In this document: positions 1-64,000 of the stretch, piece by piece
Layout: the number at the start of each line of letters is the position of its first letter
Numbering within the stretch: the first letter of the stretch is position 1
Assembly: GCF_019218295.1 (NCBI RefSeq)
Contig: NZ_JAHUZF010000007.1
Coordinates: forward strand, 204,411-268,410
DNA length: 64,000 bases
From: Maritimibacter sp. DP1N21-5
Lineage (GTDB): Bacteria > Pseudomonadota > Alphaproteobacteria > Rhodobacterales > Rhodobacteraceae
Direction: 5' to 3'
Translations under genes and position numbers: made by a program
Notes under the pieces: model-generated
What the model was told of the DNA's origin: nothing
Seen by the model: only the letters and a program-made list of their open reading frames with translations
The model's database searches: none

Positions 1-129
1 CATCCTTCGGTCTAAGGGCTCGATCGGAGGATACAATTTCCCCCCTGCGGTGTTTTTTCCTGCGGCCTGTTCCATCGGAACCCTATATAGGGGGCAACCA
101 CACGCCCCGCCATGAAGAAAGAGAGTAAC
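1..129. other. ubiG upstream region
   Basis: No gene is recognised here. A perfect 12-bp palindrome, CCCTATATAGGG, lies at 81-92 and contains an A/T core that could serve as a -10 element for ubiG, about 40 bp before its start. The role is inferred from position only. Confidence 0.35.
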
Positions 130-876
130 ATGACGTCAGCGGAAACGACAGTCGATCCGGCCGAAGTCGCCAAGTTCGAAGCCATGGCCGCCGAGTGGTG
201 GGATCCGAACGGAAAGTTCAAACCCCTGCACATGATGAACCCCGTGCGCCTCGACTATATCGTGGGCCAGATCGCCGCCGAACACGGTCGCGACCTGACG
301 GCGGACAAGCCGTTCGAGGGGCTGCGTATTCTCGATATCGGCTGCGGCGGCGGGCTCCTGTCCGAACCCATGGCGCGGCTGGGCGCAAGCGTTGTCGGCG
401 CCGATGCGGCGGAACGCAATATCCCCGTGGCGCAGGTCCATGCCGAACAGTCCGGCCTGTCCATCGACTACCGGCACACCACGGCGGAAGCCCTGGCCGA
501 GGCCGGCGAGCAATTCGACGCGGTCCTCAACATGGAAGTGGTCGAACATGTGGCCGATCCCCTCGCATACCTGACCGCCTGTCAGACGCTCTTGAAGCCG
601 GGCGGGATCATGTGCTGCTCCACCATCAACCGGAATCCGAAGAGCTTCATGGTGGCCATCGTGGGTGCCGAACACATCATGCGCTGGTTGCCTAAGGGCA
701 CCCATGAATGGGACAAGTTCATCACGCCGTCCGAGCTCGAGGACCTGATCACCCGCAGCGGTCTTCGCGTCGTGGACAAGAAGGGCTTCGTCTTCAATCC
801 GGTGCTCTGGTCCTGGTCGATTTCCTCGCGCGACCTGTCGGTGAACTACGTGACAGCAAGCGTTAAGCCTGCCTGA
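130..876 (+). CDS. ubiG: 3-demethylubiquinol 3-O-methyltransferase UbiG
   Basis: SAM-dependent O-methyltransferase that carries out both O-methylations of the ubiquinone head group. The class I SAM-binding motif is visible as [18 protein letters not shown] near residues 70-88, followed by the acidic loop [10 protein letters not shown]. The C-terminal part carries the family-typical [13 protein letters not shown] segment. The 248-residue length fits the family. An in-frame ATG exists at 112, but the ATG at 130 is preferred because a purine-rich AAGAAAGAGAG lies just before it and the family usually begins close to this point. It stands alone; the next gene starts about 100 bp downstream. A short inverted repeat AGCCTG/CAGGCT straddles the stop codon but has no T-tract. 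Confidence 0.95.
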
Positions 877-978
877 AACAGGCTCTGATCCAGCCCAAGT
901 CCTCTGTTGCTCCCTTGCCACTTGGCGCGGGTGCGCAGCGCGGGTATCACCCTCTCCTGATCAGAGAGGAGACGCCCC

Positions 979-3315
979 GTGAGCCACGCCGATACGCGCA
1001 TCCATCAGACCATCGCGACCGAGATTTCGGCGGGCGCGGGCCAGGTCGCTGCCGCTGTCAAGCTGCTGGACGAGGGCGCGACGGTTCCATTCGTGGCGCG
1101 GTATCGCAAGGAGGTCACGGGCGGGCTCGACGACACGCAACTGCGCACGCTTGCCGATCGCCTCGCCTATCTGCGCGAGCTTGAGGCGCGGCGCGTCACG
1201 ATCCTGAATTCGATCAAGGAGCAGGGGAAACTGACCGACGACCTCGCCCGCGCCATCGCCGGGGCCGAGACAAAGGCGACGCTCGAGGACATTTATCTTC
1301 CCTACAAACCCAAGCGGCGCACCAAGGCGATGATCGCGCGGGAAAACGGGCTTGCGCCGCTACTCGACGCGATCCGGGGCGATCGCCACGCCGACCCGGA
1401 AACGCTCGCGCAGGCTTATGTGACCGGCGAAGTCGCGACGCCGAAAGAGGCGCTCGACGGCGCCTATGAAATTCTCGCCGAAGAGATGGCCGAGAACGCT
1501 CCCCTGCTTGGCCGCCTGCGCGACTTCATGCACCGCGAAGCCCTCATCACGGCCAAAGTTGTGTCCGGCAAGGAAACCGAGGGCGCGAAGTTCTCGGACT
1601 ACTTCGACCATCGCGAGCGCTGGGCCGATATTCCCGGCCACCGCGCGCTTGCCATCCTGCGCGCAGCGAAAGAAGAGGTCGTCACGATCAACATCGCCCC
1701 CGATCCCGAAACCGGCGCGGACAAAGCGACAGGGATCGTCGCGCATGAGATCGGCATCACCGGCGACGCGCCGGGCGATGTCTGGCTGCGCAATGCCGCC
1801 GCGCGCATCTGGCGCATCAAGCTGTCGCTCACGATGTATATGGACCTGCTCGCGGACCTGCGCCGCCGCGCGCATGAAGAGGCGATCACGGTCTTTGCCC
1901 GCAACCTGCGTGACCTGCTGCTCGCCGCGCCTGCCGGTGCGCGCCCGACGCTTGGCCTCGATCCCGGCATCCGCACGGGGGTCAAGGCGGCGGTGGTCGA
2001 TGCCACCGGCAAAGTGCTCGACACCGCGACGATCTATCCGTTCCAGCCCAAGAACGACATTCGCGGGTCCGAGGCCAAGATCATCGAACTCATTCGCAAA
2101 CATGGGATCGAACTGATCGCCATCGGTAACGGCACGGCGAGCCGCGAAACCGAACGCCTCGTGGCCGACACGATCAAGCTGCTGCCTGACGGCCCGAAAC
2201 CGACCAAGGTGGTGGTGAGCGAAGCCGGTGCAAGTGTCTATTCCGCCTCGGAACTGGCCGCGCGGGAGTTTCCGGACCTCGACGTGAGCCTGCGCGGCGC
2301 GGTGTCCATCGCCCGCCGTTTGCAGGACCCGCTCGCCGAACTGGTGAAGATCGAACCCAAGTCCATCGGGGTTGGCCAGTATCAGCACGACGTCGATCAG
2401 ACCCGCTTGTCGCGCGCGCTCGAGGGCGTGGTGGAAGACGCCGTGAACGCGGTTGGCGTCGATCTCAACACCGCATCGGCCCCGCTCCTCGCCCATGTTG
2501 CCGGTCTTGGCCAGCGTCTCGCAGAAGGCATCGTCGCGCATCGCGACGCAACGGGCGCCTTCCCCTCCCGCAAGGCGCTGCTCAAGGTCGCGGGGCTGGG
2601 TCCCAAGGCCTTTGAGCAGGCGGCGGGTTTCCTTCGCATCACCGGCGGGACCGAACCGCTCGACGCCTCTTCGGTCCATCCCGAAGCCTATGACGTGGCG
2701 CGCAAGATCGTCGCCTCCTGCGGACGCGACCTCCGGCAGATCATGGGGAACGGCGGGGCACTGAAGGGCCTCAAGGCCGAGGATTTCGTGACCGAGACTT
2801 TCGGCCTTCCCACGGTGCGCGACATTCTGGCCGAACTCGAAAAGCCCGGCCGCGACCCTCGGCCCGAATTCAAGACCGCGAGCTTCGCGGAGGGCGTCGA
2901 GGACATCAAGGACCTGAAACCGGGGATGCGGCTCGAGGGAACCGTCACCAACGTGGCCGCCTTCGGTGCCTTCGTCGACATCGGCGTGCATCAGGACGGC
3001 CTCGTCCACGTGAGCCAGCTGGCCGACCGTTTCGTCAAGGACCCCCATGAGGTGGTGAAGGCCGGCGACGTGGTGCGCGTGACCGTGACCGAGGTGGACA
3101 TCCCGCGCAAACGCATCGGCCTGTCCATGCGCAAGGACGCGGGCGCAGCGGGTGGTCAGCGGCAGGACCGGGGTCCGTCCGCGAAGGATCGCAGCGGTCC
3201 CAAGGGCGACAGGCCCAAGAGCGCGCCGCATGGATCCAAACAGGCCTCACGGGACGCCGGGAACAACGCCTTCGGGGCGGCGCTGGCGGCAGCGATGAAG
3301 GACAAGCGCCGCTGA
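979..3315 (+). CDS. tex: Tex-family transcription accessory / RNA-binding protein
   Basis: 778-residue Tex protein, a nucleic-acid-binding factor associated with transcription. Domains in order: N-terminal helical Tex region; a YqgF/RNase H-like domain starting with [18 protein letters not shown] near residue 325; helix-hairpin-helix motifs ([16 protein letters not shown] and [15 protein letters not shown]) around 500-550; and an S1 RNA-binding domain ([20 protein letters not shown]) around 650-720. A basic, Gly/Lys/Arg-rich tail follows. The GTG start is preceded by GAGAGGAGA at good spacing. Length and architecture match the family, so the assignment is secure. Confidence 0.95.
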
Positions 3316-3334
3316 CGTACGCCGGGCGTCCGCC

Positions 3335-3360
3335 GGAACCGCGGAACCCCTGACGGCGTT
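3335..3360 (+). promoter_or_regulatory. EcfG-type general stress promoter
   Basis: GGAAC at 3335-3339 and CGTT at 3357-3360 are separated by exactly 17 bp. This matches the published alphaproteobacterial EcfG consensus GGAAC-N16/17-CGTT. The element ends 22 bp before the ATG of the TUDOR-fold gene, leaving a short leader that contains AGGAGG. Confidence 0.75.
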
Positions 3361-3382
3361 TATCGCCGCAGGAGGATCCGCG

Positions 3383-3595
3383 ATGAGCTTTGCGATCGGC
3401 GACAAGGTTGAATGGGACTGGGGAACAGGCACGGCCAGGGGCCATGTCGAAAAGCGCTATACCTGGAAGGTCACCCGAAAACTCCAGGGATCCGAGGTGA
3501 CGCGCAACGGTTCGGATGATGATCCCGCGCTCTATATCGAAACAGACGACGGCAACGGCGTGCTCAAACTCGCCTCCGAAGTGCGCGAGGCGTGA
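3383..3595 (+). CDS. DUF2945 (hypervirulence-associated TUDOR-fold) protein
   Basis: 70-residue protein opening with FAIGDKVEWDWGTGTARGHV, the hallmark of the small TUDOR-like DUF2945 family, and ending in a typical VLKLASEV segment. Members are small beta-barrel proteins of unknown biochemical role, often next to stress or DNA-protection genes. AGGAGG precedes the ATG. The stop overlaps the GTG of the topoisomerase IB gene, so the two are almost certainly co-transcribed from the EcfG-type promoter 22 bp upstream. Confidence 0.85.
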   Translation: MSFAIGDKVEWDWGTGTARGHVEKRYTWKVTRKLQGSEVTRNGSDDDPALYIETDDGNGVLKLASEVREA

Positions 3596-4560
3596 TCGTG
3601 GGCCGGGGGCTGATCTATTATCCCGACAGCAGGCCGGGGATCACCCGCAAGAAGCACGGTCGCGGGTTCACCTATAAGGGCCCCGATGGCACGACCATCG
3701 CACGAGGACCGGAACGCGCCCGGCTCGAGGCGATGGCGATTCCCCCCGCCTATGTCGATGTCTGGATGACCCCGCGCGAGAACGGTCATCTCATGGCAAC
3801 GGGCTACGACGCCCGGTCCCGCAAGCAATACCGCTACCACCCCGACTGGTCCGAGGCGCGAGCCCAGACCAAGTTCAACGACCTCGCCGCCTTCGGCAGA
3901 TGTCTTCCGACGATCCGGCGCCGGGTGGCGCGTGACCTCGACCACAGCGCAGGCGAGCGTGAATTCGCGCTCGCCACGGCGCTTGCGATGATCGACAAGC
4001 TCGCGCTCCGGGTCGGGGACAAGACTTACACAAAGGAAAACGGCTCTTACGGTGCGGTGACACTTTGCCGGCGGCATCTCAGGACGAGGAAGGGCGACAT
4101 GCAGGTGGTGTTCACCGCGAAAGGGGGCAAGAACGCCCGGGTCGCCGTGACCGACAAACGCCTGATGAAGGCGCTGGAATCCGCCCGCGACCTTCCCGGG
4201 GCGGAACTGATCGGTTGGGTCGACGATGACGGCATTGCGCGCGGCATCTCGTCATCGGCTGTGAACGACTATCTCGCCGAGGCGGCAGGTGTCGACGGCA
4301 TCACGGCCAAGACATTTCGCACCTGGGCCGGGACGCTCGCGGCGTTCCGCGCCGTGACCGAAGAGGGCGCATCGACGATCAAGTCCCTGTCCGAGGCGGC
4401 AGCGGAGCGGCTTCAGAATACGCCGACCATCGCGCGCAACAGCTATGTCCACCCCAAGGTTGTCGCGCTCGCCGGAACGGATGAAAAGCTCCCAAAGCCC
4501 GTGCGGCTTCCTGGACTTGTCACAGGCGAAGGGGCCTTGCTCGCCTTTCTGGAAAGCTAG
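3592..4560 (+). CDS. DNA topoisomerase IB (poxvirus/bacterial type)
   Basis: 322-residue type IB topoisomerase, which relaxes supercoils through a 3'-phosphotyrosyl intermediate. The active-site set is visible: Arg in LALRVGDKTYTKENGSYG (about residue 140), Lys in FTAKGGK (about 177), Arg in AKTFRTWAGTLA (about 243), and the nucleophilic Tyr in ARNSYVHPKVV (about 285). The GTG start overlaps the TGA of the preceding DUF2945 gene; another GTG lies two codons further in. Bacterial TopIB genes are known members of EcfG stress regulons in other alphaproteobacteria, which fits the promoter seen upstream. Confidence 0.92.
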   Translation: MIVGRGLIYYPDSRPGITRKKHGRGFTYKGPDGTTIARGPERARLEAMAIPPAYVDVWMTPRENGHLMATGYDARSRKQYRYHPDWSEARAQTKFNDLAAFGRCLPTIRRRVARDLDHSAGEREFALATALAMIDKLALRVGDKTYTKENGSYGAVTLCRRHLRTRKGDMQVVFTAKGGKNARVAVTDKRLMKALESARDLPGAELIGWVDDDGIARGISSSAVNDYLAEAAGVDGITAKTFRTWAGTLAAFRAVTEEGASTIKSLSEAAAERLQNTPTIARNSYVHPKVVALAGTDEKLPKPVRLPGLVTGEGALLAFLES

Positions 4561-4572
4561 CACCGGGCTGGA

Positions 4573-5613
4573 TTAGACACTGTTTTGCCCGGCGAGCATC
4601 ACGGTGCGGTTGCGAGCGTTCCAGATCTCCTCCGCCATGTGCCAAGCGGTCTCGGGACTCGTTGCACGTCCCATCGTGCGCAGGGTGACAGCCATGGTCC
4701 CCACGACGGATTTCGTCGCGTAGGGGTCGTCATCCTCACCGGCCCAGACCCGCTCAAGTCTCGCGACGTCCATCTCTTCGTCCGCAGGCGCATGACCATC
4801 GTCGAGCGTCGCGGGCCAGGTTTCGATCTCTGGGGCGTCGGCACCATGTGTCGTCCAGACCGGACAGGGCTTGTTCGGCCGCATCTCGATCTCGCCGCCA
4901 TCACCGCGAAACACCGCGAGGTTCGGGATGCCGAGGACCTGTGCGGCCCCGGAATGGATGTCGAGGAACCCGCGATGGAAGATGCCCTGCATCACCGTCG
5001 GCGCATCGAAGGGATTGAGAAGGCGCGTGAAGCTGTTAACGGGCGACCTGAGGCCCAGCACCGGTTTCAGCTCGATCAGATCGCGCAAGACCGGCGACAT
5101 GACGTGGAGCGGCAGATAGGTCAGCCCCTGCGTCTCGACCTGGTCCGCAGCCTCCTCGAAACTCCCCGCCATGGGGAGGCCTAACTGCGCAAAGACCCGG
5201 TTGGTATAGACCCGCCCCGGCGTATGTTCTTCCGAGCCATGCACCACGACACGCAGACCCGTGCCCACAAGTGCAAGGATCGACAGGATGAACCACGGCA
5301 GCTGGACCCGCTTGCCTGCGTAGCTCGACCAGTCGATGTCCACCCGCGGCAACACCTCCGGACGCTGCATGGCAGCCCTTGATCCGGTGACGAAGCCGGC
5401 GATTTCGTCAGGCGTCTCTTCCTTCAAACGCAGAAGCATGAGGAAGGCGCCGATCTGTTCCGGCAGCGCCTCGCCCCGCAGGATCATCGCCATCGCGTCC
5501 CGCGCCTCGTCGAAGGTCAGGGGTCGGCTCTTCGTCTTGCCCCGTCCCAGGATCGCGACGAAGGGGGCGAAAGGGTGGGGGTTGTCCGGCGTGAAGGGGC
5601 GCTGCAAGTTCAT
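4573..5613 (-). CDS. Glycosyl transferase family protein, TrpD2/YbiB-like
   Basis: Member of the anthranilate-phosphoribosyltransferase fold, but of the TrpD2 (YbiB) branch, not tryptophan synthesis. Visible are the N-terminal helical segment LTFDEARDAMAMILRGEALP, EQIGAFLMLLRLKEETPDEI, the V-x-H-G-S-E-E-H loop and RLLNPFDAP. E. coli YbiB binds nucleic acids and is not a TrpD enzyme, so no tryptophan role is proposed here; no trp genes are nearby. The start is placed at the ATG giving MNLQRP, 346 aa; the ATG three codons upstream (5622) is equally possible, as neither has a strong ribosome site. It is convergent with topoisomerase IB and divergent from cysG, sharing a roughly 120-bp promoter region with the latter. 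Confidence 0.8.
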   Translation of the reverse strand: MNLQRPFTPDNPHPFAPFVAILGRGKTKSRPLTFDEARDAMAMILRGEALPEQIGAFLMLLRLKEETPDEIAGFVTGSRAAMQRPEVLPRVDIDWSSYAGKRVQLPWFILSILALVGTGLRVVVHGSEEHTPGRVYTNRVFAQLGLPMAGSFEEAADQVETQGLTYLPLHVMSPVLRDLIELKPVLGLRSPVNSFTRLLNPFDAPTVMQGIFHRGFLDIHSGAAQVLGIPNLAVFRGDGGEIEMRPNKPCPVWTTHGADAPEIETWPATLDDGHAPADEEMDVARLERVWAGEDDDPYATKSVVGTMAVTLRTMGRATSPETAWHMAEEIWNARNRTVMLAGQNSV

Positions 5614-5735
5614 GTTGCCCATGATACGCTGCGTCGCGGCGACGCGGTAGGGCCAACAAACATGCGGTTTCGCGCATTTGACATGGCCTCGACATTGCCC
5701 GACATGGAACAAAACGCTCATGCGGGGACGCGGAC

Positions 5736-7163
5736 ATGGATTTTCTGCCCATCTTTCTCGAGGTCGCGGGCAAACGGGTGGTGGTCGACGGCGGCACGAC
5801 GGTTGCCGCGCGACGGGTGGAACGCGCGCTGAATTGCGGTGCCTTCGTCACTGTCTTCGATCCGGAACCCGGCGACGAAGTGCGCGCCTTTCTCGGGCAT
5901 GCGAACCTGACTCATGAGCCGCGACTGCCAGTGGAAGCCGACTTCGCCGGTTGCCTCGTCGCCTATGGCGCGTCCGAGGAGCCGGACCGGGACGAACGCC
6001 TGCATGCCTGGGCCAAAGCCGCAGGGGCTCTGGTCAATGTCGCCGACGAAAAGCATCTCTGCGATTTCATCACGCCGTCCATCGTCGAACGCGATCCGAT
6101 CACCATCGCGATTTCTACCGGCGGCGCGGCACCTGTGATCGCCCGCATCCTGCGCGCCCGGATGGAAGCGATGTTGCCCGCCGCCTATGGCCGGCTCGCC
6201 AAGTTCCTCGCCGATTTCCGGGGGCGCATCTACGAATCCGTGCCCAACGCCCGCAACCGGCGACGATTCTGGGAAAACCTGATCGAGGGCCCGGTGGGCG
6301 ACGCCTTTCTCGCGGGGGAAGAGGGGCTGGCCGAGGAACGGCTGGTCGCGGAACTGGCCCGGGGCGACAACGCCGATCTGAAGCGCGGCGAGGTCTGGCT
6401 TGTCGGTGCCGGGCCGGGCGATCCCGACCTCCTCACCTTCAAGGCGTTGCGCATGATGCAGCACGCCGACGTGGTGCTTTTTGACCGCCTCGTCGGCGAC
6501 GGGATCATCGACCTCGTGCGCCGGGATGCCGAGCGCATCTACGTGGGGAAGAAGCCCAATGAGCATACTCTAACGCAGCCCGAAATCACCGGTCTCATGA
6601 TCGAGCGCGCCAAGCGGGGCGAACGTGTGCTGCGGCTCAAGGGCGGCGATCCCTTCATATTCGGGCGCGGCGGGGAAGAGCTCGAGGATGTGGCCGAACA
6701 CGGCATCCCGGTCGAGGTCGTGCCGGGCATCACCGCGGCAGCCGGCTGTGGCGCGGCGGCGGGTATCCCCCTCACCCACCGAGATCACGCGCAAAGCTGT
6801 GTCTTCATCACTGCGCACGGGGCAGGTGGCGTGATCGACCATGACTGGACCCGCTACGCGCGCAAGGGCCAGACCGTCGTGGTCTACATGGGGCTGAATG
6901 CCATCGGCGCCGTGGCACAGGCCGCGTTGTCCCAAGGGGTCGATGCCGCCATGCCCGTCGCCGTGATCGACAACGGAACGCGGCTAGACCAACGCGTGAT
7001 TACGGGGACCCTCACCGACATCGACGCGAAGGTCCGCGACGCCCAGTTGCCCGGTCCCGCGCTTATCGTCATCGGCCATGTGGTCACGCTCCATGGTGCG
7101 CTGGGCGTCAAGGGATCCCGATCCGAGGCGACCATGGAAATCAAGGCAGGCGCGACGCTCTGA
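5736..7163 (+). CDS. cysG: Siroheme synthase CysG (trifunctional)
   Basis: 475-residue fusion that makes siroheme from uroporphyrinogen III. The N-terminal half (about 1-200) is the precorrin-2 dehydrogenase/ferrochelatase module with the NAD-binding stretch VVDGGTTVAARRVERAL. The C-terminal half is the uroporphyrinogen-III C-methyltransferase, beginning EVWLVGAGPGDPDLLTFKAL and containing VLRLKGGDPFIFGRGGEE and VVPGITAAAGCG. Siroheme is the cofactor of assimilatory sulfite and nitrite reductases; none of those genes is in the window. The gene is divergent from the TrpD2-like gene and convergent with aroE. Confidence 0.95.
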   Translation: MDFLPIFLEVAGKRVVVDGGTTVAARRVERALNCGAFVTVFDPEPGDEVRAFLGHANLTHEPRLPVEADFAGCLVAYGASEEPDRDERLHAWAKAAGALVNVADEKHLCDFITPSIVERDPITIAISTGGAAPVIARILRARMEAMLPAAYGRLAKFLADFRGRIYESVPNARNRRRFWENLIEGPVGDAFLAGEEGLAEERLVAELARGDNADLKRGEVWLVGAGPGDPDLLTFKALRMMQHADVVLFDRLVGDGIIDLVRRDAERIYVGKKPNEHTLTQPEITGLMIERAKRGERVLRLKGGDPFIFGRGGEELEDVAEHGIPVEVVPGITAAAGCGAAAGIPLTHRDHAQSCVFITAHGAGGVIDHDWTRYARKGQTVVVYMGLNAIGAVAQAALSQGVDAAMPVAVIDNGTRLDQRVITGTLTDIDAKVRDAQLPGPALIVIGHVVTLHGALGVKGSRSEATMEIKAGATL

Positions 7164-7178
7164 GCGCCAAATCTGGCT

Positions 7179-7994
7179 CTATTCCAGCGGAATAATCATC
7201 GCCGCGATCACCGGCGAGGTGTCCGGCCGTTGGCCGCGCCACCAGTCGAAAGCCTCGGCGGCCTGTTCGACGAGCATGCCGACGCCGTCTGCGACCTGCA
7301 CCCCCCGCGCCTGCGCCGTGGCGAGAAACGGCGTCAGCCCCTTGCCGTAAACGAGGTCATAGGCGAGCCGCGCGCCCTCGAACACCGTGTCGGGGAGCGG
7401 GGGTTTCTCGCCGGTGAGGCTGGTGGTCGTCGAGTTGAGGACGATGTCGAAGAACCCGGTCACGTCCGCGTAACTCACCGCTTCGATCCGACCGCGACCG
7501 GACAGCATGTCGCGGATCGCCTCCGCCTTGGCGACGGTCCGGTTGGCGATGGTGACGCTCTCGGCGCCAGCGGCCAGAAACGGCGCCACCGCGCCGCGCG
7601 TGGCACCGCCAGCCCCGGCAATCAGGATACGGGCCCCGGATAGGGGAATACCGAGGTTTTCGGAGATGTCGCGCACCAGGCCGACGCCATCGAAGTTGTC
7701 GGCAAGAATCCGGTCGCCTTCGAATTTCAGCGCATTCGATGCCCCGCAGAGCCGCGCGGCTTCCATGGGGTGCGTGGCAATGTTCCGGGCCTCCACCTTG
7801 AACGGCACCGTCACGTTGACACCCATCCCGCCTGCGTCGCGAAAGGCGCGGATCGCATCGGCAAACCCATCGAGCGGCACTTCCATCGCCTCATAGGACA
7901 TGTCTTCGCCGAACTGGCGGGCGAAAGCGTCGTGAATGAAGGGCGACTTGGTGTGGCCGAGGGGGTTGCCCAGCACCGCGTAACGGTCGGTCAT
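7179..7994 (-). CDS. aroE: Shikimate dehydrogenase AroE
   Basis: NADP-dependent reduction of 3-dehydroshikimate to shikimate in aromatic amino acid synthesis. Visible are the substrate loop [17 protein letters not shown], the catalytic lysine in GVNVTVPFK, the DNFDGVG motif, and the Rossmann motif [15 protein letters not shown] followed by IANRT, the NADP-binding loop. The 271-residue length is normal. Its start overlaps the stop of aroQ by 4 bp (ATGA), so the two consecutive or near-consecutive shikimate steps are translationally coupled. Confidence 0.93.
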
Positions 7995-8428
7995 GCGAGA
8001 AGCGTCGCCATGCGCCGAAGGGCCAATTCATACCCCTGCGTGCCCAGCCCCGCGATCACCCCGTCTGCGCGCAGCGAGACATAGGAGTGATGGCGAAACG
8101 CCTCACGCTTGTGCACGTTCGAGATATGGACCTCGATCACCGGACCCTCGAAAGTGTTGAGCGCGTCCAGAATGGCGACGGAGGTATGGGTGTAGGCCGC
8201 CGGGTTGATCACGATGCCCTGCGCCTCGTCGCGGGCACGGTGAACCATCTCGACGATCTCGCCTTCGTGGTTCGACTGGAAGAGCGCGGTCACGAGCCCG
8301 AACTCGGCACCGACACGCGCGCAGGCCGCTTCCACGTCGGCCAGAGTCTCGGCACCATAGATCTCGGGCTGGCGTTTTCCCAGCAGGTTGAGGTTCGGTC
8401 CGTTCAGGATATGGATCGTCTTCGCCAT
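7991..8428 (-). CDS. aroQ: 3-dehydroquinate dehydratase, type II
   Basis: 145-residue type II dehydroquinase. The signature [16 protein letters not shown] carries the catalytic Arg and Tyr; [17 protein letters not shown] and [19 protein letters not shown] supply the substrate-binding Asn/His/Arg residues. It is the first gene of a two-gene operon with aroE. About 90 bp separate it from the upstream DUF2793 gene on the same strand. Confidence 0.95.
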
Positions 8429-8518
8429 GCGCGCCTCCCGTTTGAAACGCGCATAGCACGGGTTTTCCCTTAGCGTCAGCCACTTGAGGCGGTTTTTCGC
8501 GCCACCCGTTGCATTTTC

Positions 8519-9490
8519 TCAGAACCACCGCCCGATTGCGATCAGGTTGACCGCAGGCGCAACCGTGTTGGACCCGGCTAGGTCGAAGGTCTCGATATCG
8601 ACGCTTCCAGTCGTCGCCGCCCCGACCGTCACCACGGCGGGCGTCGAACCGACCACCGTCGCCGTGATGCAAAAGCCGGCATCGGCAAAGGTCGCAGGAA
8701 GCGTCCATGTCGCGGCCGACCCGCTCACGCTCGCGAAGCCCGGCATGTGGCAAGTTAGCGTGCCGTCGGCGAGCTTCGTATAGCTCCCGTCTGCGTTCGA
8801 CCCGGTTTCGATCACCGCATTGCCCGCCGAAGGGACCGCGTTCACGGTGCCGACCATGTTGGACGTCGTGACGACGCCCGCGCCCGGCGCGACCGACAGC
8901 ACCTCGTCCCAGGCCGCGCCATCGCTGCTGACCTTGATCGTGAAGACATCGCTCCCGGCAAGGCCCATCTCCGCCCGTCCCGACCAGTTCGTCTGGAACA
9001 GGAGCGACGCGGTATCCGTCGCAGCCGACTTGTTGATCTTGAGTTGATGCCCGGCCCCCTCGTGCGACAGGAGCGTCGCGGGCGCGGACACGGCCAGCCT
9101 GTTGGTGGCGTCCGACGTCGTGTTGATCCCGATACCGGGCAGGTTTTCGCGGTCGAGGTCGCGCCATGTCGTGCCGTCATGCACCTTCACGGCCCGCTCG
9201 CCCGCGACGACCGCCAACCAGCCGGCCCTCGGAGTCAGGAAATCCCAGGCGCTGTCGAACCAGGTTGCGATTTGCCCTTCGTGGCCACTCCAGAGACCCG
9301 TGGCCGGATTGCCGATTCCGAAGGTTGCGCCTTGCGCAGGGGTCGGGGGCGGTGTCGTAGCGTCAAGTGCCTCGACCGTAAGTTGTGTAATCACGTCCAG
9401 AACGCGGAGGCCTTCGTTGTGGGTCACATGTTTCTGGGCCTGCGCGGGCTGAATGAGCGGCAAGTCGAGACGCGGGGTCGTTTGCGACAT
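8519..9490 (-). CDS. DUF2793 protein (GTA head-spike-like)
   Basis: 323-residue protein with an N-terminal DUF2793 domain: TPRLDLPLIQPAQAQKHVTH, then NEGLRVLDVITQLTV and a G/W-rich segment ending HDGTTWRDLD. The rest is a Ser/Thr/Gly/Ala-rich beta region. DUF2793 occurs in the Rhodobacter capsulatus gene transfer agent head-spike proteins and in phage tail or fibre proteins. Here no capsid, terminase or tail gene is adjacent, so it is an orphan copy. The ATG at 9490 is chosen because GAGGTG precedes it; an in-frame ATG 13 codons upstream lacks such a site. The role is inferred from the domain only. Confidence 0.8.
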   Translation of the reverse strand: MSQTTPRLDLPLIQPAQAQKHVTHNEGLRVLDVITQLTVEALDATTPPPTPAQGATFGIGNPATGLWSGHEGQIATWFDSAWDFLTPRAGWLAVVAGERAVKVHDGTTWRDLDRENLPGIGINTTSDATNRLAVSAPATLLSHEGAGHQLKINKSAATDTASLLFQTNWSGRAEMGLAGSDVFTIKVSSDGAAWDEVLSVAPGAGVVTTSNMVGTVNAVPSAGNAVIETGSNADGSYTKLADGTLTCHMPGFASVSGSAATWTLPATFADAGFCITATVVGSTPAVVTVGAATTGSVDIETFDLAGSNTVAPAVNLIAIGRWF

Positions 9491-9520
9491 TTTTATCACC
9501 TCGTGGAACTTTCTCCGGGT

Positions 9521-9533
9521 CTTAATCATTAAG
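9521..9533. repeat. Palindrome CTTAATCATTAAG
   Basis: Perfect 13-bp palindrome (CTTAAT-C-ATTAAG), 31 bp upstream of the DUF2793 start, in an A/T-rich intergenic stretch between that gene and the divergent TetR gene. It is a candidate regulator site. Confidence 0.5.
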
Positions 9534-9565
9534 GTCCGAGGATGCGTGAACTTACCAGTTTGTTC

Positions 9566-9582
9566 GTTAACCCTTTGTTAAC
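9566..9582. promoter_or_regulatory. Inverted repeat GTTAAC-N5-GTTAAC, candidate operator
   Basis: Two GTTAAC hexamers (each self-complementary) separated by CCTTT lie in the 256-bp divergent region between the DUF2793 gene and the TetR regulator. Symmetry and location suggest an operator, possibly for the TetR protein itself. Binding is not shown by the sequence. Confidence 0.45.
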
Positions 9583-9746
9583 GTTCGTGGGCCGTCCAAT
9601 TCGCGCTTCGTAAAATGGCGGGACTAAGATATTGATCGCAATAAATTATCCGCCAACGGTCAGGAAACTCATACTTGCGATGCAGGATATGGATGGTAAC
9701 GTACTCAACGAGAGGGCGAGTTTTCGTTAAGAGAGCAGAGACAAAA

Positions 9747-10388
9747 ATGAAGGACGAAACACTGCGGAAATCCTGGAAACAGGACGCTGAGGGCGTGAAA
9801 CATGACATCCTGATGGTGGCAATGGCCGAGTTCGCCGAGAACGGTCTCGCCGGCGCCCGGATCGACGAGATCGCGGCCAAGACCAAGACCTCCAAGCGAA
9901 TGATCTATTACTACTTTGGCGATAAGGACGGCCTTTACCTTGCCGCGCTCGAAGCCGCCTATGGCCGGGTGCGCGAAGGCGAGCACGAGGTCGAATTCGA
10001 GGCGCAGTCCGTCGAAGAAGCGATGGCCGAGCTTGTGCGGCGCATCTTCGATCATCACCGCAAGAATCCGGACCTGATCCGCATGGTGATGAACGAGAAC
10101 GTCAATCGCGCGCAGTACCTTAAGAAGTCCGACTACATACGCGACCTAAACCTGACTTCGAAGCACCGGCTTCAGAACGTGCTTGAAAGAGGGCAGGCCG
10201 AAGGCGTCTTCCGGGCCGATGTGGACCCGATGTTCCTGCACTGGCAGATCCAGGCGCAGAGCTTTTACAACATCGCGAACCGGCCGAGTTTCTCGGTCAA
10301 GTTCGGACCGGAGCTGTTTACGGACGACGCTCAGGAGAAAATGCGCGAAACCATCGTCGAATCGACCCTGCGGTTCCTGCGCGCCTGA
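9747..10388 (+). CDS. TetR/AcrR-family transcriptional regulator
   Basis: 213-residue one-component repressor. The N-terminal helix-turn-helix reads IDEIAAKTKTSKRMIYYYFG, followed by DKDGLYLAALEAAYGR, typical of the TetR domain (about residues 20-75). The C-terminal half is the helical ligand-binding domain, with a TetR_C_6-like look (RIFDHHRKNPDLIRMVMNEN). The ATG at 9747 is preferred over upstream in-frame ATGs because GAGAGCAGAG precedes it. The neighbours are the divergent DUF2793 gene and the convergent FGGY kinase; either could be a target. Confidence 0.88.
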   Translation: MKDETLRKSWKQDAEGVKHDILMVAMAEFAENGLAGARIDEIAAKTKTSKRMIYYYFGDKDGLYLAALEAAYGRVREGEHEVEFEAQSVEEAMAELVRRIFDHHRKNPDLIRMVMNENVNRAQYLKKSDYIRDLNLTSKHRLQNVLERGQAEGVFRADVDPMFLHWQIQAQSFYNIANRPSFSVKFGPELFTDDAQEKMRETIVESTLRFLRA

Positions 10389-10405
10389 CCATTTCCTGTC
10401 CCCTG

Positions 10406-11935
10406 TCAGACACCGGCAATCCCGGCGCGGTGCTGGGCCATGCGCGCACGGATGACCCTGTCCCGGTCCATCTGGGCCACGCCGTCCCTCTGCGGCTCGG
10501 TGCGTCTCACGCCGGGTGACATCGCGGTGCTTGCGGTCGTAAGGTCCGGGTGCATCCCGGCGGCGACCGCGCCGCAAATGGCGGTTCCTAAAAGCACGCC
10601 GTCAACGGCATCGGGCACGATCACGCAGCGGCCGGTCGCATCGGCTACCGCCTGCGTGAAGACGGGGCTCCGCATCATGCCGCCCACCGCTGCCACCGGT
10701 AGGTCCGGCGCGACCCGCTCCATGATATCCGCGATGGAAAGCGCCACCGCGCCCGCCGTGCGCCAGTAGTAGGCCGCGAGCGCATCGGGACCGCGGTGCG
10801 TCGGCATCCCGTGCACCACCGCTTTCAGCGGCGCTTCCTTCACCGGCCCGCGCAGCCCACGTTCATCGGGCAGAACGTGAATGTCGGCGCCGAATCCGAC
10901 GCCAATCTCCTCACGCTTTCGCGCGATCCGGGACAGAACCTGATCGTGCGAGCGTGGCGCCCCTTTGGGCCAGCTTTCGATGACTCGGTCCAGAACGGCA
11001 CCCGCATCGGCAAGCCCAGCCTCGACGGTGCGTGTGCCCGGGGCCATCACATCGGTGAAGGTGCCCCACCAGCCGTCGAGCGATGGGGTCATCGCCCGGT
11101 GTGCGATGACGCTCGCAGAGGTGCCTGCGATGAGTGCCACGGCCTCCGGCTGGATCGCCCCGCAGCCCAGCGCACCGGCGTATCCGTCGATCATCCCGCT
11201 CGAGACGCACAGACCCTCGGGAAGCCCAAGGTCTTCCGAGGCCGAGGCGCAGAGCGTGCCCGCCCGGGCCGCAACGGGAACCGCTGACCCGCATTCTTCC
11301 GGTAGACCGGCGCGCTCGCGCAAGTCGTTCAACCCTACGGCGCGGAGCAGGTCCTCGTCCCAGCCGCCCCGCTCGACTGCGAAGGGCCATTTCGCGACAA
11401 GCGACGACAGCCCCCGCACCGGCATGCCCACCGCGCGACTTACCAAGTGATCGGTCAGATCCTGCGCCTGGCCCAACTGCGCCCAAAGCTCCGGGCGCTG
11501 ACGTTGCAGCCACAGTAGCTTCGGCACCTGCATCTCCGGCGACATCGCGCCGCCGAGCGCGTCGACCGACGCACCCCCGGCCCGAGTGCACGCCTGTGCC
11601 TCGGCGACACCGCGTCGGTCGAACCAGGCGATCGTGTCCTGCCCCGCGTCGTCCAGCACCAGCGGCGTTCCGTGGACTCCGGTCAGGACCAGCGAACAGG
11701 TCGCGTCGATCGCCAGTGCTCCGACGTCGGAGGGGTCAATGCCGGCGCAGGCCCGCCGCACGACGACGGCTACGGCGCGCCAGATATCTGACGAGCGGTA
11801 GCTTCCGTCGGCGTCATGATTGGAAAACAGCGGGAAAGCTACGACTGCACGCCTCTCCATCTTGCCCCGCAGGTCGAACAGAGCCGCCCGCGCCGAGCGC
11901 GTCCCCACATCAACTGCGCAAATCCAACGGGACAT
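10406..11935 (-). CDS. FGGY-family carbohydrate kinase (pentulose kinase-like)
   Basis: 509-residue sugar kinase that phosphorylates a ketose with ATP. The N-terminal phosphate-binding loop is ICAVDVGTRSARAALFDLRG; AIDATCSLVL and the IPEAVALIAGTS-type C-terminal FGGY region with AAVGGMMRSPVFTQAVAD are present. The overall pattern resembles D-ribulo/xylulokinase-like proteins, but the substrate cannot be read off. The start is set at 11935, where GGAGGAAAG precedes ATG. Downstream of an SDR on the same strand, it could supply the kinase step missing from the polyol/xylA locus 15 kb away, though that link is speculative. Confidence 0.85.
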   Translation of the reverse strand: MSRWICAVDVGTRSARAALFDLRGKMERRAVVAFPLFSNHDADGSYRSSDIWRAVAVVVRRACAGIDPSDVGALAIDATCSLVLTGVHGTPLVLDDAGQDTIAWFDRRGVAEAQACTRAGGASVDALGGAMSPEMQVPKLLWLQRQRPELWAQLGQAQDLTDHLVSRAVGMPVRGLSSLVAKWPFAVERGGWDEDLLRAVGLNDLRERAGLPEECGSAVPVAARAGTLCASASEDLGLPEGLCVSSGMIDGYAGALGCGAIQPEAVALIAGTSASVIAHRAMTPSLDGWWGTFTDVMAPGTRTVEAGLADAGAVLDRVIESWPKGAPRSHDQVLSRIARKREEIGVGFGADIHVLPDERGLRGPVKEAPLKAVVHGMPTHRGPDALAAYYWRTAGAVALSIADIMERVAPDLPVAAVGGMMRSPVFTQAVADATGRCVIVPDAVDGVLLGTAICGAVAAGMHPDLTTASTAMSPGVRRTEPQRDGVAQMDRDRVIRARMAQHRAGIAGV

Positions 11936-11968
11936 CTTTCCTCCGGGCCCGGACGCCAAGATGTCTCG

Positions 11969-11999
11969 GCGCGCTGATCAGATCAAGCGATCAGCGCGC
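11969..11999. repeat. 11-bp-stem hairpin between SDR and FGGY kinase
   Basis: GCGCGCTGATC at 11969-11979 and its exact reverse complement at 11989-11999 enclose a 9-base loop, 34 bp upstream of the kinase start. No T-run follows on either strand, so it may be an operator or RNA hairpin and not a classical terminator. Confidence 0.55.
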
Positions 12000-12066
12000 A
12001 GATTAGCACCCATGCAACCGCGCCTGAAGGGGGCCCGCCCTCCTGAGGGGCGTTCAAAGCGCCACC

Positions 12067-12921
12067 TCAGCCGCCGATGAGGTCGCCGCCGTTCGGATGA
12101 AGCACCTGACCCGTCATGTAGGAGCTGTCCTCGCAGGCGAGAAACAGCATCGAAGGCGCCACTTCGTTGGGCTGGCCGGGCCGACCAAGCGGCGCGGACT
12201 TGCCGAACTCCTCGACCTTCTCTGGCGGGAAGGACGCCGGGATCAGCGGGGTCCAGATCGGCCCGGGCGCGACGCCGTTCACCCTGATGCCGTCCGAGGC
12301 GAGCTTGGACGACAGGGCGCGGATCATGGACAGGATTGCGCCCTTCGAGGCCGAATAGTCGACTAGCAAATCCTGGCCCCGGTAGGCGGTGACAGAGGTT
12401 GTGCAGACAATCGACGCACCCCGCTTCAGATGAGGCAGCGCCGCCTGGATCGTGAAGAACTGCCCGGCGAGGTTCGTTCGAAAGGTCCGGAACAGCTGCT
12501 CTTCGGAGATATCGGTGACGTCTTCCCGCGCATGTTGCTCGGCCGCATTCGCGACAACCACGTCGATCCGTCCGAACGCGTCCAACGTCTTCTTGACGAT
12601 CTCTCGACAGAAACTCTCTTTTCCGATGTCGCCGTCCAGAAGCAGCGCCTGACCACCTTCCTCTTCGATCTTGGAGCGTGTGACCTCCGCATCCTCGTGT
12701 TCGTCGAGGTAGGCGATGGCGACCTTCGCACCCTCGCGGGCAAAGAGGATGGCTGTCGCACGTCCGATCCCGGAATCGCCGCCGGTCACGATCGCAACCT
12801 TGCCCTTCAGCCGGCCGGACCCGGCATAGCGCGGCATATACTCCGGCTCCGGCGACATGCGTTCTTCACGGCCGGGCTGGCGGTCCTTCGTCTCAAGAGT
12901 GTCGAGGTCTTGGCTGCTCAT
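12067..12921 (-). CDS. SDR-family oxidoreductase, YghA/GSP39-like
   Basis: 284-residue short-chain dehydrogenase with a roughly 45-residue N-terminal extension (QPGREERMSPEPEYMPRYAG) typical of the YghA/general stress protein 39 branch. The cofactor motif is VAIVTGGDSGIGRATAILFA, NAAEQ follows the fourth strand, and the catalytic Ser-Tyr-Lys set appears as CTTSVTAYRG...DYSASKGAI. The substrate is unknown. The ATG at 12921 has GGAG seven bases before it; in-frame ATGs upstream lack one. An EcfG-like element lies just upstream, and relatives are common stress-regulon members. Confidence 0.88.
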   Translation of the reverse strand: MSSQDLDTLETKDRQPGREERMSPEPEYMPRYAGSGRLKGKVAIVTGGDSGIGRATAILFAREGAKVAIAYLDEHEDAEVTRSKIEEEGGQALLLDGDIGKESFCREIVKKTLDAFGRIDVVVANAAEQHAREDVTDISEEQLFRTFRTNLAGQFFTIQAALPHLKRGASIVCTTSVTAYRGQDLLVDYSASKGAILSMIRALSSKLASDGIRVNGVAPGPIWTPLIPASFPPEKVEEFGKSAPLGRPGQPNEVAPSMLFLACEDSSYMTGQVLHPNGGDLIGG

Positions 12922-12945
12922 GGTCAAACTCCAGTCGTTCAGGAA

Positions 12946-12973
12946 GGAACCCGGCCGGCCAGGACCGGGTTCC
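12946..12973 (-). promoter_or_regulatory. Possible EcfG-type promoter overlapping a hairpin
   Basis: On the minus strand GGAAC (12973-12969) is followed after 17 bp by GGTT (12951-12948), 27 bp before the SDR start; only the first base of the -10 motif departs from CGTT. The same bases form a 9-bp-stem inverted repeat (GGAACCCGG/CCGGGTTCC) 34 bp downstream of the BON gene stop, so the element could instead be that gene's transcript end. Confidence 0.45.
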
Positions 12974-13006
12974 TCGATTGTCAATGTTCGGGTTCGGTGA
13001 TCCACG

Positions 13007-13801
13007 TCAGGACTTCAGCTTCCCGCCCGTGGTCGTTGAGGTCTGGTCCGCGCCAGATGAAACCCGCAGGTTGTTCTGCACATGCGTCACGCCGGAAACC
13101 CTGTCGGCGCAATCCTCGGCCCAGCGCTTCTCCGCCTTGGAAGAGACCGTGCCGGTCAAGGTGACTTCACGATCCGACACCGATACCTCGATCTCCGAAG
13201 CATCGAGCCTGTCTGAATCCGTCAGCTCGTCATTCACGTCTTCCTGGATCCGGGAATCCGACCGTTGATAGTTCTTCGGACCCCGGCCACGCTTGTCGTT
13301 GTCCCGTCGGCGTTCCGCGTCGTCGTCACCGAACCAGGACTTGACCTCGTCGGCGGCACGGTCGCCCCAGTCGCGTTCGTGCAGCGAGCCGCGATCCTCG
13401 CGCCCAAAGCCCTGCGATCCCCGATAATCGCGGCCATAATCGCGCCTCGTCCCACCGCGTCCGGCCCCGCGCCCCCAGTTGTCGCGCGGGTCGAGGTAAT
13501 CATATCCCCGAAACGTGCCGGGATCCCGCTGGGCGCGGAAGTCGTCATCCTCGTATCCGCCCTGATAGCCATCGTCGTCGCGACGCTGCCATCCGCTCGG
13601 CCGCCCATACTGCTGGCGCTGCCCGGCGCCCTGCCGGTCGTAGCGATCATTCCGGTCGTTGTCCGAATACCGGCTGGCGGACCGGTTCCAGTCGCCCCGA
13701 GCGCGTCCGTCGTTGTCGTAGTCATGGCCGCCTCCCCGGGAAAACTCATCCTGATACCGGGCCCGGTCACGTTCCTGTCTGTCATTGTCATAGCGTGCCA
13801 T
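13007..13801 (-). CDS. BON-domain protein with Arg/Asp/Gly-rich N-terminus
   Basis: 264 residues. Residues 1 to about 150 are low-complexity, dominated by Arg, Asp, Gly and Tyr. A SWFGDDDAERRR motif follows, a sequence that recurs in BON proteins of this type, and then a C-terminal BON domain (IEVSVSDREVTLTGTVSSK ... GVTHVQNNLRV). BON domains are small folds linked to membrane or osmotic stress; no signal peptide is seen here, so location is uncertain. AAGGAG precedes the ATG at 13801. It sits among stress-type genes, but I found no convincing EcfG motif directly upstream. Confidence 0.82.
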   Translation of the reverse strand: MARYDNDRQERDRARYQDEFSRGGGHDYDNDGRARGDWNRSASRYSDNDRNDRYDRQGAGQRQQYGRPSGWQRRDDDGYQGGYEDDDFRAQRDPGTFRGYDYLDPRDNWGRGAGRGGTRRDYGRDYRGSQGFGREDRGSLHERDWGDRAADEVKSWFGDDDAERRRDNDKRGRGPKNYQRSDSRIQEDVNDELTDSDRLDASEIEVSVSDREVTLTGTVSSKAEKRWAEDCADRVSGVTHVQNNLRVSSGADQTSTTTGGKLKS

Positions 13802-14211
13802 GTGCAAAGCTCCTTGCTGCAAGTGGTCTGATCTGGCGAGACGCTGACGCTTCCCGAGTCACCAACAGGCGAGGACCCATCGGGTTTCAGGCGGCATGGA
13901 GGCAAGCCGTTTCCAGCCGGAATGGAACGGGAGCGCGGGCTGAAAACGGCCGCCGGGGGAGCAAGAAACCAAACCGTTAATCTGGTTGGATGACGCGCCC
14001 GAAACCGCGGTCAGAATGCGGGTGGATCGACAGACGCGATTCGGCCTCGGGGGTCGGAGGAACTGATGTCGAGACCAGGAAGGCCGGCGCGCCATTTGAT
14101 GGTTAAGGGCATAGCTTCAGAAGGAAAGAACCGCCAAACCCGATGCCACCTTGTCGAGAAGCAGGTCTGGCGGCCTGATGTCGTGACGGATTGGCAGCCT
14201 CGGGAGCAACG
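13802..14211. other. 410-bp intergenic region
   Basis: No supported gene on either strand. It holds a loose inverted repeat (CCGCCA near 14130 and TGGCGG near 14170), which might end the PRC-barrel transcript, and the promoter region of the BON gene. No RNA gene is recognised. Confidence 0.5.
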
Positions 14212-14508
14212 TCAGTCCCGGTGCTCCGGCAGGTTCTTCAGGTCGTCCTTCGTCATTGGTGTCGTGGCGTGGATCTTCCCGTTCGGATCGCGCATGAAGT
14301 TCAGACGCGAGACGTCCACTGCCACCGGCTTGGCGCCGATCCCAAGGAACCCGCCGACATCCACGACGGCTTGGGCGGTCGGACCGGTCCCGTGGAAATG
14401 GGACACGTCGCCAATGTGATGATCGTCGGGTCCGTAGACGTTGACCCCCTTGAGGTTTCCTTCATTCAACTCCTCGGGGCGAAGCGGGGTGTGCTGGCTG
14501 TGGTCCAT
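14212..14508 (-). CDS. PRC-barrel domain protein
   Basis: 98-residue protein with a PRC-barrel-like fold: LKGVNVYGPDDHHIGDVSHF and VVDVGGFLGIGAKPVAVDVS are the family's strand-turn pattern. PRC-barrel proteins of this short form accompany envelope and desiccation stress genes in alphaproteobacteria, with unknown biochemical role. The start is preceded by GAGGAGGC. A near-perfect EcfG promoter lies 40 bp upstream, so stress induction is likely. Confidence 0.85.
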   Translation of the reverse strand: MDHSQHTPLRPEELNEGNLKGVNVYGPDDHHIGDVSHFHGTGPTAQAVVDVGGFLGIGAKPVAVDVSRLNFMRDPNGKIHATTPMTKDDLKNLPEHRD

Positions 14509-14547
14509 GTGAGCCTCCTCTCGAACCAGTGTCTGTTACAGCAGAAC

Positions 14548-14573
14548 AACGGGATCTTCGGCGCGCGGGTTCC
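14548..14573 (-). promoter_or_regulatory. EcfG-type general stress promoter
   Basis: On the minus strand GGAAC (14573-14569), a 17-bp spacer and CGTT (14551-14548) match the EcfG consensus exactly. The -10 end lies 40 bp before the PRC-barrel start codon, in the gap after the YihY gene. Confidence 0.8.
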
Positions 14574-14632
14574 GGCGATGCCGCCCCGCCGACCCGTCCA
14601 TGCGCGGCTATCCGCCTTGGGCGGTGAAGACG

Positions 14633-15583
14633 TCAGCCTCCGTCGGCGACCTCGCCCAGATTGTCAGCTTTCTCCGCGCCCCTATTGCCCATCGGCTTCT
14701 CCGGGCCGACGGTCGTGTCGATCGCGGTCTGTGCTTCGATCTCGGCGTTGAGCTCGGCCCCCATGAGAATGATGTAGGCCGAGATCCAGAGCCAGACGAG
14801 CAGGATGATGACCCCGGCCATACTGCCGAAGGATTCGTTGTAGCTGCCGAAGTTGCTGACGTAGATCGAAAAACCGACCGAGGCGATCAGCCAGACCGCG
14901 CACCCGACGACCGCGCCGGGCGAGAGCCACGTCCATCTTGCCCGATCCCGGGAGGGTCCGAAGCGATAGAGAAGCGCAAAGCCGAAGATCGTCATCAGGC
15001 CGAGGATCACCCATCGTCCGAGCGCGAGAAGGGAGTCGAGCCATCCGGGCAATGCGACGAGGTTGAGGGCGGCCGGGACGGCGAGCGTCGCTACAAGTCC
15101 GAGGATCAGCCCGACGATCAGGAACAGCGTCAGGGCGAGCGTCCAGAGTGTCCGCGAGATGAACCCTCGGCCTTCTTCCTCGTCATAGGCGACGTTGAGC
15201 CCCTCCATCAGGCTGCCCATGCCCTTGGAGGCCGAATAGATCGCCAGGAGAAGGCCGATCGCGAAGGCCAGCCCAAGTCCCCCTTCCCGGGAACCCGCGA
15301 CCTCCACCGCCTGATCGAGGATGATCCGCGCCGCGTCCTGCGGCATCACCTGTGTCAGCGTTTCCAGTTGCGCCGTCACCTCGGGCGGCTCGAGCACCAG
15401 CCCGCCAAGCGCCATCAGCGCCGTTATGGCCGGAAAGAGCGCCAGAAGCGCGTAATAGGCGACGCCGGCTGCGATCAGCCCGACGTGGTCCCGGGCCATC
15501 TCCGACTTGAGCCGCAGGGCGATGTCCTTCCACCCTTTGGCCGGGATTTGCGTTGGTGTGCGTGCGTGTCTGCCGCGGGCCAT
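14633..15583 (-). CDS. YihY/BrkB-family inner membrane protein
   Basis: 316-residue polytopic membrane protein of the YihY (UPF0761, historically misnamed RNase BN) family. The N-terminal signature is GLIAAGVAYYALLALFPAIT, then YSASKGMGSLMEGLNVAYDE and a C-terminal SFGSMAGVIILLVWLWISAY with about six hydrophobic helices. Transport or envelope roles have been suggested for the family, without a settled function. GAGAGG precedes the ATG. It follows the DUF3618 gene after 55 bp containing a strong hairpin, so it may be part of the stress operon with reduced read-through. Confidence 0.87.
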   Translation of the reverse strand: MARGRHARTPTQIPAKGWKDIALRLKSEMARDHVGLIAAGVAYYALLALFPAITALMALGGLVLEPPEVTAQLETLTQVMPQDAARIILDQAVEVAGSREGGLGLAFAIGLLLAIYSASKGMGSLMEGLNVAYDEEEGRGFISRTLWTLALTLFLIVGLILGLVATLAVPAALNLVALPGWLDSLLALGRWVILGLMTIFGFALLYRFGPSRDRARWTWLSPGAVVGCAVWLIASVGFSIYVSNFGSYNESFGSMAGVIILLVWLWISAYIILMGAELNAEIEAQTAIDTTVGPEKPMGNRGAEKADNLGEVADGG

Positions 15584-15602
15584 CGAACCTCTCTTTCGTG
15601 TT

Positions 15603-15632
15603 GCCCGATCCGCAGGAGCCCGCGGATCGGGC
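15603..15632 (-). terminator. Strong intercistronic hairpin after DUF3618 gene
   Basis: GCCCGATCCGC (15603-15613) pairs perfectly with 15622-15632 over an 8-base loop, seven bases past the DUF3618 stop. There is no T-tract on the minus strand, so it may be a partial terminator or an mRNA-stabilising element between the DUF3618 and YihY genes. Confidence 0.55.
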
Positions 15633-15638
15633 CTGGTC

Positions 15639-16841
15639 TCAGGTGCCGGATTTCGGCGACTTGCCGACCTTGCCCAGGTCCTGTTTCTCGGCCTCGGTCT
15701 TGGCGGCGTCCGCGATGCGCTTGCCGGTGGACTTGGCCTTGTCCTCTGCGGCCTGCTCCACGCTCGATCCGGAAACGGCTTCGTCGGCTTCCGCCTTCAT
15801 CTCGCGCGCAGCCTGCCGGGTTTCGTCGGTGACGGCCTTGGCAACCTTGCCGAGCTTTTCCCGTTCCTCTTCGAAGATGCGTTCAGCCTCGGCCATCAGA
15901 TGGTCGCTCTGCTCGCCGAGATATTCGTCCTCGACACGGCTGCGGGGCAGGGCCGCGCCCAGGGCCGCGCCAAGCGCGACGGCCAATGCACCCGCGACCA
16001 GAGGCTGCTGCTCGAAGATGTCCACCGCCTGCCCACGCGCCTGCCGCGCATAGTCCGCCGCCGCGTCCCGGGCTTCCAAAGCACGCCGGCGGGCCTCGAC
16101 CACGCGATGACGCGCGTCCTCCGTCAGATCTTCGGTGCCCTGTGCCAGCCGGTCACGAAGCGCAGAAGCGCGTTCGGAGGCGGAGGAGGCGAGCCCCTGC
16201 GCACCTTCCTTGACCGGCGTGCCCGCGTCCCGGGCCTTCGTCGCGACGCTCTTTGCCTTGTCGGCCACGCTCGATCTTGTCTCGCGAACGCTTCCCGAGA
16301 CATCCGAGGCCGTATCGGACATCCTGTGGCCGGCATCCCTTGCGGTCTGGCGAAGGCCGTACGCGGCGCTCCTGTGGTCATCACGATCGTCACGGGCCCA
16401 GTCGGGCGTGCCCTCGGCCGAACCGTAACGGCCGGAGTAGAGCGGCTGGCCAGCGAGGCTTCTGGGGCGGTGGTCCGGGTCGCGGTCGTAGCGATCATCG
16501 GCCACATAGCCATAGCCGCGCGGTTGCACGCGATCCGCGCTGTTGCGATAGCCGCGATAGTTGCGATAGCCGTCGTGCCGGTAACTGTCGGACCGCTTGT
16601 CCATCATGAGCCAGGCGAGCCCGACCCCGGTCAGGGCCAAGGCGACAGGGTTCCGTTTGACGGCGTCGGACACCGACCGACCAAGGTCACCGCCATGTTC
16701 GCGGAAGGAATCCGTGACCTGACGGGCAATGGATTCGACCGAGAACCGATCCTGCAAATCGTCCAGCGTGTTCGTCAGACCTGCGCGTTCGCGTTCGATG
16801 TCGCGTTCGATGTCTTCGGGGGAGCGAGTGTCATTTGTCAT
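15639..16841 (-). CDS. DUF3618 membrane-associated stress protein
   Basis: 400 residues. The N-terminus (RSPEDIERDIERERAGLTNT) is the DUF3618 signature, followed by a hydrophobic segment NPVALALTGVGLAWLMM near residue 70. The middle is charged and Tyr/Arg-rich. A second hydrophobic stretch, AGALAVALGAALGAALP, sits near residue 310, and the C-terminal third is Ala/Glu/Lys-rich and probably helical. Function is unknown; members usually sit with holin-X and YqjD-like genes, as here. Its first codons overlap the end of the upstream holin-like gene by 11 bp, indicating translational coupling in one operon. Confidence 0.82.
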   Translation of the reverse strand: MTNDTRSPEDIERDIERERAGLTNTLDDLQDRFSVESIARQVTDSFREHGGDLGRSVSDAVKRNPVALALTGVGLAWLMMDKRSDSYRHDGYRNYRGYRNSADRVQPRGYGYVADDRYDRDPDHRPRSLAGQPLYSGRYGSAEGTPDWARDDRDDHRSAAYGLRQTARDAGHRMSDTASDVSGSVRETRSSVADKAKSVATKARDAGTPVKEGAQGLASSASERASALRDRLAQGTEDLTEDARHRVVEARRRALEARDAAADYARQARGQAVDIFEQQPLVAGALAVALGAALGAALPRSRVEDEYLGEQSDHLMAEAERIFEEEREKLGKVAKAVTDETRQAAREMKAEADEAVSGSSVEQAAEDKAKSTGKRIADAAKTEAEKQDLGKVGKSPKSGT

Positions 16842-17229
16842 CGTAAACTTCCTTCACGGCCTGAGCGTCGCGTTTCACGTTCCTTGCGGTCCGCGTCGGT
16901 GCGAGGCTGCTGAGTTTCAGGTCATTCGTGCCCTTTTGCAGCATCACATAGGCGATGACCGCAAAGACCACGCCCACGATCAGGGCAGACCAGCCGCCGG
17001 GAATGCCGGCTTCGGTCAAGGCGGCGACTAGTGCGGCAGAGAGGATATTGAGCGCCGTCAGGGCAACGACGACGGCGCCGACGATCATGCCGATGGCGAC
17101 CCCGGCACTCTTCAGGTTCTCGTTGACCTCCGCACGCGCCAGATCGACTTCGCTGCGGACAAGGGAGCTGACATGCGCGAGCGCGTCGCTCAGCAGGCTC
17201 CCTGCGGATTTGTTCGGATCGTTCGTCAT
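16831..17229 (-). CDS. Phage holin family / holin-X-like membrane protein
   Basis: 132 residues with two transmembrane helices (VAIGMIVGAVVVALTALNIL and ALIVGVVFAVIAYVMLQKG) after an amphipathic N-terminus (HVSSLVRSEVDLARAEVNEN). This is the holin-X (phage_holin_3_6) pattern. Despite the name, chromosomal members next to DUF3618 genes are envelope-stress components, not lysis proteins. The start overlaps the preceding stop by 4 bp and the 3' end overlaps the DUF3618 start. Confidence 0.82.
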   Translation of the reverse strand: MTNDPNKSAGSLLSDALAHVSSLVRSEVDLARAEVNENLKSAGVAIGMIVGAVVVALTALNILSAALVAALTEAGIPGGWSALIVGVVFAVIAYVMLQKGTNDLKLSSLAPTRTARNVKRDAQAVKEVYDDK

Positions 17230-17786
17230 ACTGTGCCTCCTTTCACGGGTGTCGTGCCGGCCGGGGCGGAGGGTCCGCCGTGGCCGGTCGCTTGCGTGGT
17301 TGGCGCGGGAGAGCTCTGCCGATCACGGTAGCCGGAGGGAGTCCCTCCCGACCTTGGCGAGCGGTCCCCCGAGGCCTTGGCGAAGCGCGTAGCCGCAAAG
17401 CCGATCAGCGCGGCACTTCCGAGAAAGATCATCGGATTGCGTCTGGCGAAGTCATTGACGGCGCCGACCATCTCTCCCAGGTCCTTGTCTCGCACCGCGT
17501 CCGACGCATCCGCGAGCGAGTCCGCGATCTGGCTGAAGGTGCGCTCCTGCGGCGACCCGCTCCGCAACTCGTCTGCCGCGGTCCTGAGGGCGGATGCGAC
17601 GTCCTTGACCTCGTCTGCCGCAGACACCTTGGCTTGACCCGCGTAGGTTTGCGCATCGCTGGCGACCGACCGCGCCAGGTTCTGGGCCTGCTCCTTGGTG
17701 GCATCGGAGACCGACGCGGCGGTCTCCTTGGCGTCCTGGGTGATCGAGGTGTCGGTGTCTGGTTTTCCTTTGTGTTCGGGCATCAT
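17226..17786 (-). CDS. YqjD/ElaB-like, nutrient-deprivation-induced type protein
   Basis: 186 residues: a long Ala/Asp/Ser-rich helical N-terminal region (TKEQAQNLARSVASDAQTYA), one membrane segment preceded by NDFARRNPMIFLGSAALIGF near residue 115, and a Gly/Ser/Pro-rich tail. The pattern is that of proteins often labelled nutrient-deprivation-induced and resembles YqjD-type inner-membrane proteins. AGGAGG seven bases before the first of two adjacent ATGs decides the start. It is 33 bp downstream of the 22-residue peptide gene and overlaps the holin-like gene by 4 bp. Confidence 0.75.
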   Translation of the reverse strand: MMPEHKGKPDTDTSITQDAKETAASVSDATKEQAQNLARSVASDAQTYAGQAKVSAADEVKDVASALRTAADELRSGSPQERTFSQIADSLADASDAVRDKDLGEMVGAVNDFARRNPMIFLGSAALIGFAATRFAKASGDRSPRSGGTPSGYRDRQSSPAPTTQATGHGGPSAPAGTTPVKGGTV

Positions 17787-17819
17787 GTTATCCTCCTTGG
17801 ATCAGGCGCTGGACTTGGA

Positions 17820-17888
17820 TCAGGCGATGAGTGTGAGAACTGCGAGAACCACCACGATGAGACCGATCAGATAGATTATCGAATGCAT
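17820..17888 (-). CDS. 22-residue single-pass membrane peptide
   Basis: A very short gene starting M-H-S-I-I-Y-L-I-G-L-I-V-V-V and ending in L-I-A before TGA. The whole product is one hydrophobic helix. GGAGAGG sits just before the ATG, and an EcfG-type promoter ends 37 bp upstream, so the position is exactly that of the first gene of an operon. Similar tiny YLIGLIVVV-type peptides recur in alphaproteobacterial stress loci, but no function is known to me. Too short for most gene finders; support is the start signal, the promoter and the membrane composition. Confidence 0.7.
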   Translation of the reverse strand: MHSIIYLIGLIVVVLAVLTLIA

Positions 17889-17924
17889 TGGACCTCTCCG
17901 ATTTTTGTGGGTGTGATATGGAAC

Positions 17925-17949
17925 AACTCGTCTCGCTTGCGGGGGTTCC
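17925..17949 (-). promoter_or_regulatory. EcfG-type general stress promoter
   Basis: On the minus strand GGAAC (17949-17945) is followed after 16 bp by AGTT (17928-17925), one mismatch from GGAAC-N16/17-CGTT. It lies 37 bp before the 22-residue peptide gene and would drive that gene, the YqjD-like, holin-like and DUF3618 genes and perhaps yihY. Confidence 0.7.
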
Positions 17950-17967
17950 GCCCGACGCGCGACAAGA

Positions 17968-18002
17968 CCACCGGGGCGGCGGCGAAATCGCCGCCCCGGT
18001 GG
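17968..18002 (-). terminator. Terminator hairpin after DUF892 gene
   Basis: A 14-bp perfect G/C-rich stem (17968-17981 with 17989-18002) and 7-base loop lie 11 bp past the DUF892 stop; the minus strand continues TCTTGT. It probably ends the long glycosyltransferase-DUF892 transcript and separates it from the next promoter. Confidence 0.75.
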
Positions 18003-18012
18003 CGTTTGCCAG

Positions 18013-18501
18013 TCACGCAGCCGCGTCGACGTTGCGGGAACGTTCCGCCAGTTCGGTCATGAAGTCGTCGGATTCGTAGATGTGGTCGAGCGCCTCGTCG
18101 AGCTTGCGCCTGGCGTCATCTTCTCCAAGCGCCTCGGCAAACGCCTTGGTCGTGCCGAAGCCTGCGATGCCGTAGTGACACATCCGCTGGTATTGCGCGA
18201 TGATCGCCACGTCGAGCGCCGCACCGCTTATGTCACTGTCGAGCGCATGCTTGCGAGCCTCTTTCACCAGGCCCTCCATGCCTTTGCAGTGGTCTTTCTT
18301 CACCTCTGCATCGGCGTCTTCCAGAAGGGACTTGAGAAGGCGCGTGTGCTTGTCGATCCCGTCCTTGGCCGAGCTCAACCGGTCCGACAACTTCTTGTCC
18401 GAGGCCTTGTCGGCCATCGCAGACACCACTTGGGACATCTGGTCGTTGGCAGACCAGAGATCCTGGAGTTCTTCCACGTAAAGGTCTTTCAGCGTCGTCA
18501 T
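18013..18501 (-). CDS. DUF892 (YciE/YciF) ferritin-like protein
   Basis: 162-residue four-helix-bundle protein. The opening TLKDLYVEELQDLWSANDQM and the later QYQRMCHYGIAGFGTTKAFAEALGEDDA carry the Glu/His residues expected of the ferritin-like diiron site. YciF-type proteins respond to stress in enterics; the reaction is not established. AAGGAG precedes the ATG, whose first bases overlap the stop of the upstream glycosyltransferase (ATGA), so it is the last gene of that chain. Confidence 0.88.
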   Translation of the reverse strand: MTTLKDLYVEELQDLWSANDQMSQVVSAMADKASDKKLSDRLSSAKDGIDKHTRLLKSLLEDADAEVKKDHCKGMEGLVKEARKHALDSDISGAALDVAIIAQYQRMCHYGIAGFGTTKAFAEALGEDDARRKLDEALDHIYESDDFMTELAERSRNVDAAA

Positions 18502-19616
18502 CTTGGGCTCCTTTCAGGGTCGGCGGTGCCGACGGTTGGTTTGAGGATCGCGACAGACGTGCCGGGGAATGTATCCCGACGCGTCTGGGGTCGGGGGTCA
18601 GCGGGGACAGTCGCCGACCCCCACTCCGGCGCTTCGCTGTCTCGGACAGACTGGGACAGCGTCGCAGCCGGAGCGTCCGGAGCGGGGATCAACCACTCCG
18701 AATTCCGGTAGGTCTTCAGCATTTCGATATGGCGGGGCAGGTCGCACACCTTGATCCGAAAGCGTGTCGGCACGAGTGGCGGCCAGGGACCCAGTGTCTC
18801 GGTGTACGCCCGTCGGGTCAGCCAATCGGCTGGTGGCAGGCAATCGTCGATCAGGTAGTCGGCCTGCCCGATGCGGGCCCTCAGCGCGTCCGACATTCCC
18901 CCGGCGGCGCGTCCGGACAACCGGCAGGACACCTGCACCGTGACGTCGTCGGCATGGCGCACCTTGCACCCCAGCCCGCGCAACGTGCGGACGATCCGCC
19001 GGTCTTCGCCGCATTTGATCGGGGCGAAGCCTCCGGCGGCGACAAAGGCGTCCCGTGTGAAGGCCAGACTTGCACCGGCCGCCTCGCCGTGGGTCCCGGC
19101 AAGATCCGCGCAACCCGGGACATGTCGCGCATAGAAGTCCTGAACCAGTCGACGATAGAGACCTTCCAGCGCCCCGAGGTGCCGGTCCATGGCAGCGAGA
19201 ATGCCCGCTTCTCTGGCCATCGGTTCGATCTTGCCGCAGACCGCATCCACCGCTTTCAGATGCGCAATGGTCCGGCTGATCCAGTGTTTGTCGACGATGC
19301 CATCTGCGTCCGTGGTGAACAGGTATCGCAGCGCGGGCAAGCTGCGCAGTGCATGGTCGCAGCCAATCCGGCGGGCCGTGCCGACCCCTTCCTGCGCGCC
19401 AAGGCGGAGGCTCAGGACGGTCAGGTCGAGCCCCAACTGCCCGGCGGCGTCCCGCGCCACGTCCTCGGTCCGGTCGGTGGTGTTGTTGACCACCAGGATC
19501 ACCGCGACCCTTCCCGGGCATTGACCCGCGAGGGCGGCGAGGCAAGCCGCGATCCGCTCTTCCTCGTTCCGGGCGGGGATGACGACGGCGATGTCAGGGG
19601 CAGTGACAGGTTTCAT
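18498..19616 (-). CDS. Family 2 glycosyltransferase (cytosolic)
   Basis: 372 residues with the GT-A fold nucleotide-sugar site: VVIPARNEEERIAACLAALA at the N-terminus and the DxD-like TTDADGIVDKHW near residue 100. EAAGASLAFTRDAFVAAGGF and GEDRRIVRTL form the acceptor region. The last ~60 residues are Pro/Ser/Ala-rich and may be poorly structured; they read through what would otherwise be leader for the DUF892 gene. Overlaps of 4 bp on both sides tie it to the methyltransferase and DUF892 genes. The donor and acceptor are unknown. Confidence 0.85.
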   Translation of the reverse strand: MKPVTAPDIAVVIPARNEEERIAACLAALAGQCPGRVAVILVVNNTTDRTEDVARDAAGQLGLDLTVLSLRLGAQEGVGTARRIGCDHALRSLPALRYLFTTDADGIVDKHWISRTIAHLKAVDAVCGKIEPMAREAGILAAMDRHLGALEGLYRRLVQDFYARHVPGCADLAGTHGEAAGASLAFTRDAFVAAGGFAPIKCGEDRRIVRTLRGLGCKVRHADDVTVQVSCRLSGRAAGGMSDALRARIGQADYLIDDCLPPADWLTRRAYTETLGPWPPLVPTRFRIKVCDLPRHIEMLKTYRNSEWLIPAPDAPAATLSQSVRDSEAPEWGSATVPADPRPQTRRDTFPGTSVAILKPTVGTADPERSPR

Positions 19617-20176
19617 GATCCCTCCTTCGGCAATCCCCGGTCGATCCGATAACCCTCGGTTTGCGTGACAGGCATGATCGCGTGTGTGGTGAGAGCGGCG
19701 GAGAACAACGCCAGCGCCTCCTCGCCCTGAATGTCGTGACCGGTCTCTCCCAGCCAGGTGACGCAGAGAACCTCTGCGCGCGGCCAGGACGTGGCGATCT
19801 CGCGGGCGAGGGTCCGCAGGCTTCGACCGTCGAGGAAATAGAGGATTTCGGACAGGACCAGCAGATCGAAGTCGCCTGCGGGCAGTGCGCAGGGATAAAA
19901 CCCTTGTACGAACCGCGCGTCCGGCACCGTGCGCCGCGCGGCCGAGATAGCGATACCCACGGCATCCATCCCGGCATAGCGGCTACAAAGCGGCGCGAGG
20001 ATCCGCGCAAGCTGTCCGTTCCCGCAGCCAAGCTCGAACGCGGAGGCATAGGCTCTGCGCGAGAGTGCCGCCCGCGTGGCCGCGAACTTGGCCTGCTCGT
20101 AACCGCTGTGCTCGAAGTTCCACGGGTCCGAGGTCCCGGCATAAAGCGCGGTAAGGTGATCCCGGTCGACCCCCAT
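19613..20176 (-). CDS. NodS-like SAM-dependent N-methyltransferase
   Basis: 187 residues. The start ALYAGTSDPWNFEHSGYEQAK is the NodS-family entry motif, followed by the SAM site AFELGCGNGQLARILAPLC and FDLLVLSEILYFLDG. NodS N-methylates the deacetylated glucosamine of Nod factors; here it directly follows a PIG-L deacetylase, which could expose such an amine. The start codon overlaps the upstream stop (TGATG). No nod genes are present, so the substrate is a different sugar product; the amine-methylation idea is inference from neighbours. Confidence 0.83.
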   Translation of the reverse strand: MGVDRDHLTALYAGTSDPWNFEHSGYEQAKFAATRAALSRRAYASAFELGCGNGQLARILAPLCSRYAGMDAVGIAISAARRTVPDARFVQGFYPCALPAGDFDLLVLSEILYFLDGRSLRTLAREIATSWPRAEVLCVTWLGETGHDIQGEEALALFSAALTTHAIMPVTQTEGYRIDRGLPKEGS

Positions 20177-20877
20177 CACGCCATCTTCCAGAAGATCTCG
20201 TCTTCTTGGGCGAACCTCTCCGTGAAGCCGGCCGGAAGGACAAACCCGGAAGGATCGTCTGCCACGACCAGTCCCATTTGCGACCGATGCGCCCGAATCG
20301 CCGCCTGTTTTCGGGGAAGGTGCCGACCCGGCGGCAGGAAGACCGGCCTTTGACGAGCAATTTTTCGGGCGAAGTCGGGATCGTCCCAACGCCACCAGAC
20401 CGGATAGGCGTAGAACCTCCAGTCCGGTCGGCGTGACCGGAGCGCCGACGCGAAGCGGGCCGTGGCGCGGTGGTCCTCGTGGTGATCTTCCGGGGCGGGC
20501 GCAAAGATGTGCCGCGCCCCCACGTCTTCGATCAGCGCTTCCAGACGCGCGGCCATCTCCTGCGGATTGGCCCGACAAAGCCCGCCGTCCTCCATGCCAA
20601 GCCACGTCAGGGCATCGCGGGACCCGCCCAGACAGGCGATGGCACGGTCCATCTCCGAACGCCGAAGGGCGGCAAGCCGCGCGCGCGGCCATCCGTGCGA
20701 GCCGGGATGGCTTGCCCCGCCATCGGTCAGGCAGACGACATGCGCGCCAGCCCCCTCGAAGGCACGTGCCAGCAGTCCCCCGCAGCCGAGCGACTCGTCA
20801 TCCGGGTGCGGGGCGAGGACGACGAGCCTTTCGCGCCCTTGAAACACGGCATCGTCCGGGCGGAGGGTAATCGTCAT
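20176..20877 (-). CDS. PIG-L family deacetylase
   Basis: 233-residue zinc-dependent N-acetylglucosamine-type deacetylase. The metal-binding signature LAPHPDDESLGCGG lies near residue 20, and the second motif is PEDHHEDHRAT with the third ligand His. The family includes GlcNAc-PI, mycothiol-precursor and antibiotic-pseudoaglycone deacetylases. Start overlaps the acyl-CoA-dehydrogenase-like stop by 4 bp. With the downstream NodS-like enzyme it suggests deacetylation then methylation of an amino sugar. Confidence 0.88.
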   Translation of the reverse strand: MTITLRPDDAVFQGRERLVVLAPHPDDESLGCGGLLARAFEGAGAHVVCLTDGGASHPGSHGWPRARLAALRRSEMDRAIACLGGSRDALTWLGMEDGGLCRANPQEMAARLEALIEDVGARHIFAPAPEDHHEDHRATARFASALRSRRPDWRFYAYPVWWRWDDPDFARKIARQRPVFLPPGRHLPRKQAAIRAHRSQMGLVVADDPSGFVLPAGFTERFAQEDEIFWKMA

Positions 20878-21874
20878 CCGAACACCCCCCATGGCTGGTC
20901 GTTGAGGAGCGCATGACTTGCCGCGCGCTGCACGAAGGCATCGCGCGCGACCTGACGCAGGTAGACCGCCAGGTCGCGCGCCTTTCGCCCGGTATCCGAG
21001 CCGGCCTCGAAATGCCGCAGCCCGATGCTTTGCTCGACGGCGCGAATGGCGTCGAGCCCGACCTCTTCGGTGAACAGGCGGGCCGAGATGGCGGTGGCCA
21101 CGACGCCTTCGACCGGCACCGTCGGGTCCGCTGGGGCCTGCGCCGCACGTTCGGTCAGCGCCGCACCAGCCCAGGCCCGCATCAGCACATTCATCAGCCG
21201 GGTCTGTTGTGCCTGGGCCTCCAGTCGGCCCATGGCCCGAAGCGCGCCGACCGCACAGTCCAGAAGGCCGATGGCGCCGCCCACCTGCAAAGCTGCGATG
21301 CGCCAGACACCCCCGACGAAATGCGGCTCGCGCAGGTAATCGCCTGCCCCGCCGACCCATCGGATGTCCTGCACCGCGATGCCGGCGAAATCATAGCACC
21401 CAGATTGCGTGGCCTTCATGCCCTGCACGGTCCAGCAGGAGGAATCGGCCCGGTCATGATGGGTCACGTCGACAAGGGCGAGGCGCACTCCCGTTTCGGT
21501 GTCTACCGTGACCAAAGCACGGCTCACGGCGCCAAGTCCCGAAGCAAAGCGTTCCATTGGTTCACATCTCGCTTCAAGGATGGGGTGCCATAGAGACGGA
21601 TCAGCCGCAGGGCGTTGATGTGCCCCTCCCAAAGTCGTCCGGCGCTGAGGTTCGCCGCACCCACCTGCATGAGCGCCGATGCGGTCCTTACCGGGTCCGC
21701 GCTGCCGTCCTCCCGCAGCAGACCGGCCTGAAAAAGGAAATCGATCGAACGTGCGATGGGTTGCTCGCCCCGGTCCTCGGGACCGGCGGCAGCCGACAGG
21801 CGATCCTTGACCCAGGAAGGGACCGGACCGCCGATGTCCGGTATCACGGCGGCTGGAAGATGCGGCGCTCTCAT
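20874..21874 (-). pseudogene. Acyl-CoA dehydrogenase-like gene, split by frameshift
   Basis: The first part (21874-21524, 116 aa; SWVKDRLSAAAGPE, LWEGHINALRLIRLYGTP) and second part (open from 21632 to 20874; ERFASGLGAVSRALVTVDT, FVGGVWRIAALQVGGAIG, EQSIGLRHFEAGSD) look like two halves of one flavin-type acyl-CoA dehydrogenase but lie in different frames. The join near 21555 also seems to lack about 25 residues normally found between these motifs, so a small deletion plus frameshift is likely. An internal ATG at 21557 could still yield the C-terminal part. Relatives accompany PIG-L/NodS/GT2 genes, so loss would affect the pathway. A sequencing error cannot be excluded. Confidence 0.7.
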
Positions 21875-22920
21875 GATTGCACCTCGAGATGGTCTTGAAC
21901 GGCGACGGCGGAGCTCAGAAGATCCGCCCATTTCTGCGCAACGGATGACAGGCGAAAGGCGGGATTGGAGCGCACCCGCGGTGCCGTGCGCCGCCACGCC
22001 TGGATGCGGGCGAGGATCTGGGCCGGATCATGTCCGTCTACGTGCTGATTCCGGTCCGCCACGATTTCCGCATTCGCCCCCAGAGCGCCATGCACGAGGA
22101 CAGGTGTTCCGACGGCGTTCGCCTCGGCAAGGATGAGCCCGAAGGTCTCGGCAAAGGTGGTCTGCGGATAGAAGAGGCAGAGGGCGCGGCGCAGATGCTC
22201 CATCAGCGCCGGATGCGACAGCGCGCCGAGAAATGTCACACCTTCCGGCACCGGCCCGCATTCCCATCGCAAATAGCCGGGATCTGCGACGGCGAGGGTA
22301 AGGTCCGGCACTTGCGCACGCAAAGTCGCGAACTGGGCGAAAACCTCGGCCAGCCCCTTGTGTGGCGAGCTTGCGAACAGGAGCCGACAAGGATCGCGCG
22401 GCGTGCCGTCGGGCTGGAGGGCATCGTTCAGCGGGTTGTAGATCACCACGGAGCGAGGCATCGCGGCGGCGTTCAGAAACGTCTCGAGATACCTTTCATG
22501 GGTCAGCGAGACGCAGATGACCGTGATGCCGGCCTCTTTCAACGCCGTCCCCATCTTTCGGTTGTGGCGGCCGGGATAGACATGCAGCCACAGGAACACC
22601 GCCGTGCCGGGGTATCGCCGGCGAAGGGCAACCGCCACTTTCCAGCGGTTGATCACCACCAGCGCGTCGAAATCGCCTGTCGGACCCCGGTCACCAAGTG
22701 GGCAAAGCCGACCGGCGATCGACCGTTGCTCGACACTGCGGCCGTGCTGGAAATGCGTGATGTCGAACGACGCCCCGAGCGCCGCCGAGATGCGCAGAAC
22801 GGTCGCCTCCGTGCCGCCAAGCCCGCCGGCCTCGATATCGGGCAGGTCATAGCCCGCAGCACTACAGGGGTCGACGATGGCGACATGCGGACGATCGGCG
22901 AAGTGGCGAATGGGCCTCAT
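21871..22920 (-). CDS. Family 4 glycosyltransferase
   Basis: 349 residues, GT-B fold. The N-terminal acceptor domain has AGGLGGTEATVLRISAAL; the C-terminal donor domain has LLFASSPHKGLAEVF and the ExFGLxxxE motif as AETFGLILAEANAVGTPVL. This is a retaining GT4-type arrangement. It sits in the middle of the overlapping chain (4-bp overlaps on each side). Sugar specificity cannot be inferred. Confidence 0.87.
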   Translation of the reverse strand: MRPIRHFADRPHVAIVDPCSAAGYDLPDIEAGGLGGTEATVLRISAALGASFDITHFQHGRSVEQRSIAGRLCPLGDRGPTGDFDALVVINRWKVAVALRRRYPGTAVFLWLHVYPGRHNRKMGTALKEAGITVICVSLTHERYLETFLNAAAMPRSVVIYNPLNDALQPDGTPRDPCRLLFASSPHKGLAEVFAQFATLRAQVPDLTLAVADPGYLRWECGPVPEGVTFLGALSHPALMEHLRRALCLFYPQTTFAETFGLILAEANAVGTPVLVHGALGANAEIVADRNQHVDGHDPAQILARIQAWRRTAPRVRSNPAFRLSSVAQKWADLLSSAVAVQDHLEVQS

Positions 22921-23885
22921 TGCGCGGCCACCCGGTCCGAGGTTTCGGCTGTCAGGATGTTGTCGACCCGGGCAAGGGTCTCAGGCGACGCCGGCATGTC
23001 GCGCCGCTGTAGCCATTCGGGGCGGCTGACCTGACGGACCTCGAGCGCCGGACAATCGACCGGCACCGGCTCCACCCGTCCGCTGTGCCGCCAATCCTCG
23101 ACCTTTTGCCAGACCCTCTGCCGGTCCGCACGGCGACGTTCACTGACATAGTCCGAGACCGGCGACTGGGTCAGGCTATCGGGCGTCTCGATCTTGGTCA
23201 AAAGCAGCTCCGGCACGATCCAGATGACTTCGCCATTCAGGATCAGTCGATTGCGAAGCTCGCGGTCTTCTTCGACGCAATCCTCGAACCCGCCGAGACG
23301 ACGAAATACATCGGTCCGGAAGAGCCCCGAATTGATATGTGTCCATTCCCCGGGCACCTCTGCGCCCATCTGGAGGTTGGGAAACACGTCATCCAGAAGC
23401 GACAGGTCGCGCCGGATCTCCACCCGTCGTCCGTCGGGCAAAATCAGCTCGTGATGGGTGAGCACCACGCTTACCGTGAGGTTTTGGCCGGCCTCTTTGT
23501 TCGCGAGGGGCCAGTTCAGGCAACCGTCCGCGCGAACGTCCTGCGCGCTCAGCCGGCGCACCTGATGCAAGACCTTGTCGCGATGCGGAATGTCATCGGA
23601 ATCGTGGAAGGTCACTGCGTCGCCGGCGGTCAGCAGAAGGCCCGCGTTCTTGGCCTGCGCCGTGCCGAGGTTGTGCGCGAGGCGTATGTAATTGAACTTC
23701 GGATGCGCGAAGAAGGGTTCCACCACCCGCGCCGTGGCATCGGTGCTCGCGTCGTCGATGACATGGACGCGACTGTTCCACCAGCTTTGCACGAGCGCCG
23801 CCCGGATGGCGCCCTCGATCAGATGCGCGCGGTTGAAGGTCGGAATGATGATGTCCACGCAGGGGGCGAGAGGACCCGAGATCAT
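22917..23885 (-). CDS. Family 2 glycosyltransferase
   Basis: 322 residues. The GT-A nucleotide site is VDIIIPTFNRAHLIEGAIRA and VIDDASTDATARV; the metal motif is TFHDSDDIPHRD near residue 92, with GGFEDCVEEDRELRNRL as acceptor or catalytic region. No transmembrane helices. The start ATG at 23885 overlaps the stop of the upstream membrane GT2 by 4 bp; longer in-frame extensions run antisense to that gene and are not real. Confidence 0.85.
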   Translation of the reverse strand: MISGPLAPCVDIIIPTFNRAHLIEGAIRAALVQSWWNSRVHVIDDASTDATARVVEPFFAHPKFNYIRLAHNLGTAQAKNAGLLLTAGDAVTFHDSDDIPHRDKVLHQVRRLSAQDVRADGCLNWPLANKEAGQNLTVSVVLTHHELILPDGRRVEIRRDLSLLDDVFPNLQMGAEVPGEWTHINSGLFRTDVFRRLGGFEDCVEEDRELRNRLILNGEVIWIVPELLLTKIETPDSLTQSPVSDYVSERRRADRQRVWQKVEDWRHSGRVEPVPVDCPALEVRQVSRPEWLQRRDMPASPETLARVDNILTAETSDRVAAQ

Positions 23886-25342
23886 GCCATGGCCTCCCGT
23901 CCGAGCAGCAGGACGGCCTGCCGATAGCCGCGCAAACTTCGGAAGGTCAGCATCGCCGCAGGCAACGGCAGCATCAGCGCACCGAGCGCCGCGAGAATGA
24001 GCGGATTTGTCGGATGCGCGACGATGAAGAGGACGGCGGCGGCGAGGAAGGGCAGCCAGGGACAGACCGAGAAGTTTCTCGCTGCCGCGTCCTTCAGGCC
24101 GGACTTGTCGGTCACGACGAACGTCAGCCGGCTGCCCGCCAGCGCATCGAATGTGGCCTTGGCCGATTGAGGCGCCAGCGCGATGCGACAGGCGAGGGCC
24201 CGTGCCAGGACGCCCGGAGGCAGCCCGTCCCGCAAGCCCCGGGCCAACACGCGGATCACGATATCGCAAAGGCTCAGAACGATGGCACAGGCGGCCAGCG
24301 TCGAAGCAGTGCTGTCCGCGCGCCCTGTCAGAAGCCATGCGCCCAAGAGCATGGCCGGGATGAGGGCCAGGTTGAACCAGGCGGTCAACTGCGACAGGAC
24401 GACGAGACGTTTGTGAAGGCTGAGTGCGCCCGTCCGCGTGAAGATCGTCGCAGCATGGGTCATGAGTGTCTGGAAATTCCCGCTGCACCAGCGATACCGC
24501 TGCCGCTCCAGATCGCGCAGCGAAAGCGGCAAGAGCCCCTTGCCGACCACCTGATTGATGAACCGTCCAGAATACCCGCCTTTACAAAGCCGAACGCCAA
24601 GTTCCGCGTCCTCGGTCGTGGTGCTCCCGGACCATCCGCCCGCTGCGGTCAGGGCGTCCCGCGAAATGACGCACAGCGTTCCCGTCAGCAAAACCGCCTC
24701 TGCCACATCCGCCCGTGCGGCTTTGGTTCGGAAGTATTCCTCGAGTTCGGCATTGATCCCAGGCGCGGCCAGCGTTGCGTCGCTATAGGACTGCGGAAAC
24801 TGGACATAGTCCGCGCCGGTACGGTGAAGTGCGGCGGCCGCCCGTCGCAGGAAATCCCGGGTCACGACATAATCTGCGTCCACGGTGACGATGTGACTGG
24901 CGCGCGGGTCCGTTTGCTCCAGAGCTATGGTCAGCGCGCCGGCTTTGGCCCCGGAAACGCCCATGCGAAGCAGGAACCTGATCCGACCCGGGTAGGCGGA
25001 GCAGAACCGCTCTACCGGCCGCCAGAGCGCATCGTCGGCGGTGTTGTTGTCCATCACGATGATCTCGTAGCGCGACTCCGGCCAATCCTGATCCAGCAGC
25101 CCGCGCAGGGTGTCGATAACGACCCGCGGGGGTTCCGAATGGGTCGCCACATGGACCGAGAACCAGGGGTCAGCGGACTCTCGCGCAGACATCGAAAGCC
25201 GCGCGGGCACACAGGCAAGAAGCGGCCGAAGCGCCATCAGGGCGATCTGAATGACCACCAGAGCTACACAGATAAGGGCACCGAAGGTCGGCAAGACGGC
25301 CGCGAGAATCACAAGTCCCAAAGCCGTGAAAAGCCGTAGCAT
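23882..25342 (-). CDS. Membrane processive family 2 glycosyltransferase
   Basis: 486 residues with two N-terminal helices (FTALGLVILAAVLPTFGALI), a cytosolic GT2 domain and several C-terminal helices. The processive D-D-D-QxxRW set is visible: MDNNTADD, TVDADYVVTRDFL, STTTEDAELGVRL and RQRYRWCSGNFQ. This places it with cellulose/hyaluronan-synthase-like inverting enzymes that polymerise and export sugars. It is the first gene of the overlapping chain; the ribosome site (GGAG directly before ATG) is weakly spaced. An EcfG-type promoter lies about 85 bp upstream. Confidence 0.88.
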   Translation of the reverse strand: MLRLFTALGLVILAAVLPTFGALICVALVVIQIALMALRPLLACVPARLSMSARESADPWFSVHVATHSEPPRVVIDTLRGLLDQDWPESRYEIIVMDNNTADDALWRPVERFCSAYPGRIRFLLRMGVSGAKAGALTIALEQTDPRASHIVTVDADYVVTRDFLRRAAAALHRTGADYVQFPQSYSDATLAAPGINAELEEYFRTKAARADVAEAVLLTGTLCVISRDALTAAGGWSGSTTTEDAELGVRLCKGGYSGRFINQVVGKGLLPLSLRDLERQRYRWCSGNFQTLMTHAATIFTRTGALSLHKRLVVLSQLTAWFNLALIPAMLLGAWLLTGRADSTASTLAACAIVLSLCDIVIRVLARGLRDGLPPGVLARALACRIALAPQSAKATFDALAGSRLTFVVTDKSGLKDAAARNFSVCPWLPFLAAAVLFIVAHPTNPLILAALGALMLPLPAAMLTFRSLRGYRQAVLLLGREAMA

Positions 25343-25426
25343 CTCCGTTCGCCCCCGAGCGTCAATAAGCGAAATTCGCTGTTTTATTTCAACAGCTTAC
25401 GATTCACTCTCCGCTGTCGGTGGGGC

Positions 25427-25452
25427 AACGCGACGGGCTGCCATATGGTTCC
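25427..25452 (-). promoter_or_regulatory. EcfG-type general stress promoter of the glycosyltransferase operon
   Basis: On the minus strand GGAAC (25452-25448), 17 bp, then CGTT (25430-25427): an exact match to the EcfG consensus. It is the only candidate promoter I see in the 200-bp gap upstream of the eight-gene chain. Confidence 0.78.
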
Positions 25453-25544
25453 GCCACCGGGCGCGTTTCGCGCCCGCTGACAGGTCGAGACTGCCCGACG
25501 ATCCGGAGTCTCACTTTCAACTGGATTGAATTGCGCGCCCGCGC

Positions 25545-26282
25545 TCAGTCCTGAGGGAACCAGGAGGTGTCCATGTCGGCGTAGCGATCATGGAAATCAG
25601 TGAGACAGATCATCTCGTCTTCCTTGAGCAGCCGGACGTGTTGATGGTCCCGCTCGATGAAACCCGCGCGCTCCATGCGCCTGAGGGTCGTGCTGACGTA
25701 GACATTGGTCAGCCCGAGGTAATCCGCGATCTGGCCCTGGGTCATGGGCAGCCGGATGGTATCGGTCATCTTGCTGTTGGTGATCCGCAACCGGGATATG
25801 AGGTCGAGCAACATGTAGCTGACCCGTTCCTGCGCGCTCATGCGGCCCATGGCCCGCAGCACGTCGATCAGGACCACATGATCCCTGAGCGCGATGGAAA
25901 TGAGCAGGGCGGACAGCCTTGGCGATTCCCGGAGGATCGTGTCGAGCGATGATTTCGGAAAGGGACACAAACAGACATCCTCGATCGTGCGCAGGGTCGA
26001 GGTTGCATGCTTGAGAGCGACATCGGGAAAGCCGATGACATCCCCCGGGTGGTGGATCTTGACGATCTGGCGTCGTCCGTCGGGCAGGTCGGTATAGCTG
26101 AAGCACCACCCGTGCTTGACGATGTAGAGATCCTTGTTCCGATCGCCGCCCTGATAGACCTCGTGGTCGGCCGGGAAGTTCCGCTCGTTACGCTCGAGCC
26201 TGGCCAATCGCGCCACGTCCTCGTCGGACAGGGGCAGGTAGTGAGACAGTTTGGTTACGAGACAACTGGTTGCGTCCGTCAT
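25545..26282 (-). CDS. Crp/Fnr-family transcriptional regulator
   Basis: 245 residues: an N-terminal cyclic-nucleotide-like sensor domain (FPADHEVYQGGDRNKDLYIV, PGDVIGFPDVAL) and a C-terminal winged helix with LPMTQGQIADYLGLTNVYVS as the recognition helix-turn-helix. The four-Cys arrangement of oxygen-sensing FNR is not present, so the signal is unknown. AGGAGG precedes the ATG at 26282. It lies between the EcfG-driven operon and the mannitol dehydrogenase gene. Confidence 0.88.
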   Translation of the reverse strand: MTDATSCLVTKLSHYLPLSDEDVARLARLERNERNFPADHEVYQGGDRNKDLYIVKHGWCFSYTDLPDGRRQIVKIHHPGDVIGFPDVALKHATSTLRTIEDVCLCPFPKSSLDTILRESPRLSALLISIALRDHVVLIDVLRAMGRMSAQERVSYMLLDLISRLRITNSKMTDTIRLPMTQGQIADYLGLTNVYVSTTLRRMERAGFIERDHQHVRLLKEDEMICLTDFHDRYADMDTSWFPQD

Positions 26283-26409
26283 GTGAACCTCCTCGCCTTG
26301 CGCTTCGGTCCCGATTGCAACGCGAGCCGAGGGGTGGTGGTTCAATGGACATCAGGAAGCGAGCCGTCGTCGAAACCGGCTCGACCATGGTCAGGCGTCC
26401 GTGGCTGCC

Positions 26410-27879
26410 TTACGCAGCGAGGTAGCGTTCCAGCACCTTGACGGTCCCTTCGCTCCAAAGAAGCCCGAGCCAGATCTCAAAAGCGGACGAGAACCTCGGA
26501 TCACGACCGACCGAGCCGTAGATCGTCGCCTGCTCGAGCCAGGCTGCGGGACGATCCTTCGCCTCGAGCGCCACGGCGACAAGCCGGTCCCAGTTGGGAT
26601 CGTTGGGTTCGATCCGGTTCCCCGCGTCGTCCATCCCGGCACAATAGCGACACCAGAGCGCCGATTCGAGCGCGAGCCCCTCGATCGACGCCCCTTTCGC
26701 GATGGCGTCGCGAATGACAGGAACGATGAACTTCGGTTGCCGGTTCGACCCATCAAGACACAGGCGCCGCACGGTGTCGCCGATCTTGGGATTGGAGAAC
26801 CGGCTCTCGATCAGGTCAAAATAGGCGCTGACGTCCGTTCCCGGAACGGGGGGCACCATCGGCACGATTTCGGTCTCTTCCAGTTTGCGCAGGAATGCGC
26901 GGATCAGCGGATGCGCCATCGCCTCATGCACGTAGTGAATGCCCATCAACCCGCCGGGATAGGCAATGGTCGCGTGGCCGCCATTGAGGATGCGGAGCTT
27001 CATCAGCTCGAAGGGCGCGACGTCGTCCACGAACTGCGCGCCGACCGTCTCGAAGGCGGGACGACCTTGGGGAAAGTCGTCTTCCAGCACCCATTGCGTA
27101 AAGCCTTCGCAGAACACCGGCCAGCCGTCCTCGACGCCAAACTCCTCCGCCGCGATCTGGCGTTCGCGATCCGTCGTTGCCGGAGTGATCCGGTCGACCA
27201 TGGCATTGGGAAAGGCGACGTTCCCCTCGATCCAGGCCGCGAAATCGGGGTCCGAGAGCCGCGCCAGCCCGACGAGCGTGTTCTTTGTCACCGCGCCATT
27301 GTGGGGAATGTTGTCACAGCACATCACGGTAAAGGGCGCCATCCCGGCGTCGCGCCGGGCGCGCAGGCCGGCGATCATCATGCCGAAAACGGTCCTGGGC
27401 GCAGAGGGCGCGGCGGCGTCCGCCTGGATGGCGGGATGCGTCGGATCGAACTGGTCCTGCGAATCGAGGAAGTATCCCCCTTCCGTGATCGTCAGGGACA
27501 CGATGCGAATGTCCGGCTGCGCCATGCGTTCGATGATGGCGGCCCCGTTTGCCGGTTCGATGAAGTCGATCATCGACCCGAGCACCCGCGCCTCGCTCCG
27601 GTCGGCCTCCTGTTCGACAAGCGTGGTCAGCCAGTCCTGAGCTTCCAGCACGGCGCGGCCCTTGGCTTCGCCGGCAAAGACACCGGCCCCGACGAGCGCC
27701 CAGTCGTGATCGCGGCCTTCGTTGAAGAGCCGATCAAGATACATTGCCTGATGCGCGCGGTGGAAGTTGCCGACACCGAAATGCAGGATGCCCGCCGACA
27801 GGTCTTCGCGTGCATAGGTGGGCACGGCGACTTTGTCCGACAGCGATTTCAGGTTGGTTAGAGACAGTTTCGGCGCCAT
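26410..27879 (-). CDS. mtlK: Mannitol 2-dehydrogenase family protein
   Basis: 489-residue long-chain polyol dehydrogenase that oxidises mannitol (or D-arabinitol/sorbitol) to the ketose with NAD. The N-terminal Rossmann segment is ILHFGVGNFHRAHQAMYLD; VTITEGGYF, CCDNIPHNG and the catalytic-lysine region KLRILNGGHATIAY are typical. It is the last gene of the polyol operon, 4 bp after smoS. Exact polyol preference is not readable. Confidence 0.9.
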   Translation of the reverse strand: MAPKLSLTNLKSLSDKVAVPTYAREDLSAGILHFGVGNFHRAHQAMYLDRLFNEGRDHDWALVGAGVFAGEAKGRAVLEAQDWLTTLVEQEADRSEARVLGSMIDFIEPANGAAIIERMAQPDIRIVSLTITEGGYFLDSQDQFDPTHPAIQADAAAPSAPRTVFGMMIAGLRARRDAGMAPFTVMCCDNIPHNGAVTKNTLVGLARLSDPDFAAWIEGNVAFPNAMVDRITPATTDRERQIAAEEFGVEDGWPVFCEGFTQWVLEDDFPQGRPAFETVGAQFVDDVAPFELMKLRILNGGHATIAYPGGLMGIHYVHEAMAHPLIRAFLRKLEETEIVPMVPPVPGTDVSAYFDLIESRFSNPKIGDTVRRLCLDGSNRQPKFIVPVIRDAIAKGASIEGLALESALWCRYCAGMDDAGNRIEPNDPNWDRLVAVALEAKDRPAAWLEQATIYGSVGRDPRFSSAFEIWLGLLWSEGTVKVLERYLAA

Positions 27880-27883
27880 GGTA

Positions 27884-28650
27884 TCAGCTCATCCAGTTGC
27901 CGCCGTCGACATTGTATGTCTGGGCGACGATGTAATTGGCCTCGTCCGTGGCGAGGAAGATCGCCATCCCGACAAGGTCCTCTGCGGTCCCCATCCGGCC
28001 ATAGGGCACGGCTGCGCCGACCTCCCGTTTCTTCTGGCCGAGGGGCTTGTTCTCGTATCTGGCGAAGAAGGCGTCGACACCGTCCCAATGCTCGCCATCC
28101 ACCACGCCGGGCGCGATGGCATTCACGTTGATCCCGTGCGCGATCAGGTTGAGGCCCGCGCTTTGGGTGAGCGAAATGACCGCCGCCTTCGACGCGCAAT
28201 AGACACCGACCAGCGCTTCGCCACGGCGTCCGGCCTGCGACGCCATGTTGATCATCTTGCCACCCGCGCCCCGGTCGATCATGTGCCGCGCGACCGCTTG
28301 CATGGTGAAGAGGACCCCGGCGACGTTGATCGCGAAAACCCGGTCGTAATCGGCGCGTTCGATCTCGGTGATCGGCGCGGCGGTGAAGATCGCGGCGTTG
28401 TTGACCAGAATGTCGATCCCGCCCAGTTGCGCCACGGCCTCGGCCACGCCCGCGTCGATGCTCGCCTGATCTGTCACGTCGAGCTTGACGGCGATCGCTC
28501 CCTCGATGTCGCTCGCGGCGTCCTGCGCCCGGCCCATGTCGATATCGGCAATCGCGACCCACGCGCCTTCGCTGGCATAGGCGCGGGCGAAGGCGAGCCC
28601 GATCCCGCGGGCGGCTCCTGTAATCAGCGCGCGTTTGCCGGCCAGCCGTG

Positions 28651-28654
<4 letters not shown>
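27884..28654 (-). CDS. smoS: Sorbitol dehydrogenase-type SDR (SmoS-like)
   Basis: 256-residue short-chain dehydrogenase: [19 protein letters not shown] cofactor motif, NNAAIFT, catalytic [20 protein letters not shown] (Ser-Tyr-Lys), and [13 protein letters not shown], a segment shared with Rhodobacter sorbitol dehydrogenase SmoS. It converts sorbitol to fructose. The start overlaps smoK by 4 bp. Confidence 0.87.
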
Positions 28655-29655
<1,001 letters not shown>

Positions 29656-29667
29656 GAGCGTGCTCCC

Positions 29668-30498
29668 TTATTTCACCGCGCCGAAGGTCAGGCCGCGGAC
29701 GAGTTGTTTCTGGCTGAACCAGCCCATGATGAGGATCGGCGCGATGGCCATGATCGAGGCGGCCGAGAGTTTTGCGTAGAACAGCCCCTCGGGCGACGAA
29801 TAGCTCGCAATGAAGGCGGTCAGCGGCGCGGCTTTCGCGGCGGTGAGCGTCAGGGTCCAGAACGCCTCGTTCCATGCGAGGATGATGTTGAGGAGCAGCG
29901 TCGACGCGATCCCCGGCACCGCCATGGGCAGGAGCACATAGATCACCTCGTTGCGCAAAGACGCCCCGTCCATCCGCGCCGCTTCCAGGATCTCGCCCGG
30001 AATTTCGCGGAAGTAGGTGTAGAGCATCCAGATGATGATCGGCAGGTTGATCATCATGAGGATGAAGACGAGCGCGACGCGCGTGTCGAGCAGCCCGAGG
30101 TTCTGACAGATCAGATAGATCGGAAGCAGCACACCCACGGGCGGCAGCATCTTGGTCGACAGCATCCACATCAGCACGTCCTTCGTGCGCTTGCCGGGGA
30201 CAAAAGCCATGGCCCAGGCGGAAGGGACCGCAATGAGGAGGCCGATGACCGTGGAGCCGACCGAGATCACGACCGAGTTCCAGAAGTGCCGGAAGTAGTT
30301 CGACCGCTCCTGCACCGTAGCATAACTCTCGAAGGTCCACCGGCTGGTCAGCACCTCGAACGGGCGCTTGATGGCGTCGCCTTCGGTGTGAAATGACAGG
30401 ATGAAGATCCAGAGGATCGGGAAGAAGATCAGCAGACCAACGATCCACGCGATGACGGTGTTGATCGCTTTCCGCTGGGTGGTGACTGCGCGGGCCAT
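29668..30498 (-). CDS. smoG: Polyol ABC transporter permease (SmoG-like)
   Basis: 276 residues, six predicted membrane helices, with the binding-protein-dependent permease EAA-type loop EAARMDGASLRNEVIYVLLP near residue 190. MalG-like second permease of a carbohydrate importer; pairs with the permease gene 12 bp upstream. Confidence 0.9.
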   Translation of the reverse strand: MARAVTTQRKAINTVIAWIVGLLIFFPILWIFILSFHTEGDAIKRPFEVLTSRWTFESYATVQERSNYFRHFWNSVVISVGSTVIGLLIAVPSAWAMAFVPGKRTKDVLMWMLSTKMLPPVGVLLPIYLICQNLGLLDTRVALVFILMMINLPIIIWMLYTYFREIPGEILEAARMDGASLRNEVIYVLLPMAVPGIASTLLLNIILAWNEAFWTLTLTAAKAAPLTAFIASYSSPEGLFYAKLSAASIMAIAPILIMGWFSQKQLVRGLTFGAVK

Positions 30499-30510
30499 GT
30501 GCTCCCCTCC

Positions 30511-31383
30511 TCAGGCGTCGAGGTTCTTGCCGATCATCCGCATGAGGAAGATCGCGACGATATTGGCGAGGATGATGGCGATGACGCCACCGGCGGACCC
30601 GGACCCGACATCGTAGGAAAGCAGGCTTTCCTTGTAGATCAGGTAGGTAAGGTTGGTGGATGCATTCCCCGGCCCGCCATTTGTGGTGACGAGGATTTCC
30701 GCGAAGACCGACAGCAGGAAGATCGTCTGGATCAGGATCACGACCGTGATCGCGCGTGAAAGATGCGGCAGCGTGATGTAGAAGAACCGGCTGAAGGCCC
30801 CTGCGCCGTCCATCTCGGCGGCCTCGAGCTGTTCGCTGTCCAGCGACTGGATCGCGGTCAGCAGGATCAGCGTCGCGAAGGGCAGCCATTGCCAGCTCAC
30901 GATCCCGATGATCGAGGCGAGCGGCGCCTGAGCCAGGAAATCGAAAGGCTGAAGCCCCACCGCCTTGGCCATAAAGGCGAAAAGCCCGTTGACCGGGTGC
31001 ATGAACATGTTCTTCCACACCAGCGCGGACACCGTCGGCATGACGAAGAAGGGCGCGATGACCAGCACCCGCACGATCCCCTGTCCCCACATGTCGAGGT
31101 TCAGAAGCAGCGCGAGAAGCACGCCGCCGATCACCGTGATGATCAACACGCCTCCCACGAGAAGCAGCGTGTTGATCAGCGAAGTGACGAAGGCCGGGTT
31201 CGTGATGAAAAACTCGTAGTTCTCGAGCCCCACGAAGGGGGTCGCCCCGGGCATCAGCAGATTGTATCGCAGAAGCGAGAAATAGATCGTGAGTCCGAGC
31301 GGGATCAGCATCCAGCCCAAGAGCAGGATCACCGATGGCGAAATCATCGCCCGTGCCGCTGTGCGTGAAGCCTTGGTCGCCAT
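30511..31383 (-). CDS. smoF: Polyol ABC transporter permease (SmoF-like)
   Basis: 290 residues with six helices and the EAA loop EAAEMDGAGAFSRFFYITLP. MalF-like first permease. It begins 114 bp after the binding-protein gene, beyond an intercistronic hairpin. Confidence 0.9.
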   Translation of the reverse strand: MATKASRTAARAMISPSVILLLGWMLIPLGLTIYFSLLRYNLLMPGATPFVGLENYEFFITNPAFVTSLINTLLLVGGVLIITVIGGVLLALLLNLDMWGQGIVRVLVIAPFFVMPTVSALVWKNMFMHPVNGLFAFMAKAVGLQPFDFLAQAPLASIIGIVSWQWLPFATLILLTAIQSLDSEQLEAAEMDGAGAFSRFFYITLPHLSRAITVVILIQTIFLLSVFAEILVTTNGGPGNASTNLTYLIYKESLLSYDVGSGSAGGVIAIILANIVAIFLMRMIGKNLDA

Positions 31384-31412
31384 GCCTAAGCCCTCTTTGC
31401 TAGGTATGAGGG

Positions 31413-31437
31413 GATCATCCGGTCGTCCCGGGTGATC
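31413..31437 (-). repeat. Intercistronic hairpin between smoE and smoF
   Basis: GATCATCCGG (31413-31422) and CCGGGTGATC (31428-31437) form a 10-bp stem with one G-U type pair and a 5-base loop. Such hairpins after binding-protein genes often let more binding protein than permease be made. Confidence 0.5.
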
Positions 31438-31497
31438 GCCACAGACCTCGAAGGGTGCCGGGGCCAGCCGAAGCCGACCCCGACCGGGAGGAAAACG

Positions 31498-32814
31498 TTA
31501 CTGGATGTAGCCCGCGCGCTTCATCTCGCGCTCAGTGAGTGTCTGCGCCTGCGCCAGCGCGTCTTCCGCGCTCATCTGACCGGCAAGCGCCGCCGAGAAC
31601 GCCTGACCGACAGCGGTGCCGATCGACTGGAACTCGGGGATCGCGACGAACTGAACGCCGGTATAGGGGACCGGGTCCACGGTCGGCTGCGTCGGGTTCG
31701 CCGCGTTGATCGACTCGAGCGTCATCTGCGCGAAGGGCGCCGCGTCCAGATACTCCTGGTTCTCATAGAGTGAGGTGCGGGTGCCCGGGGGCACGTTCGC
31801 CCAGCCTTCGTTCTCGGCCACGAGCGCGGTGTAGTCCTTGGAGGTCGCCCAGGCGATGAACTGCTTGGCGGCGTCCACGGCGTCCGAACCGGCCGGCACC
31901 GCAAGGTTCCATGCCCAGAGCCAGTTGCCGCGCGGGCCGAGGCCGTTGTCGGGGGCCAGCGCATAGCCAACGCTGTCGGCAACGGTCGAATCCTCAGGGT
32001 TAGACACGAATGATGCGGCGACGGTGGCGTCGATCCACATGCCGCACTTGCCTTGCTGGAACAGCGCGAGGTTCTCGTTGAAGCCGTTCGACGACGCGCC
32101 GGGCGGGCCGTATTCGTTCATCAGCGCAAGGTAATCGGTGAGGGTGGCTTTCCATGCGTCGGTGTTGAACTGCGGCTGCCAGTTCTCGTCGAACCAGCGC
32201 GCGCCATAGGAGTTGGCCATCGCCGAGAGGAAGGCCATGTTCTCGCCCCAGCCGGCCTTGCCGCGCAGGCAGATGCCGTAGACTTCGTTCTCTTTGTCGG
32301 TCATCGCCGCGGCGGCTTCCTTGATGAAGTCCCAGGTCGGCGCGTCGGGCATCTCGAGACCTGCGGCTTCCATCAGGTCGGTGCGATACATCACCATCGA
32401 CGATTCACCATAGAAGGGCGCGGCATAGAGCTCGCCGTCCACCGTCAGGCCGTCCCGGATCGCGGGGAGCAGGTCGTCCACGTCGTATTCGGCAGGCAGG
32501 TCATTGAGTGACACGAGCCAGCCCTGTTTGCCCCAGATCGGAGCCTCGTAGGTGCCGATCGTCATCACGTCGAACTGGCCGCCGTTGGTGGCGATGTCCT
32601 GCGTCACGCGCTGGCGCAGCTGGTTTTCTTCGAGCGTCACCCACTCGAGCGCGATGCCGGTTTCCTCGGTGAACGCACCGGCAAGCTCCTGCATGCGGAT
32701 CATGTCGCCGTTGTTCACGGTGGCGATGGTCAGCGTCGTGTCCTGCGCTTGTGCGGCAAAGGCCACGGCGGACAGCGCAGTAGCGCCCATGAGGGCGCGG
32801 AATGTAACGGTCAT
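31498..32814 (-). CDS. smoE: Polyol ABC transporter substrate-binding protein (SmoE-like)
   Basis: 438-residue exported extracellular sugar-binding protein (family 1). The signal peptide is MTVTFRALMGATALSAVAFA ending AQAQ; then TLTIATVNNGDMIRMQELAG and the mature domain with VSLNDLPAEYDVDDLLPAIR. It captures sorbitol/mannitol-type polyols in the periplasm. GGGAGG before the ATG at 32814 fixes the start. First gene of the smo operon. Confidence 0.9.
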   Translation of the reverse strand: MTVTFRALMGATALSAVAFAAQAQDTTLTIATVNNGDMIRMQELAGAFTEETGIALEWVTLEENQLRQRVTQDIATNGGQFDVMTIGTYEAPIWGKQGWLVSLNDLPAEYDVDDLLPAIRDGLTVDGELYAAPFYGESSMVMYRTDLMEAAGLEMPDAPTWDFIKEAAAAMTDKENEVYGICLRGKAGWGENMAFLSAMANSYGARWFDENWQPQFNTDAWKATLTDYLALMNEYGPPGASSNGFNENLALFQQGKCGMWIDATVAASFVSNPEDSTVADSVGYALAPDNGLGPRGNWLWAWNLAVPAGSDAVDAAKQFIAWATSKDYTALVAENEGWANVPPGTRTSLYENQEYLDAAPFAQMTLESINAANPTQPTVDPVPYTGVQFVAIPEFQSIGTAVGQAFSAALAGQMSAEDALAQAQTLTEREMKRAGYIQ

Positions 32815-32954
32815 GGTATCCTCCCAGTATATGAGCAATTGCTAGGCTCTCGAGCATTTATTCAATTTCAACCGAGACTCGTCAACGGTCAATCGTCGCC
32901 GCACAGCAGCGAAGTTCCGCAAGTCATTGATTTCTTTGCGCCGCTATCCGCGTG

Positions 32955-33911
32955 TTACGCCGTTAGCGCTAGCGCTGTGTCCTCGTCGGTGATCAGCCCG
33001 TTGATGAGACGCCCGAGCATGGCGCCGCGAATCGCTGCTACCTTGTCCGGCCCGTTGGCCGAGGCGATGACCGGCGCACGCGGCGCGATCTCGAGCGGGG
33101 CGGAGCTGACACGCTGATTGATTTCGTCATCCACAAGATGGCCCTCGGCATCGAAGACCCAGCCGACGATCTCGCCGACAGCGCCCTTTCCGACCAGACG
33201 TTCCTGATCCGCGCGGTCGATGAACCCGTCCAGGACGAGCGGCGCATCCCGGCTGATCGAGCCGACGCCCACGAACCGCACATTCGTGCGCGCCGCCAGA
33301 TCGCGCGCCGTGGCCAGCGTTTTCTGTCCCAGCACCGCCGCCAGTTCCCCGGGCGAGGCCGAGATCACCGGCATCGGCATGGGGAAGGTCGCCGCCGTCA
33401 CCTTGTCGGTGATCGTGAAGAGCACGTTGTAGTGCGCCGTCGATCCGTCCGGCGCGATGTTTCCGGTAAGCGACACCACCCTGTGCTGGTTGCAGTCGAT
33501 ATGGGGCAGATGCTCGATCGCCGCGCGCAGGGTCCGCCCAGTGCCCAGTCCGATGATCTGGGGCGCGGCTTCGTTCAGCCAACGCTCGATCCGGTCCCCG
33601 GTCGCATTGGCGACAGCGACGTTGCTTTCCGCCGGGGTGCCCATGGACGGCACCACGTCGACCATGTCGAGCCCGTAGCGCGCAGCCACATCCTGCGCCA
33701 GCGTCAGGCAGCGGGAAATCGGATGGTCGATGGATACCTTTACCAGTCCCGCGGCATGGGCTTGCGACACGAGCCGCTGCGCGGATTGCCGGGAAATCCC
33801 CATGATCTGGGCGATCTCGTCCTGCTTGCGCCCGCCGACATAGGCAAGCCAAGCCGCCCGCGCGGCATCGTCGAGTTTCCTGTCAATCGAGTTCATGGTC
33901 GTCCCAGCCAT
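32955..33911 (-). CDS. SorC/DeoR-type sugar-binding transcriptional regulator
   Basis: 318 residues. The N-terminal HTH is KQDEIAQIMGISRQSAQRLV; the rest is the SorC sugar-binding domain (IIGLGTGRTLRAAIEHLP, VGVGSISRDAPLVLDG). Probably senses a phosphorylated ketose and controls the smo operon. The start is either 33911 or 33896 (five codons shorter); neither has a strong ribosome site. Divergent from the LacI gene. Confidence 0.87.
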   Translation of the reverse strand: MAGTTMNSIDRKLDDAARAAWLAYVGGRKQDEIAQIMGISRQSAQRLVSQAHAAGLVKVSIDHPISRCLTLAQDVAARYGLDMVDVVPSMGTPAESNVAVANATGDRIERWLNEAAPQIIGLGTGRTLRAAIEHLPHIDCNQHRVVSLTGNIAPDGSTAHYNVLFTITDKVTAATFPMPMPVISASPGELAAVLGQKTLATARDLAARTNVRFVGVGSISRDAPLVLDGFIDRADQERLVGKGAVGEIVGWVFDAEGHLVDDEINQRVSSAPLEIAPRAPVIASANGPDKVAAIRGAMLGRLINGLITDEDTALALTA

Positions 33912-33972
33912 CAGGCAAGCCCCAAGGTCGCGGCAATTGTCCCACTTTGCAAGACGTACCGTAGCGGAAAAA

Positions 33973-33988
33973 TGATAGACGTCTATCA
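33973..33988. promoter_or_regulatory. Palindromic operator TGATAGACGTCTATCA
   Basis: A perfect 16-bp palindrome in the 129-bp divergent region between the SorC-type and LacI-type regulator genes. LacI- and SorC-family proteins both bind such sites, so either may autoregulate from here. Confidence 0.65.
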
Positions 33989-34040
33989 AAATGGATTGAC
34001 GGGCCGAGTCCGCCGCTCCATGGTCCCGCCAGGAGGAGCC

Positions 34041-35093
34041 ATGCCGACACGCCAGCCGACCCTGTCGGACGTCGCGAAACACGCGGGCGTCAGCTATGCG
34101 ACGGCGGATCGCGTGGTGAACCGGCGCGGCAACGTGGCGGCCAAATCCCTGACTCGGGTCGAGGCGGCCGTCGCGGCGCTGGGCTATGTCCGAAATGTCG
34201 CCGCCGCGAACCTGTCCCAAAGCCGGACCTACAGCTTCGTGTTGCTGCTTCCGGACGGGCCCAACGCCTTTTTCGCCAAGGTGCGTCGCCTGATCCAGGA
34301 GATGGTCCCGCGCCTGTCGCTCGACCGGGTGGAGCTGCGCGTGGTCGACATTCCCGCCTTCGACGAAGCGGCTCTCATGGCGCATCTGGCAGAATTAGAG
34401 ACTGATCCACCTGATGGTATCGCCCTTGTCGCCATCGACACGCCCGAGGTCGCCGACGCGATAGAGCGCCTGCGCGCGGCCGGCGCCCCGGTGTTGACCT
34501 TCGTCTCGGATCTGCCGGGGGCGGCGCGGGATGCTTATGTCGGGATCGACAATCTGATGGCCGGACGCACCGCCGCCCGCCTGATCCGCCTCGCCCATAT
34601 CCAGCGGGCCGGGCGCGTGCTTCCCATCCTCGGGGCGCGCAGTGCCCGCGACCATGCCGAACGACTCGCCGGCCTGATTCAGGGTCTGGCCGGCACGCGA
34701 ATGGTCGTCGCGCCGGTGATAGAGGGGCACGACCGAGCAGAACAGGTCGAAACCCAGCTGCGCGACCGGATGGCTCAGGACGCGGGCATCACGGCCATCT
34801 ATTCCATGGGGGCTGGCAACGCGGGGCTTATCCGGGCCATCGCCGAGCGCGCCGACCGCCCCATGGTGGTCCTGCACGAACTTGTCCCGCACAGTCACGC
34901 CGCGCTTCTGGACGACCTGATCGACGTCGTGATCGACCAGCGTCCCGAAGAGGAAATCCGGCAGGTCGTCGCCTGTCTGCGCGACCTTGCGGATCGGCAT
35001 CCCTATGTGGCCGAACCGGCCATCGTCCCCACCATCTACGTCAAAGACAACCTGCCGCCTGTGAGCGCGGCCAATGAAGGAGCCCCGACATGA
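34041..35093 (+). CDS. LacI-family transcriptional regulator
   Basis: 350 residues. HTH plus hinge [20 protein letters not shown] and [20 protein letters not shown], then a periplasmic-binding-type effector domain, with YIVGIDN-like [22 protein letters not shown] before ATG fixes the start. Its stop overlaps the xylA start by 4 bp, so regulator and enzyme form one operon; xylose/xylulose-type effectors are a reasonable guess. Confidence 0.9.
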
Positions 35094-36385
35094 GCGGATT
35101 TTTCGACGGCATAGCGCCCTTGAGATTCGACCCTGATTCGACCGATCTTGCCTTTCGCCACTACGACCCCGACGAGATCGTCCTTGGCAAACGGATGGAG
35201 GAACACCTCCGTTTCGCAGTCGCCTATTGGCACAGCTTCGCATGGGAAGGCGGTGATCCCTTTGGCGGGCGCACATTCGACCGTCCGTGGTTCTCGGACT
35301 CGATGGAGGCAGCAAAAGCCAAGGCCGATGCCGCCTTCGAGCTGTTCGAGATCCTGAACGTCCCGTTCTTCTGCTGGCACGATGCCGACATTCGGCCCGA
35401 AGGCGATACCTTTGCCGAAAGCCGCAAGAACTTCGAGGCGATCATCGACCTCTTCGAGGAGAAGATGGCCACCTCGCGCACCAGGCTTCTCTGGGGCACC
35501 GCCAACATGTTCTCGCACCGCCGGTTCATGTCCGGCGCCTCGACCAACCCCGACCCGGACGTCTATGCGTGGTCGGCCGCGACCGTGAAGCTCTGCCTTG
35601 ACGCGACGCACCGTCTGGGGGGCGAGAACTATGTCCTCTGGGGCGGGCGCGAAGGCTATGAGACGCTGCTCAACACCGACATGGGTCAGGAACTCGACCA
35701 TATGGGACGCTTCCTGTCCATGGTCGTCGACTACAAGCATAAGATCGGCTTCAAGGGCCAGATCCTCGTCGAACCGAAACCGCAGGAGCCGTCCAAGCAC
35801 CAGTATGATTACGATGTCGCGACCGTTTACGGGTTCCTCAAACGCTTCGGGCTGGAAAACGACGTGAAGATGAACATCGAACAGGGGCACGCGATCCTTG
35901 CCGGGCACAGCTTCGAGCACGAACTGGCCCTCGCCCGCGAGCTTGGCATCCTCGGCTCCATCGACATGAACCGGAACGACTATCAGTCGGGCTGGGACAC
36001 GGATCAGTTTCCGAACAACGTGCCCGAGGTTGCGCTGGCCTACTACGAAATCCTGAAGGCCGGCGGCTTCACCCAAGGCGGAACCAATTTCGACGCCAAG
36101 ATCCGGCGCCAGTCGCTCGACCCGGTGGACCTTGTCGCGGCGCATGCCGGTGGCATGGACATCTGCGCACGAGGCCTGAAGGCGGCAGCGAAGATGCTGG
36201 AGGATGGCGTGCTCGAAGACATGCGGTCCGAGCGTTATGCCGGTTGGAAGACGCCGGAGGCGCAGGCGATGCTCACCGCCGACCTCGCGACCGTCGCGTC
36301 CCGGGTCGAGGGGGAGGGGATCAACCCGCAACCCCGTTCGGGCCGTCAGGAAATCCTCGAGAATATCGTGAACCGCTACGTGTGA
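35090..36385 (+). CDS. xylA: Xylose isomerase
   Basis: 431-residue class II D-xylose isomerase interconverting xylose and xylulose. Catalytic His/Asp are in [14 protein letters not shown]; metal ligands lie in [18 protein letters not shown] and [18 protein letters not shown], with [17 protein letters not shown]. Length is normal. Coupled to the LacI gene. No xylulokinase follows; the nearest FGGY kinase is at 10.4-11.9 kb. Confidence 0.95.
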
Positions 36386-36412
36386 TCGCAGGACGGCGCG
36401 ACCGAGGGGGAT

Positions 36413-37495
36413 TCACCTTCCCTCGGTCGCAGCAAAGAGATCGTCTTCGAGATACTGCAGGATGCAGGTCTTGCGCGCGACGCCCTCTTCCGGTGTCCGC
36501 CGTCCGCGCGATGGGTCCCGGATGCCATAAAGCCCGATCTCGGCCCAGCGAAGATACCCGGTCGGCGGCGCGACCTGACCTTGCATGTCCTCCGCCGCCT
36601 GCCGCATCTCCTGCGACAGACCCTCTGCCAGATCCGCGCATTCGGCCTGTCGCAACACCGCCAGCCGTTCGAGATCCGCTATGTCATAGGTGCCGTGGGT
36701 CGCGATGGCACAGGCAGTTTCTTGCAGGTTGCGAAGGTTCAGATCCGGCAACGGGGCTTCGGCCGCACGGTCGAGAAGGTCGATCTGCCGCTCGAGGTTC
36801 ATGATGGAAAGGCCGGTCACGGAACAGGGATTGCTGCTCAGGCTGGTCTGGAAGTCGGCGATCAATGCGTCATACTCAGCGCGCGGATCAGGCCCGTCGT
36901 TTGCGTCCGGCTCGGCCACCAGCCACCGCCCCATGGGTCGCACGAGGGGATCGACCCGAAGCCGCCCCGGCTGGATCTGAACGCGCGGCTCCCCGTTGTG
37001 TTCATAGGGCACCGCCGTCGAAATCTGGAAACTGAATCCCTGCGTCAGCTTCTTGTCCGCCGACTTCGAAAGCTCGGTTCTCAGCGTCTGGTCCAGCGAA
37101 AAGATCGTTCCGCCGATCAATCCGCCAATACCGCCAAACCCGAATGGCGGGTCATCACGCGCGACCCAGATGGCGCTGAACTCGCGCATGTCCACGATTT
37201 CAAGAACATCGCGACCGGCTTCCTTGGCGGGGCGCAGCCGCACCCCCAGACCCGGGATCACGACGCTGCCGTCCGTCAAGGGGATGGACTGGAAGTCACG
37301 AAGCACGTGTGCATCAGGGCGTGACGGTGTGGAGTAGCCCGACAACTTCTCCCATGCGGCAAGGCCAAATCCGAGGTTGCGGTCGATATCGGCTGGCGCG
37401 GCACGCGGCGGCATCGCGGGCGGAAGCTCGGTCTGTGCGGCGACCGGACCGGTCAGGGCGAACAGAACGGACAGGATCAGGGTCAACGCACGCAT
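36413..37495 (-). CDS. Exported protein of unknown function
   Basis: 360 residues. A clear signal peptide (RALTLILSVLFALTGPVAA, then Q) implies export. The mature part contains a Gly-rich segment PPFGFGGIGGLIGG (about residue 115) and several Cys residues. I do not recognise a family. The start overlaps the end of the upstream exported-protein gene by 13 bp, so the two are probably one transcription unit; convergent with xylA. Confidence 0.65.
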   Translation of the reverse strand: MRALTLILSVLFALTGPVAAQTELPPAMPPRAAPADIDRNLGFGLAAWEKLSGYSTPSRPDAHVLRDFQSIPLTDGSVVIPGLGVRLRPAKEAGRDVLEIVDMREFSAIWVARDDPPFGFGGIGGLIGGTIFSLDQTLRTELSKSADKKLTQGFSFQISTAVPYEHNGEPRVQIQPGRLRVDPLVRPMGRWLVAEPDANDGPDPRAEYDALIADFQTSLSSNPCSVTGLSIMNLERQIDLLDRAAEAPLPDLNLRNLQETACAIATHGTYDIADLERLAVLRQAECADLAEGLSQEMRQAAEDMQGQVAPPTGYLRWAEIGLYGIRDPSRGRRTPEEGVARKTCILQYLEDDLFAATEGR

Positions 37496-39471
37496 GATTG
37501 CACGCCCTCCCAAGTCGCAGGCGTCGTCGCCGCAGCCAAGAGCAAGGTTTCCCGTGAAAAGCCGTCTTCCACGGTAACGAGGTGTTCTTCCGGCAGACCG
37601 TCCCACAAGGTCTTCGAGATACAGGCGCAGGCGACCGGCAAGGATCGGGCGCTACGTCCGGCCATGTCGCCAAGCCGCGTGGCGATGCAGCTTCGTTCAA
37701 GCAAAGTCATCACCTCGCCCCGCCGCTGAAGCGAGGGTTCCCCCCGCAGGACCGCCGCCAGATTCCGCTCGAAGGTGACGAGCCCCGGCGAGCCGCATCC
37801 GTTCGCCTGGATCACGTCCCGGCTCACGGTCGCGAGATCTTCGAACAACTGGCCGAAGTTTGCTCCCATGGAAAAGATCAAGCCTGCCGGGTTTGCTGCA
37901 AGGTCGTAGCCGCTCGCAAAGATGTCGACATATTCCGAGCGGACCTTGATGGTTTGCAGTTCACCCTCCATCCGTTCGACTTCCCGCCCGGTGCCATCCG
38001 TCGTCACGACGTCGATCTGCTGGGCAAAGCTCTGCGACGGTCCCGTGATTTCGCAGAGGTTGTCGTAGACGTCATGGTAGAACGCAGCGAGCAGCCGCAG
38101 CCGTCGGGTCTGGCTGGCGATGACCTCGCTTTCGTTCCGGGTCGCGCCACGGGCGATCTCGAAACGACCGAGCCCGATCTCCCGCACCCAGGCGCCGCTT
38201 GGCCCGGACGGTGCGGTGAAGACCGAGGTGCCAATGACGCTCGCGGTGTTCCGGCTCGCTTCGGCGGCCGCGCGTTGCCGTGACCGTTCCGCCTCGATCT
38301 CGCGCTCCTGTTGCGCCAACGCGATCCGTTGGCGTTCCGCTTCGGCCGCCTTGGCCCGGATGTCGCGTGACCAGTCATCGAGCGTCTGTTCCAGACCGGC
38401 GAAGCCCTGTTCCAGACAGCCGCGCTCCGCCCGGCATTCGTCGTGAATGCGCGCGATGGACCCGTCGAAGGCAGCGGCGACGTCGTCTTGCGCGAACTCG
38501 GTCTTCATCAGGCCGATCTGTCGGCGCACCCCGGCTTCGGATGCGGCCAGATCGGGATCGGTGCAGACCAGCTGAACCGAAGGATGCACCGCAGCGCCGC
38601 AGATCTCCGTCATCTCGGGGTCGAGCCCGGCAAGCGCGGTCGCGTCGAGCGGTTGGTAAAGCCCGTCCCAGAAAGCGATCCTCTCGGTCAGGAAGGCCGA
38701 AAGACAATCCGCGTCGTTGCTGCACCGCACCAGCTGGTTCAGGAGTTGAGGCCGCTCCACCCCGATCACGTCCGGCCTTTGCCGAGGGTCGAGCCCGCGT
38801 GCGATGGCCGCTGCTGCTGCCTCGATCTGCTGGGACCGAAGCGCGAGCACATCGGGGTTCGCACAATAGGCCGCCGTATTCCCCGGCTGGCACTGTCCCG
38901 CGATGATCAGCCCGGCGGCGGCGACCTTGTGGGCCTCGTCGAACTGCCGCACGGGCGCCGCTTCCGCCACGATCGTCCGCGGTTCTTCCGGCTCAGAGGT
39001 CGCGCAACGGGCGAGCAGCCCGTCGAGCGCCTCTGTGAACCCACCGAGCGGGATTTCGAAACCGAACATCTCTTTCCCGTCCGGGAACAGGTTGACCATG
39101 GGTGCGAAGCGCATCGCCGATACGATCTGACCTGCCGGGTCCAGCGAAACCGCATAGGCATCGCCGCTCTCGGTGCTCGCGAAGGACAGGGTCTCCGACG
39201 TCCAGCTTCCGGTCGTCAGTTGCAACTCCTGGGTCATATGGGTCGAGGGCCCCGGGCTGCCGAAGACCATGGTCCGCATCTCGACCATGCCCCCCTCGGC
39301 GCAGGCCATCGCGAGCAATGCGTTGCCGCCGGGAGCCAGAAGGGCCACAGGTTCGGGCTCATCTAAAAGGGTCCAGGTGTCCTGTGCCCATGCACCCGAA
39401 CCGAAGACCGACGCAATGGTCAGGGAAAGCGCGCCAATGAAACGGCGGGGAACGGAATGAAAAATCGTCAT
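37483..39471 (-). CDS. Large exported Cys-containing protein of unknown function
   Basis: 662 residues with signal peptide (FIGALSLTIASVFGSGAWA, then Q). An early beta-rich region, many paired Cys (CATSEPEE, CQPGNTAAYC, CSNDADC, CRAERGC), a coiled coil around residues 390-430 (AAEAERQRIALAQQEREIEA), and a C-terminal domain with ISKTLWDGLPEE. Likely periplasmic. No family recognised. The ATG at 39471 is chosen because it begins the signal peptide; upstream in-frame codons look non-coding. Confidence 0.65.
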   Translation of the reverse strand: MTIFHSVPRRFIGALSLTIASVFGSGAWAQDTWTLLDEPEPVALLAPGGNALLAMACAEGGMVEMRTMVFGSPGPSTHMTQELQLTTGSWTSETLSFASTESGDAYAVSLDPAGQIVSAMRFAPMVNLFPDGKEMFGFEIPLGGFTEALDGLLARCATSEPEEPRTIVAEAAPVRQFDEAHKVAAAGLIIAGQCQPGNTAAYCANPDVLALRSQQIEAAAAAIARGLDPRQRPDVIGVERPQLLNQLVRCSNDADCLSAFLTERIAFWDGLYQPLDATALAGLDPEMTEICGAAVHPSVQLVCTDPDLAASEAGVRRQIGLMKTEFAQDDVAAAFDGSIARIHDECRAERGCLEQGFAGLEQTLDDWSRDIRAKAAEAERQRIALAQQEREIEAERSRQRAAAEASRNTASVIGTSVFTAPSGPSGAWVREIGLGRFEIARGATRNESEVIASQTRRLRLLAAFYHDVYDNLCEITGPSQSFAQQIDVVTTDGTGREVERMEGELQTIKVRSEYVDIFASGYDLAANPAGLIFSMGANFGQLFEDLATVSRDVIQANGCGSPGLVTFERNLAAVLRGEPSLQRRGEVMTLLERSCIATRLGDMAGRSARSLPVACACISKTLWDGLPEEHLVTVEDGFSRETLLLAAATTPATWEGVQSCVR

Positions 39472-39736
39472 GATCGGCCCGTCTGGGGGTCTGAAAAAAA
39501 TGCTCCACGAAATATGCGCCGAGCCCGAAAGCGACGCCTCCCGACGATGGCATGGAGGCTTTTCAAAATCCAGACTTTCGTCCCGAAGCGCGCCCGCATG
39601 ACCATCAGGGAAGAGGGGCGTGCCCAAGACGTGGGCCACTTGCCTTCCAAATGCAGGCCTCGTGACTTGATCTGGCTCATCTCATCCAAGAGGCGAGAGG
39701 GATAGCTTGGTGAGGGAAGTGGTTGAGAGGACGGAA
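39472..39736. other. Intergenic region, divergent promoters
   Basis: 265 bp between the exported-protein operon (left) and the DUF6920-like gene (right). No gene or RNA is recognised; it presumably holds both promoters. Confidence 0.5.
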
Positions 39737-40576
39737 ATGAAGTTCCTGATCCTGATCCTGATCGGCCTCATGGTCGTCGTGCTGGGCCTGGCCGGTCTCG
39801 CCGTTCGTGATCGGCGGGCTGACCGTGTCGAATGGCTCAGACTCACAGCGCTTCAGCCCGAGGCACCGCCGGTCTTCACGCCAGAGATGGTGGCGGACCT
39901 GCCCGAACCCGCGCGCCGGTACTTCGCCCATGCCATGCGCCCGGGGACGCCGCTTCTTCCAGTGGCCGACATCGTCATGCAGGGGAGGTTCGGCCTTGGG
40001 ACCAGGAATGACCCGCGCTACCAACCCATGACGGCACATCAGGTGCTGGCGGCACCGGAAGGGTTCGTCTGGGCCATGAAAACGACAGGCGGGATGCCGG
40101 TCACGGGGTCGGACTCGGGCCTGTGGACGCGCTTTCGGATCTTCGGTCTTATCCCGGTCGCCCGGGCTGGTGGCGACGTCGATCACGCCCGTTCAGCCTT
40201 TGGTCGCTATGTCTCCGAAGCCGTCATCTGGACGCCAGCGGCCCTTCTACCCGGCCCCGATGTCAGCTGGGAGGCGGTCGGCGACGACACCGCGCGCGTG
40301 ACGGTCCGACGCGGTAACCTGACACAGGCGGTCGACGTGACGATAGACGCCGAGGGGCGACCGACAACCGTGACATTCGAGCGCTGGACCAACGCCAACC
40401 CAGACAAGATCTACCGGATCCAGCCCTTCGGCGCGGTGGTTAGCGACTTTCGCGAGGTCGACGGATATCGCCTGCCGTTCCACGCCGAGGCGGGGAACAT
40501 GTTCGGCACCGACGACTACTTCCCGTTCTTCATCGCCGACCTGACAGATATCCGGTTCCCGGTCAGACAGCGGTGA
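39737..40576 (+). CDS. DUF6920/DUF6544-type membrane-anchored protein
   Basis: 279 residues. One N-terminal helix (FLILILIGLMVVVLGLAGLA) anchors a domain beginning with LPEPARRYFAHAMRPGTPLL and continuing MQGRFGLG, with R-YVSEAVIWTPAALLPG and DDTARVTV: the pattern of the uncharacterised DUF6920 (DUF6544) family. GAGAGGACGGA before the ATG at 39737 fixes the start. Function unknown. Confidence 0.75.
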   Translation: MKFLILILIGLMVVVLGLAGLAVRDRRADRVEWLRLTALQPEAPPVFTPEMVADLPEPARRYFAHAMRPGTPLLPVADIVMQGRFGLGTRNDPRYQPMTAHQVLAAPEGFVWAMKTTGGMPVTGSDSGLWTRFRIFGLIPVARAGGDVDHARSAFGRYVSEAVIWTPAALLPGPDVSWEAVGDDTARVTVRRGNLTQAVDVTIDAEGRPTTVTFERWTNANPDKIYRIQPFGAVVSDFREVDGYRLPFHAEAGNMFGTDDYFPFFIADLTDIRFPVRQR

Positions 40577-40657
40577 AGGGAGTGAGACGCCGACGTCCCG
40601 CGTTAACGTTTGGCGGCCTCGTCCGTTTCGCATGAGGCGTCGGTAGGATGCATACAC

Positions 40658-40685
40658 AACCAAGGCGCCCGAAAGCGCCTTGGTT
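40658..40685. terminator. Bidirectional terminator hairpin
   Basis: AACCAAGGCGC (40658-40668) pairs perfectly with 40675-40685 over a 6-base loop, between the convergent DUF6920-like and DUF3237 genes. It likely ends both transcripts. Confidence 0.75.
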
Positions 40686-40723
40686 CATTGATCGGAGCGA
40701 TCCGATCCGCATGGCCCGTCCGT

Positions 40724-41218
40724 TTAACGCACCACCCAGTAATGGAACATCGTGTGATCGGGGTCGTCGTGGCGCTGGCCGGTGCCGACCACGACATGCC
40801 GCGTCAGCCAGTCATGCGGCCCGGTGGGGCAGTCGAAATAGGGCGTCAGGCGGAAGTAGGAGGGGACATCCTTGCTCCACAGCGGGTTCTTGGGATCGGT
40901 CACCTCGCCATCGGTGCGATAGAGATAGCCAAGGTTGTTGAGGTAGATGAGCGTGCCGTCGTCGGCTTCGAGCATGTAGTGCGCGTTGAGCTGCCCGTTC
41001 TGCGCCCAATCGGCACCCGACAGCGGCACGACCTTGCCGTTCAGCAGCGGCCCCTCGACCACGCCGCCGAAGGGCTGGACAAAGGCACGACGACCCTTGG
41101 GGCCGGTAAAGAAATGCCGGTCCTTGAACAGGATCTTGATGCGGAAGGCGAACTCCAGCTTCAGCTCGGGCACCTCGAGCGGTGGCATGGAAAGGTCGAG
41201 GTCGTTGTCGTCAAACAT
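40724..41218 (-). CDS. DUF3237 family protein
   Basis: 164 residues: LEFAFRIKILFKDRHFFTGP, GGVVEGPLLNGKVVPLSGAD and LNAHYMLEADDGTLIYLNN are the DUF3237 beta-barrel pattern. The family is uncharacterised but often adjacent to aromatic or carbonyl catabolic genes, as here. GGGAGG before ATG at 41218. Forty-one bp downstream of the hydrolase gene, probably co-transcribed. Confidence 0.85.
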   Translation of the reverse strand: MFDDNDLDLSMPPLEVPELKLEFAFRIKILFKDRHFFTGPKGRRAFVQPFGGVVEGPLLNGKVVPLSGADWAQNGQLNAHYMLEADDGTLIYLNNLGYLYRTDGEVTDPKNPLWSKDVPSYFRLTPYFDCPTGPHDWLTRHVVVGTGQRHDDPDHTMFHYWVVR

Positions 41219-41259
41219 TGTGTTTCCTCCCTGGAATGACGTGGAACTTCGAGGGCGCG

Positions 41260-42045
41260 TCATGCGCCGGTGGTCAGGAACTGGCGCAGGGCGGCGTTGA
41301 ATGCCTCGGGCCGTTCGATGTTGGACAGATGCGCGGCGTCCGGCAGCGTGACGAGGCGCGCGTCGGGGATCGCCTCGGCCATCGACTGCGCCACAGTGGC
41401 AGGGACCGCCTGATCCAGCGCGCCTTGAAGGATCAGGGTCTCGTTCTCGATGGACGACAATGCGTCCCGCATGTCGCTGTCGCGCAGAAGGGTGCAGCAG
41501 GCGACATAGCCCTCGACCGGCGTGTCGGTGAACATGGTCACAAGGCGGGCGTAGTCGTCGGGCCGATCATCGGCAAAACCGTCTGGCAACCAGCGGGCAA
41601 GCGTCGGGGGCGCAATATTCGCCAGCCCCTCGGCCCTGGCCTGTGCGATACGGCCGTTCCACATGTCGACAAGCGGGATATGCGGCGTGGTATGGGCCAG
41701 AACCAGCCGCCTGATCCGGTCGCCATGCGTGGCCCCCAGCTCCATGCCCACCAGCCCGCCCAGGGACAGGCCGACATAGTCGGCCGTCTCGACCCCGAGC
41801 GCATCAAGAATGTCGATCACATCCAGCGCAGTGCGAGGCAGGGTGGCCGTCGCGCTGCGTTCGGCGGACCCCCCGGTCCCGGCATGGTCAAAGCGGATCA
41901 CACGGCGGTCGGGAAAGCTGGCGGCCTGCGCCTCCCAAAACCGCTGATCGGTGCCCAGCGGGTTTGCAAAGACCAGCGCGGGGGCGTCCTCGTCCCCGGT
42001 CACTGTGACGGACAGCATCACGCCATCGGTGGTTTCAACCTGCAT
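41260..42045 (-). CDS. Alpha/beta hydrolase, 3-oxoadipate enol-lactonase-like (PcaD-type)
   Basis: 261 residues. Catalytic triad: nucleophile elbow GLSLGGLVG, Asp in LQGALDQAVP, His in DAAHLSNIERP. LVFANPLGTDQRFWEAQ and the length resemble PcaD, but no other beta-ketoadipate genes are present, so another ester or lactone is possible. Divergent from LysR, with a shared operator-like box 51 bp upstream. Confidence 0.78.
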   Translation of the reverse strand: MQVETTDGVMLSVTVTGDEDAPALVFANPLGTDQRFWEAQAASFPDRRVIRFDHAGTGGSAERSATATLPRTALDVIDILDALGVETADYVGLSLGGLVGMELGATHGDRIRRLVLAHTTPHIPLVDMWNGRIAQARAEGLANIAPPTLARWLPDGFADDRPDDYARLVTMFTDTPVEGYVACCTLLRDSDMRDALSSIENETLILQGALDQAVPATVAQSMAEAIPDARLVTLPDAAHLSNIERPEAFNAALRQFLTTGA

Positions 42046-42095
42046 TGATATCAGCCTTGGTTATCACTCCCCGCAGAATTGTCGCCGGGGCGATT

Positions 42096-42119
42096 GCGAG
42101 CAACGCAGTTTGTGGCTAT
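42096..42119. promoter_or_regulatory. Repeated LysR-type box, copy 1
   Basis: GCGAGCAACGCAGTT followed after a few bases by GCTAT, in the divergent region of hydrolase and LysR. The same 15 bp and GCTAT recur upstream of the carotenoid oxygenase at almost the same distance from the start codon. AGC-N-GCT half-sites fit LysR binding. Confidence 0.68.
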
Positions 42120-42156
42120 CAGGGATATAAGCGAAATATGATGTTAGGGAGGCATC

Positions 42157-43116
42157 ATGCTTCACACCACCTTCCGTCAACTGGAGGTGTTCGTCGCGGT
42201 TGTCGATGCCGGCAGCTTTGTGGCGGGCGCAGATCGTCTGGGGATCACCCAGCCCGCTGTCTCGAACCACATCAGGTCGCTGGAGGCGCAGGTCGGTTGT
42301 GTCGTGCTCGAACGGCGGCGCGGCACATCCTGCGTGCTGACGGAAGAGGGACGCAACCTCTACGACCGGGCGCTGCAACTTCTGGACAACGCCGAAAAGC
42401 TCGCCTCGGAATTGCCCCGCGGATTGCGGCGGCAGTCGCGCACGCAGCTCAAGGTCTGGACGCAATTGCCGATCATGATGCAGTGGCTGCGGCCGGTCGT
42501 GGTCGAATTCATGCGCGGTAACCCCGATGTCGAGCTGGGGGTCGAGCTGGGGTCGTTCGAGACCGTGGTGCAGCAGATCCGGGACCGCGAGGTGGACATC
42601 GCCTATTTCCTCGGTCACGGCGAAACGGCGGAATTCGCGAGCGAGGTGGTGCATACCGAGCCGCACGGCATCTTTGCCCCCGCCGATCATCCCAGCGTGC
42701 TCGAGTTCCAGAAGAACCCCGAGGCGCTGCGCGACCTGCCGTTGATCCTGCCCAAGCGGAACAGCCACTTCTTCCGGGTCATCGACAAATGCCTCATGCA
42801 GGCGGGAATCGACCGCTACTCGGTCGCCTGCGAGGTGCGCGATGCGCCGATCATCCGGGAGCTGATCCTGTCGGGCCACGTGGGCAGCATGTTTCACTAT
42901 GTCGTCGAGGACGACGTGAAATCGGGCAAACTCGTCCAGCTTGTCGAGCTTCCGGCGATGGAGTTTCGGCAGGTCTATCAACCCCGCGCCACCTGTGCGC
43001 GGGTCGCGGGCCATTTTGCTGCGGAGGCGCGAGAGGCCTTTGCGCGGTCGGCGCGGGCACGGCGGGACAGGGCAGAGCCACCCATGTCCAGCCTGATTGC
43101 CCGTCCGGTCGGTTAG
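42157..43116 (+). CDS. LysR-family transcriptional regulator
   Basis: 319 residues. The N-terminal HTH is FVAGADRLGITQPAVSNHIR; the effector-binding domain follows (LPIMMQWLRPVVVEFMRGNP ... VDIAYFLGHGE). Divergent from the hydrolase and convergent (4-bp overlap) with the carotenoid oxygenase gene. The duplicated box in both promoters points to it as the local regulator; its inducer is presumably a cluster intermediate. Confidence 0.9.
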   Translation: MLHTTFRQLEVFVAVVDAGSFVAGADRLGITQPAVSNHIRSLEAQVGCVVLERRRGTSCVLTEEGRNLYDRALQLLDNAEKLASELPRGLRRQSRTQLKVWTQLPIMMQWLRPVVVEFMRGNPDVELGVELGSFETVVQQIRDREVDIAYFLGHGETAEFASEVVHTEPHGIFAPADHPSVLEFQKNPEALRDLPLILPKRNSHFFRVIDKCLMQAGIDRYSVACEVRDAPIIRELILSGHVGSMFHYVVEDDVKSGKLVQLVELPAMEFRQVYQPRATCARVAGHFAAEAREAFARSARARRDRAEPPMSSLIARPVG

Positions 43117-44546
43117 AGCGCGGCAGCGGTTTCAAGTTCTGCCTGCGGCACGAATTCCGAGTGGAACGTCATGCGCAGCGGCATCGGCACATGCACCCGC
43201 GCCACGGGACCTGCGGTGATGTCGTCGGTGTCGAGGATGACCACTTCCGCCCGGTTCTCGGCCCTGTGGTTCACCACCGCGAGGAGATAGCCGTCACCCT
43301 CGGGTGCCTCCGCCGATCGGGGCACGAACACGGGTTCCTGCACCGACGCCCCGGCGCCTGCGTGGTAGGCGCGGGTTTCTCCGGTGGCGTGGTCGATATG
43401 ACCTATCATGTTGAAGACCATGTCCTTTTCCTTGGCTGCCATGAAGCCGTGGCGATAGGGTCGCCCGGCCACGCGCGGGTCCATCTCGAAGAAATCCGCC
43501 GGGTGATCCCAGAGCACCGTTTCGCTAAAGCCCTCGTCGTTTGAGGACATGTCGAACGTCCAGCGGGTCAGAAGCGACCGTCCCTTGTCCGGATCGAAGG
43601 GCGAACCGTCGAGAATCGGAATGTCGGGAAAGCCGACGCGCTCGGACACCGTGAGGTCGAGATGGATCCGGTCGCCCTCCTCGAACGCGTTGAGCGTGTG
43701 GAACGACCAGCGGGCGGGACCCTTGAAATAGCGGATATCCTCGGGCGCGCCGTTGCGCGGCACGATGCCCACATAGGTCGGTTTCGTTCCGTCCCAGGCC
43801 CAATGCGACCCTCCGGCGGCAAGCCGCTCCGGGTCCGATGTCACCGGCATGATGGGAAACAGAATGTAGTTCTCGGTGAAGGCGAAGTCATGGATCATGC
43901 TGGCGTAGGGCGCGGTGAAGCGCTGCTCGGACACGAGTGTGCCGTCCGGTGCGATGGTGCCATAGGCAATGGCATTCGTCGCCTCGCCATCGGCGGCATA
44001 GCCATGCCAGATCACGTCATGGGTTTCGGGGTCGTATTTCACATGGGCGGTAAAGGTGCGCGAGGCCATCGCGCCGCCGAAATCGTTGCGTCCGATCGTC
44101 TCGAGCGTCATCGGGTTCACCTCGTAGGGGCGCCCGTCCTCCTTCAGCGCGTAAAGCCGCCCGCCGTTCCACATCAGCGCAGTATTGGCCGTGGTCCGGT
44201 CGCGCCCAGCGACACTGGGATCGTCGGTGAACGGGTTGCGATAGGCCCCGAACAGCGCCTTGCGCGCGGCGCGTTCCAGTTCGAATTTCTCGGTCCGGAC
44301 GTAGCGCAGGCGGAAATCGACGTGGCCATCCGAGAAGTAGAAGCCCGAAACCTGCCCGTCGCCATTGATGAAGATATCGTCGCCCAGCCGGGGCGGGAGC
44401 TGCGGGTCCGGGCCGCAGCGATACATCGCGCCATTGATCGCCTCTGGAATGACGCCCTCGACTTCGAGTTCGAACAGGTCGATTTCCATGCGCATGGGTT
44501 TGTTGACGCCGGTGAAACCGGGCGTCTGGGGAAACTGGATCGACAT
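43113..44546 (-). CDS. Carotenoid/lignostilbene oxygenase family protein
   Basis: 477-residue Fe(II) dioxygenase that cleaves a C=C bond. The iron-binding His pattern is seen in TFTAHVKYDPETH, SMIHDFAFTENYILFP, WSFHTLNAFEEGD and the final FHSEFVPQ. Bacterial relatives cleave carotenoids or lignostilbenes/isoeugenol to aldehydes. An aldehyde dehydrogenase of the aromatic type lies in the same cluster, which favours an aromatic stilbene substrate. GGGAGG before ATG at 44546. Confidence 0.88.
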   Translation of the reverse strand: MSIQFPQTPGFTGVNKPMRMEIDLFELEVEGVIPEAINGAMYRCGPDPQLPPRLGDDIFINGDGQVSGFYFSDGHVDFRLRYVRTEKFELERAARKALFGAYRNPFTDDPSVAGRDRTTANTALMWNGGRLYALKEDGRPYEVNPMTLETIGRNDFGGAMASRTFTAHVKYDPETHDVIWHGYAADGEATNAIAYGTIAPDGTLVSEQRFTAPYASMIHDFAFTENYILFPIMPVTSDPERLAAGGSHWAWDGTKPTYVGIVPRNGAPEDIRYFKGPARWSFHTLNAFEEGDRIHLDLTVSERVGFPDIPILDGSPFDPDKGRSLLTRWTFDMSSNDEGFSETVLWDHPADFFEMDPRVAGRPYRHGFMAAKEKDMVFNMIGHIDHATGETRAYHAGAGASVQEPVFVPRSAEAPEGDGYLLAVVNHRAENRAEVVILDTDDITAGPVARVHVPMPLRMTFHSEFVPQAELETAAAL

Positions 44547-44600
44547 TAGCACCTCCCGAACCGTCATGTCTTTCGGGCAGGGTGGGCCGCAGAACACGCC

Positions 44601-44624
44601 GCGAGCAACGCAGTTGGCTGCTAT
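44601..44624. promoter_or_regulatory. Repeated LysR-type box, copy 2
   Basis: Second copy of GCGAGCAACGCAGTT with GCTAT at its end, 55 bp upstream of the oxygenase start, against 51 bp for copy 1 before the hydrolase. It lies between the oxygenase and the divergent ABC importer. Confidence 0.68.
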
Positions 44625-44833
44625 GAATGACATAATGCTCAAGTTATCACTGGGGTAGAAAGTGCGGCGCATGCCCGAACGAGCGGAACAGGCCGCCTAT
44701 ACGTTCTGGGTTATATCTTAGATAAGGGTCAAATCTGTTGCTCGGATGCCGGTTCTGGCGCGGAATGATGCGGCAGATTGACCCATGTCGCCAGGAGGGG
44801 CGAGGTGGGTCGCGCACCCAGGGAGGATTGGAA

Positions 44834-45802
44834 ATGAACAGCTTCACACGCCGGTCACTGATAACGCGCGCCATGATGAGCGGGGTTGCCGCCATGGCGA
44901 TGACCCTGCCGCTCGCCGCGCAGGACCTCACCGAAATCCGGGTCATCAACGCCCCCACCGCCTTTGAGCCGCTCTGGCTCGCACAGGAAGAGGGGATCTT
45001 CGAGAAACACGGGCTCAAGGCCGAGATCATTCCCGGCGGCCCGCCCGACGCGATGATGCCGCAGCTCATCACCGGGCAGGCGGAGTTTGCGTTGACCTCG
45101 GGTCTCGCGGTCATGAACGCCTCGGCCAAGGGCCTGCCGGTGCAACTGGTCATGGGCAACATGATGTCGCAGCAGGGCACCGTGGCCACCGCCGCATTGA
45201 TCGCGCCGGCGGACAGCGGGATTGACGATGTCACCGATCTGGCCGGCAAGAAGATCGGCATCACCAGCCTTAACAACCAGCCGCATCTCGCACTCCTGAT
45301 GTCGGCGGCGGACAAGGGCATGGACATCGACAGCCTGACCTTCGTCGAGCTGCCGCCCCCGGCGATGGTCACGGCGAATGACAAGGGCACGGTGGACGCG
45401 ATCTATGCGCTCGATCCCTACATGTCGGCCGCGATCCAATCCGGCTATGTCAAGGTCGAGGAATCGGTGTCGCTCTACATGGACGGCCTGCCATCCGTGT
45501 CCTTTGCGGCCGGGAGCGAGTATGTGGCCAACAACCCCGACATCGTCGACGCCTTCATCGCCGCGATGACCGAGGCGGAGGAATATGCCAACGCCAATCC
45601 GGAGCGGGTGCGCGACATCGACCGCAAGTATACCAAACTCGATCCCGAGTTCATCGCAAACCGTCCGATCAGCACCTTCACGCCCCAGATCAACGCGGGG
45701 GCGCTGGAAAAGGTGGGGCAGGCCATGGTCGAATACGGCTGGCTCGACACTGCGCCGGACATGGAAAAGCTCATCGCGCCGCAGGCGCCCCGAGCCGAAT
45801 GA
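44834..45802 (+). CDS. NitT/TauT-type ABC transporter substrate-binding protein
   Basis: 322 residues. Twin-arginine-like but Sec-type leader (RRSLITRAMMSGVAAMAMTL), then IRVINAPTAFEPLWLAQEEG and LAGKKIGITSLNNQPHLALL, typical of SsuA/TauA/NMT1-like binding proteins. GGGAGGATTGG precedes ATG. Adjacent catabolic genes suggest an aromatic or sulfonate-like ligand; not determinable. Confidence 0.87.
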   Translation: MNSFTRRSLITRAMMSGVAAMAMTLPLAAQDLTEIRVINAPTAFEPLWLAQEEGIFEKHGLKAEIIPGGPPDAMMPQLITGQAEFALTSGLAVMNASAKGLPVQLVMGNMMSQQGTVATAALIAPADSGIDDVTDLAGKKIGITSLNNQPHLALLMSAADKGMDIDSLTFVELPPPAMVTANDKGTVDAIYALDPYMSAAIQSGYVKVEESVSLYMDGLPSVSFAAGSEYVANNPDIVDAFIAAMTEAEEYANANPERVRDIDRKYTKLDPEFIANRPISTFTPQINAGALEKVGQAMVEYGWLDTAPDMEKLIAPQAPRAE

Positions 45803-45889
45803 CCGACGCGAAAGCGTCGCGCTGAACGTGCCAAGCCATCGCCCGGTCCCGTGCCGGGCGATGCCTGACCGGGATTTGGGAGGGTTCCA

Positions 45890-46663
45890 GTGTTCGACAA
45901 TCGAAAATTCATCAGTCAGGTGCTGGTGGGCGCGGGACTCCTCGCCCTCTGGCAACTGGCCGCGATGTCGGGAAGCATGGGTCGCGATCTGCTGCCCCTG
46001 CCGCTCGACGTCTTTTCCCGCCTGATCGAGCTTCCTTTCGAGGCGCGGTTCTGGAACGCGCTGCAGCTGACGCTCGCTTCGGCCTTTCTGGGCCTGTGTA
46101 TCGCGGCGGTCATCGGAATCCCTCTCGGGTTGATCATCGGGGCGAACCCGCGCGTCTACCGGGCCACGCGGTTTCTGGTCGATCTGTTCCGGTCCTGGCC
46201 GATCATCGCCCTCATGCCGGTGCTGGTCCTGCTCTTTGGCGCGAGTTTCAAGATGAAGCTCATCATGGTGGTGCTCGCCGCGCTCTGGCCGATCCTCGTG
46301 CAGTCGATCTATGGCGCACGCCGGGTCGAACCGACGATCGAGGACATGACGCTGTCCTACGGCATCGGCGGGCGGGTCAAGTTCTTCGAGGTCGCGCTGC
46401 CCAACGCGCTGCCCTTCATCATGACCGGTCTGCGCATCTCGACCGCGCTGTCGGTGCTCTTGTCCATCGGGGTCGAAGTGCTCTCGTCCGTGCCCGGTAT
46501 CGGCTACGAGATCGCCATCGCGCGGATCGACGGGGCGTCTGCGGAAGTGATCGCCTATGTCATCGTGTCGGGCTTTCTGGGCCTGACGCTGAACCAAGCC
46601 TTTGCCGCGATCGAGCGTTACGTGCTCGCCTGGCATCCGTCCGTCCGTGGGGAGACTGCCTGA
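45890..46663 (+). CDS. ABC transporter permease (SsuC/TauC-like)
   Basis: 257 residues, GTG start after GGGAGGGTT, about six helices and the permease loop RVEPTIEDMTLSYGIGGRVK with VALPNALPFIMTGLRIS. First of two permeases of the importer. Confidence 0.88.
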   Translation: MFDNRKFISQVLVGAGLLALWQLAAMSGSMGRDLLPLPLDVFSRLIELPFEARFWNALQLTLASAFLGLCIAAVIGIPLGLIIGANPRVYRATRFLVDLFRSWPIIALMPVLVLLFGASFKMKLIMVVLAALWPILVQSIYGARRVEPTIEDMTLSYGIGGRVKFFEVALPNALPFIMTGLRISTALSVLLSIGVEVLSSVPGIGYEIAIARIDGASAEVIAYVIVSGFLGLTLNQAFAAIERYVLAWHPSVRGETA

Positions 46664-47445
46664 TGAAACTGACCAACCGTCTGCTTGGCATCCTTGCCGA
46701 AGCCTGGCTGCCCGTCGCGCTCATCGCGCTGTGGTGGCTGGCCTCCGCCGGATCGACCTCGCTCTACTTTCCGCCGCTCGCCGAGATCGTCTCGGTCGGG
46801 GTCCGCGACATCACCGAGGGGCCGCTTCTGTCCTATGCGGCTTTTTCCCTGACCAACCTCGCCGCCGGGCTGGCCATCGCCATCGTGGTGGGCGTGGTGG
46901 CGGGCGTGATCCTCGGATCTTCGCAGCGTCTGCGCGACGCCGTGAACCCCTATCTTCAATTCATCCGCTCGGTGCCGCAGGTTGCGCTGGTTCCGCTGAT
47001 CATCGGCGCGCTGGGGATCGGCGCCCTGCCCAAGATCTGGTCGATCAGTTTCGCCTGCGTCTGGCCGGTGCTTCTCAACACCATCGACGGGGTCAAGGGG
47101 ATCGACACGGCGCTGACCGACTTCTCGAAGTCTTACCGTCTGTCGAAACGCACCCATGTGCTCGACATGGTGCTGCCCGCCGCCCTTCCGCAGATCGTGC
47201 CGGGCGTACGCACCGCGCTCGCCATCGGCGTGATCGTCATGGTGGTGAGCGAAATCTACGGCGCCGACAGCGGGCTGGGCTATTACATCCTGCAATCGGG
47301 CCGGAACTTCGCGGTGGCCGAGACATGGGCGGGGACCATTCTGGTCGGGCTGCTCGGATACCTGCTCAGCCGCCTCTTCGAAATCTTCGAACACTTTGCC
47401 CTGAGATGGCACCGCGAAAGCTCGGCCCAGGCCCGGCGCGGATGA
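46663..47445 (+). CDS. ABC transporter permease (SsuC/TauC-like)
   Basis: 260 residues; start overlaps the previous stop (TGATG). Six helices and the loop GIDTALTDFSKSYRLSKRTH with MVLPAALPQIVPGVRTALAI. Probable heterodimeric permease with the upstream gene. Confidence 0.88.
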   Translation: MKLTNRLLGILAEAWLPVALIALWWLASAGSTSLYFPPLAEIVSVGVRDITEGPLLSYAAFSLTNLAAGLAIAIVVGVVAGVILGSSQRLRDAVNPYLQFIRSVPQVALVPLIIGALGIGALPKIWSISFACVWPVLLNTIDGVKGIDTALTDFSKSYRLSKRTHVLDMVLPAALPQIVPGVRTALAIGVIVMVVSEIYGADSGLGYYILQSGRNFAVAETWAGTILVGLLGYLLSRLFEIFEHFALRWHRESSAQARRG

Positions 47446-47467
47446 TGACATGACAAAGGAAAAACCG

Positions 47468-48301
47468 ATGAACACCGTGACCAAATCCCTGACCCGCACT
47501 GCCGCAGACGCGACCCCGGCCACCCCGGCGCTCGAAGCGCGCGAGGTCGAGGTCACTTACCGCGCCGGCGCCTTTGCCAAGACGGTGCTCAAGGGCCTGA
47601 ACGTCACCGTGAACCCCGGCGAATTCGTCTGCATCGTGGGTCCCTCGGGCGTCGGCAAGACGACATTGCTGCGCTGCCTGTCGGGCCTCCTGCGTCCCAC
47701 GGCGGGCGAGGTCCGCGTGGTCGGGCGCACCGTCGTCGCGCCTCCCGAAGAGATCGCGGTCGTCTTTCAGGACTACAGCCGGTCGCTCCTGCCGTGGATG
47801 AATGCGCTCAAGAACGTGGCCCTGCCGCTCAAGGGTCGGGGCGTGTCAAAGGCCAAGCGCGAAGCCAAGGCGCGCGAGGTGCTCGCGACCGTGGGGCTGG
47901 GCGATGCGGCCGAGAAATACCCCTGGCAACTGTCAGGCGGGATGCAGCAGCGCGTCGCCATCGCCCGTGCGCTCGCCTATGACGCGCGGATCCTCGTGAT
48001 GGACGAACCCTTTGCCTCGGTCGATGCGCAGACACGGTTCGAGCTTGAGGATCTGGTGCTCGAGCTGCGCGACAGGCTTGGCATCTGCGTCGTGCTCGTG
48101 ACCCATGATATCGACGAGGCAGTCTATCTCTCGGACCGGGTGGTTGTGCTGGCCAATTCGCCCGCCTCGGTGATCGACACGGTCGAGATCGACCTGCCGT
48201 TCCCGCGCGACCAGATCGCGACCAAGAGCCTGCACGCTTTCGCCGATTTCCGGGGGCGTATTCTGGGCGAGATCCTGCAATCGCGGGCGCAGGGGAAATG
48301 A
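47468..48301 (+). CDS. ABC transporter ATPase (SsuB/TauB-like)
   Basis: 277 residues with Walker A GPSGVGKTTLLRCLSGLL, signature QLSGGMQQRVAIARALA, Walker B ILVMDEPFASVDAQT and VTHDIDEAVYLSDRVVVL. The ATG at 47468 has AAAGGAAAAACC before it; an in-frame ATG six codons upstream (47450) has none. Overlaps the MmgE/PrpD start by 4 bp. Confidence 0.92.
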   Translation: MNTVTKSLTRTAADATPATPALEAREVEVTYRAGAFAKTVLKGLNVTVNPGEFVCIVGPSGVGKTTLLRCLSGLLRPTAGEVRVVGRTVVAPPEEIAVVFQDYSRSLLPWMNALKNVALPLKGRGVSKAKREAKAREVLATVGLGDAAEKYPWQLSGGMQQRVAIARALAYDARILVMDEPFASVDAQTRFELEDLVLELRDRLGICVVLVTHDIDEAVYLSDRVVVLANSPASVIDTVEIDLPFPRDQIATKSLHAFADFRGRILGEILQSRAQGK

Positions 48302-49671
48302 CGGGTTCCGTCGATCTGCGCCCCACGCTGACCGCGCTCGTCGATCACGCGCTGTCCGTCCGGCCCGAGGACCTGCCGCGCGAGGCGATAGAGGCCGCTA
48401 GGGCGCGGCTCACCGATGTGGTCGGCTGCGCGCTGGGGGGGATCAGGGCCGACGGCAACGCGGGTCTCCTCGACCTCATGCTGGCGCAGGGCGGAGCGGG
48501 GCAATCGCGGGTCATCGGCACGCCGCATCGGCTGCCCGCGATCAATGCCGCCATGGTCAATGCGGTCTTTGCCCGGTCCTTCGACTACGAGGTGATGACG
48601 GTCCGGTATTATGACGAGCTGATCCCGTCGCACCATGCCGGGACCACGATACCCACGGCGCTGGCCGCTGCTGATCACGTCGGTGCCTCCGGGGCCGAGC
48701 TGCTGGCGGCAATCGTTCTGGGCGACGACCTCGCCGCCCGGCTGCTCATCGCCTCGGGGCTCGATTTCGGGCAGGGCTGGGACGGTTCGTCGGTCTACTC
48801 GGCCCCCGGCGCGGCACTGGCGGCGGCGCGGCTTTACGGTCTGGACCGGGACCAGACGATCCACGCCATCGGGCTGACCGTGGCGCAGATTTCGCATACC
48901 ATTCAGGATCTTTACGACGGCGCGATGGGCTTCAAGCTGTCGCAGGGAACGGCGGCGCGCAATGCGTTGACGGCGGTGGAACTGGCCCGCGCCGGCTGGG
49001 TCGGGATGACCGACCCGCTGGCGGCGCGGTTCGGCTTTTTCGCGACCTATACGGCGGGTTGTTCCCGGCCCGAGGTTCTGAGCGAGGCCCTCGGGACCGA
49101 CTATTTCGCCGAAGCGCATTTCAAGCGGTATTCGTCCTGCATGGCCACGCACAACGGCATCGAGGCGGCGCTCGCGCTTCATGAGGCGCATGACTTCGAC
49201 CCCGCGACCATCGAGCGGCTGACCGTCCGCGTGCCCGCCGCGCGGATGGGCAATTTCTGTAACAAACCCTTCACGCCCCGCGCCTTCCCCCATTGCGATG
49301 CGATCTTCAGCTACACCTTCCCGGTCTCTGTCGCCCTGCAAACCGGGTCGGTGCAACCCGATGCATACCTGCGTGGTGCCGAAGGCTGGGCCTTGGGGCA
49401 ACGCCTGACTGACCGCGCCTCGGTCGCGCCGCTGCCCGATGGGCGCATGGGGGCTGAAGTTGAGATTGCTCTGACGGATGGGCGCGTGTTGTCCGCGGCG
49501 AACGACCGGCTGTCTGCCGATCCGCGTTTCGGCGGCTATGACCCGGCGATCGCAGCGGCCAAGTTCCGCGCACAGGCCGCCCCTGTTCAAGGCCCCGACC
49601 GCGCCGATCAAATGATGGCGAGCTTACGGTCGGTCGCGGCAGCAAACTCGGTCGCCGACCTTACATTTTGA
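48298..49671 (+). CDS. MmgE/PrpD family protein
   Basis: 457 residues of the 2-methylcitrate dehydratase/immune-responsive-gene fold: ARLTDVVGCALGGIRADGNA, INAAMVNAVFARSFDYEVM, SHHAGTTIPTALAAAD, FKRYSSCMATHNGIEAALAL. Many members are uncharacterised dehydratases/decarboxylases; no prpBC is present, so methylcitrate is unlikely. Coupled to the importer ATPase, suggesting it acts on the imported compound. Confidence 0.88.
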   Translation: MTGSVDLRPTLTALVDHALSVRPEDLPREAIEAARARLTDVVGCALGGIRADGNAGLLDLMLAQGGAGQSRVIGTPHRLPAINAAMVNAVFARSFDYEVMTVRYYDELIPSHHAGTTIPTALAAADHVGASGAELLAAIVLGDDLAARLLIASGLDFGQGWDGSSVYSAPGAALAAARLYGLDRDQTIHAIGLTVAQISHTIQDLYDGAMGFKLSQGTAARNALTAVELARAGWVGMTDPLAARFGFFATYTAGCSRPEVLSEALGTDYFAEAHFKRYSSCMATHNGIEAALALHEAHDFDPATIERLTVRVPAARMGNFCNKPFTPRAFPHCDAIFSYTFPVSVALQTGSVQPDAYLRGAEGWALGQRLTDRASVAPLPDGRMGAEVEIALTDGRVLSAANDRLSADPRFGGYDPAIAAAKFRAQAAPVQGPDRADQMMASLRSVAAANSVADLTF

Positions 49672-49730
49672 ACCAAGACAAGCCGGGTCCTGAAACCCTG
49701 CGCAAATGATATCCGATAGGAGGAATGAAC

Positions 49731-51176
49731 ATGAAAATCGACATGCTGATCGACGGGCAACCGGTTGGGGCGAAAAGCGGCAAGACCTATGAGCGGATCG
49801 ACCCGTTCACGGGCGAGGTGGCGACGGTGGCGGCTGCGGCGACGGCCGAGGACGTGCCGGCCATCGTGGCCTCGGCCGAGGCGGGATTTGCCGAGTGGTC
49901 CAAGATGGGGCCGAATGCGCGACGGACTGTCCTGAACAAGGCCGCCGACATCCTCGAAGTCAAGACCGACGACTTCATCAAGCTGGTGATCGCGGAAACC
50001 GGCGCGACCGGCCCCTGGGGCGGATTCAACGTGCATTTCGCAGCGAGCATCCTGCGCGAGGCGGCCTCTATGACGACCCAGATCGCGGGCGAGATCATTC
50101 CCTCGGACAAGCCGGGCACCCTGGCCATGGGCCAGCGCAAACCGCATGGCGTCTGCCTTGGCATCGCGCCGTGGAACGCCCCGGTGATCCTCGGGGTTCG
50201 CGCCATCGCGATGCCTCTGGCCTGTGGTAACGCGGTTATTCTGAAGGCGTCGGAAAGCTGCCCAGGCACGCACCGCCTGATCGGCGACGTGCTTGCCGAG
50301 GCCGGCCTGCCCAAGGGCGCGCTGAACGTCGTGACCAACGCCCCCGAGGATGCCCCTGCATTGGTCGAGGCGCTCATTGCGAATGATACGGTCAAGCACG
50401 TGAACTTTACCGGCTCTACCGGTGTCGGTCGGATCATCGGTCGGCTCGCGGGTGAAAACCTGAAACCCGTGCTGCTGGAACTGGGCGGCAAGGCGCCGCT
50501 TGTCGTACTTGACGATGCCGATCTGGACGGTGCCGTGAACGCAGCGGTATTTGGATCTTTCATGAACCAAGGCCAGATTTGCATGTCGACCGAGCGCATC
50601 ATTGTTGATGAGAAAATTGCCGACGCCTTTGTCGACAAGCTGGCTGAGCGCGCGGCGAAACTGCCGTATGGCGATCCGCGTGGGAAGGTCGTTCTGGGCT
50701 CTCTCATCAACGAAGCCGCCGCTATCAAGATCGAGGAGCTGGTGGCCGACGCTAAGTCCAAAGGCGCAACGCTGCGGGCAGGAGGCGCGCGTGAAGGTGC
50801 GGTGGTCCCCGCCGGTGTGCTCGACGGCGTGAGAGCGGACATGCGCATCTACTCGGAAGAGAGCTTCGGTCCGGTCAAGTCCATTATTCGCGTTTCGGGC
50901 GATGAAGAGGCTGTGCGGGTCGCGAATGACACCGAATATGGCCTGTCATCGGCGGTCCATGGCGGTGACCTAAAGCGAGCGATGGCGGTGGCCGAAGCAA
51001 TTAAGTCGGGGATCTGCCACATCAACGGTCCCACCGTCGGCGACGAAGCCCAGATGCCATTTGGCGGGGTGAAAGCATCTGGTCACGGTCGTTTCGGTGG
51101 CCGGGCGGGGATTGAAGCCTTTACAGAACAGAGGTGGGTCACGATCGAAGATCCTCATCAGCATTATCCGATTTGA
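49731..51176 (+). CDS. Aldehyde dehydrogenase, aromatic-aldehyde (vanillin/salicylaldehyde)-like
   Basis: 481 residues. NAD motif FTGSTGVGRIIGRLAG, general-base Glu in LELGGKAPLVVLDDADL, catalytic Cys in NQGQICMSTERI. Its GTNP-less aromatic-type N-region (IAPWNAPVILGVRAIAMPLA) resembles vanillin/salicylaldehyde dehydrogenases. It could oxidise the aldehyde produced by the carotenoid/lignostilbene oxygenase. AGGAGG is better spaced to ATG 49731 than to the ATG at 49725. Last gene of the importer operon. Confidence 0.88.
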   Translation: MKIDMLIDGQPVGAKSGKTYERIDPFTGEVATVAAAATAEDVPAIVASAEAGFAEWSKMGPNARRTVLNKAADILEVKTDDFIKLVIAETGATGPWGGFNVHFAASILREAASMTTQIAGEIIPSDKPGTLAMGQRKPHGVCLGIAPWNAPVILGVRAIAMPLACGNAVILKASESCPGTHRLIGDVLAEAGLPKGALNVVTNAPEDAPALVEALIANDTVKHVNFTGSTGVGRIIGRLAGENLKPVLLELGGKAPLVVLDDADLDGAVNAAVFGSFMNQGQICMSTERIIVDEKIADAFVDKLAERAAKLPYGDPRGKVVLGSLINEAAAIKIEELVADAKSKGATLRAGGAREGAVVPAGVLDGVRADMRIYSEESFGPVKSIIRVSGDEEAVRVANDTEYGLSSAVHGGDLKRAMAVAEAIKSGICHINGPTVGDEAQMPFGGVKASGHGRFGGRAGIEAFTEQRWVTIEDPHQHYPI

Positions 51177-51249
51177 TCACGAAACGCGGGCACATTCTAA
51201 ACTGGGTTGCGACAAATCCCTATCTTCTTGGAAAGCAAAGAGACGGAAG

Positions 51250-52050
51250 ATGGCCCACTCGGAATTGGATCTGGTCGAACGGCGCGGGATCGAGGACATG
51301 CTGAACGCGAAGATGCCGATCCGGTAAATCGCGGAAGAACTCGGACGGCACCGGTCAACCATCTACCTCGAGATCAAGCGGAACGGCTCTGTTGACGAGG
51401 AGCTGCCGTATCTCGGCGGTTACTACGGAATGGTGGCCCGGAAATCGGCCACCGATCGACGCGCCAGACGGCGCAAGCTCGCTCGGTATCCAGATTTGCG
51501 CCAGTCAGTGATCACGCAGTTGCAGGTTGGCTGGTCTCCAGAGCAGATTGCGGGACGCCTGACATTCGAAGGTCAGACTATGCGCGTCAGTCACGAGAAG
51601 ATCTACGCTTTCGTTTACGGTCCGGACGGCCAGTTCGAAGAACTCGCGCGGCATCTTCCCACGCGGCGGAAAAAGCGTCAGCCGCGTTACGCCCGCAGGC
51701 CGCGAGGTTTGGTTTTCCCGCCAGAAAGGTCAATCTACCAGCGTCCCGGATTACGTGAACACCCGCGAGACGTTCGGGGACTGGGAAGGTGATCTGATGA
51801 TCTTCGAGCGCGCCTAGACAACGGGAGCATCGCCTCGCTGGTCGAGCGCTAGACCCGCTTCGCCGTCCTGTTTCGCAACAACGATCGGAGCACTACGCAT
51901 CTGATGAACCGGCTCATGACGATGATGGAGCCCCTGCCCCAACCAGCGCGCCAGTTGATCACCTTCGACCGGGGGATCACCTCGTCGACTTACGCTCGAT
52001 TAAGTCGCGAACACCTGAGAAAAGCGGCTAGCGCGTTGGAGTTCGACTAG
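51250..52050 (+). pseudogene. Decayed IS30-family transposase joined to an integrase tail
   Basis: IS30 signatures remain in pieces: MLNAKM, EELGRHRSTIY, ELPYLGGYYGMVARKS, GWSPEQIAGRLTFEGQ, VSHEKIYAFVYGPDGQ, TFGDWEGDLMIFERA, TRFAVLFRNNDRSTTHLMNR. Damage includes an in-frame TAA at 51325, a frameshift near 51747, a TAG near 51820 with another frame change, and one more TAG. After LITFDRG the IS30 C-terminus, with the last catalytic residue, is lost. The frame runs on as TYARLSREHLRKAASALEF before TAG, which looks like the end of a phage-type tyrosine integrase. No intact inverted repeats recognised. Confidence 0.75.
51988..52050 (+). mobile_element. C-terminal remnant of a tyrosine integrase
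   Basis: YARLSREHLRKAASALEF closely resembles the conserved end of XerC/phage-type integrases (the catalytic Tyr region, typically YAHLSPEHLRDAV). It ends 82 bp from the tRNA-Pro 3' fragment, the position expected of an integrase belonging to an element in that tRNA. Only about 20 codons remain. Confidence 0.5.
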
Positions 52051-52084
52051 GCGCAGGTTCATTGAACCAAGGAGCACAGTCTTA

Positions 52085-52111
52085 CAAACAACAAAGGCGC
52101 CCGAAGGCGCC
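52085..52111 (-). terminator. Rho-independent terminator of the tRNA-Pro gene
   Basis: On the minus strand GGCGCC-TTCG-GGCGCC (52111-52096) is followed by TTTGTTGTTTG, a classical intrinsic terminator with a UUCG loop, 20 bp past the tRNA CCA end. Confidence 0.85.
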
Positions 52112-52131
52112 CTGTTTCTCAGTGCTCTAAT

Positions 52132-52176
52132 TGGTCGGAGCGAGAGGATTCGAACCTCCGGCCCCTGCCTCCCGAA
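52132..52176 (-). tRNA. 3' half of tRNA-Pro(CGG): att site remnant
   Basis: Reading the minus strand: anticodon loop TTCGGGA (anticodon CGG, complement of 52172-52174), stem GGCAG, variable region, T-arm GGAGG-TTCGAAT-CCTCT, acceptor CGCTCCG, A and CCA. The 5' half is missing: upstream bases do not give the expected CTGCC stem or D-arm. This is the displaced 3' fragment left when an element integrates at the anticodon loop of a tRNA gene. The intact tRNA should lie at the other end of the island, to the right. Confidence 0.88.
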
Positions 52177-52282
52177 GACATTTCTGGCGGACAGGAAGCA
52201 GGAAAATTAGGGGTTTCAGCTTCGCAATGCCCCTAAGAAGTGCGCCTTGCGGCCAGATAACTGGGACGGTCCCCAGAAACGG
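52177..52282. other. Spacer between att remnant and zorD
   Basis: 106 bp without a gene. Contains TTAGGGG...CCCCTAA (7-bp arms, 15-base loop) around 52208-52236, a candidate end of the zor transcript. Confidence 0.4.
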
Positions 52283-55200
52283 TCAGGGGATAGCGTATGA
52301 TCCATCCGGCCCCGGTTCGACCTGTTTCATTCCATCCCTGTCGAATTGCTCCTGCATGACAGCGTGCAAGGTCTTGCTGCCGTCTGATTTGACCCCGTCG
52401 TCCAGCGACCCCTGCAATCCATCCAGATCACCTTTCGTGTCACCCATAGGCCAAAGCGCTTGGTTCGCCATTCGCCTTTTCCTCTGCATAAGCGATTGTA
52501 GGAGGCAGTCGAAAGACTGTGCGCCGTAGCCTCGGTGGATCGCCAAGGGGACATGAACTTCGACCGGACGTTGTTGACCAATGCGGTGCACGCGATCATT
52601 GCACTGTTCTTCGACGGCCGGGTTCCACCATCTGGAGAGGTGGATCACATGCGTCGCCGCGGTCAGAGTCAGGCCCGTTCCAGCCGCCTTCGGACCCAAG
52701 ACCAAGAGATCAAACCCATCATCCGCCATGAGGTGGCGTTGAAACCGGTTGACGATTGCTTGTCTCTTATTGATGGGCGTATCCCCATTGATGACGTCGA
52801 CTTGCTCCAGTGCGAAGTAGTATTTCACGAGCTCGACGAACTTGAACTGCATGTCGCGGTTCTCGATGAACACAAGCGCTCTCTCGCCCCGTTGCGCGAT
52901 CTTCCGCAGGATCTCCATCGTTTTTGACAATCGCACGCTCATCCGGGTGAACTCGTCCGGGTCACTTTGAGAGGCCGCGTTTGGGTGAACGGACACGGAC
53001 CTGATATGCTGGAGCATCTTCAGGGCCGCGCCCGCGCCTCCGGCAGCCAACTTCGCCCTTGCCACATCATAGGTCGTCGCCTGAATTTCGGGCATGAAAC
53101 CCGGGTGCAGTCGGCGGGTTTTTGAGGGCAAATCTTTGGCCACATCATCCTTCAGGCGCCGGATGCCAAGAGGCGCATAACCAGACTGCGGCTTGAACAC
53201 GCGCGCGTGCAGATCGGTCATATTGTCTTCGTTTGGCACGCCATATGCGTCGCGGAAGGCGCGGCCAGATCCAAGATAGCCCGGTGCGATCCGATCCATG
53301 ACGGTCCAGAGATCCATCGTGCTGTTCTCGATCGGCGTCCCGGTCAGGCCAAGCCGAAAATCAGCATTCATCGCTTCCGCTGCTTTCGACGCGATGGTGT
53401 CCTTGTTCTTGATGTTCTGGATCTCGTCCATGACCATAGCCGCGAAGCGGATACTTCCCAGCGAGTGCTGATAATTCGCGAGTGTGGTGTAGGTCGTCAG
53501 GATCCAGAACCTGTCGGCGCGCCCTTCCTCGATGGCTTCGTCGAGCCAGTCGAGATCAAGGTTCGGCAATCCCGATTGCGTCTCTTTTCCTCTCGACCCA
53601 CGCTTCTTGAAGCCAGCGAGGTGGCTCCCATAGAGCCGGATACATTGCCCGAATTTTCGCTTCGTGACATGGGTTTCGACTTCGGCTTCCCAGTTACGCA
53701 GGAGCGACGTCGGCGCGACCACCAAAATAGGGCGGCGATGATTTTCCGGGCCTTCGCGCATGTTGCCCTGTAGCCAGTTCAGAAACGTGATGGTCTGGAG
53801 CGTCTTTCCGAGCCCCTGTTCGTCAGCGTTCAGGATCCCTGGTAACCCTTGTTTCCAAGCTTGAGTTGACCAATCGAAGCTCTCAACTTGGTGGAGTCGC
53901 AGGGGCGTCGTAATGCTCTCGGGCACGGTCGCCGGGATGACTGCGATCCGCGGTGCAAGACGTGCGTGCCACGCGACCTCGTCATAGTTGTCCAAAGTAT
54001 CGAGGATGATTGGACCATCGGCAGCCCCGGTTTCCTCTTCCTCTTGCGCTCCCGCCTCACGACGCTCCTCGCGTGCGTCCAATTCGGCATTCAAGGCGAC
54101 AACGCGCTCTGGTGTTGCTTCTACGGGGTGCCCCGCAACATCGACAGCCTCTGCGGTCCCCGCCTTAAGCGTGCGCTCCATCTCGACGACGACGCCTCTC
54201 AAGGCGTCATCGTCCATCCCTTCGATGGCCTCCAGAACAGCACTGGTAAAAACCTCGGGCAGCCACGCTGTCCCACTGCTTTCATATGCTTGTGCTGGCT
54301 TGACGTAGATCGTTGTGCCCAGCACGCGGTCGGAATATTCACGTGTCTCCACAAAAGCGGGTGCCGCGATACTCTCAATGAGCTCCTCCTGCTCGGCAGG
54401 GTCCAATTCTTTGAAATCGGCAGAACGCTCCAGGTGCTTTGTGACCGCTTCGGTGATGAATGCTCGAGGGTTCTGAATAAAGGCACGCCGTTCCTCGCGA
54501 TCAGCATTCTGTGCGCGCACCATCTCCTCGAGAACCGGCGCCACGCTTTGGTCAACCACGAGATATGTATTGCCCTGCAACTGATATGCGGGGCGCGCGC
54601 CCCGACTCCTTAGCCGGAATTGAAACTCTGCAAGTTGTTCTCCAGACAGTTCCGAGTTGCTTTCCTGGACCTGGCCATCCGTCGGAGCCTCTGTGGCGAG
54701 CCGTTCAGAGGAAAACGGGATCACCTCGAATTGCCCAAGGCCCTTGTCAGGCGCGATGGAAAATTGGTTCGCAATACGGACAGTAAGGCCCTTCAGAAAC
54801 CCCGACATGGCCAGACCCGCCATTTCCCGGTTCTCGGGCATTTGGCTTGGGATTTGCGCGTCCGGCTCCAGCATACGCCGGAAATCGGCGAGCACACGCC
54901 ACCGTTCGTCTTCTCCCATCTTCCGGGTGTCGGAGTCCGCCAGATCGAGAGCCTGCTTGATCCACAAAGGCAGTCGCTTCGCGCCGCGAGACGTAGCGAG
55001 GATCGCACCAGTGCGTTTCGGTCTCACCGCCACACCATCCTCGCGCCAGATGTAGGACAGGCGGAAGTTGGTGGATGTGATCGACCCCTCGACATCGGTG
55101 CTCAACGTCAGGTGCAGATCCGGATCGAACCCGAGCGCCTTGGCCGCACCCGAGGTGAGCGCGGCGATAGCATCATGAGACGTCCGCAACTCTTGCTCAC

Positions 55201-55408
55201 CGATCGAAACGCTTCCCTCATGGGTGTCTTCCCACGCCCGCAACTCACCCAGAGCAAAAAGGATATCGCGATCCTGCTCACTCGGATGCGCAAAGGACCG
55301 TTCCTTTTCAGAGCGCATGAGCCGGCTCAGAATGCTTTTCTTGGCAGGCGGGAACATGACCGTGATGTCATCCACTCCGACGACGTGTTTGAAAGCACCT
55401 TCAGACAT
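52283..55408 (-). CDS. zorD: ZorD: SNF2-type helicase/nuclease-associated effector of Zorya
   Basis: 1041 residues. An N-terminal region of about 500 residues specific to ZorD precedes an SNF2/SWI helicase core: Walker A NADEQGLGKTLQTITF (about 528), Walker B VMDEIQNIKN (about 660), GLTGTPIENS (about 688), and motifs V-VI GLTLTAATHVIHLSRWWNP and RVHRIGQQRPVEV near 930-965. In type I Zorya, ZorD degrades or binds phage DNA after the ZorAB sensor fires. The start overlaps zorC by 8 bp. All ATPase motifs are intact. Confidence 0.92.
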   Translation of the reverse strand: MSEGAFKHVVGVDDITVMFPPAKKSILSRLMRSEKERSFAHPSEQDRDILFALGELRAWEDTHEGSVSIGEQELRTSHDAIAALTSGAAKALGFDPDLHLTLSTDVEGSITSTNFRLSYIWREDGVAVRPKRTGAILATSRGAKRLPLWIKQALDLADSDTRKMGEDERWRVLADFRRMLEPDAQIPSQMPENREMAGLAMSGFLKGLTVRIANQFSIAPDKGLGQFEVIPFSSERLATEAPTDGQVQESNSELSGEQLAEFQFRLRSRGARPAYQLQGNTYLVVDQSVAPVLEEMVRAQNADREERRAFIQNPRAFITEAVTKHLERSADFKELDPAEQEELIESIAAPAFVETREYSDRVLGTTIYVKPAQAYESSGTAWLPEVFTSAVLEAIEGMDDDALRGVVVEMERTLKAGTAEAVDVAGHPVEATPERVVALNAELDAREERREAGAQEEEETGAADGPIILDTLDNYDEVAWHARLAPRIAVIPATVPESITTPLRLHQVESFDWSTQAWKQGLPGILNADEQGLGKTLQTITFLNWLQGNMREGPENHRRPILVVAPTSLLRNWEAEVETHVTKRKFGQCIRLYGSHLAGFKKRGSRGKETQSGLPNLDLDWLDEAIEEGRADRFWILTTYTTLANYQHSLGSIRFAAMVMDEIQNIKNKDTIASKAAEAMNADFRLGLTGTPIENSTMDLWTVMDRIAPGYLGSGRAFRDAYGVPNEDNMTDLHARVFKPQSGYAPLGIRRLKDDVAKDLPSKTRRLHPGFMPEIQATTYDVARAKLAAGGAGAALKMLQHIRSVSVHPNAASQSDPDEFTRMSVRLSKTMEILRKIAQRGERALVFIENRDMQFKFVELVKYYFALEQVDVINGDTPINKRQAIVNRFQRHLMADDGFDLLVLGPKAAGTGLTLTAATHVIHLSRWWNPAVEEQCNDRVHRIGQQRPVEVHVPLAIHRGYGAQSFDCLLQSLMQRKRRMANQALWPMGDTKGDLDGLQGSLDDGVKSDGSKTLHAVMQEQFDRDGMKQVEPGPDGSYAIP

Positions 55409-56714
55409 GACGCTCCACCCATTCAGACCAACTACTGATCGGATGATGTGATCTACTTAACTTCGACTTCAATCTAATGGCGTCACAGTAATACATAGTC
55501 CCGTAGGGTGGAGGGGCCATGGGATCGTCCTTTTTGAAGATGTGCGTCTTATAACTGTGGCACCCATCGACGACTATTTTATTCCCTATCTGCATGATAA
55601 GAAGGGACGTGCTCCCACCTCGATCCATTTGTCGGCCAAATCTTTTCCCGGAAGTATCCAAACCTTTCCGGAGCAGCACTTCCCTTGAGTAAGATCGTGC
55701 ATCGGTCCCAAAAGCGACCCATGCGGAGCGAATACGGCCCTCTTCAAAGAGTCTTAGCCAGAAATCACGACGCGGTGGCCACATGTGGCTGTCCTGTGTT
55801 GCGGTGATCGTATCGCAGAAGAACTGCATGTCCTCCTTTGTCAGCCATCTAAACAAAACATCCTTCAGCGCCTGATCAAATCCCGCCCATATGCCCCCGC
55901 TGTGTAAACGCGGATCATTGTAAGCAGCGATGATCGTTTCGGTCAGGTCGCTTTGAACGTCCGGCGGAGGCTTATCGTTCAACCAGGGTCTGACGAGCGC
56001 CTCCACGGCCTCCTGCGCTCCATTCAACAGCGGTTTCCCTTCTGCCGGGATTAGCCACTTCAAGAGGCGGGCGCGTGGATCCTCCTGCTTCAGGCTTCCC
56101 TGTATGCGGGAGACGAACTTGTGGTGAGCGGCAATCGTGATGCCGGCGGTGTGGGGAGACCTGAACCCAAGGTCCTTCAAGCCGTCATAGGGCGCGTCCA
56201 TGCTCATCATCTTGTCTGCGATGTCGGAAGCGATCTTTGACGTGTCCAAAAGACCAGGAAAAAGCTCGAGCAACTGCTTGGGCCGAGGGCCAAACTGCCC
56301 CTTTCGCGTTTCAAGCGCCGTGGCGAGTTCGACCGTATGCTGTGACTTGTCGTCAAAACTATCGATGTAGACCCAGACCATTGCATCAAGGAAGGCACCG
56401 GGCTGGCATGCTGCAATCTCGTCCAAATAGAACGTCCGCACGTCATCGAGGTCGGGCCGATCGCGACGCTCGGCATCGAACACTGCGATTGCTGCGGAAT
56501 TCACCCGCGCCGTCTTGAATCCATCCCAGTCCCAATCCTTTACCCGGCGCTTCATCTCCAGGGCCAGTTGTTCTCGGTTTCTTTCACTTGGCAGAGCCAC
56601 CACGTCAGGCCACCTCTCCATGACACGCGAAACAGAGCGTCGGATCGGATCAAGCGAGGGCAAAGCCCGCACATTCAGTGGCAGAGGCCGCGAGAAGAAT
56701 TCGCTCGATCTCAT
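55401..56714 (-). CDS. zorC: ZorC: EH-signature DNA-binding component of Zorya
   Basis: 437 residues. The C-terminal half has the EH_Signature pattern: DLTETIIAAYNDPRL, LFRWLTKEDMQFFCDTI, MWPPRRDFWLRLFEEGRI and AWVAFGTDARSY. ZorC acts between the membrane ZorAB motor and the ZorD helicase and binds DNA in the characterised E. coli system. It overlaps zorB by 4 bp (ATGA) and zorD by 8 bp. Somewhat shorter than the E. coli protein. Confidence 0.9.
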   Translation of the reverse strand: MRSSEFFSRPLPLNVRALPSLDPIRRSVSRVMERWPDVVALPSERNREQLALEMKRRVKDWDWDGFKTARVNSAAIAVFDAERRDRPDLDDVRTFYLDEIAACQPGAFLDAMVWVYIDSFDDKSQHTVELATALETRKGQFGPRPKQLLELFPGLLDTSKIASDIADKMMSMDAPYDGLKDLGFRSPHTAGITIAAHHKFVSRIQGSLKQEDPRARLLKWLIPAEGKPLLNGAQEAVEALVRPWLNDKPPPDVQSDLTETIIAAYNDPRLHSGGIWAGFDQALKDVLFRWLTKEDMQFFCDTITATQDSHMWPPRRDFWLRLFEEGRIRSAWVAFGTDARSYSREVLLRKGLDTSGKRFGRQMDRGGSTSLLIMQIGNKIVVDGCHSYKTHIFKKDDPMAPPPYGTMYYCDAIRLKSKLSRSHHPISSWSEWVERHV

Positions 56715-57682
56715 TCGTCGTCACCCACGACGCCAACAAGCATGTTCTTGATCGCCGTGATGCCATCGGTGTCGCGAGGCGTGACCATGATGAACCTAAG
56801 GTCGATCCTTCGATTGGTCGCGCGACCCTCAAGGGTGTCATTTGTGGCAACGGGACGATCCGGCCCATATGCAGCCACCGAAAGGACTGGCTGATCCTTC
56901 ATGTTGTGATGCGCCATGATGTCGGGGGCCGCTGAAGTCATGGCAAAAAACGTCGTGTTGGCCCTCGCCGTAGACAGTTCTCGGTTCAATGAATCAGAGC
57001 CCTCATTGTCGGTGTGACCCTCGATCTGGACGGCCTCAACGATTGCGAACGCTGGGTTGCATTCCACATCGAAGGTTGACGCGTTCCCGACCGTGTAACA
57101 GGGCAGGACCTCGTCCAATCTCTCGGCGAGACGCGAAACGATTGATGCCTTGTCTTGCGTCAAGTTGGTGCGGCCAGACAGGAACAAACCCTCACCCTGA
57201 AATCGCAATGCATCGCTCTCTTCGCTGATCTCAACCTGAAGATCGGGGAAGTCCTGCCTCAGGGCATCCCTTAGCTTGTAAAGAACTTCGCGGCGGGTCC
57301 GCGCTACCTGAGCAAGGTATTCCTCAAGCGGATCCACTTGTTTCAAACGCGCGAGTTCCGCCTCAAGCTCCTCGATCCGAAGTTCTTGCTGAGCTACCAC
57401 TGCCTCAAGCTCCTCGATCTTGAGTTTCTGCTGGGCGACCACGGCTTCAAGCTCTTCAATACGTTTGAGCCTGTCCTCTGCGAGCTCGGACTGCTCATCA
57501 AGCTTGGTGACAACCCGGTCATACTCCCGACGTTGAACCACGTCCTGTGACTTGAACTGGCTTGCGAAGAACGCAAGCAAGATCATGATGATAAAGAGAA
57601 ATCCGACCGTCATGTCCGTCATGGACACGAAGGCACTTTCTTCCTCTTCCTCGTGACTGATCCGACGCGCCTGCGCTCGCAT
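56711..57682 (-). CDS. zorB: ZorB: MotB/OmpA-like stator component of Zorya
   Basis: 323 residues. One membrane helix VSMTDMTVGFLFIIMILLAF carries the ion-path Asp (residue 23). Then a periplasmic coiled coil of three 14-residue repeats (RIEELEAVVAQQKL, KIEELEAVVAQQEL, RIEELEAELARLKQ; about residues 73-114) and an OmpA-like peptidoglycan domain (IEGHTDNEGSDSLNRELSTA, GRATNRRIDLRFI). With ZorA it forms an ion-driven motor that senses phage at the cell wall. The coiled-coil stalk makes it longer than E. coli ZorB. Starts 2 bp after zorA. Confidence 0.92.
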   Translation of the reverse strand: MRAQARRISHEEEEESAFVSMTDMTVGFLFIIMILLAFFASQFKSQDVVQRREYDRVVTKLDEQSELAEDRLKRIEELEAVVAQQKLKIEELEAVVAQQELRIEELEAELARLKQVDPLEEYLAQVARTRREVLYKLRDALRQDFPDLQVEISEESDALRFQGEGLFLSGRTNLTQDKASIVSRLAERLDEVLPCYTVGNASTFDVECNPAFAIVEAVQIEGHTDNEGSDSLNRELSTARANTTFFAMTSAAPDIMAHHNMKDQPVLSVAAYGPDRPVATNDTLEGRATNRRIDLRFIMVTPRDTDGITAIKNMLVGVVGDDE

Positions 57683-57684
57683 GC

Positions 57685-59748
57685 TTAACTCCTCCGAGCC
57701 TGAGTGGGCATGAAGTTCTCAGCCTGCTCGACGACTTGCCGCAAGGTGTCCAAGCCGGGTTGGAGTTGCCCCGCCATGTCCGAAACATGGTCTTGCGCAG
57801 TGCCAAGGGCGGCCTCGAGCTGGCGGTTATAGTCCACCAGCGCTCGCCCAATGAGCTCGTCGATCTTGTCGAGGTTCTCTGCCTCTTCGGACAGCTTCGA
57901 CAATGCGGCGCGCGTCGCCTCGAGCGAGGCGCGAATGCCTTCCCTTTCGTTTCCGAGCGCGGTCTGCGCGGCTTCAAGGACGCCTTTCGCGCCCTCCGCC
58001 ACCATCTTTGCGGAGGTCATAACGGTAGTGCTGGTTGCGTCCGTTGCCTCTGTCAGTTTCCGGATATTGACCTCGATCGCGTCCTGAGACGCCCGGAGCG
58101 GCCCGGCGGCAGACACCAGTGCCTTGCTTGCAATATCGAAACTGCCCGTTGCGGTGTTGATCGTGGTCGCTGTCTGCTCAAAGCTGGTTGCGGCCGTTCG
58201 TGCGCGACCAGCGCCATCTGCAATGGCACCCGATGCATCGGAAAGGCGCTCGCCGATCTGATCCAGCTTCCCGATGATGTCGCGCCCGATATTCTCGCCC
58301 AATTGCTCGCCAAGACGCGCGATTTCCTGACTCGCCCTGTCGAAGCTTTGCATCAAGGTCGAGCCCGCGCCTTCGATAGCTGTTCCGGCCTGAGCAGATG
58401 TTTCGGCCATGCGCGCTTGAACCGCTGCCGCACCCTCGGCAGCGGCCTCAGAGACTTGATCTCGGAAGCTTTCCGCTGCCTTCCGCATTTCCTCTGCGGC
58501 CCGGCTCATGGCGCTTGCACCTTCCGAGGTATTGTCCCGTATACCGGAGAGCGTATCGTTCATGACGCTCAACATGCGTTCTGCGCCTTCGTTCATGGCG
58601 TTTGACGCAGCCGCGCCCGTGTCCGAGACATTCGCCTTCAGATCCGCCATTGACGCCACAAGGTCCCGCAAGGCTGCGTTGAGAGTCTCGCCACTCTGTG
58701 CGTTCGTCGCTCCCATCTTGTCGAGCATAGTGTTCATGCGATCCGACGCTTCACCCAGCGATGTGCTGGCTTGGGTCAGAGCGGACCCGACGGAGTGGGA
58801 AAGCTGATCGCTCAGGTTGCCGACCAGTCCCTCCATGTTGGAACTGCCCATGCTCGAAACCTTCTCGAAGATGGGATTGATCTCCTTGGTAATCGTTGCT
58901 GAAATGTGATCAGGAAGCGCGTTGAGCGGTTCTTGGAGCTTTTCGACCATCGCAAACCCGATCTCTTGCAGGTGATCCTTTTGCCGCTCTGCGGCCTTAA
59001 GCTGCCGGAACCCGAGGTCTTCAAGGCTTACAAACTTCAATCGGCGTTCGATGAGCAGACACAGGGCGTGTAGCTCCCGATCGATCCGTCCTGCGCCCAC
59101 ACGCAAAAGGATCGTGAAAAGGATGGAGGCGGCGAGTCCGCTCAGCGACATGATGAATTTTGCCGACGCAATCGCCATGAATGCGCCCATCGCGGCATCC
59201 ATGCCCGTATCGGGAGACGATCCGTCCATCTGCCCGGCAAACTGGCCCAACGCCGCAACGAGGCCAAGGAACGTAAAGAACAGGCCGAAGGACACGAAGA
59301 TATTCGGCAGAATTCGGAACCAGCCCGGCCCGTAGCCCAAATCGTCGACGTACAGGAATGAAGAGGGCCGGATGGAATTTCGAAGCACGACGGGCGTGTC
59401 CCGTTCGACGTCATCCGCCACGATCGTTTCGGCGTATTCATCCCACGCCTCCCATAGCTTTTCCGCCGAATATGATGCCGATTTTTGTTCAAAGACGCGG
59501 GCCTTGAACTCTTCAAATCCGTCCGCAAAGGCCTGCACGCTTTCATATGCGGCGACCTCTCGCCTCATCGTTTTGATCGACCTCATCCGGGACCGGTGCT
59601 TAACCAAGAACAGAACTGCGACTATGACCATCGCGACCCCGATGCCCAATGCCACCAATCCCGGCGCGCTTTCAGACTTTGTAAGGTGATTGGCGATGGC
59701 CAAGATAAACTGAACGACGGCGTGTCCCGCGGACTGGGTTAGGTCCAT
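57685..59748 (-). CDS. zorA: ZorA: MotA-like motor component of Zorya
   Basis: 687 residues. Helices at about 29-49, 146-167 and 187-216 (FVSFGLFFTFLGLVAALGQF, AIASAKFIMSLSGLAASILF) are the MotA/ExbB core. The remaining ~450 residues are an Ala/Glu/Ser-rich helical cytoplasmic tail, characteristic of type I ZorA and needed to pass the signal to ZorC/D. AGGAA precedes the ATG. First gene of the zorABCD operon. Confidence 0.92.
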   Translation of the reverse strand: MDLTQSAGHAVVQFILAIANHLTKSESAPGLVALGIGVAMVIVAVLFLVKHRSRMRSIKTMRREVAAYESVQAFADGFEEFKARVFEQKSASYSAEKLWEAWDEYAETIVADDVERDTPVVLRNSIRPSSFLYVDDLGYGPGWFRILPNIFVSFGLFFTFLGLVAALGQFAGQMDGSSPDTGMDAAMGAFMAIASAKFIMSLSGLAASILFTILLRVGAGRIDRELHALCLLIERRLKFVSLEDLGFRQLKAAERQKDHLQEIGFAMVEKLQEPLNALPDHISATITKEINPIFEKVSSMGSSNMEGLVGNLSDQLSHSVGSALTQASTSLGEASDRMNTMLDKMGATNAQSGETLNAALRDLVASMADLKANVSDTGAAASNAMNEGAERMLSVMNDTLSGIRDNTSEGASAMSRAAEEMRKAAESFRDQVSEAAAEGAAAVQARMAETSAQAGTAIEGAGSTLMQSFDRASQEIARLGEQLGENIGRDIIGKLDQIGERLSDASGAIADGAGRARTAATSFEQTATTINTATGSFDIASKALVSAAGPLRASQDAIEVNIRKLTEATDATSTTVMTSAKMVAEGAKGVLEAAQTALGNEREGIRASLEATRAALSKLSEEAENLDKIDELIGRALVDYNRQLEAALGTAQDHVSDMAGQLQPGLDTLRQVVEQAENFMPTQARRS

Positions 59749-59975
59749 TTCAAATTCCTGAACTCTTGAGGTATATTTATCCGAAACTTCGCATCTCTAC
59801 TGACGGAACTCAATTGAGCTTCGAGGGATGCAGCACCTTCTGAAAGGTTAGACAAAGACACCAATTCCTAATTGCTCGCAAATTGAACCCGACAACATCA
59901 AGATGGAAGCCACTAATTCTCAAGGCCTGCGGTTGAAGCACTTGGGCAACGGCATGGTTCAAATCGCAGCGGGTT
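59749..59975. other. zorA promoter region / hsdR 3' intergenic
   Basis: 227 bp, A/T-rich relative to the flank. On the minus strand an A/T-rich ATAAATATA stretch about 25 bp before the zorA start may be its -10, and a 10-bp palindrome CTCAATTGAG lies at 59809-59818, a possible operator. No gene seen. Confidence 0.45.
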
Positions 59976-62900
59976 TCAGGCTGCGTTCCGGGCTAATGCT
60001 TCAGCCTGTTTGATAACCAGGATAACCGCCTCCGCCTGAAGGTCTGGCGGATAACCATATTTCCGAAGGATCCTCTTTACCGCCACCCGCATCCTCGCGC
60101 GAACATCTTCCCTTTCCCACCAGTCCACACCCGAACTCGCCCGCACAGAGTTCACCAGCTCAGTGGCAATGATCCGAAGCTCTTCGTTGCCAAGAACCTC
60201 TACTGCGGTTTCGTTCTGCGCGAGTGCGTCGTAGAAGCTCCGCTCCTCGTTCGTCAGATTGTCCGGCGGGACTGCATGAAGGTCCTTTGCGAGGGCGATC
60301 AGTTCCTGGATGACTTGAAGCGCATCAACGCTCCGATTGAGATATCTTGAGATCGCGCTGGTCAGGCGCTCGGAAAATTTCTCGTTCTGAACAACGTTGC
60401 CCCGGGTCCGCGCTGCGATCTCGCCATTGAGGAGCTTCTTCAGCGCCTCGACTGCAAGGTTCTTGTGCTCCATGTTCTGGATTTCCAGCAGGAACTCCTC
60501 CGACAACACGCTGATGTCCGGACGATCGAAACCACAGGCTTCGAGGATGTCGATGACTTCGGTAGACGCTACCGCTCGGTTCAGAAGCTGCTCGATCGCG
60601 AAGTCTGGACTGTTGCCGCCCTTCCTCCCCCCGGTCACGTCAAGCTTTTGCAAGGCGGATCTGACCGCAAGGAAAAAGGCGACTTCTTCCGCGTTGTCTG
60701 AGGCTTCCAGGGACCCCGCAGCCAACTTGAATGCTTTTGCCAGACTGGCGACGGCATCCATGTATCGTTTCCCAAAGTCATCAATTTGCTCGTTGCCGTC
60801 TTCGCGGGATTTCTTCAGGATATGATCTGCGGCCTTCGGCAAGATTTCGATGCGATCGGCGCTACTTCCTCCGAGAGCGCGAGAGTAGTCGAAGCCGTGG
60901 AAAACGCCGCGCGCGACGTCCAATGCCGTCAGGAACGCAGCCACGGCTTCGCGTTCATCCACCCCCGTCTGCGCTTGATCGCCTTGGGAATAGTGGGCGA
61001 GAGCATTCTTCAACTCGGCTGCGAGACCGATATAGTCGACAACCAGACCCGCTGGCTTTCCAGAGAATACCCGGTTTACTCGAGCGATGGCTTGCATGAG
61101 CCCATGACCTTTCATGGGCTTGTCGACATAGAGGGTGTGCATACAAGGCGCGTCGAAACCCGTCAGCCAAATGTCCCGGACAATGACCAGCTTGAGGGGG
61201 TCTGATACATCCTTATACCGCCGTCGCAGTCCCTCAAGACGTGCCTTGTTGCGGATATGCGGCTGAAAGTTAGCAGGGTCAGTCGCACTGCCGGTCATAA
61301 CGACCTTCACCGCCCCATCGTCGTCGGTGTCCGAGTGCCAGTCTGGCCGAGCCGCAACAATGCGCTCGTAGACATCGACGCAAATCCGCCGGCTCATGCA
61401 GACGATCATCGCCTTTCCGTCGATGGCCTCGAGCCGAGCGTCGAAGTGGCTCAGGATATCTTCGACCACTGCATCAAGCCGCGTTGGTGCCCCCACAAGT
61501 TTCTCGATGCCGGACCAGCGACGAGCCGCGGCGTTGGCTTCGTCGTCTGCCAACCCCTCTGTTGCCTCGTCGAACTCTTCGTCGAGCACTTCTTTGACAT
61601 CGGCATCAAGCTCGATTCGGGCTACGCGGCCTTCGTAGTAGATCGGCACGGTTGCCCCGTCTTCGACGGCCTGAGCGATGTCGTAGACGTCGATGTAGTC
61701 GCCAAAGACGCTTCTGGTATTCGCACCCACAAGCTCGACAGGGGTGCCCGTGAACGCCACGTAGACTCCATTTGGGAGTGCCGAGCGAAGGTGATGCGCC
61801 AGTCCGCGGCGCAGTTCGCCCGACTTTTCGTCGATCTTCGCGTCGAACCCGTATTGGGTGCGATGGGCCTCGTCCACCATGACGATGACGTTGGATCGAC
61901 TGGTGAGTTCCGGGAAGTCGCGCCCCCGTTCCGGGCGAAACTTCTGGATGGTCGAGAACACGATACCGCCAACCTCTCGGTTGAGGCGGGTCTTCAGATC
62001 GTCGATGCTGTCAGCTTGAACCGGATCTTCGCCCAGAAGATCCCGACACCGCCCGAACGTCGTGAAGAGCTGGTTGTCCAAGTCGTTCCGGTCCGTAAGG
62101 ACAAGCACGGTCGGATTCTCGAGCTCGGGCAAGTGCATGACCCTGCCCGCCAGGAAGGTCATCAGGAGAGACTTGCCTGAGCCCTGCGTATGCCAAATGA
62201 CCCCGCCCTTTCCATCGTCGCCACGAGCGGTGACGATCGAGTCGATCGCCTTTCGAACTGCGTGGAACTGATGGTAGCCCGCAGCTTTTTTGATCGGCCC
62301 TTTACCTTCGTCTTCGAAGACAGCGAACCAGTGAAGCATGTCCAACAGCACAGCGCGATTGAGCAGACCCTCGGTCAACGTCCCGAGCGCGAGCGCTTCG
62401 TTCTCTCGGATGACGGTTTGGCCATCAACCGTCCGCCATTGCATGAACCGGTCCAAGTTCGCCGATAGCGTGCCGTAGCGGGCGTTGAACCCATCGGAAA
62501 CCACGGAAAAGATCGTGCTGCGAAACAGGTTCGGGATGTCGATCTTGTAATTCTCGATCTGCGTAAAGGCCGCTTCGATATCGGCGCCTTCAGTGCCCTT
62601 GAGTTCGATGACAACGAGCGGCATGCCGTTCAGATAAAGCACGATGTCCGGGATACGTGCGACGCGACCCACCATGTCGACCTGGTTGATCGCCTGCCAA
62701 GTGTTAGCCTTGTCATCCCAATCCACCAGCCGCGCCCGGGCGTTGCGTTCTTCCCCGTTAGAGAAATACGCCACCGGCACGCCGCGGATCATGAGGTCGT
62801 GCATGCGCCGGTTCTCTGCGATCAGATCGCCGCCCAGCGCGTCATCCGCGACCTTGGCCACGACCTCATCCACCGCGCCCTCGGACAGGTCCGGGTTGAG

Positions 62901-63071
62901 CCGCGCTACGGCGGCACGCAGCACCTTCTTCAGGATCGCGTCATGAAAGCTTCTGCGTTCCGGGTCGCGAACCTCGGGCGAGATATCGGCGCCGGATCTG
63001 ACCTCGAATCCCTGTTCTCGGAGCTTTTCGAGCATCCCGAGTTCCAGATCAGATTCAGAATTCCAGGCCAT
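59976..63071 (-). CDS. hsdR: Type I restriction enzyme R subunit (HsdR)
   Basis: 1031 residues. Nuclease motif [19 protein letters not shown] (Asp142, Glu156, Lys158), then motor motifs: Walker [17 protein letters not shown] (297-301), [14 protein letters not shown] at 400-403 ([11 protein letters not shown]), [11 protein letters not shown], and [20 protein letters not shown]. It cuts unmodified DNA together with HsdM and HsdS, which are not in the window and would be expected upstream (to the right). Its start overlaps the TGA of the preceding DUF4268 frame (TGATG). Confidence 0.93.
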
Positions 63072-63886
63072 CAGTGATCAGCCTCCCCAGCCTTCAATCT
63101 TGGTGAGAGTTCGCCAATTGGTCCCGCGAAAGCCTCCTCAATCCGCTCATACGAATTCGCCAACCACTGGATCGCATCGGGCCAGTTTTCCTCGTTGAGG
63201 TGATCGAACGTGTTCGTCGCGGAGATAAGGCATCGCGTCAGATGGTCTTTGCGGTCCCACGCAAGTTCAGTGCCGGCCTTTTCCTCAATCGCCTCGCACT
63301 GCTCGAACAGCTAATCAAAGATCCACTTGTTCTCCTGTGCGGAGCGTCGCTGAAGCACGATGTCAACGCGCGTCTCGTTGCCAGCGATGACGAGGCTCAA
63401 AGCACATTCCGGGATTCCGATACCGCAGCTCATCCAATTGTCGCGAGACGGACGGAGGTTCTGAAACCTTTTCCGTCCCCGCTCCGCGAGTTCCTCGAGC
63501 GCGAGGGTCCAGAACGCCAGTTTCCGCTCCTGACCACGCCGCGACGCGCCCTTTGCCGACTTCTCTTCGATGTCCTTCTCAGCCATCCGGATCATATAAT
63601 CGGCAGCCTCCGGGGTCGGGATCACCTGTTGAAGGTCCACGAACACCTCCTCCTCGAACCGATAGGGGATGACCTTCACGCAGCGGGCGTCGATCTGATG
63701 TTCGCGCAGCCACAGGACCGTCGCGGTCACCTCCTTGCGGAAGTTCGCCGCGATGAACACGATCCGCTGGTTGGTGCCGTCGTTCAGCACCACCTCGTCC
63801 AGCGTGTCCTCGCCCAGAAACTCGCAGATCCGGCCCGCCGCATCGCCGCCGCCGTTCCGCTCCAGATACTGCTGATAGATCCCCAC
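63071..63886 (-). pseudogene. DUF4268 gene with premature amber codon and lost N-terminus
   Basis: The frame begins with GTG at VGIYQQYLERNGGGDAAGRI and continues with FWTLALEELAERGRKRFQNL and SRDNWMSCGIGIPECAL, typical of the C-terminal region of DUF4268 proteins that accompany restriction genes. A TAG at 63311-63313 (codon 192) interrupts the frame after NKWIFD; the same frame then continues with good family-like sequence (LFEQCEAIEEKAGTELAWD ... WPDAIQWLANSYERIEEAF) to the TGA overlapping hsdR. Upstream of the GTG a stop follows within ten codons, so the usual N-terminal nuclease-like part is absent. An amber-only or sequencing explanation is possible. Confidence 0.65.
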
Positions 63887-64000
63887 GGCCAGCCAACAAG
63901 CTCTGCAAGTTCATGTTTGTCGTCACCTGCGCCCTCGAGCGCTTTCTCAAGCTCCCTGCGCTTTGCCGTTTGCCGCGACTTTCTGAAGGACTCGAGACGC
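63784..64000 (-). other. Partial open frame at right edge, unidentified
   Basis: In another minus-strand frame, an open reading frame enters from beyond the window as ESFRKSRQTAKRRELEKAL, continues GAGDDKHELAELVGW and ends at a TGA at 63786-63784 inside the DUF4268 gene. The helical, charged part to about 63890 looks coding; it may be the end of an upstream restriction-cluster gene. Not identified. Confidence 0.3.

Follow-up and report, generated by a model that had tools for sequence, protein, structure and literature searches.

What do the eight overlapping minus-strand units at 25342-18013 of a 64,000-nucleotide stretch of DNA from Maritimibacter sp. DP1N21-5 (the window) make, and do they act together, given that they join glycosyltransferases, a PIG-L deacetylase and a NodS-family methyltransferase behind an EcfG-type promoter (25452-25427)? 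The answer that we favour on balance is a general-stress (EcfG-type) operon built around a conserved cassette that would make a modified amino-sugar glycoconjugate.

Layout of the operon and its promoter

The operon has relatives in a seven-gene form, found at eight Rhodobacterales loci and intact in Paracoccus sediminicola and Loktanella atrilutea, and comprises the following features:

25427..25452, minus strand: EcfG-type promoter GGAAC-N17-CGTT, some 85 bp 5' of the start of g1; 7 of 8 seven-gene loci keep a site at this position
23882..25342, minus strand: g1, membrane glycosyltransferase of family GT2 (PF13632), processive type with TED and QRYRW motifs, 486 aa; from Pfam and motifs
22917..23885, minus strand: g2, GT2 (PF00535), 322 aa; from Pfam
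21871..22920, minus strand: g3, GT4 (PF00534), 349 aa; from Pfam
20874..21874, minus strand: g4, ACAD-fold flavoprotein gene, broken; two open parts in different frames, from the alignment of relatives
20176..20877, minus strand: g5, PIG-L deacetylase (PF02585), 233 aa, metal-site motifs intact; from Pfam and motifs
19613..20176, minus strand: g6, NodS-family methyltransferase (PF05401); from Pfam, with an ATG start at 20176 and a GTG alternative at 20179
18498..19616, minus strand: g7, GT2 (PF00535) of the core cassette, 372 aa; from Pfam and locus comparison
18013..18501, minus strand: g8, DUF892 ferritin-like protein (PF05974), 162 aa, accessory; from Pfam, present in 4 of 8 seven-gene loci

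Start and stop overlap by 4 bp at g1/g2, g2/g3, g3/g4, g4/g5, g6/g7 and g7/g8; at g5/g6 the overlap is 1 bp with the ATG start and 4 bp with the GTG alternative. The original prediction had described eight overlapping genes, each assigned to a family; the same-strand units with their 1-4 bp overlaps stand, and Pfam places seven of the genes (g1-g3, g5-g8), but g4 consists of two open parts rather than one gene, with no Pfam or NCBIfam score for either part.

The EcfG promoter that had been proposed before the operon holds, as GGAAC and CGTT are the same two boxes as in the published consensus, given with a spacer of N16 in the excerpted text of PMC7083833 (N17 here), and its position is conserved in relatives, 93-107 bp 5' of gene 1 in 7 of 8 seven-gene Rhodobacterales loci. 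An EcfG site is present at 13 of the 32 loci from Alphaproteobacteria, where 0.33 would be expected, and at 0 of 18 non-alphaproteobacterial ones, in a test that omitted L125, L126 and L134 (irregular layout) as well as L036 and L139-L144. The motif alone is non-evidential, because its loose form (spacer 14-20) is rarer in this genome (626 occurrences) than the reversed control (789), and the genome-wide count was discarded as evidence. Conservation of the promoter across cassette loci is well supported by these locus comparisons, and it is apparently this conserved promoter alone that ties the operon to stress control. With GGAAC-N16/17-CGTT lying 5' of the operon and kept in relatives, the operon has the promoter of an EcfG-regulon member and resembles the alphaproteobacterial EcfG regulons in its boxes, which are as published, and in their conserved position. 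The genome carries two NepR genes, and the cassette is not recognisable in the excerpted article text of two EcfG regulon papers.

Conservation of the cassette

Co-conservation of the gene set, which had been set beforehand as a test, is borne out. The core order ACAD (acyl-CoA dehydrogenase-like)-PIG-L-methyltransferase (MT) is found in 47 of 53 loci and a GT2 accompanies this core in 46 of the 53, both tallies being compiled by hand from the locus comparison on a set without L036 and L139-L144 and with L096, on the same contig as L004, uncounted. Reciprocally, among 295 genomes of the family, the ACAD reaches at least 125 bits in 18 (G273, at 26 bits, kept out) and the MT at least 159 bits in 18, with 17 genomes shared; all 25 control loci of ordinary ACADs are without a cassette partner within about 1.5 kb. 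As far as sequence comparison goes, the conserved core is four genes (ACAD-like, PIG-L, MT and GT2), of which PIG-L and MT form the most constant pair, and it is well supported that the cassette genes function together. The ferritin-like g8, which had been tied to the pathway, falls outside this core and was rejected as a pathway enzyme.

Named copies of the cassette lie in Gammaproteobacteria, Betaproteobacteria, Deinococcus and one actinomycete. Many copies are plasmid-borne and adjoin other stress genes, and a DNA search found the operon in none of 7 other genomes of the genus, both of which would suit genes that are mere neighbours in mobile stress islands and share no single pathway. We regard this as highly improbable, since the order of ACAD, PIG-L and MT and their tight junctions are kept across phyla while the other stress genes vary, and since MTs of the cassette type hardly occur outside the cassette. 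One ACAD homologue had no match in E. coli genomes at the DNA level, and viral contigs screened with two peptide patterns gave no relative. Among the matches listed in the open-access literature, no paper describes the gene set (a weak negative, as subscription papers lay outside its scope), and the terms 'acyl-CoA' and 'deacetylase' are absent from the excerpts of PMC8982409 and PMC8084333.

The flavoprotein family

In this genome, g4 is open at 21874-21524 (116 aa) and then, in another frame, at 21557-20874 (227 aa); compared with four relatives, it has a net 91-nt internal deletion and a frame change, and the conserved GVWGADG stretch is gone. Because the flavoprotein gene is broken, the pathway in this genome is probably truncated or decaying.

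Pfam models hardly detect the close ACAD homologues, so that the ACAD identity comes from the divergent members, which match Pfam ACAD models, from the fold, which places the protein in the ACAD superfamily, and from the profile. Sequence alignment puts a Gln in 59 of 59 relatives at the position of the catalytic Glu of acyl-CoA dehydrogenases, which we take to be located in the YEGT region, and in 59 of 59 it puts Gly219 in the column that is presumably the alternative site of the dehydrogenase base. With Gln aligned in place of the catalytic Glu, the protein is unlikely to be a canonical acyl-CoA dehydrogenase, and the missing Glu leads to a sharp prediction, namely amino-sugar oxidation and not acyl dehydrogenation. 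Group D flavin monooxygenases, including the sugar N-oxygenases KijD3 and DnmZ, share the fold, rank top in the profile and Foldseek comparisons and likewise lack the catalytic Glu where 5gj7 and 5z8t are aligned. However, identity to them is about 15-20%, the gene context differs, the oxygenase role is assigned by similarity only, and VIA, a second aligner, puts dehydrogenases slightly above monooxygenases, so that fold comparison fails to separate the two. A true acyl dehydrogenase, acting on the acyl chain of a glycolipid that carries a deacetylated and methylated amino sugar, would agree with the ACAD fold, with the slight preference of VIA and with the Pfam matches of the divergent members, but we consider it quite unlikely, given that neither presumed base position holds a Glu and that the core is without an acyltransferase. 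An earlier reading of the locus had missed the breakage of g4, the four-gene core and the absence of the catalytic Glu in the family of g4.

Known pathways and the proposed chemistry

The PIG-L product retains PHPDDE and D.H.DH, which we take to be the metal-site motifs and which are invariant in 14 of 14 sequences, save Pro25 (nearly invariant); its nearest solved structures include diacetylchitobiose deacetylases. The methyltransferase passes the Pfam NodS model (48 bits, cut-off 24), its second-best solved match is NodS (3ofj), and it stays far below the NCBIfam NodS equivalog (49.6 bits, cut-off 300). A parallel with NodB-NodS logic had been drawn for this pair; it survives in part, in a PIG-L deacetylase with its metal-site motifs intact beside a Pfam NodS-family methyltransferase. 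The cassette shares GT2, deacetylase and methyltransferase with the Nod factor pathway (NodC, NodB, NodS) but differs in having PIG-L instead of the NodB family, an added ACAD-fold flavoprotein and a stress promoter, and g1 and g2 lie far below NodC (30.4 and 43.3 bits, cut-off 550; best in the genome 126.5). Membership in the Nod pathway was rejected on the missed NodC and NodS cut-offs. The search for the NodA acyltransferase gave no match in the genome, and its control likewise had no match anywhere.

The membrane glycosyltransferase g1 shares with BcsA/PgaC-type polysaccharide synthases its motifs (DAD, TED and QRYRW, a QxxRW) and hydrophobic segments, and its nearest solved relatives are cellulose synthases, but it scores far under the cut-offs of CelA (91.8 of 699 bits) and PgaC (52.9 of 422), and assignment as a cellulose or PNAG synthase was rejected.

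The core might instead make a small, soluble compound (a compatible solute based on an amino sugar, a modified disaccharide of the trehalose kind or else a cofactor) rather than a surface glycan, with the three extra glycosyltransferases of the seven-gene form grafted on, a minority possibility to which we give some weight. The four-gene form, with Sulfitobacter sp. D7 as a carrier, stands alone in Sulfitobacter, Comamonas has the gene order otsA-ACAD-PIG-L-MT-GT-otsB, and trehalose or alpha-glucan genes lie near 9 of 24 other-Pseudomonadota loci, although this is a raw count, with neighbours called by a GC-position score that leaves some antisense ORFs among the calls. Thiol cofactors are another use of PIG-L enzymes (BshB2 match), and the combination of GT4 and PIG-L deacetylase is shared with mycothiol and bacillithiol biosynthesis. 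However, membership there was rejected, as the MshA (25.5 of 462.5 bits), MshB (20 of 224) and BshB (54.2 of 195) cut-offs, BshB1 and BshB2 alike, were missed; moreover, the thiol pathways use a GT4 glycosyltransferase, whereas the core enzyme is a GT2 and a GT4 is confined to the seven-gene form plus L002.

For the favoured amino-sugar glycoconjugate, we infer substrate, product and reaction order from the enzyme families. The core GT2 would transfer an N-acetylated amino sugar to an acceptor, PIG-L would take off the acetyl group, the flavoprotein, lacking the dehydrogenase base, would oxidise the freed amino sugar, monooxygenase or oxidase being its likeliest activity, and the NodS-family enzyme would methylate the sugar; in the seven-gene Rhodobacterales form, the processive membrane GT2, the second GT2 and the GT4 may supply an oligo- or polysaccharide context. 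A rather doubtful elaboration is that the cassette makes stress-induced N-oxidised amino sugars, in which the amine freed by PIG-L would be N-oxygenated by the flavoenzyme and methylated, yielding a sugar with redox activity (a hydroxylamine, nitrone or nitroso form) borne by a glycolipid, a polysaccharide or a trehalose-type solute, as a protectant common to Proteobacteria, Deinococcus and actinomycetes. The cassette keeps its order across phyla, many Alphaproteobacteria have it behind an EcfG promoter, and a good share of the other copies adjoin trehalose, alpha-glucan, catalase or DNA-repair genes, all of which points to a sugar chemistry that is linked to stress and widespread; intact copies are present in harmless culturable strains.

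Operon layout and a broken flavoprotein gene

Eight tightly packed units run along the minus strand of the window from 25342 to 18013, and their starts and stops overlap by 4 bp each (1 or 4 bp at g5/g6), in agreement with the end-to-start operon of the original prediction.

Promoter site and family matches of the open genes
25452-25427, minus strand: EcfG-type site GGAAC-N17-CGTT, ~85 bp ahead of the g1 start
g1, minus strand: GT2
g2, minus strand: GT2
g3, minus strand: GT4
g5, minus strand: PIG-L
g6, minus strand: NodS family
g7, minus strand: GT2
g8, minus strand: DUF892

With its TED and QRYRW motifs and several hydrophobic segments, g1 resembles the processive GT2 synthases, and its closest solved relatives are cellulose synthases. 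The families originally assigned hold for the seven open genes, but the acyl-CoA-dehydrogenase-like (ACAD-like) g4 is broken: its reading frame stays open for 116 codons from 21874 and then changes, and a net 91-nt stretch that includes the conserved GVWGADG region is absent relative to four relatives. Despite the lesion, g4 still shares 4 bp with each neighbour, g3 at its start and g5 at its stop, so that it was probably once an intact unit. The window's copy of the cassette has lost the flavoprotein, and an assembly fault is a possible source of the lesion. Further decayed cassette copies are found at loci L103, L027, L028, and L157; genome G288 carries an additional cassette in which PIG-L is split and the methyltransferase (MT) is missing, as well as an ACAD spread over two frames, and in genome G150 the MT is interrupted by one stop.

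Co-conservation and candidate chemistry of the cassette

The cassette is real and conserved, with a conserved stress promoter, and an open-access literature search found no description of it. A scan with the g5 PIG-L protein returned four relatives, all with cassette neighbours; locus L002 has these neighbours but lacks g1 and g2. An ACAD profile built from their four intact homologues matched 19 of 295 family genomes at E<=0.001 (18 at >=125 bits, the nineteenth at 26 bits), and a broader profile reached >=285 bits in 5 of the 289 genomes of a class sample (next other genome, 75) and >=89 bits in 34/398 genomes of a phylum sample (the rest, <=71). Across 53 non-redundant loci, whose retrieval via ACAD or PIG-L biases the counts, profile HMMs found MT in 52, PIG-L in 49, both in 48, GT2 in 46, and g1-g3 in 8, with GT2 placed downstream, upstream, or convergent. 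Ordinary ACAD loci (50-71 bits), used as a control with ~1.5 kb covered per side, gave a partner profile match in 0/25. Reciprocally, the scan from MT identified a cassette-type enzyme in 18/295 genomes (>=159 bits; next 97). Co-conservation is borne out by the order ACAD-PIG-L-MT, kept in 47/53 loci, and by the presence of ACAD in 17 of these 18 genomes. G272, at the end of a contig, carries MT together with a partial PIG-L; G205 has PIG-L and a partial ACAD match but lacks the cassette-type MT.

The metal-site residues of PIG-L are invariant (14/14), and its closest solved relatives are TT1542 and the diacetylchitobiose deacetylases; in MT, closest to the uncharacterised methyltransferase 4isc and next to NodS (3ofj), DPW and the following Glu are invariant (16/16). 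Both enzymes are compatible with amino-sugar conjugates, a fit that does not by itself prove any substrate; what stands of the NodB-NodS logic is a likeness in possible working mode, not Nod membership. In a candidate pathway, GT2 would add an N-acetylated amino sugar, PIG-L would deacetylate, the flavoprotein would oxidise, and MT would methylate, while in the seven-gene form g1-g3 would supply a polymer or oligosaccharide.

EcfG-type promoter

The predicted stress promoter is supported by its position: when the spacer may be 15-18 long and GTT may follow either C or T, 7/8 seven-gene loci have an EcfG-type site at -93 to -107 relative to the g1 start assigned by profile match (L004 is without one), with differing spacer sequences. 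The EcfG promoter consensus is given in PMC7083833, and similar sites are tabulated in PMC6599016. By the same pattern, a site occurs within a 370-bp stretch in 13/32 alphaproteobacterial loci, among them 6 of the 24 that lack g1-g3, vs 0.33 expected from the site rate elsewhere in the same 32 loci. Non-alphaproteobacterial loci (2 from Deinococcus, 16 from other Pseudomonadota classes) yielded 0/18, as expected if the site serves EcfG, which the PMC3892343 abstract describes as exclusive to Alphaproteobacteria. The window's genome has two matches to the anti-sigma factor NepR (G000:C3:87013-87117 and G000:C6:193083-193175) and thus possibly two general-stress modules. An imperfect, putative second EcfG-like site, GGAAC-N16-AGTT, lies at 17925-17949 on the minus strand, upstream of an ORF starting at 17786.

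Neighbouring genes and spread

By raw count over the stretches fetched, at least one of otsA, otsB, glgX, treY, katE, ligD, ku, DUF421, and DUF892 accompanies the cassette in 23 of 59 loci (window excluded) and none in 36; trehalose or alpha-glucan genes occur in 9/24 loci of other Pseudomonadota, and a Crp/Fnr-type gene, which adjoins the operon in the window, in 10/59 (both raw counts). On a Comamonas endophytica plasmid (L144:4577-9545), otsA-ACAD-PIG-L-MT-GT-otsB on a single strand suggests a link with trehalose synthesis. At L124:3808-4569 and L120:9525-10232, both in loci with glgX and treY, the cassette is followed by a further PIG-L gene.

Annotated plasmid records with ACAD-PIG-L-MT come from Paracoccus, Sulfitobacter, Jiella, Bradyrhizobium, Komagataeibacter, Sphingomonas, Deinococcus, Pandoraea, Acinetobacter ursingii, Kitasatospora, and Comamonas; most have an adjoining annotated glycosyltransferase (none in D. 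radiodurans, Pandoraea, and Kitasatospora), and a helicase gene lies between PIG-L and MT in D. radiodurans. Exceptions are Methylobacterium sp. FF17, with ACAD without the other cassette genes, and Cupriavidus basilensis, with PIG-L ~3 kb off. Together with the plasmid copies, the occurrence of the operon in 1/8 genus genomes, the window's only, by a DNA-level search that may miss divergent copies, suggests horizontal spread. In D. radiodurans (L031:6546-8885), ACAD is part of a longer, 779-aa protein and occupies its C-terminal half; the N-terminal 400 residues have no clear family assignment beyond a weak GH53 match (E 0.054). In Acinetobacter (L140, L143), the plasmid-borne cassette of A. 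ursingii is accompanied by catalase and otsAB, and an ACAD relative lies within 4-Mb A. baumannii 'plasmid' records that resemble chromosomes.
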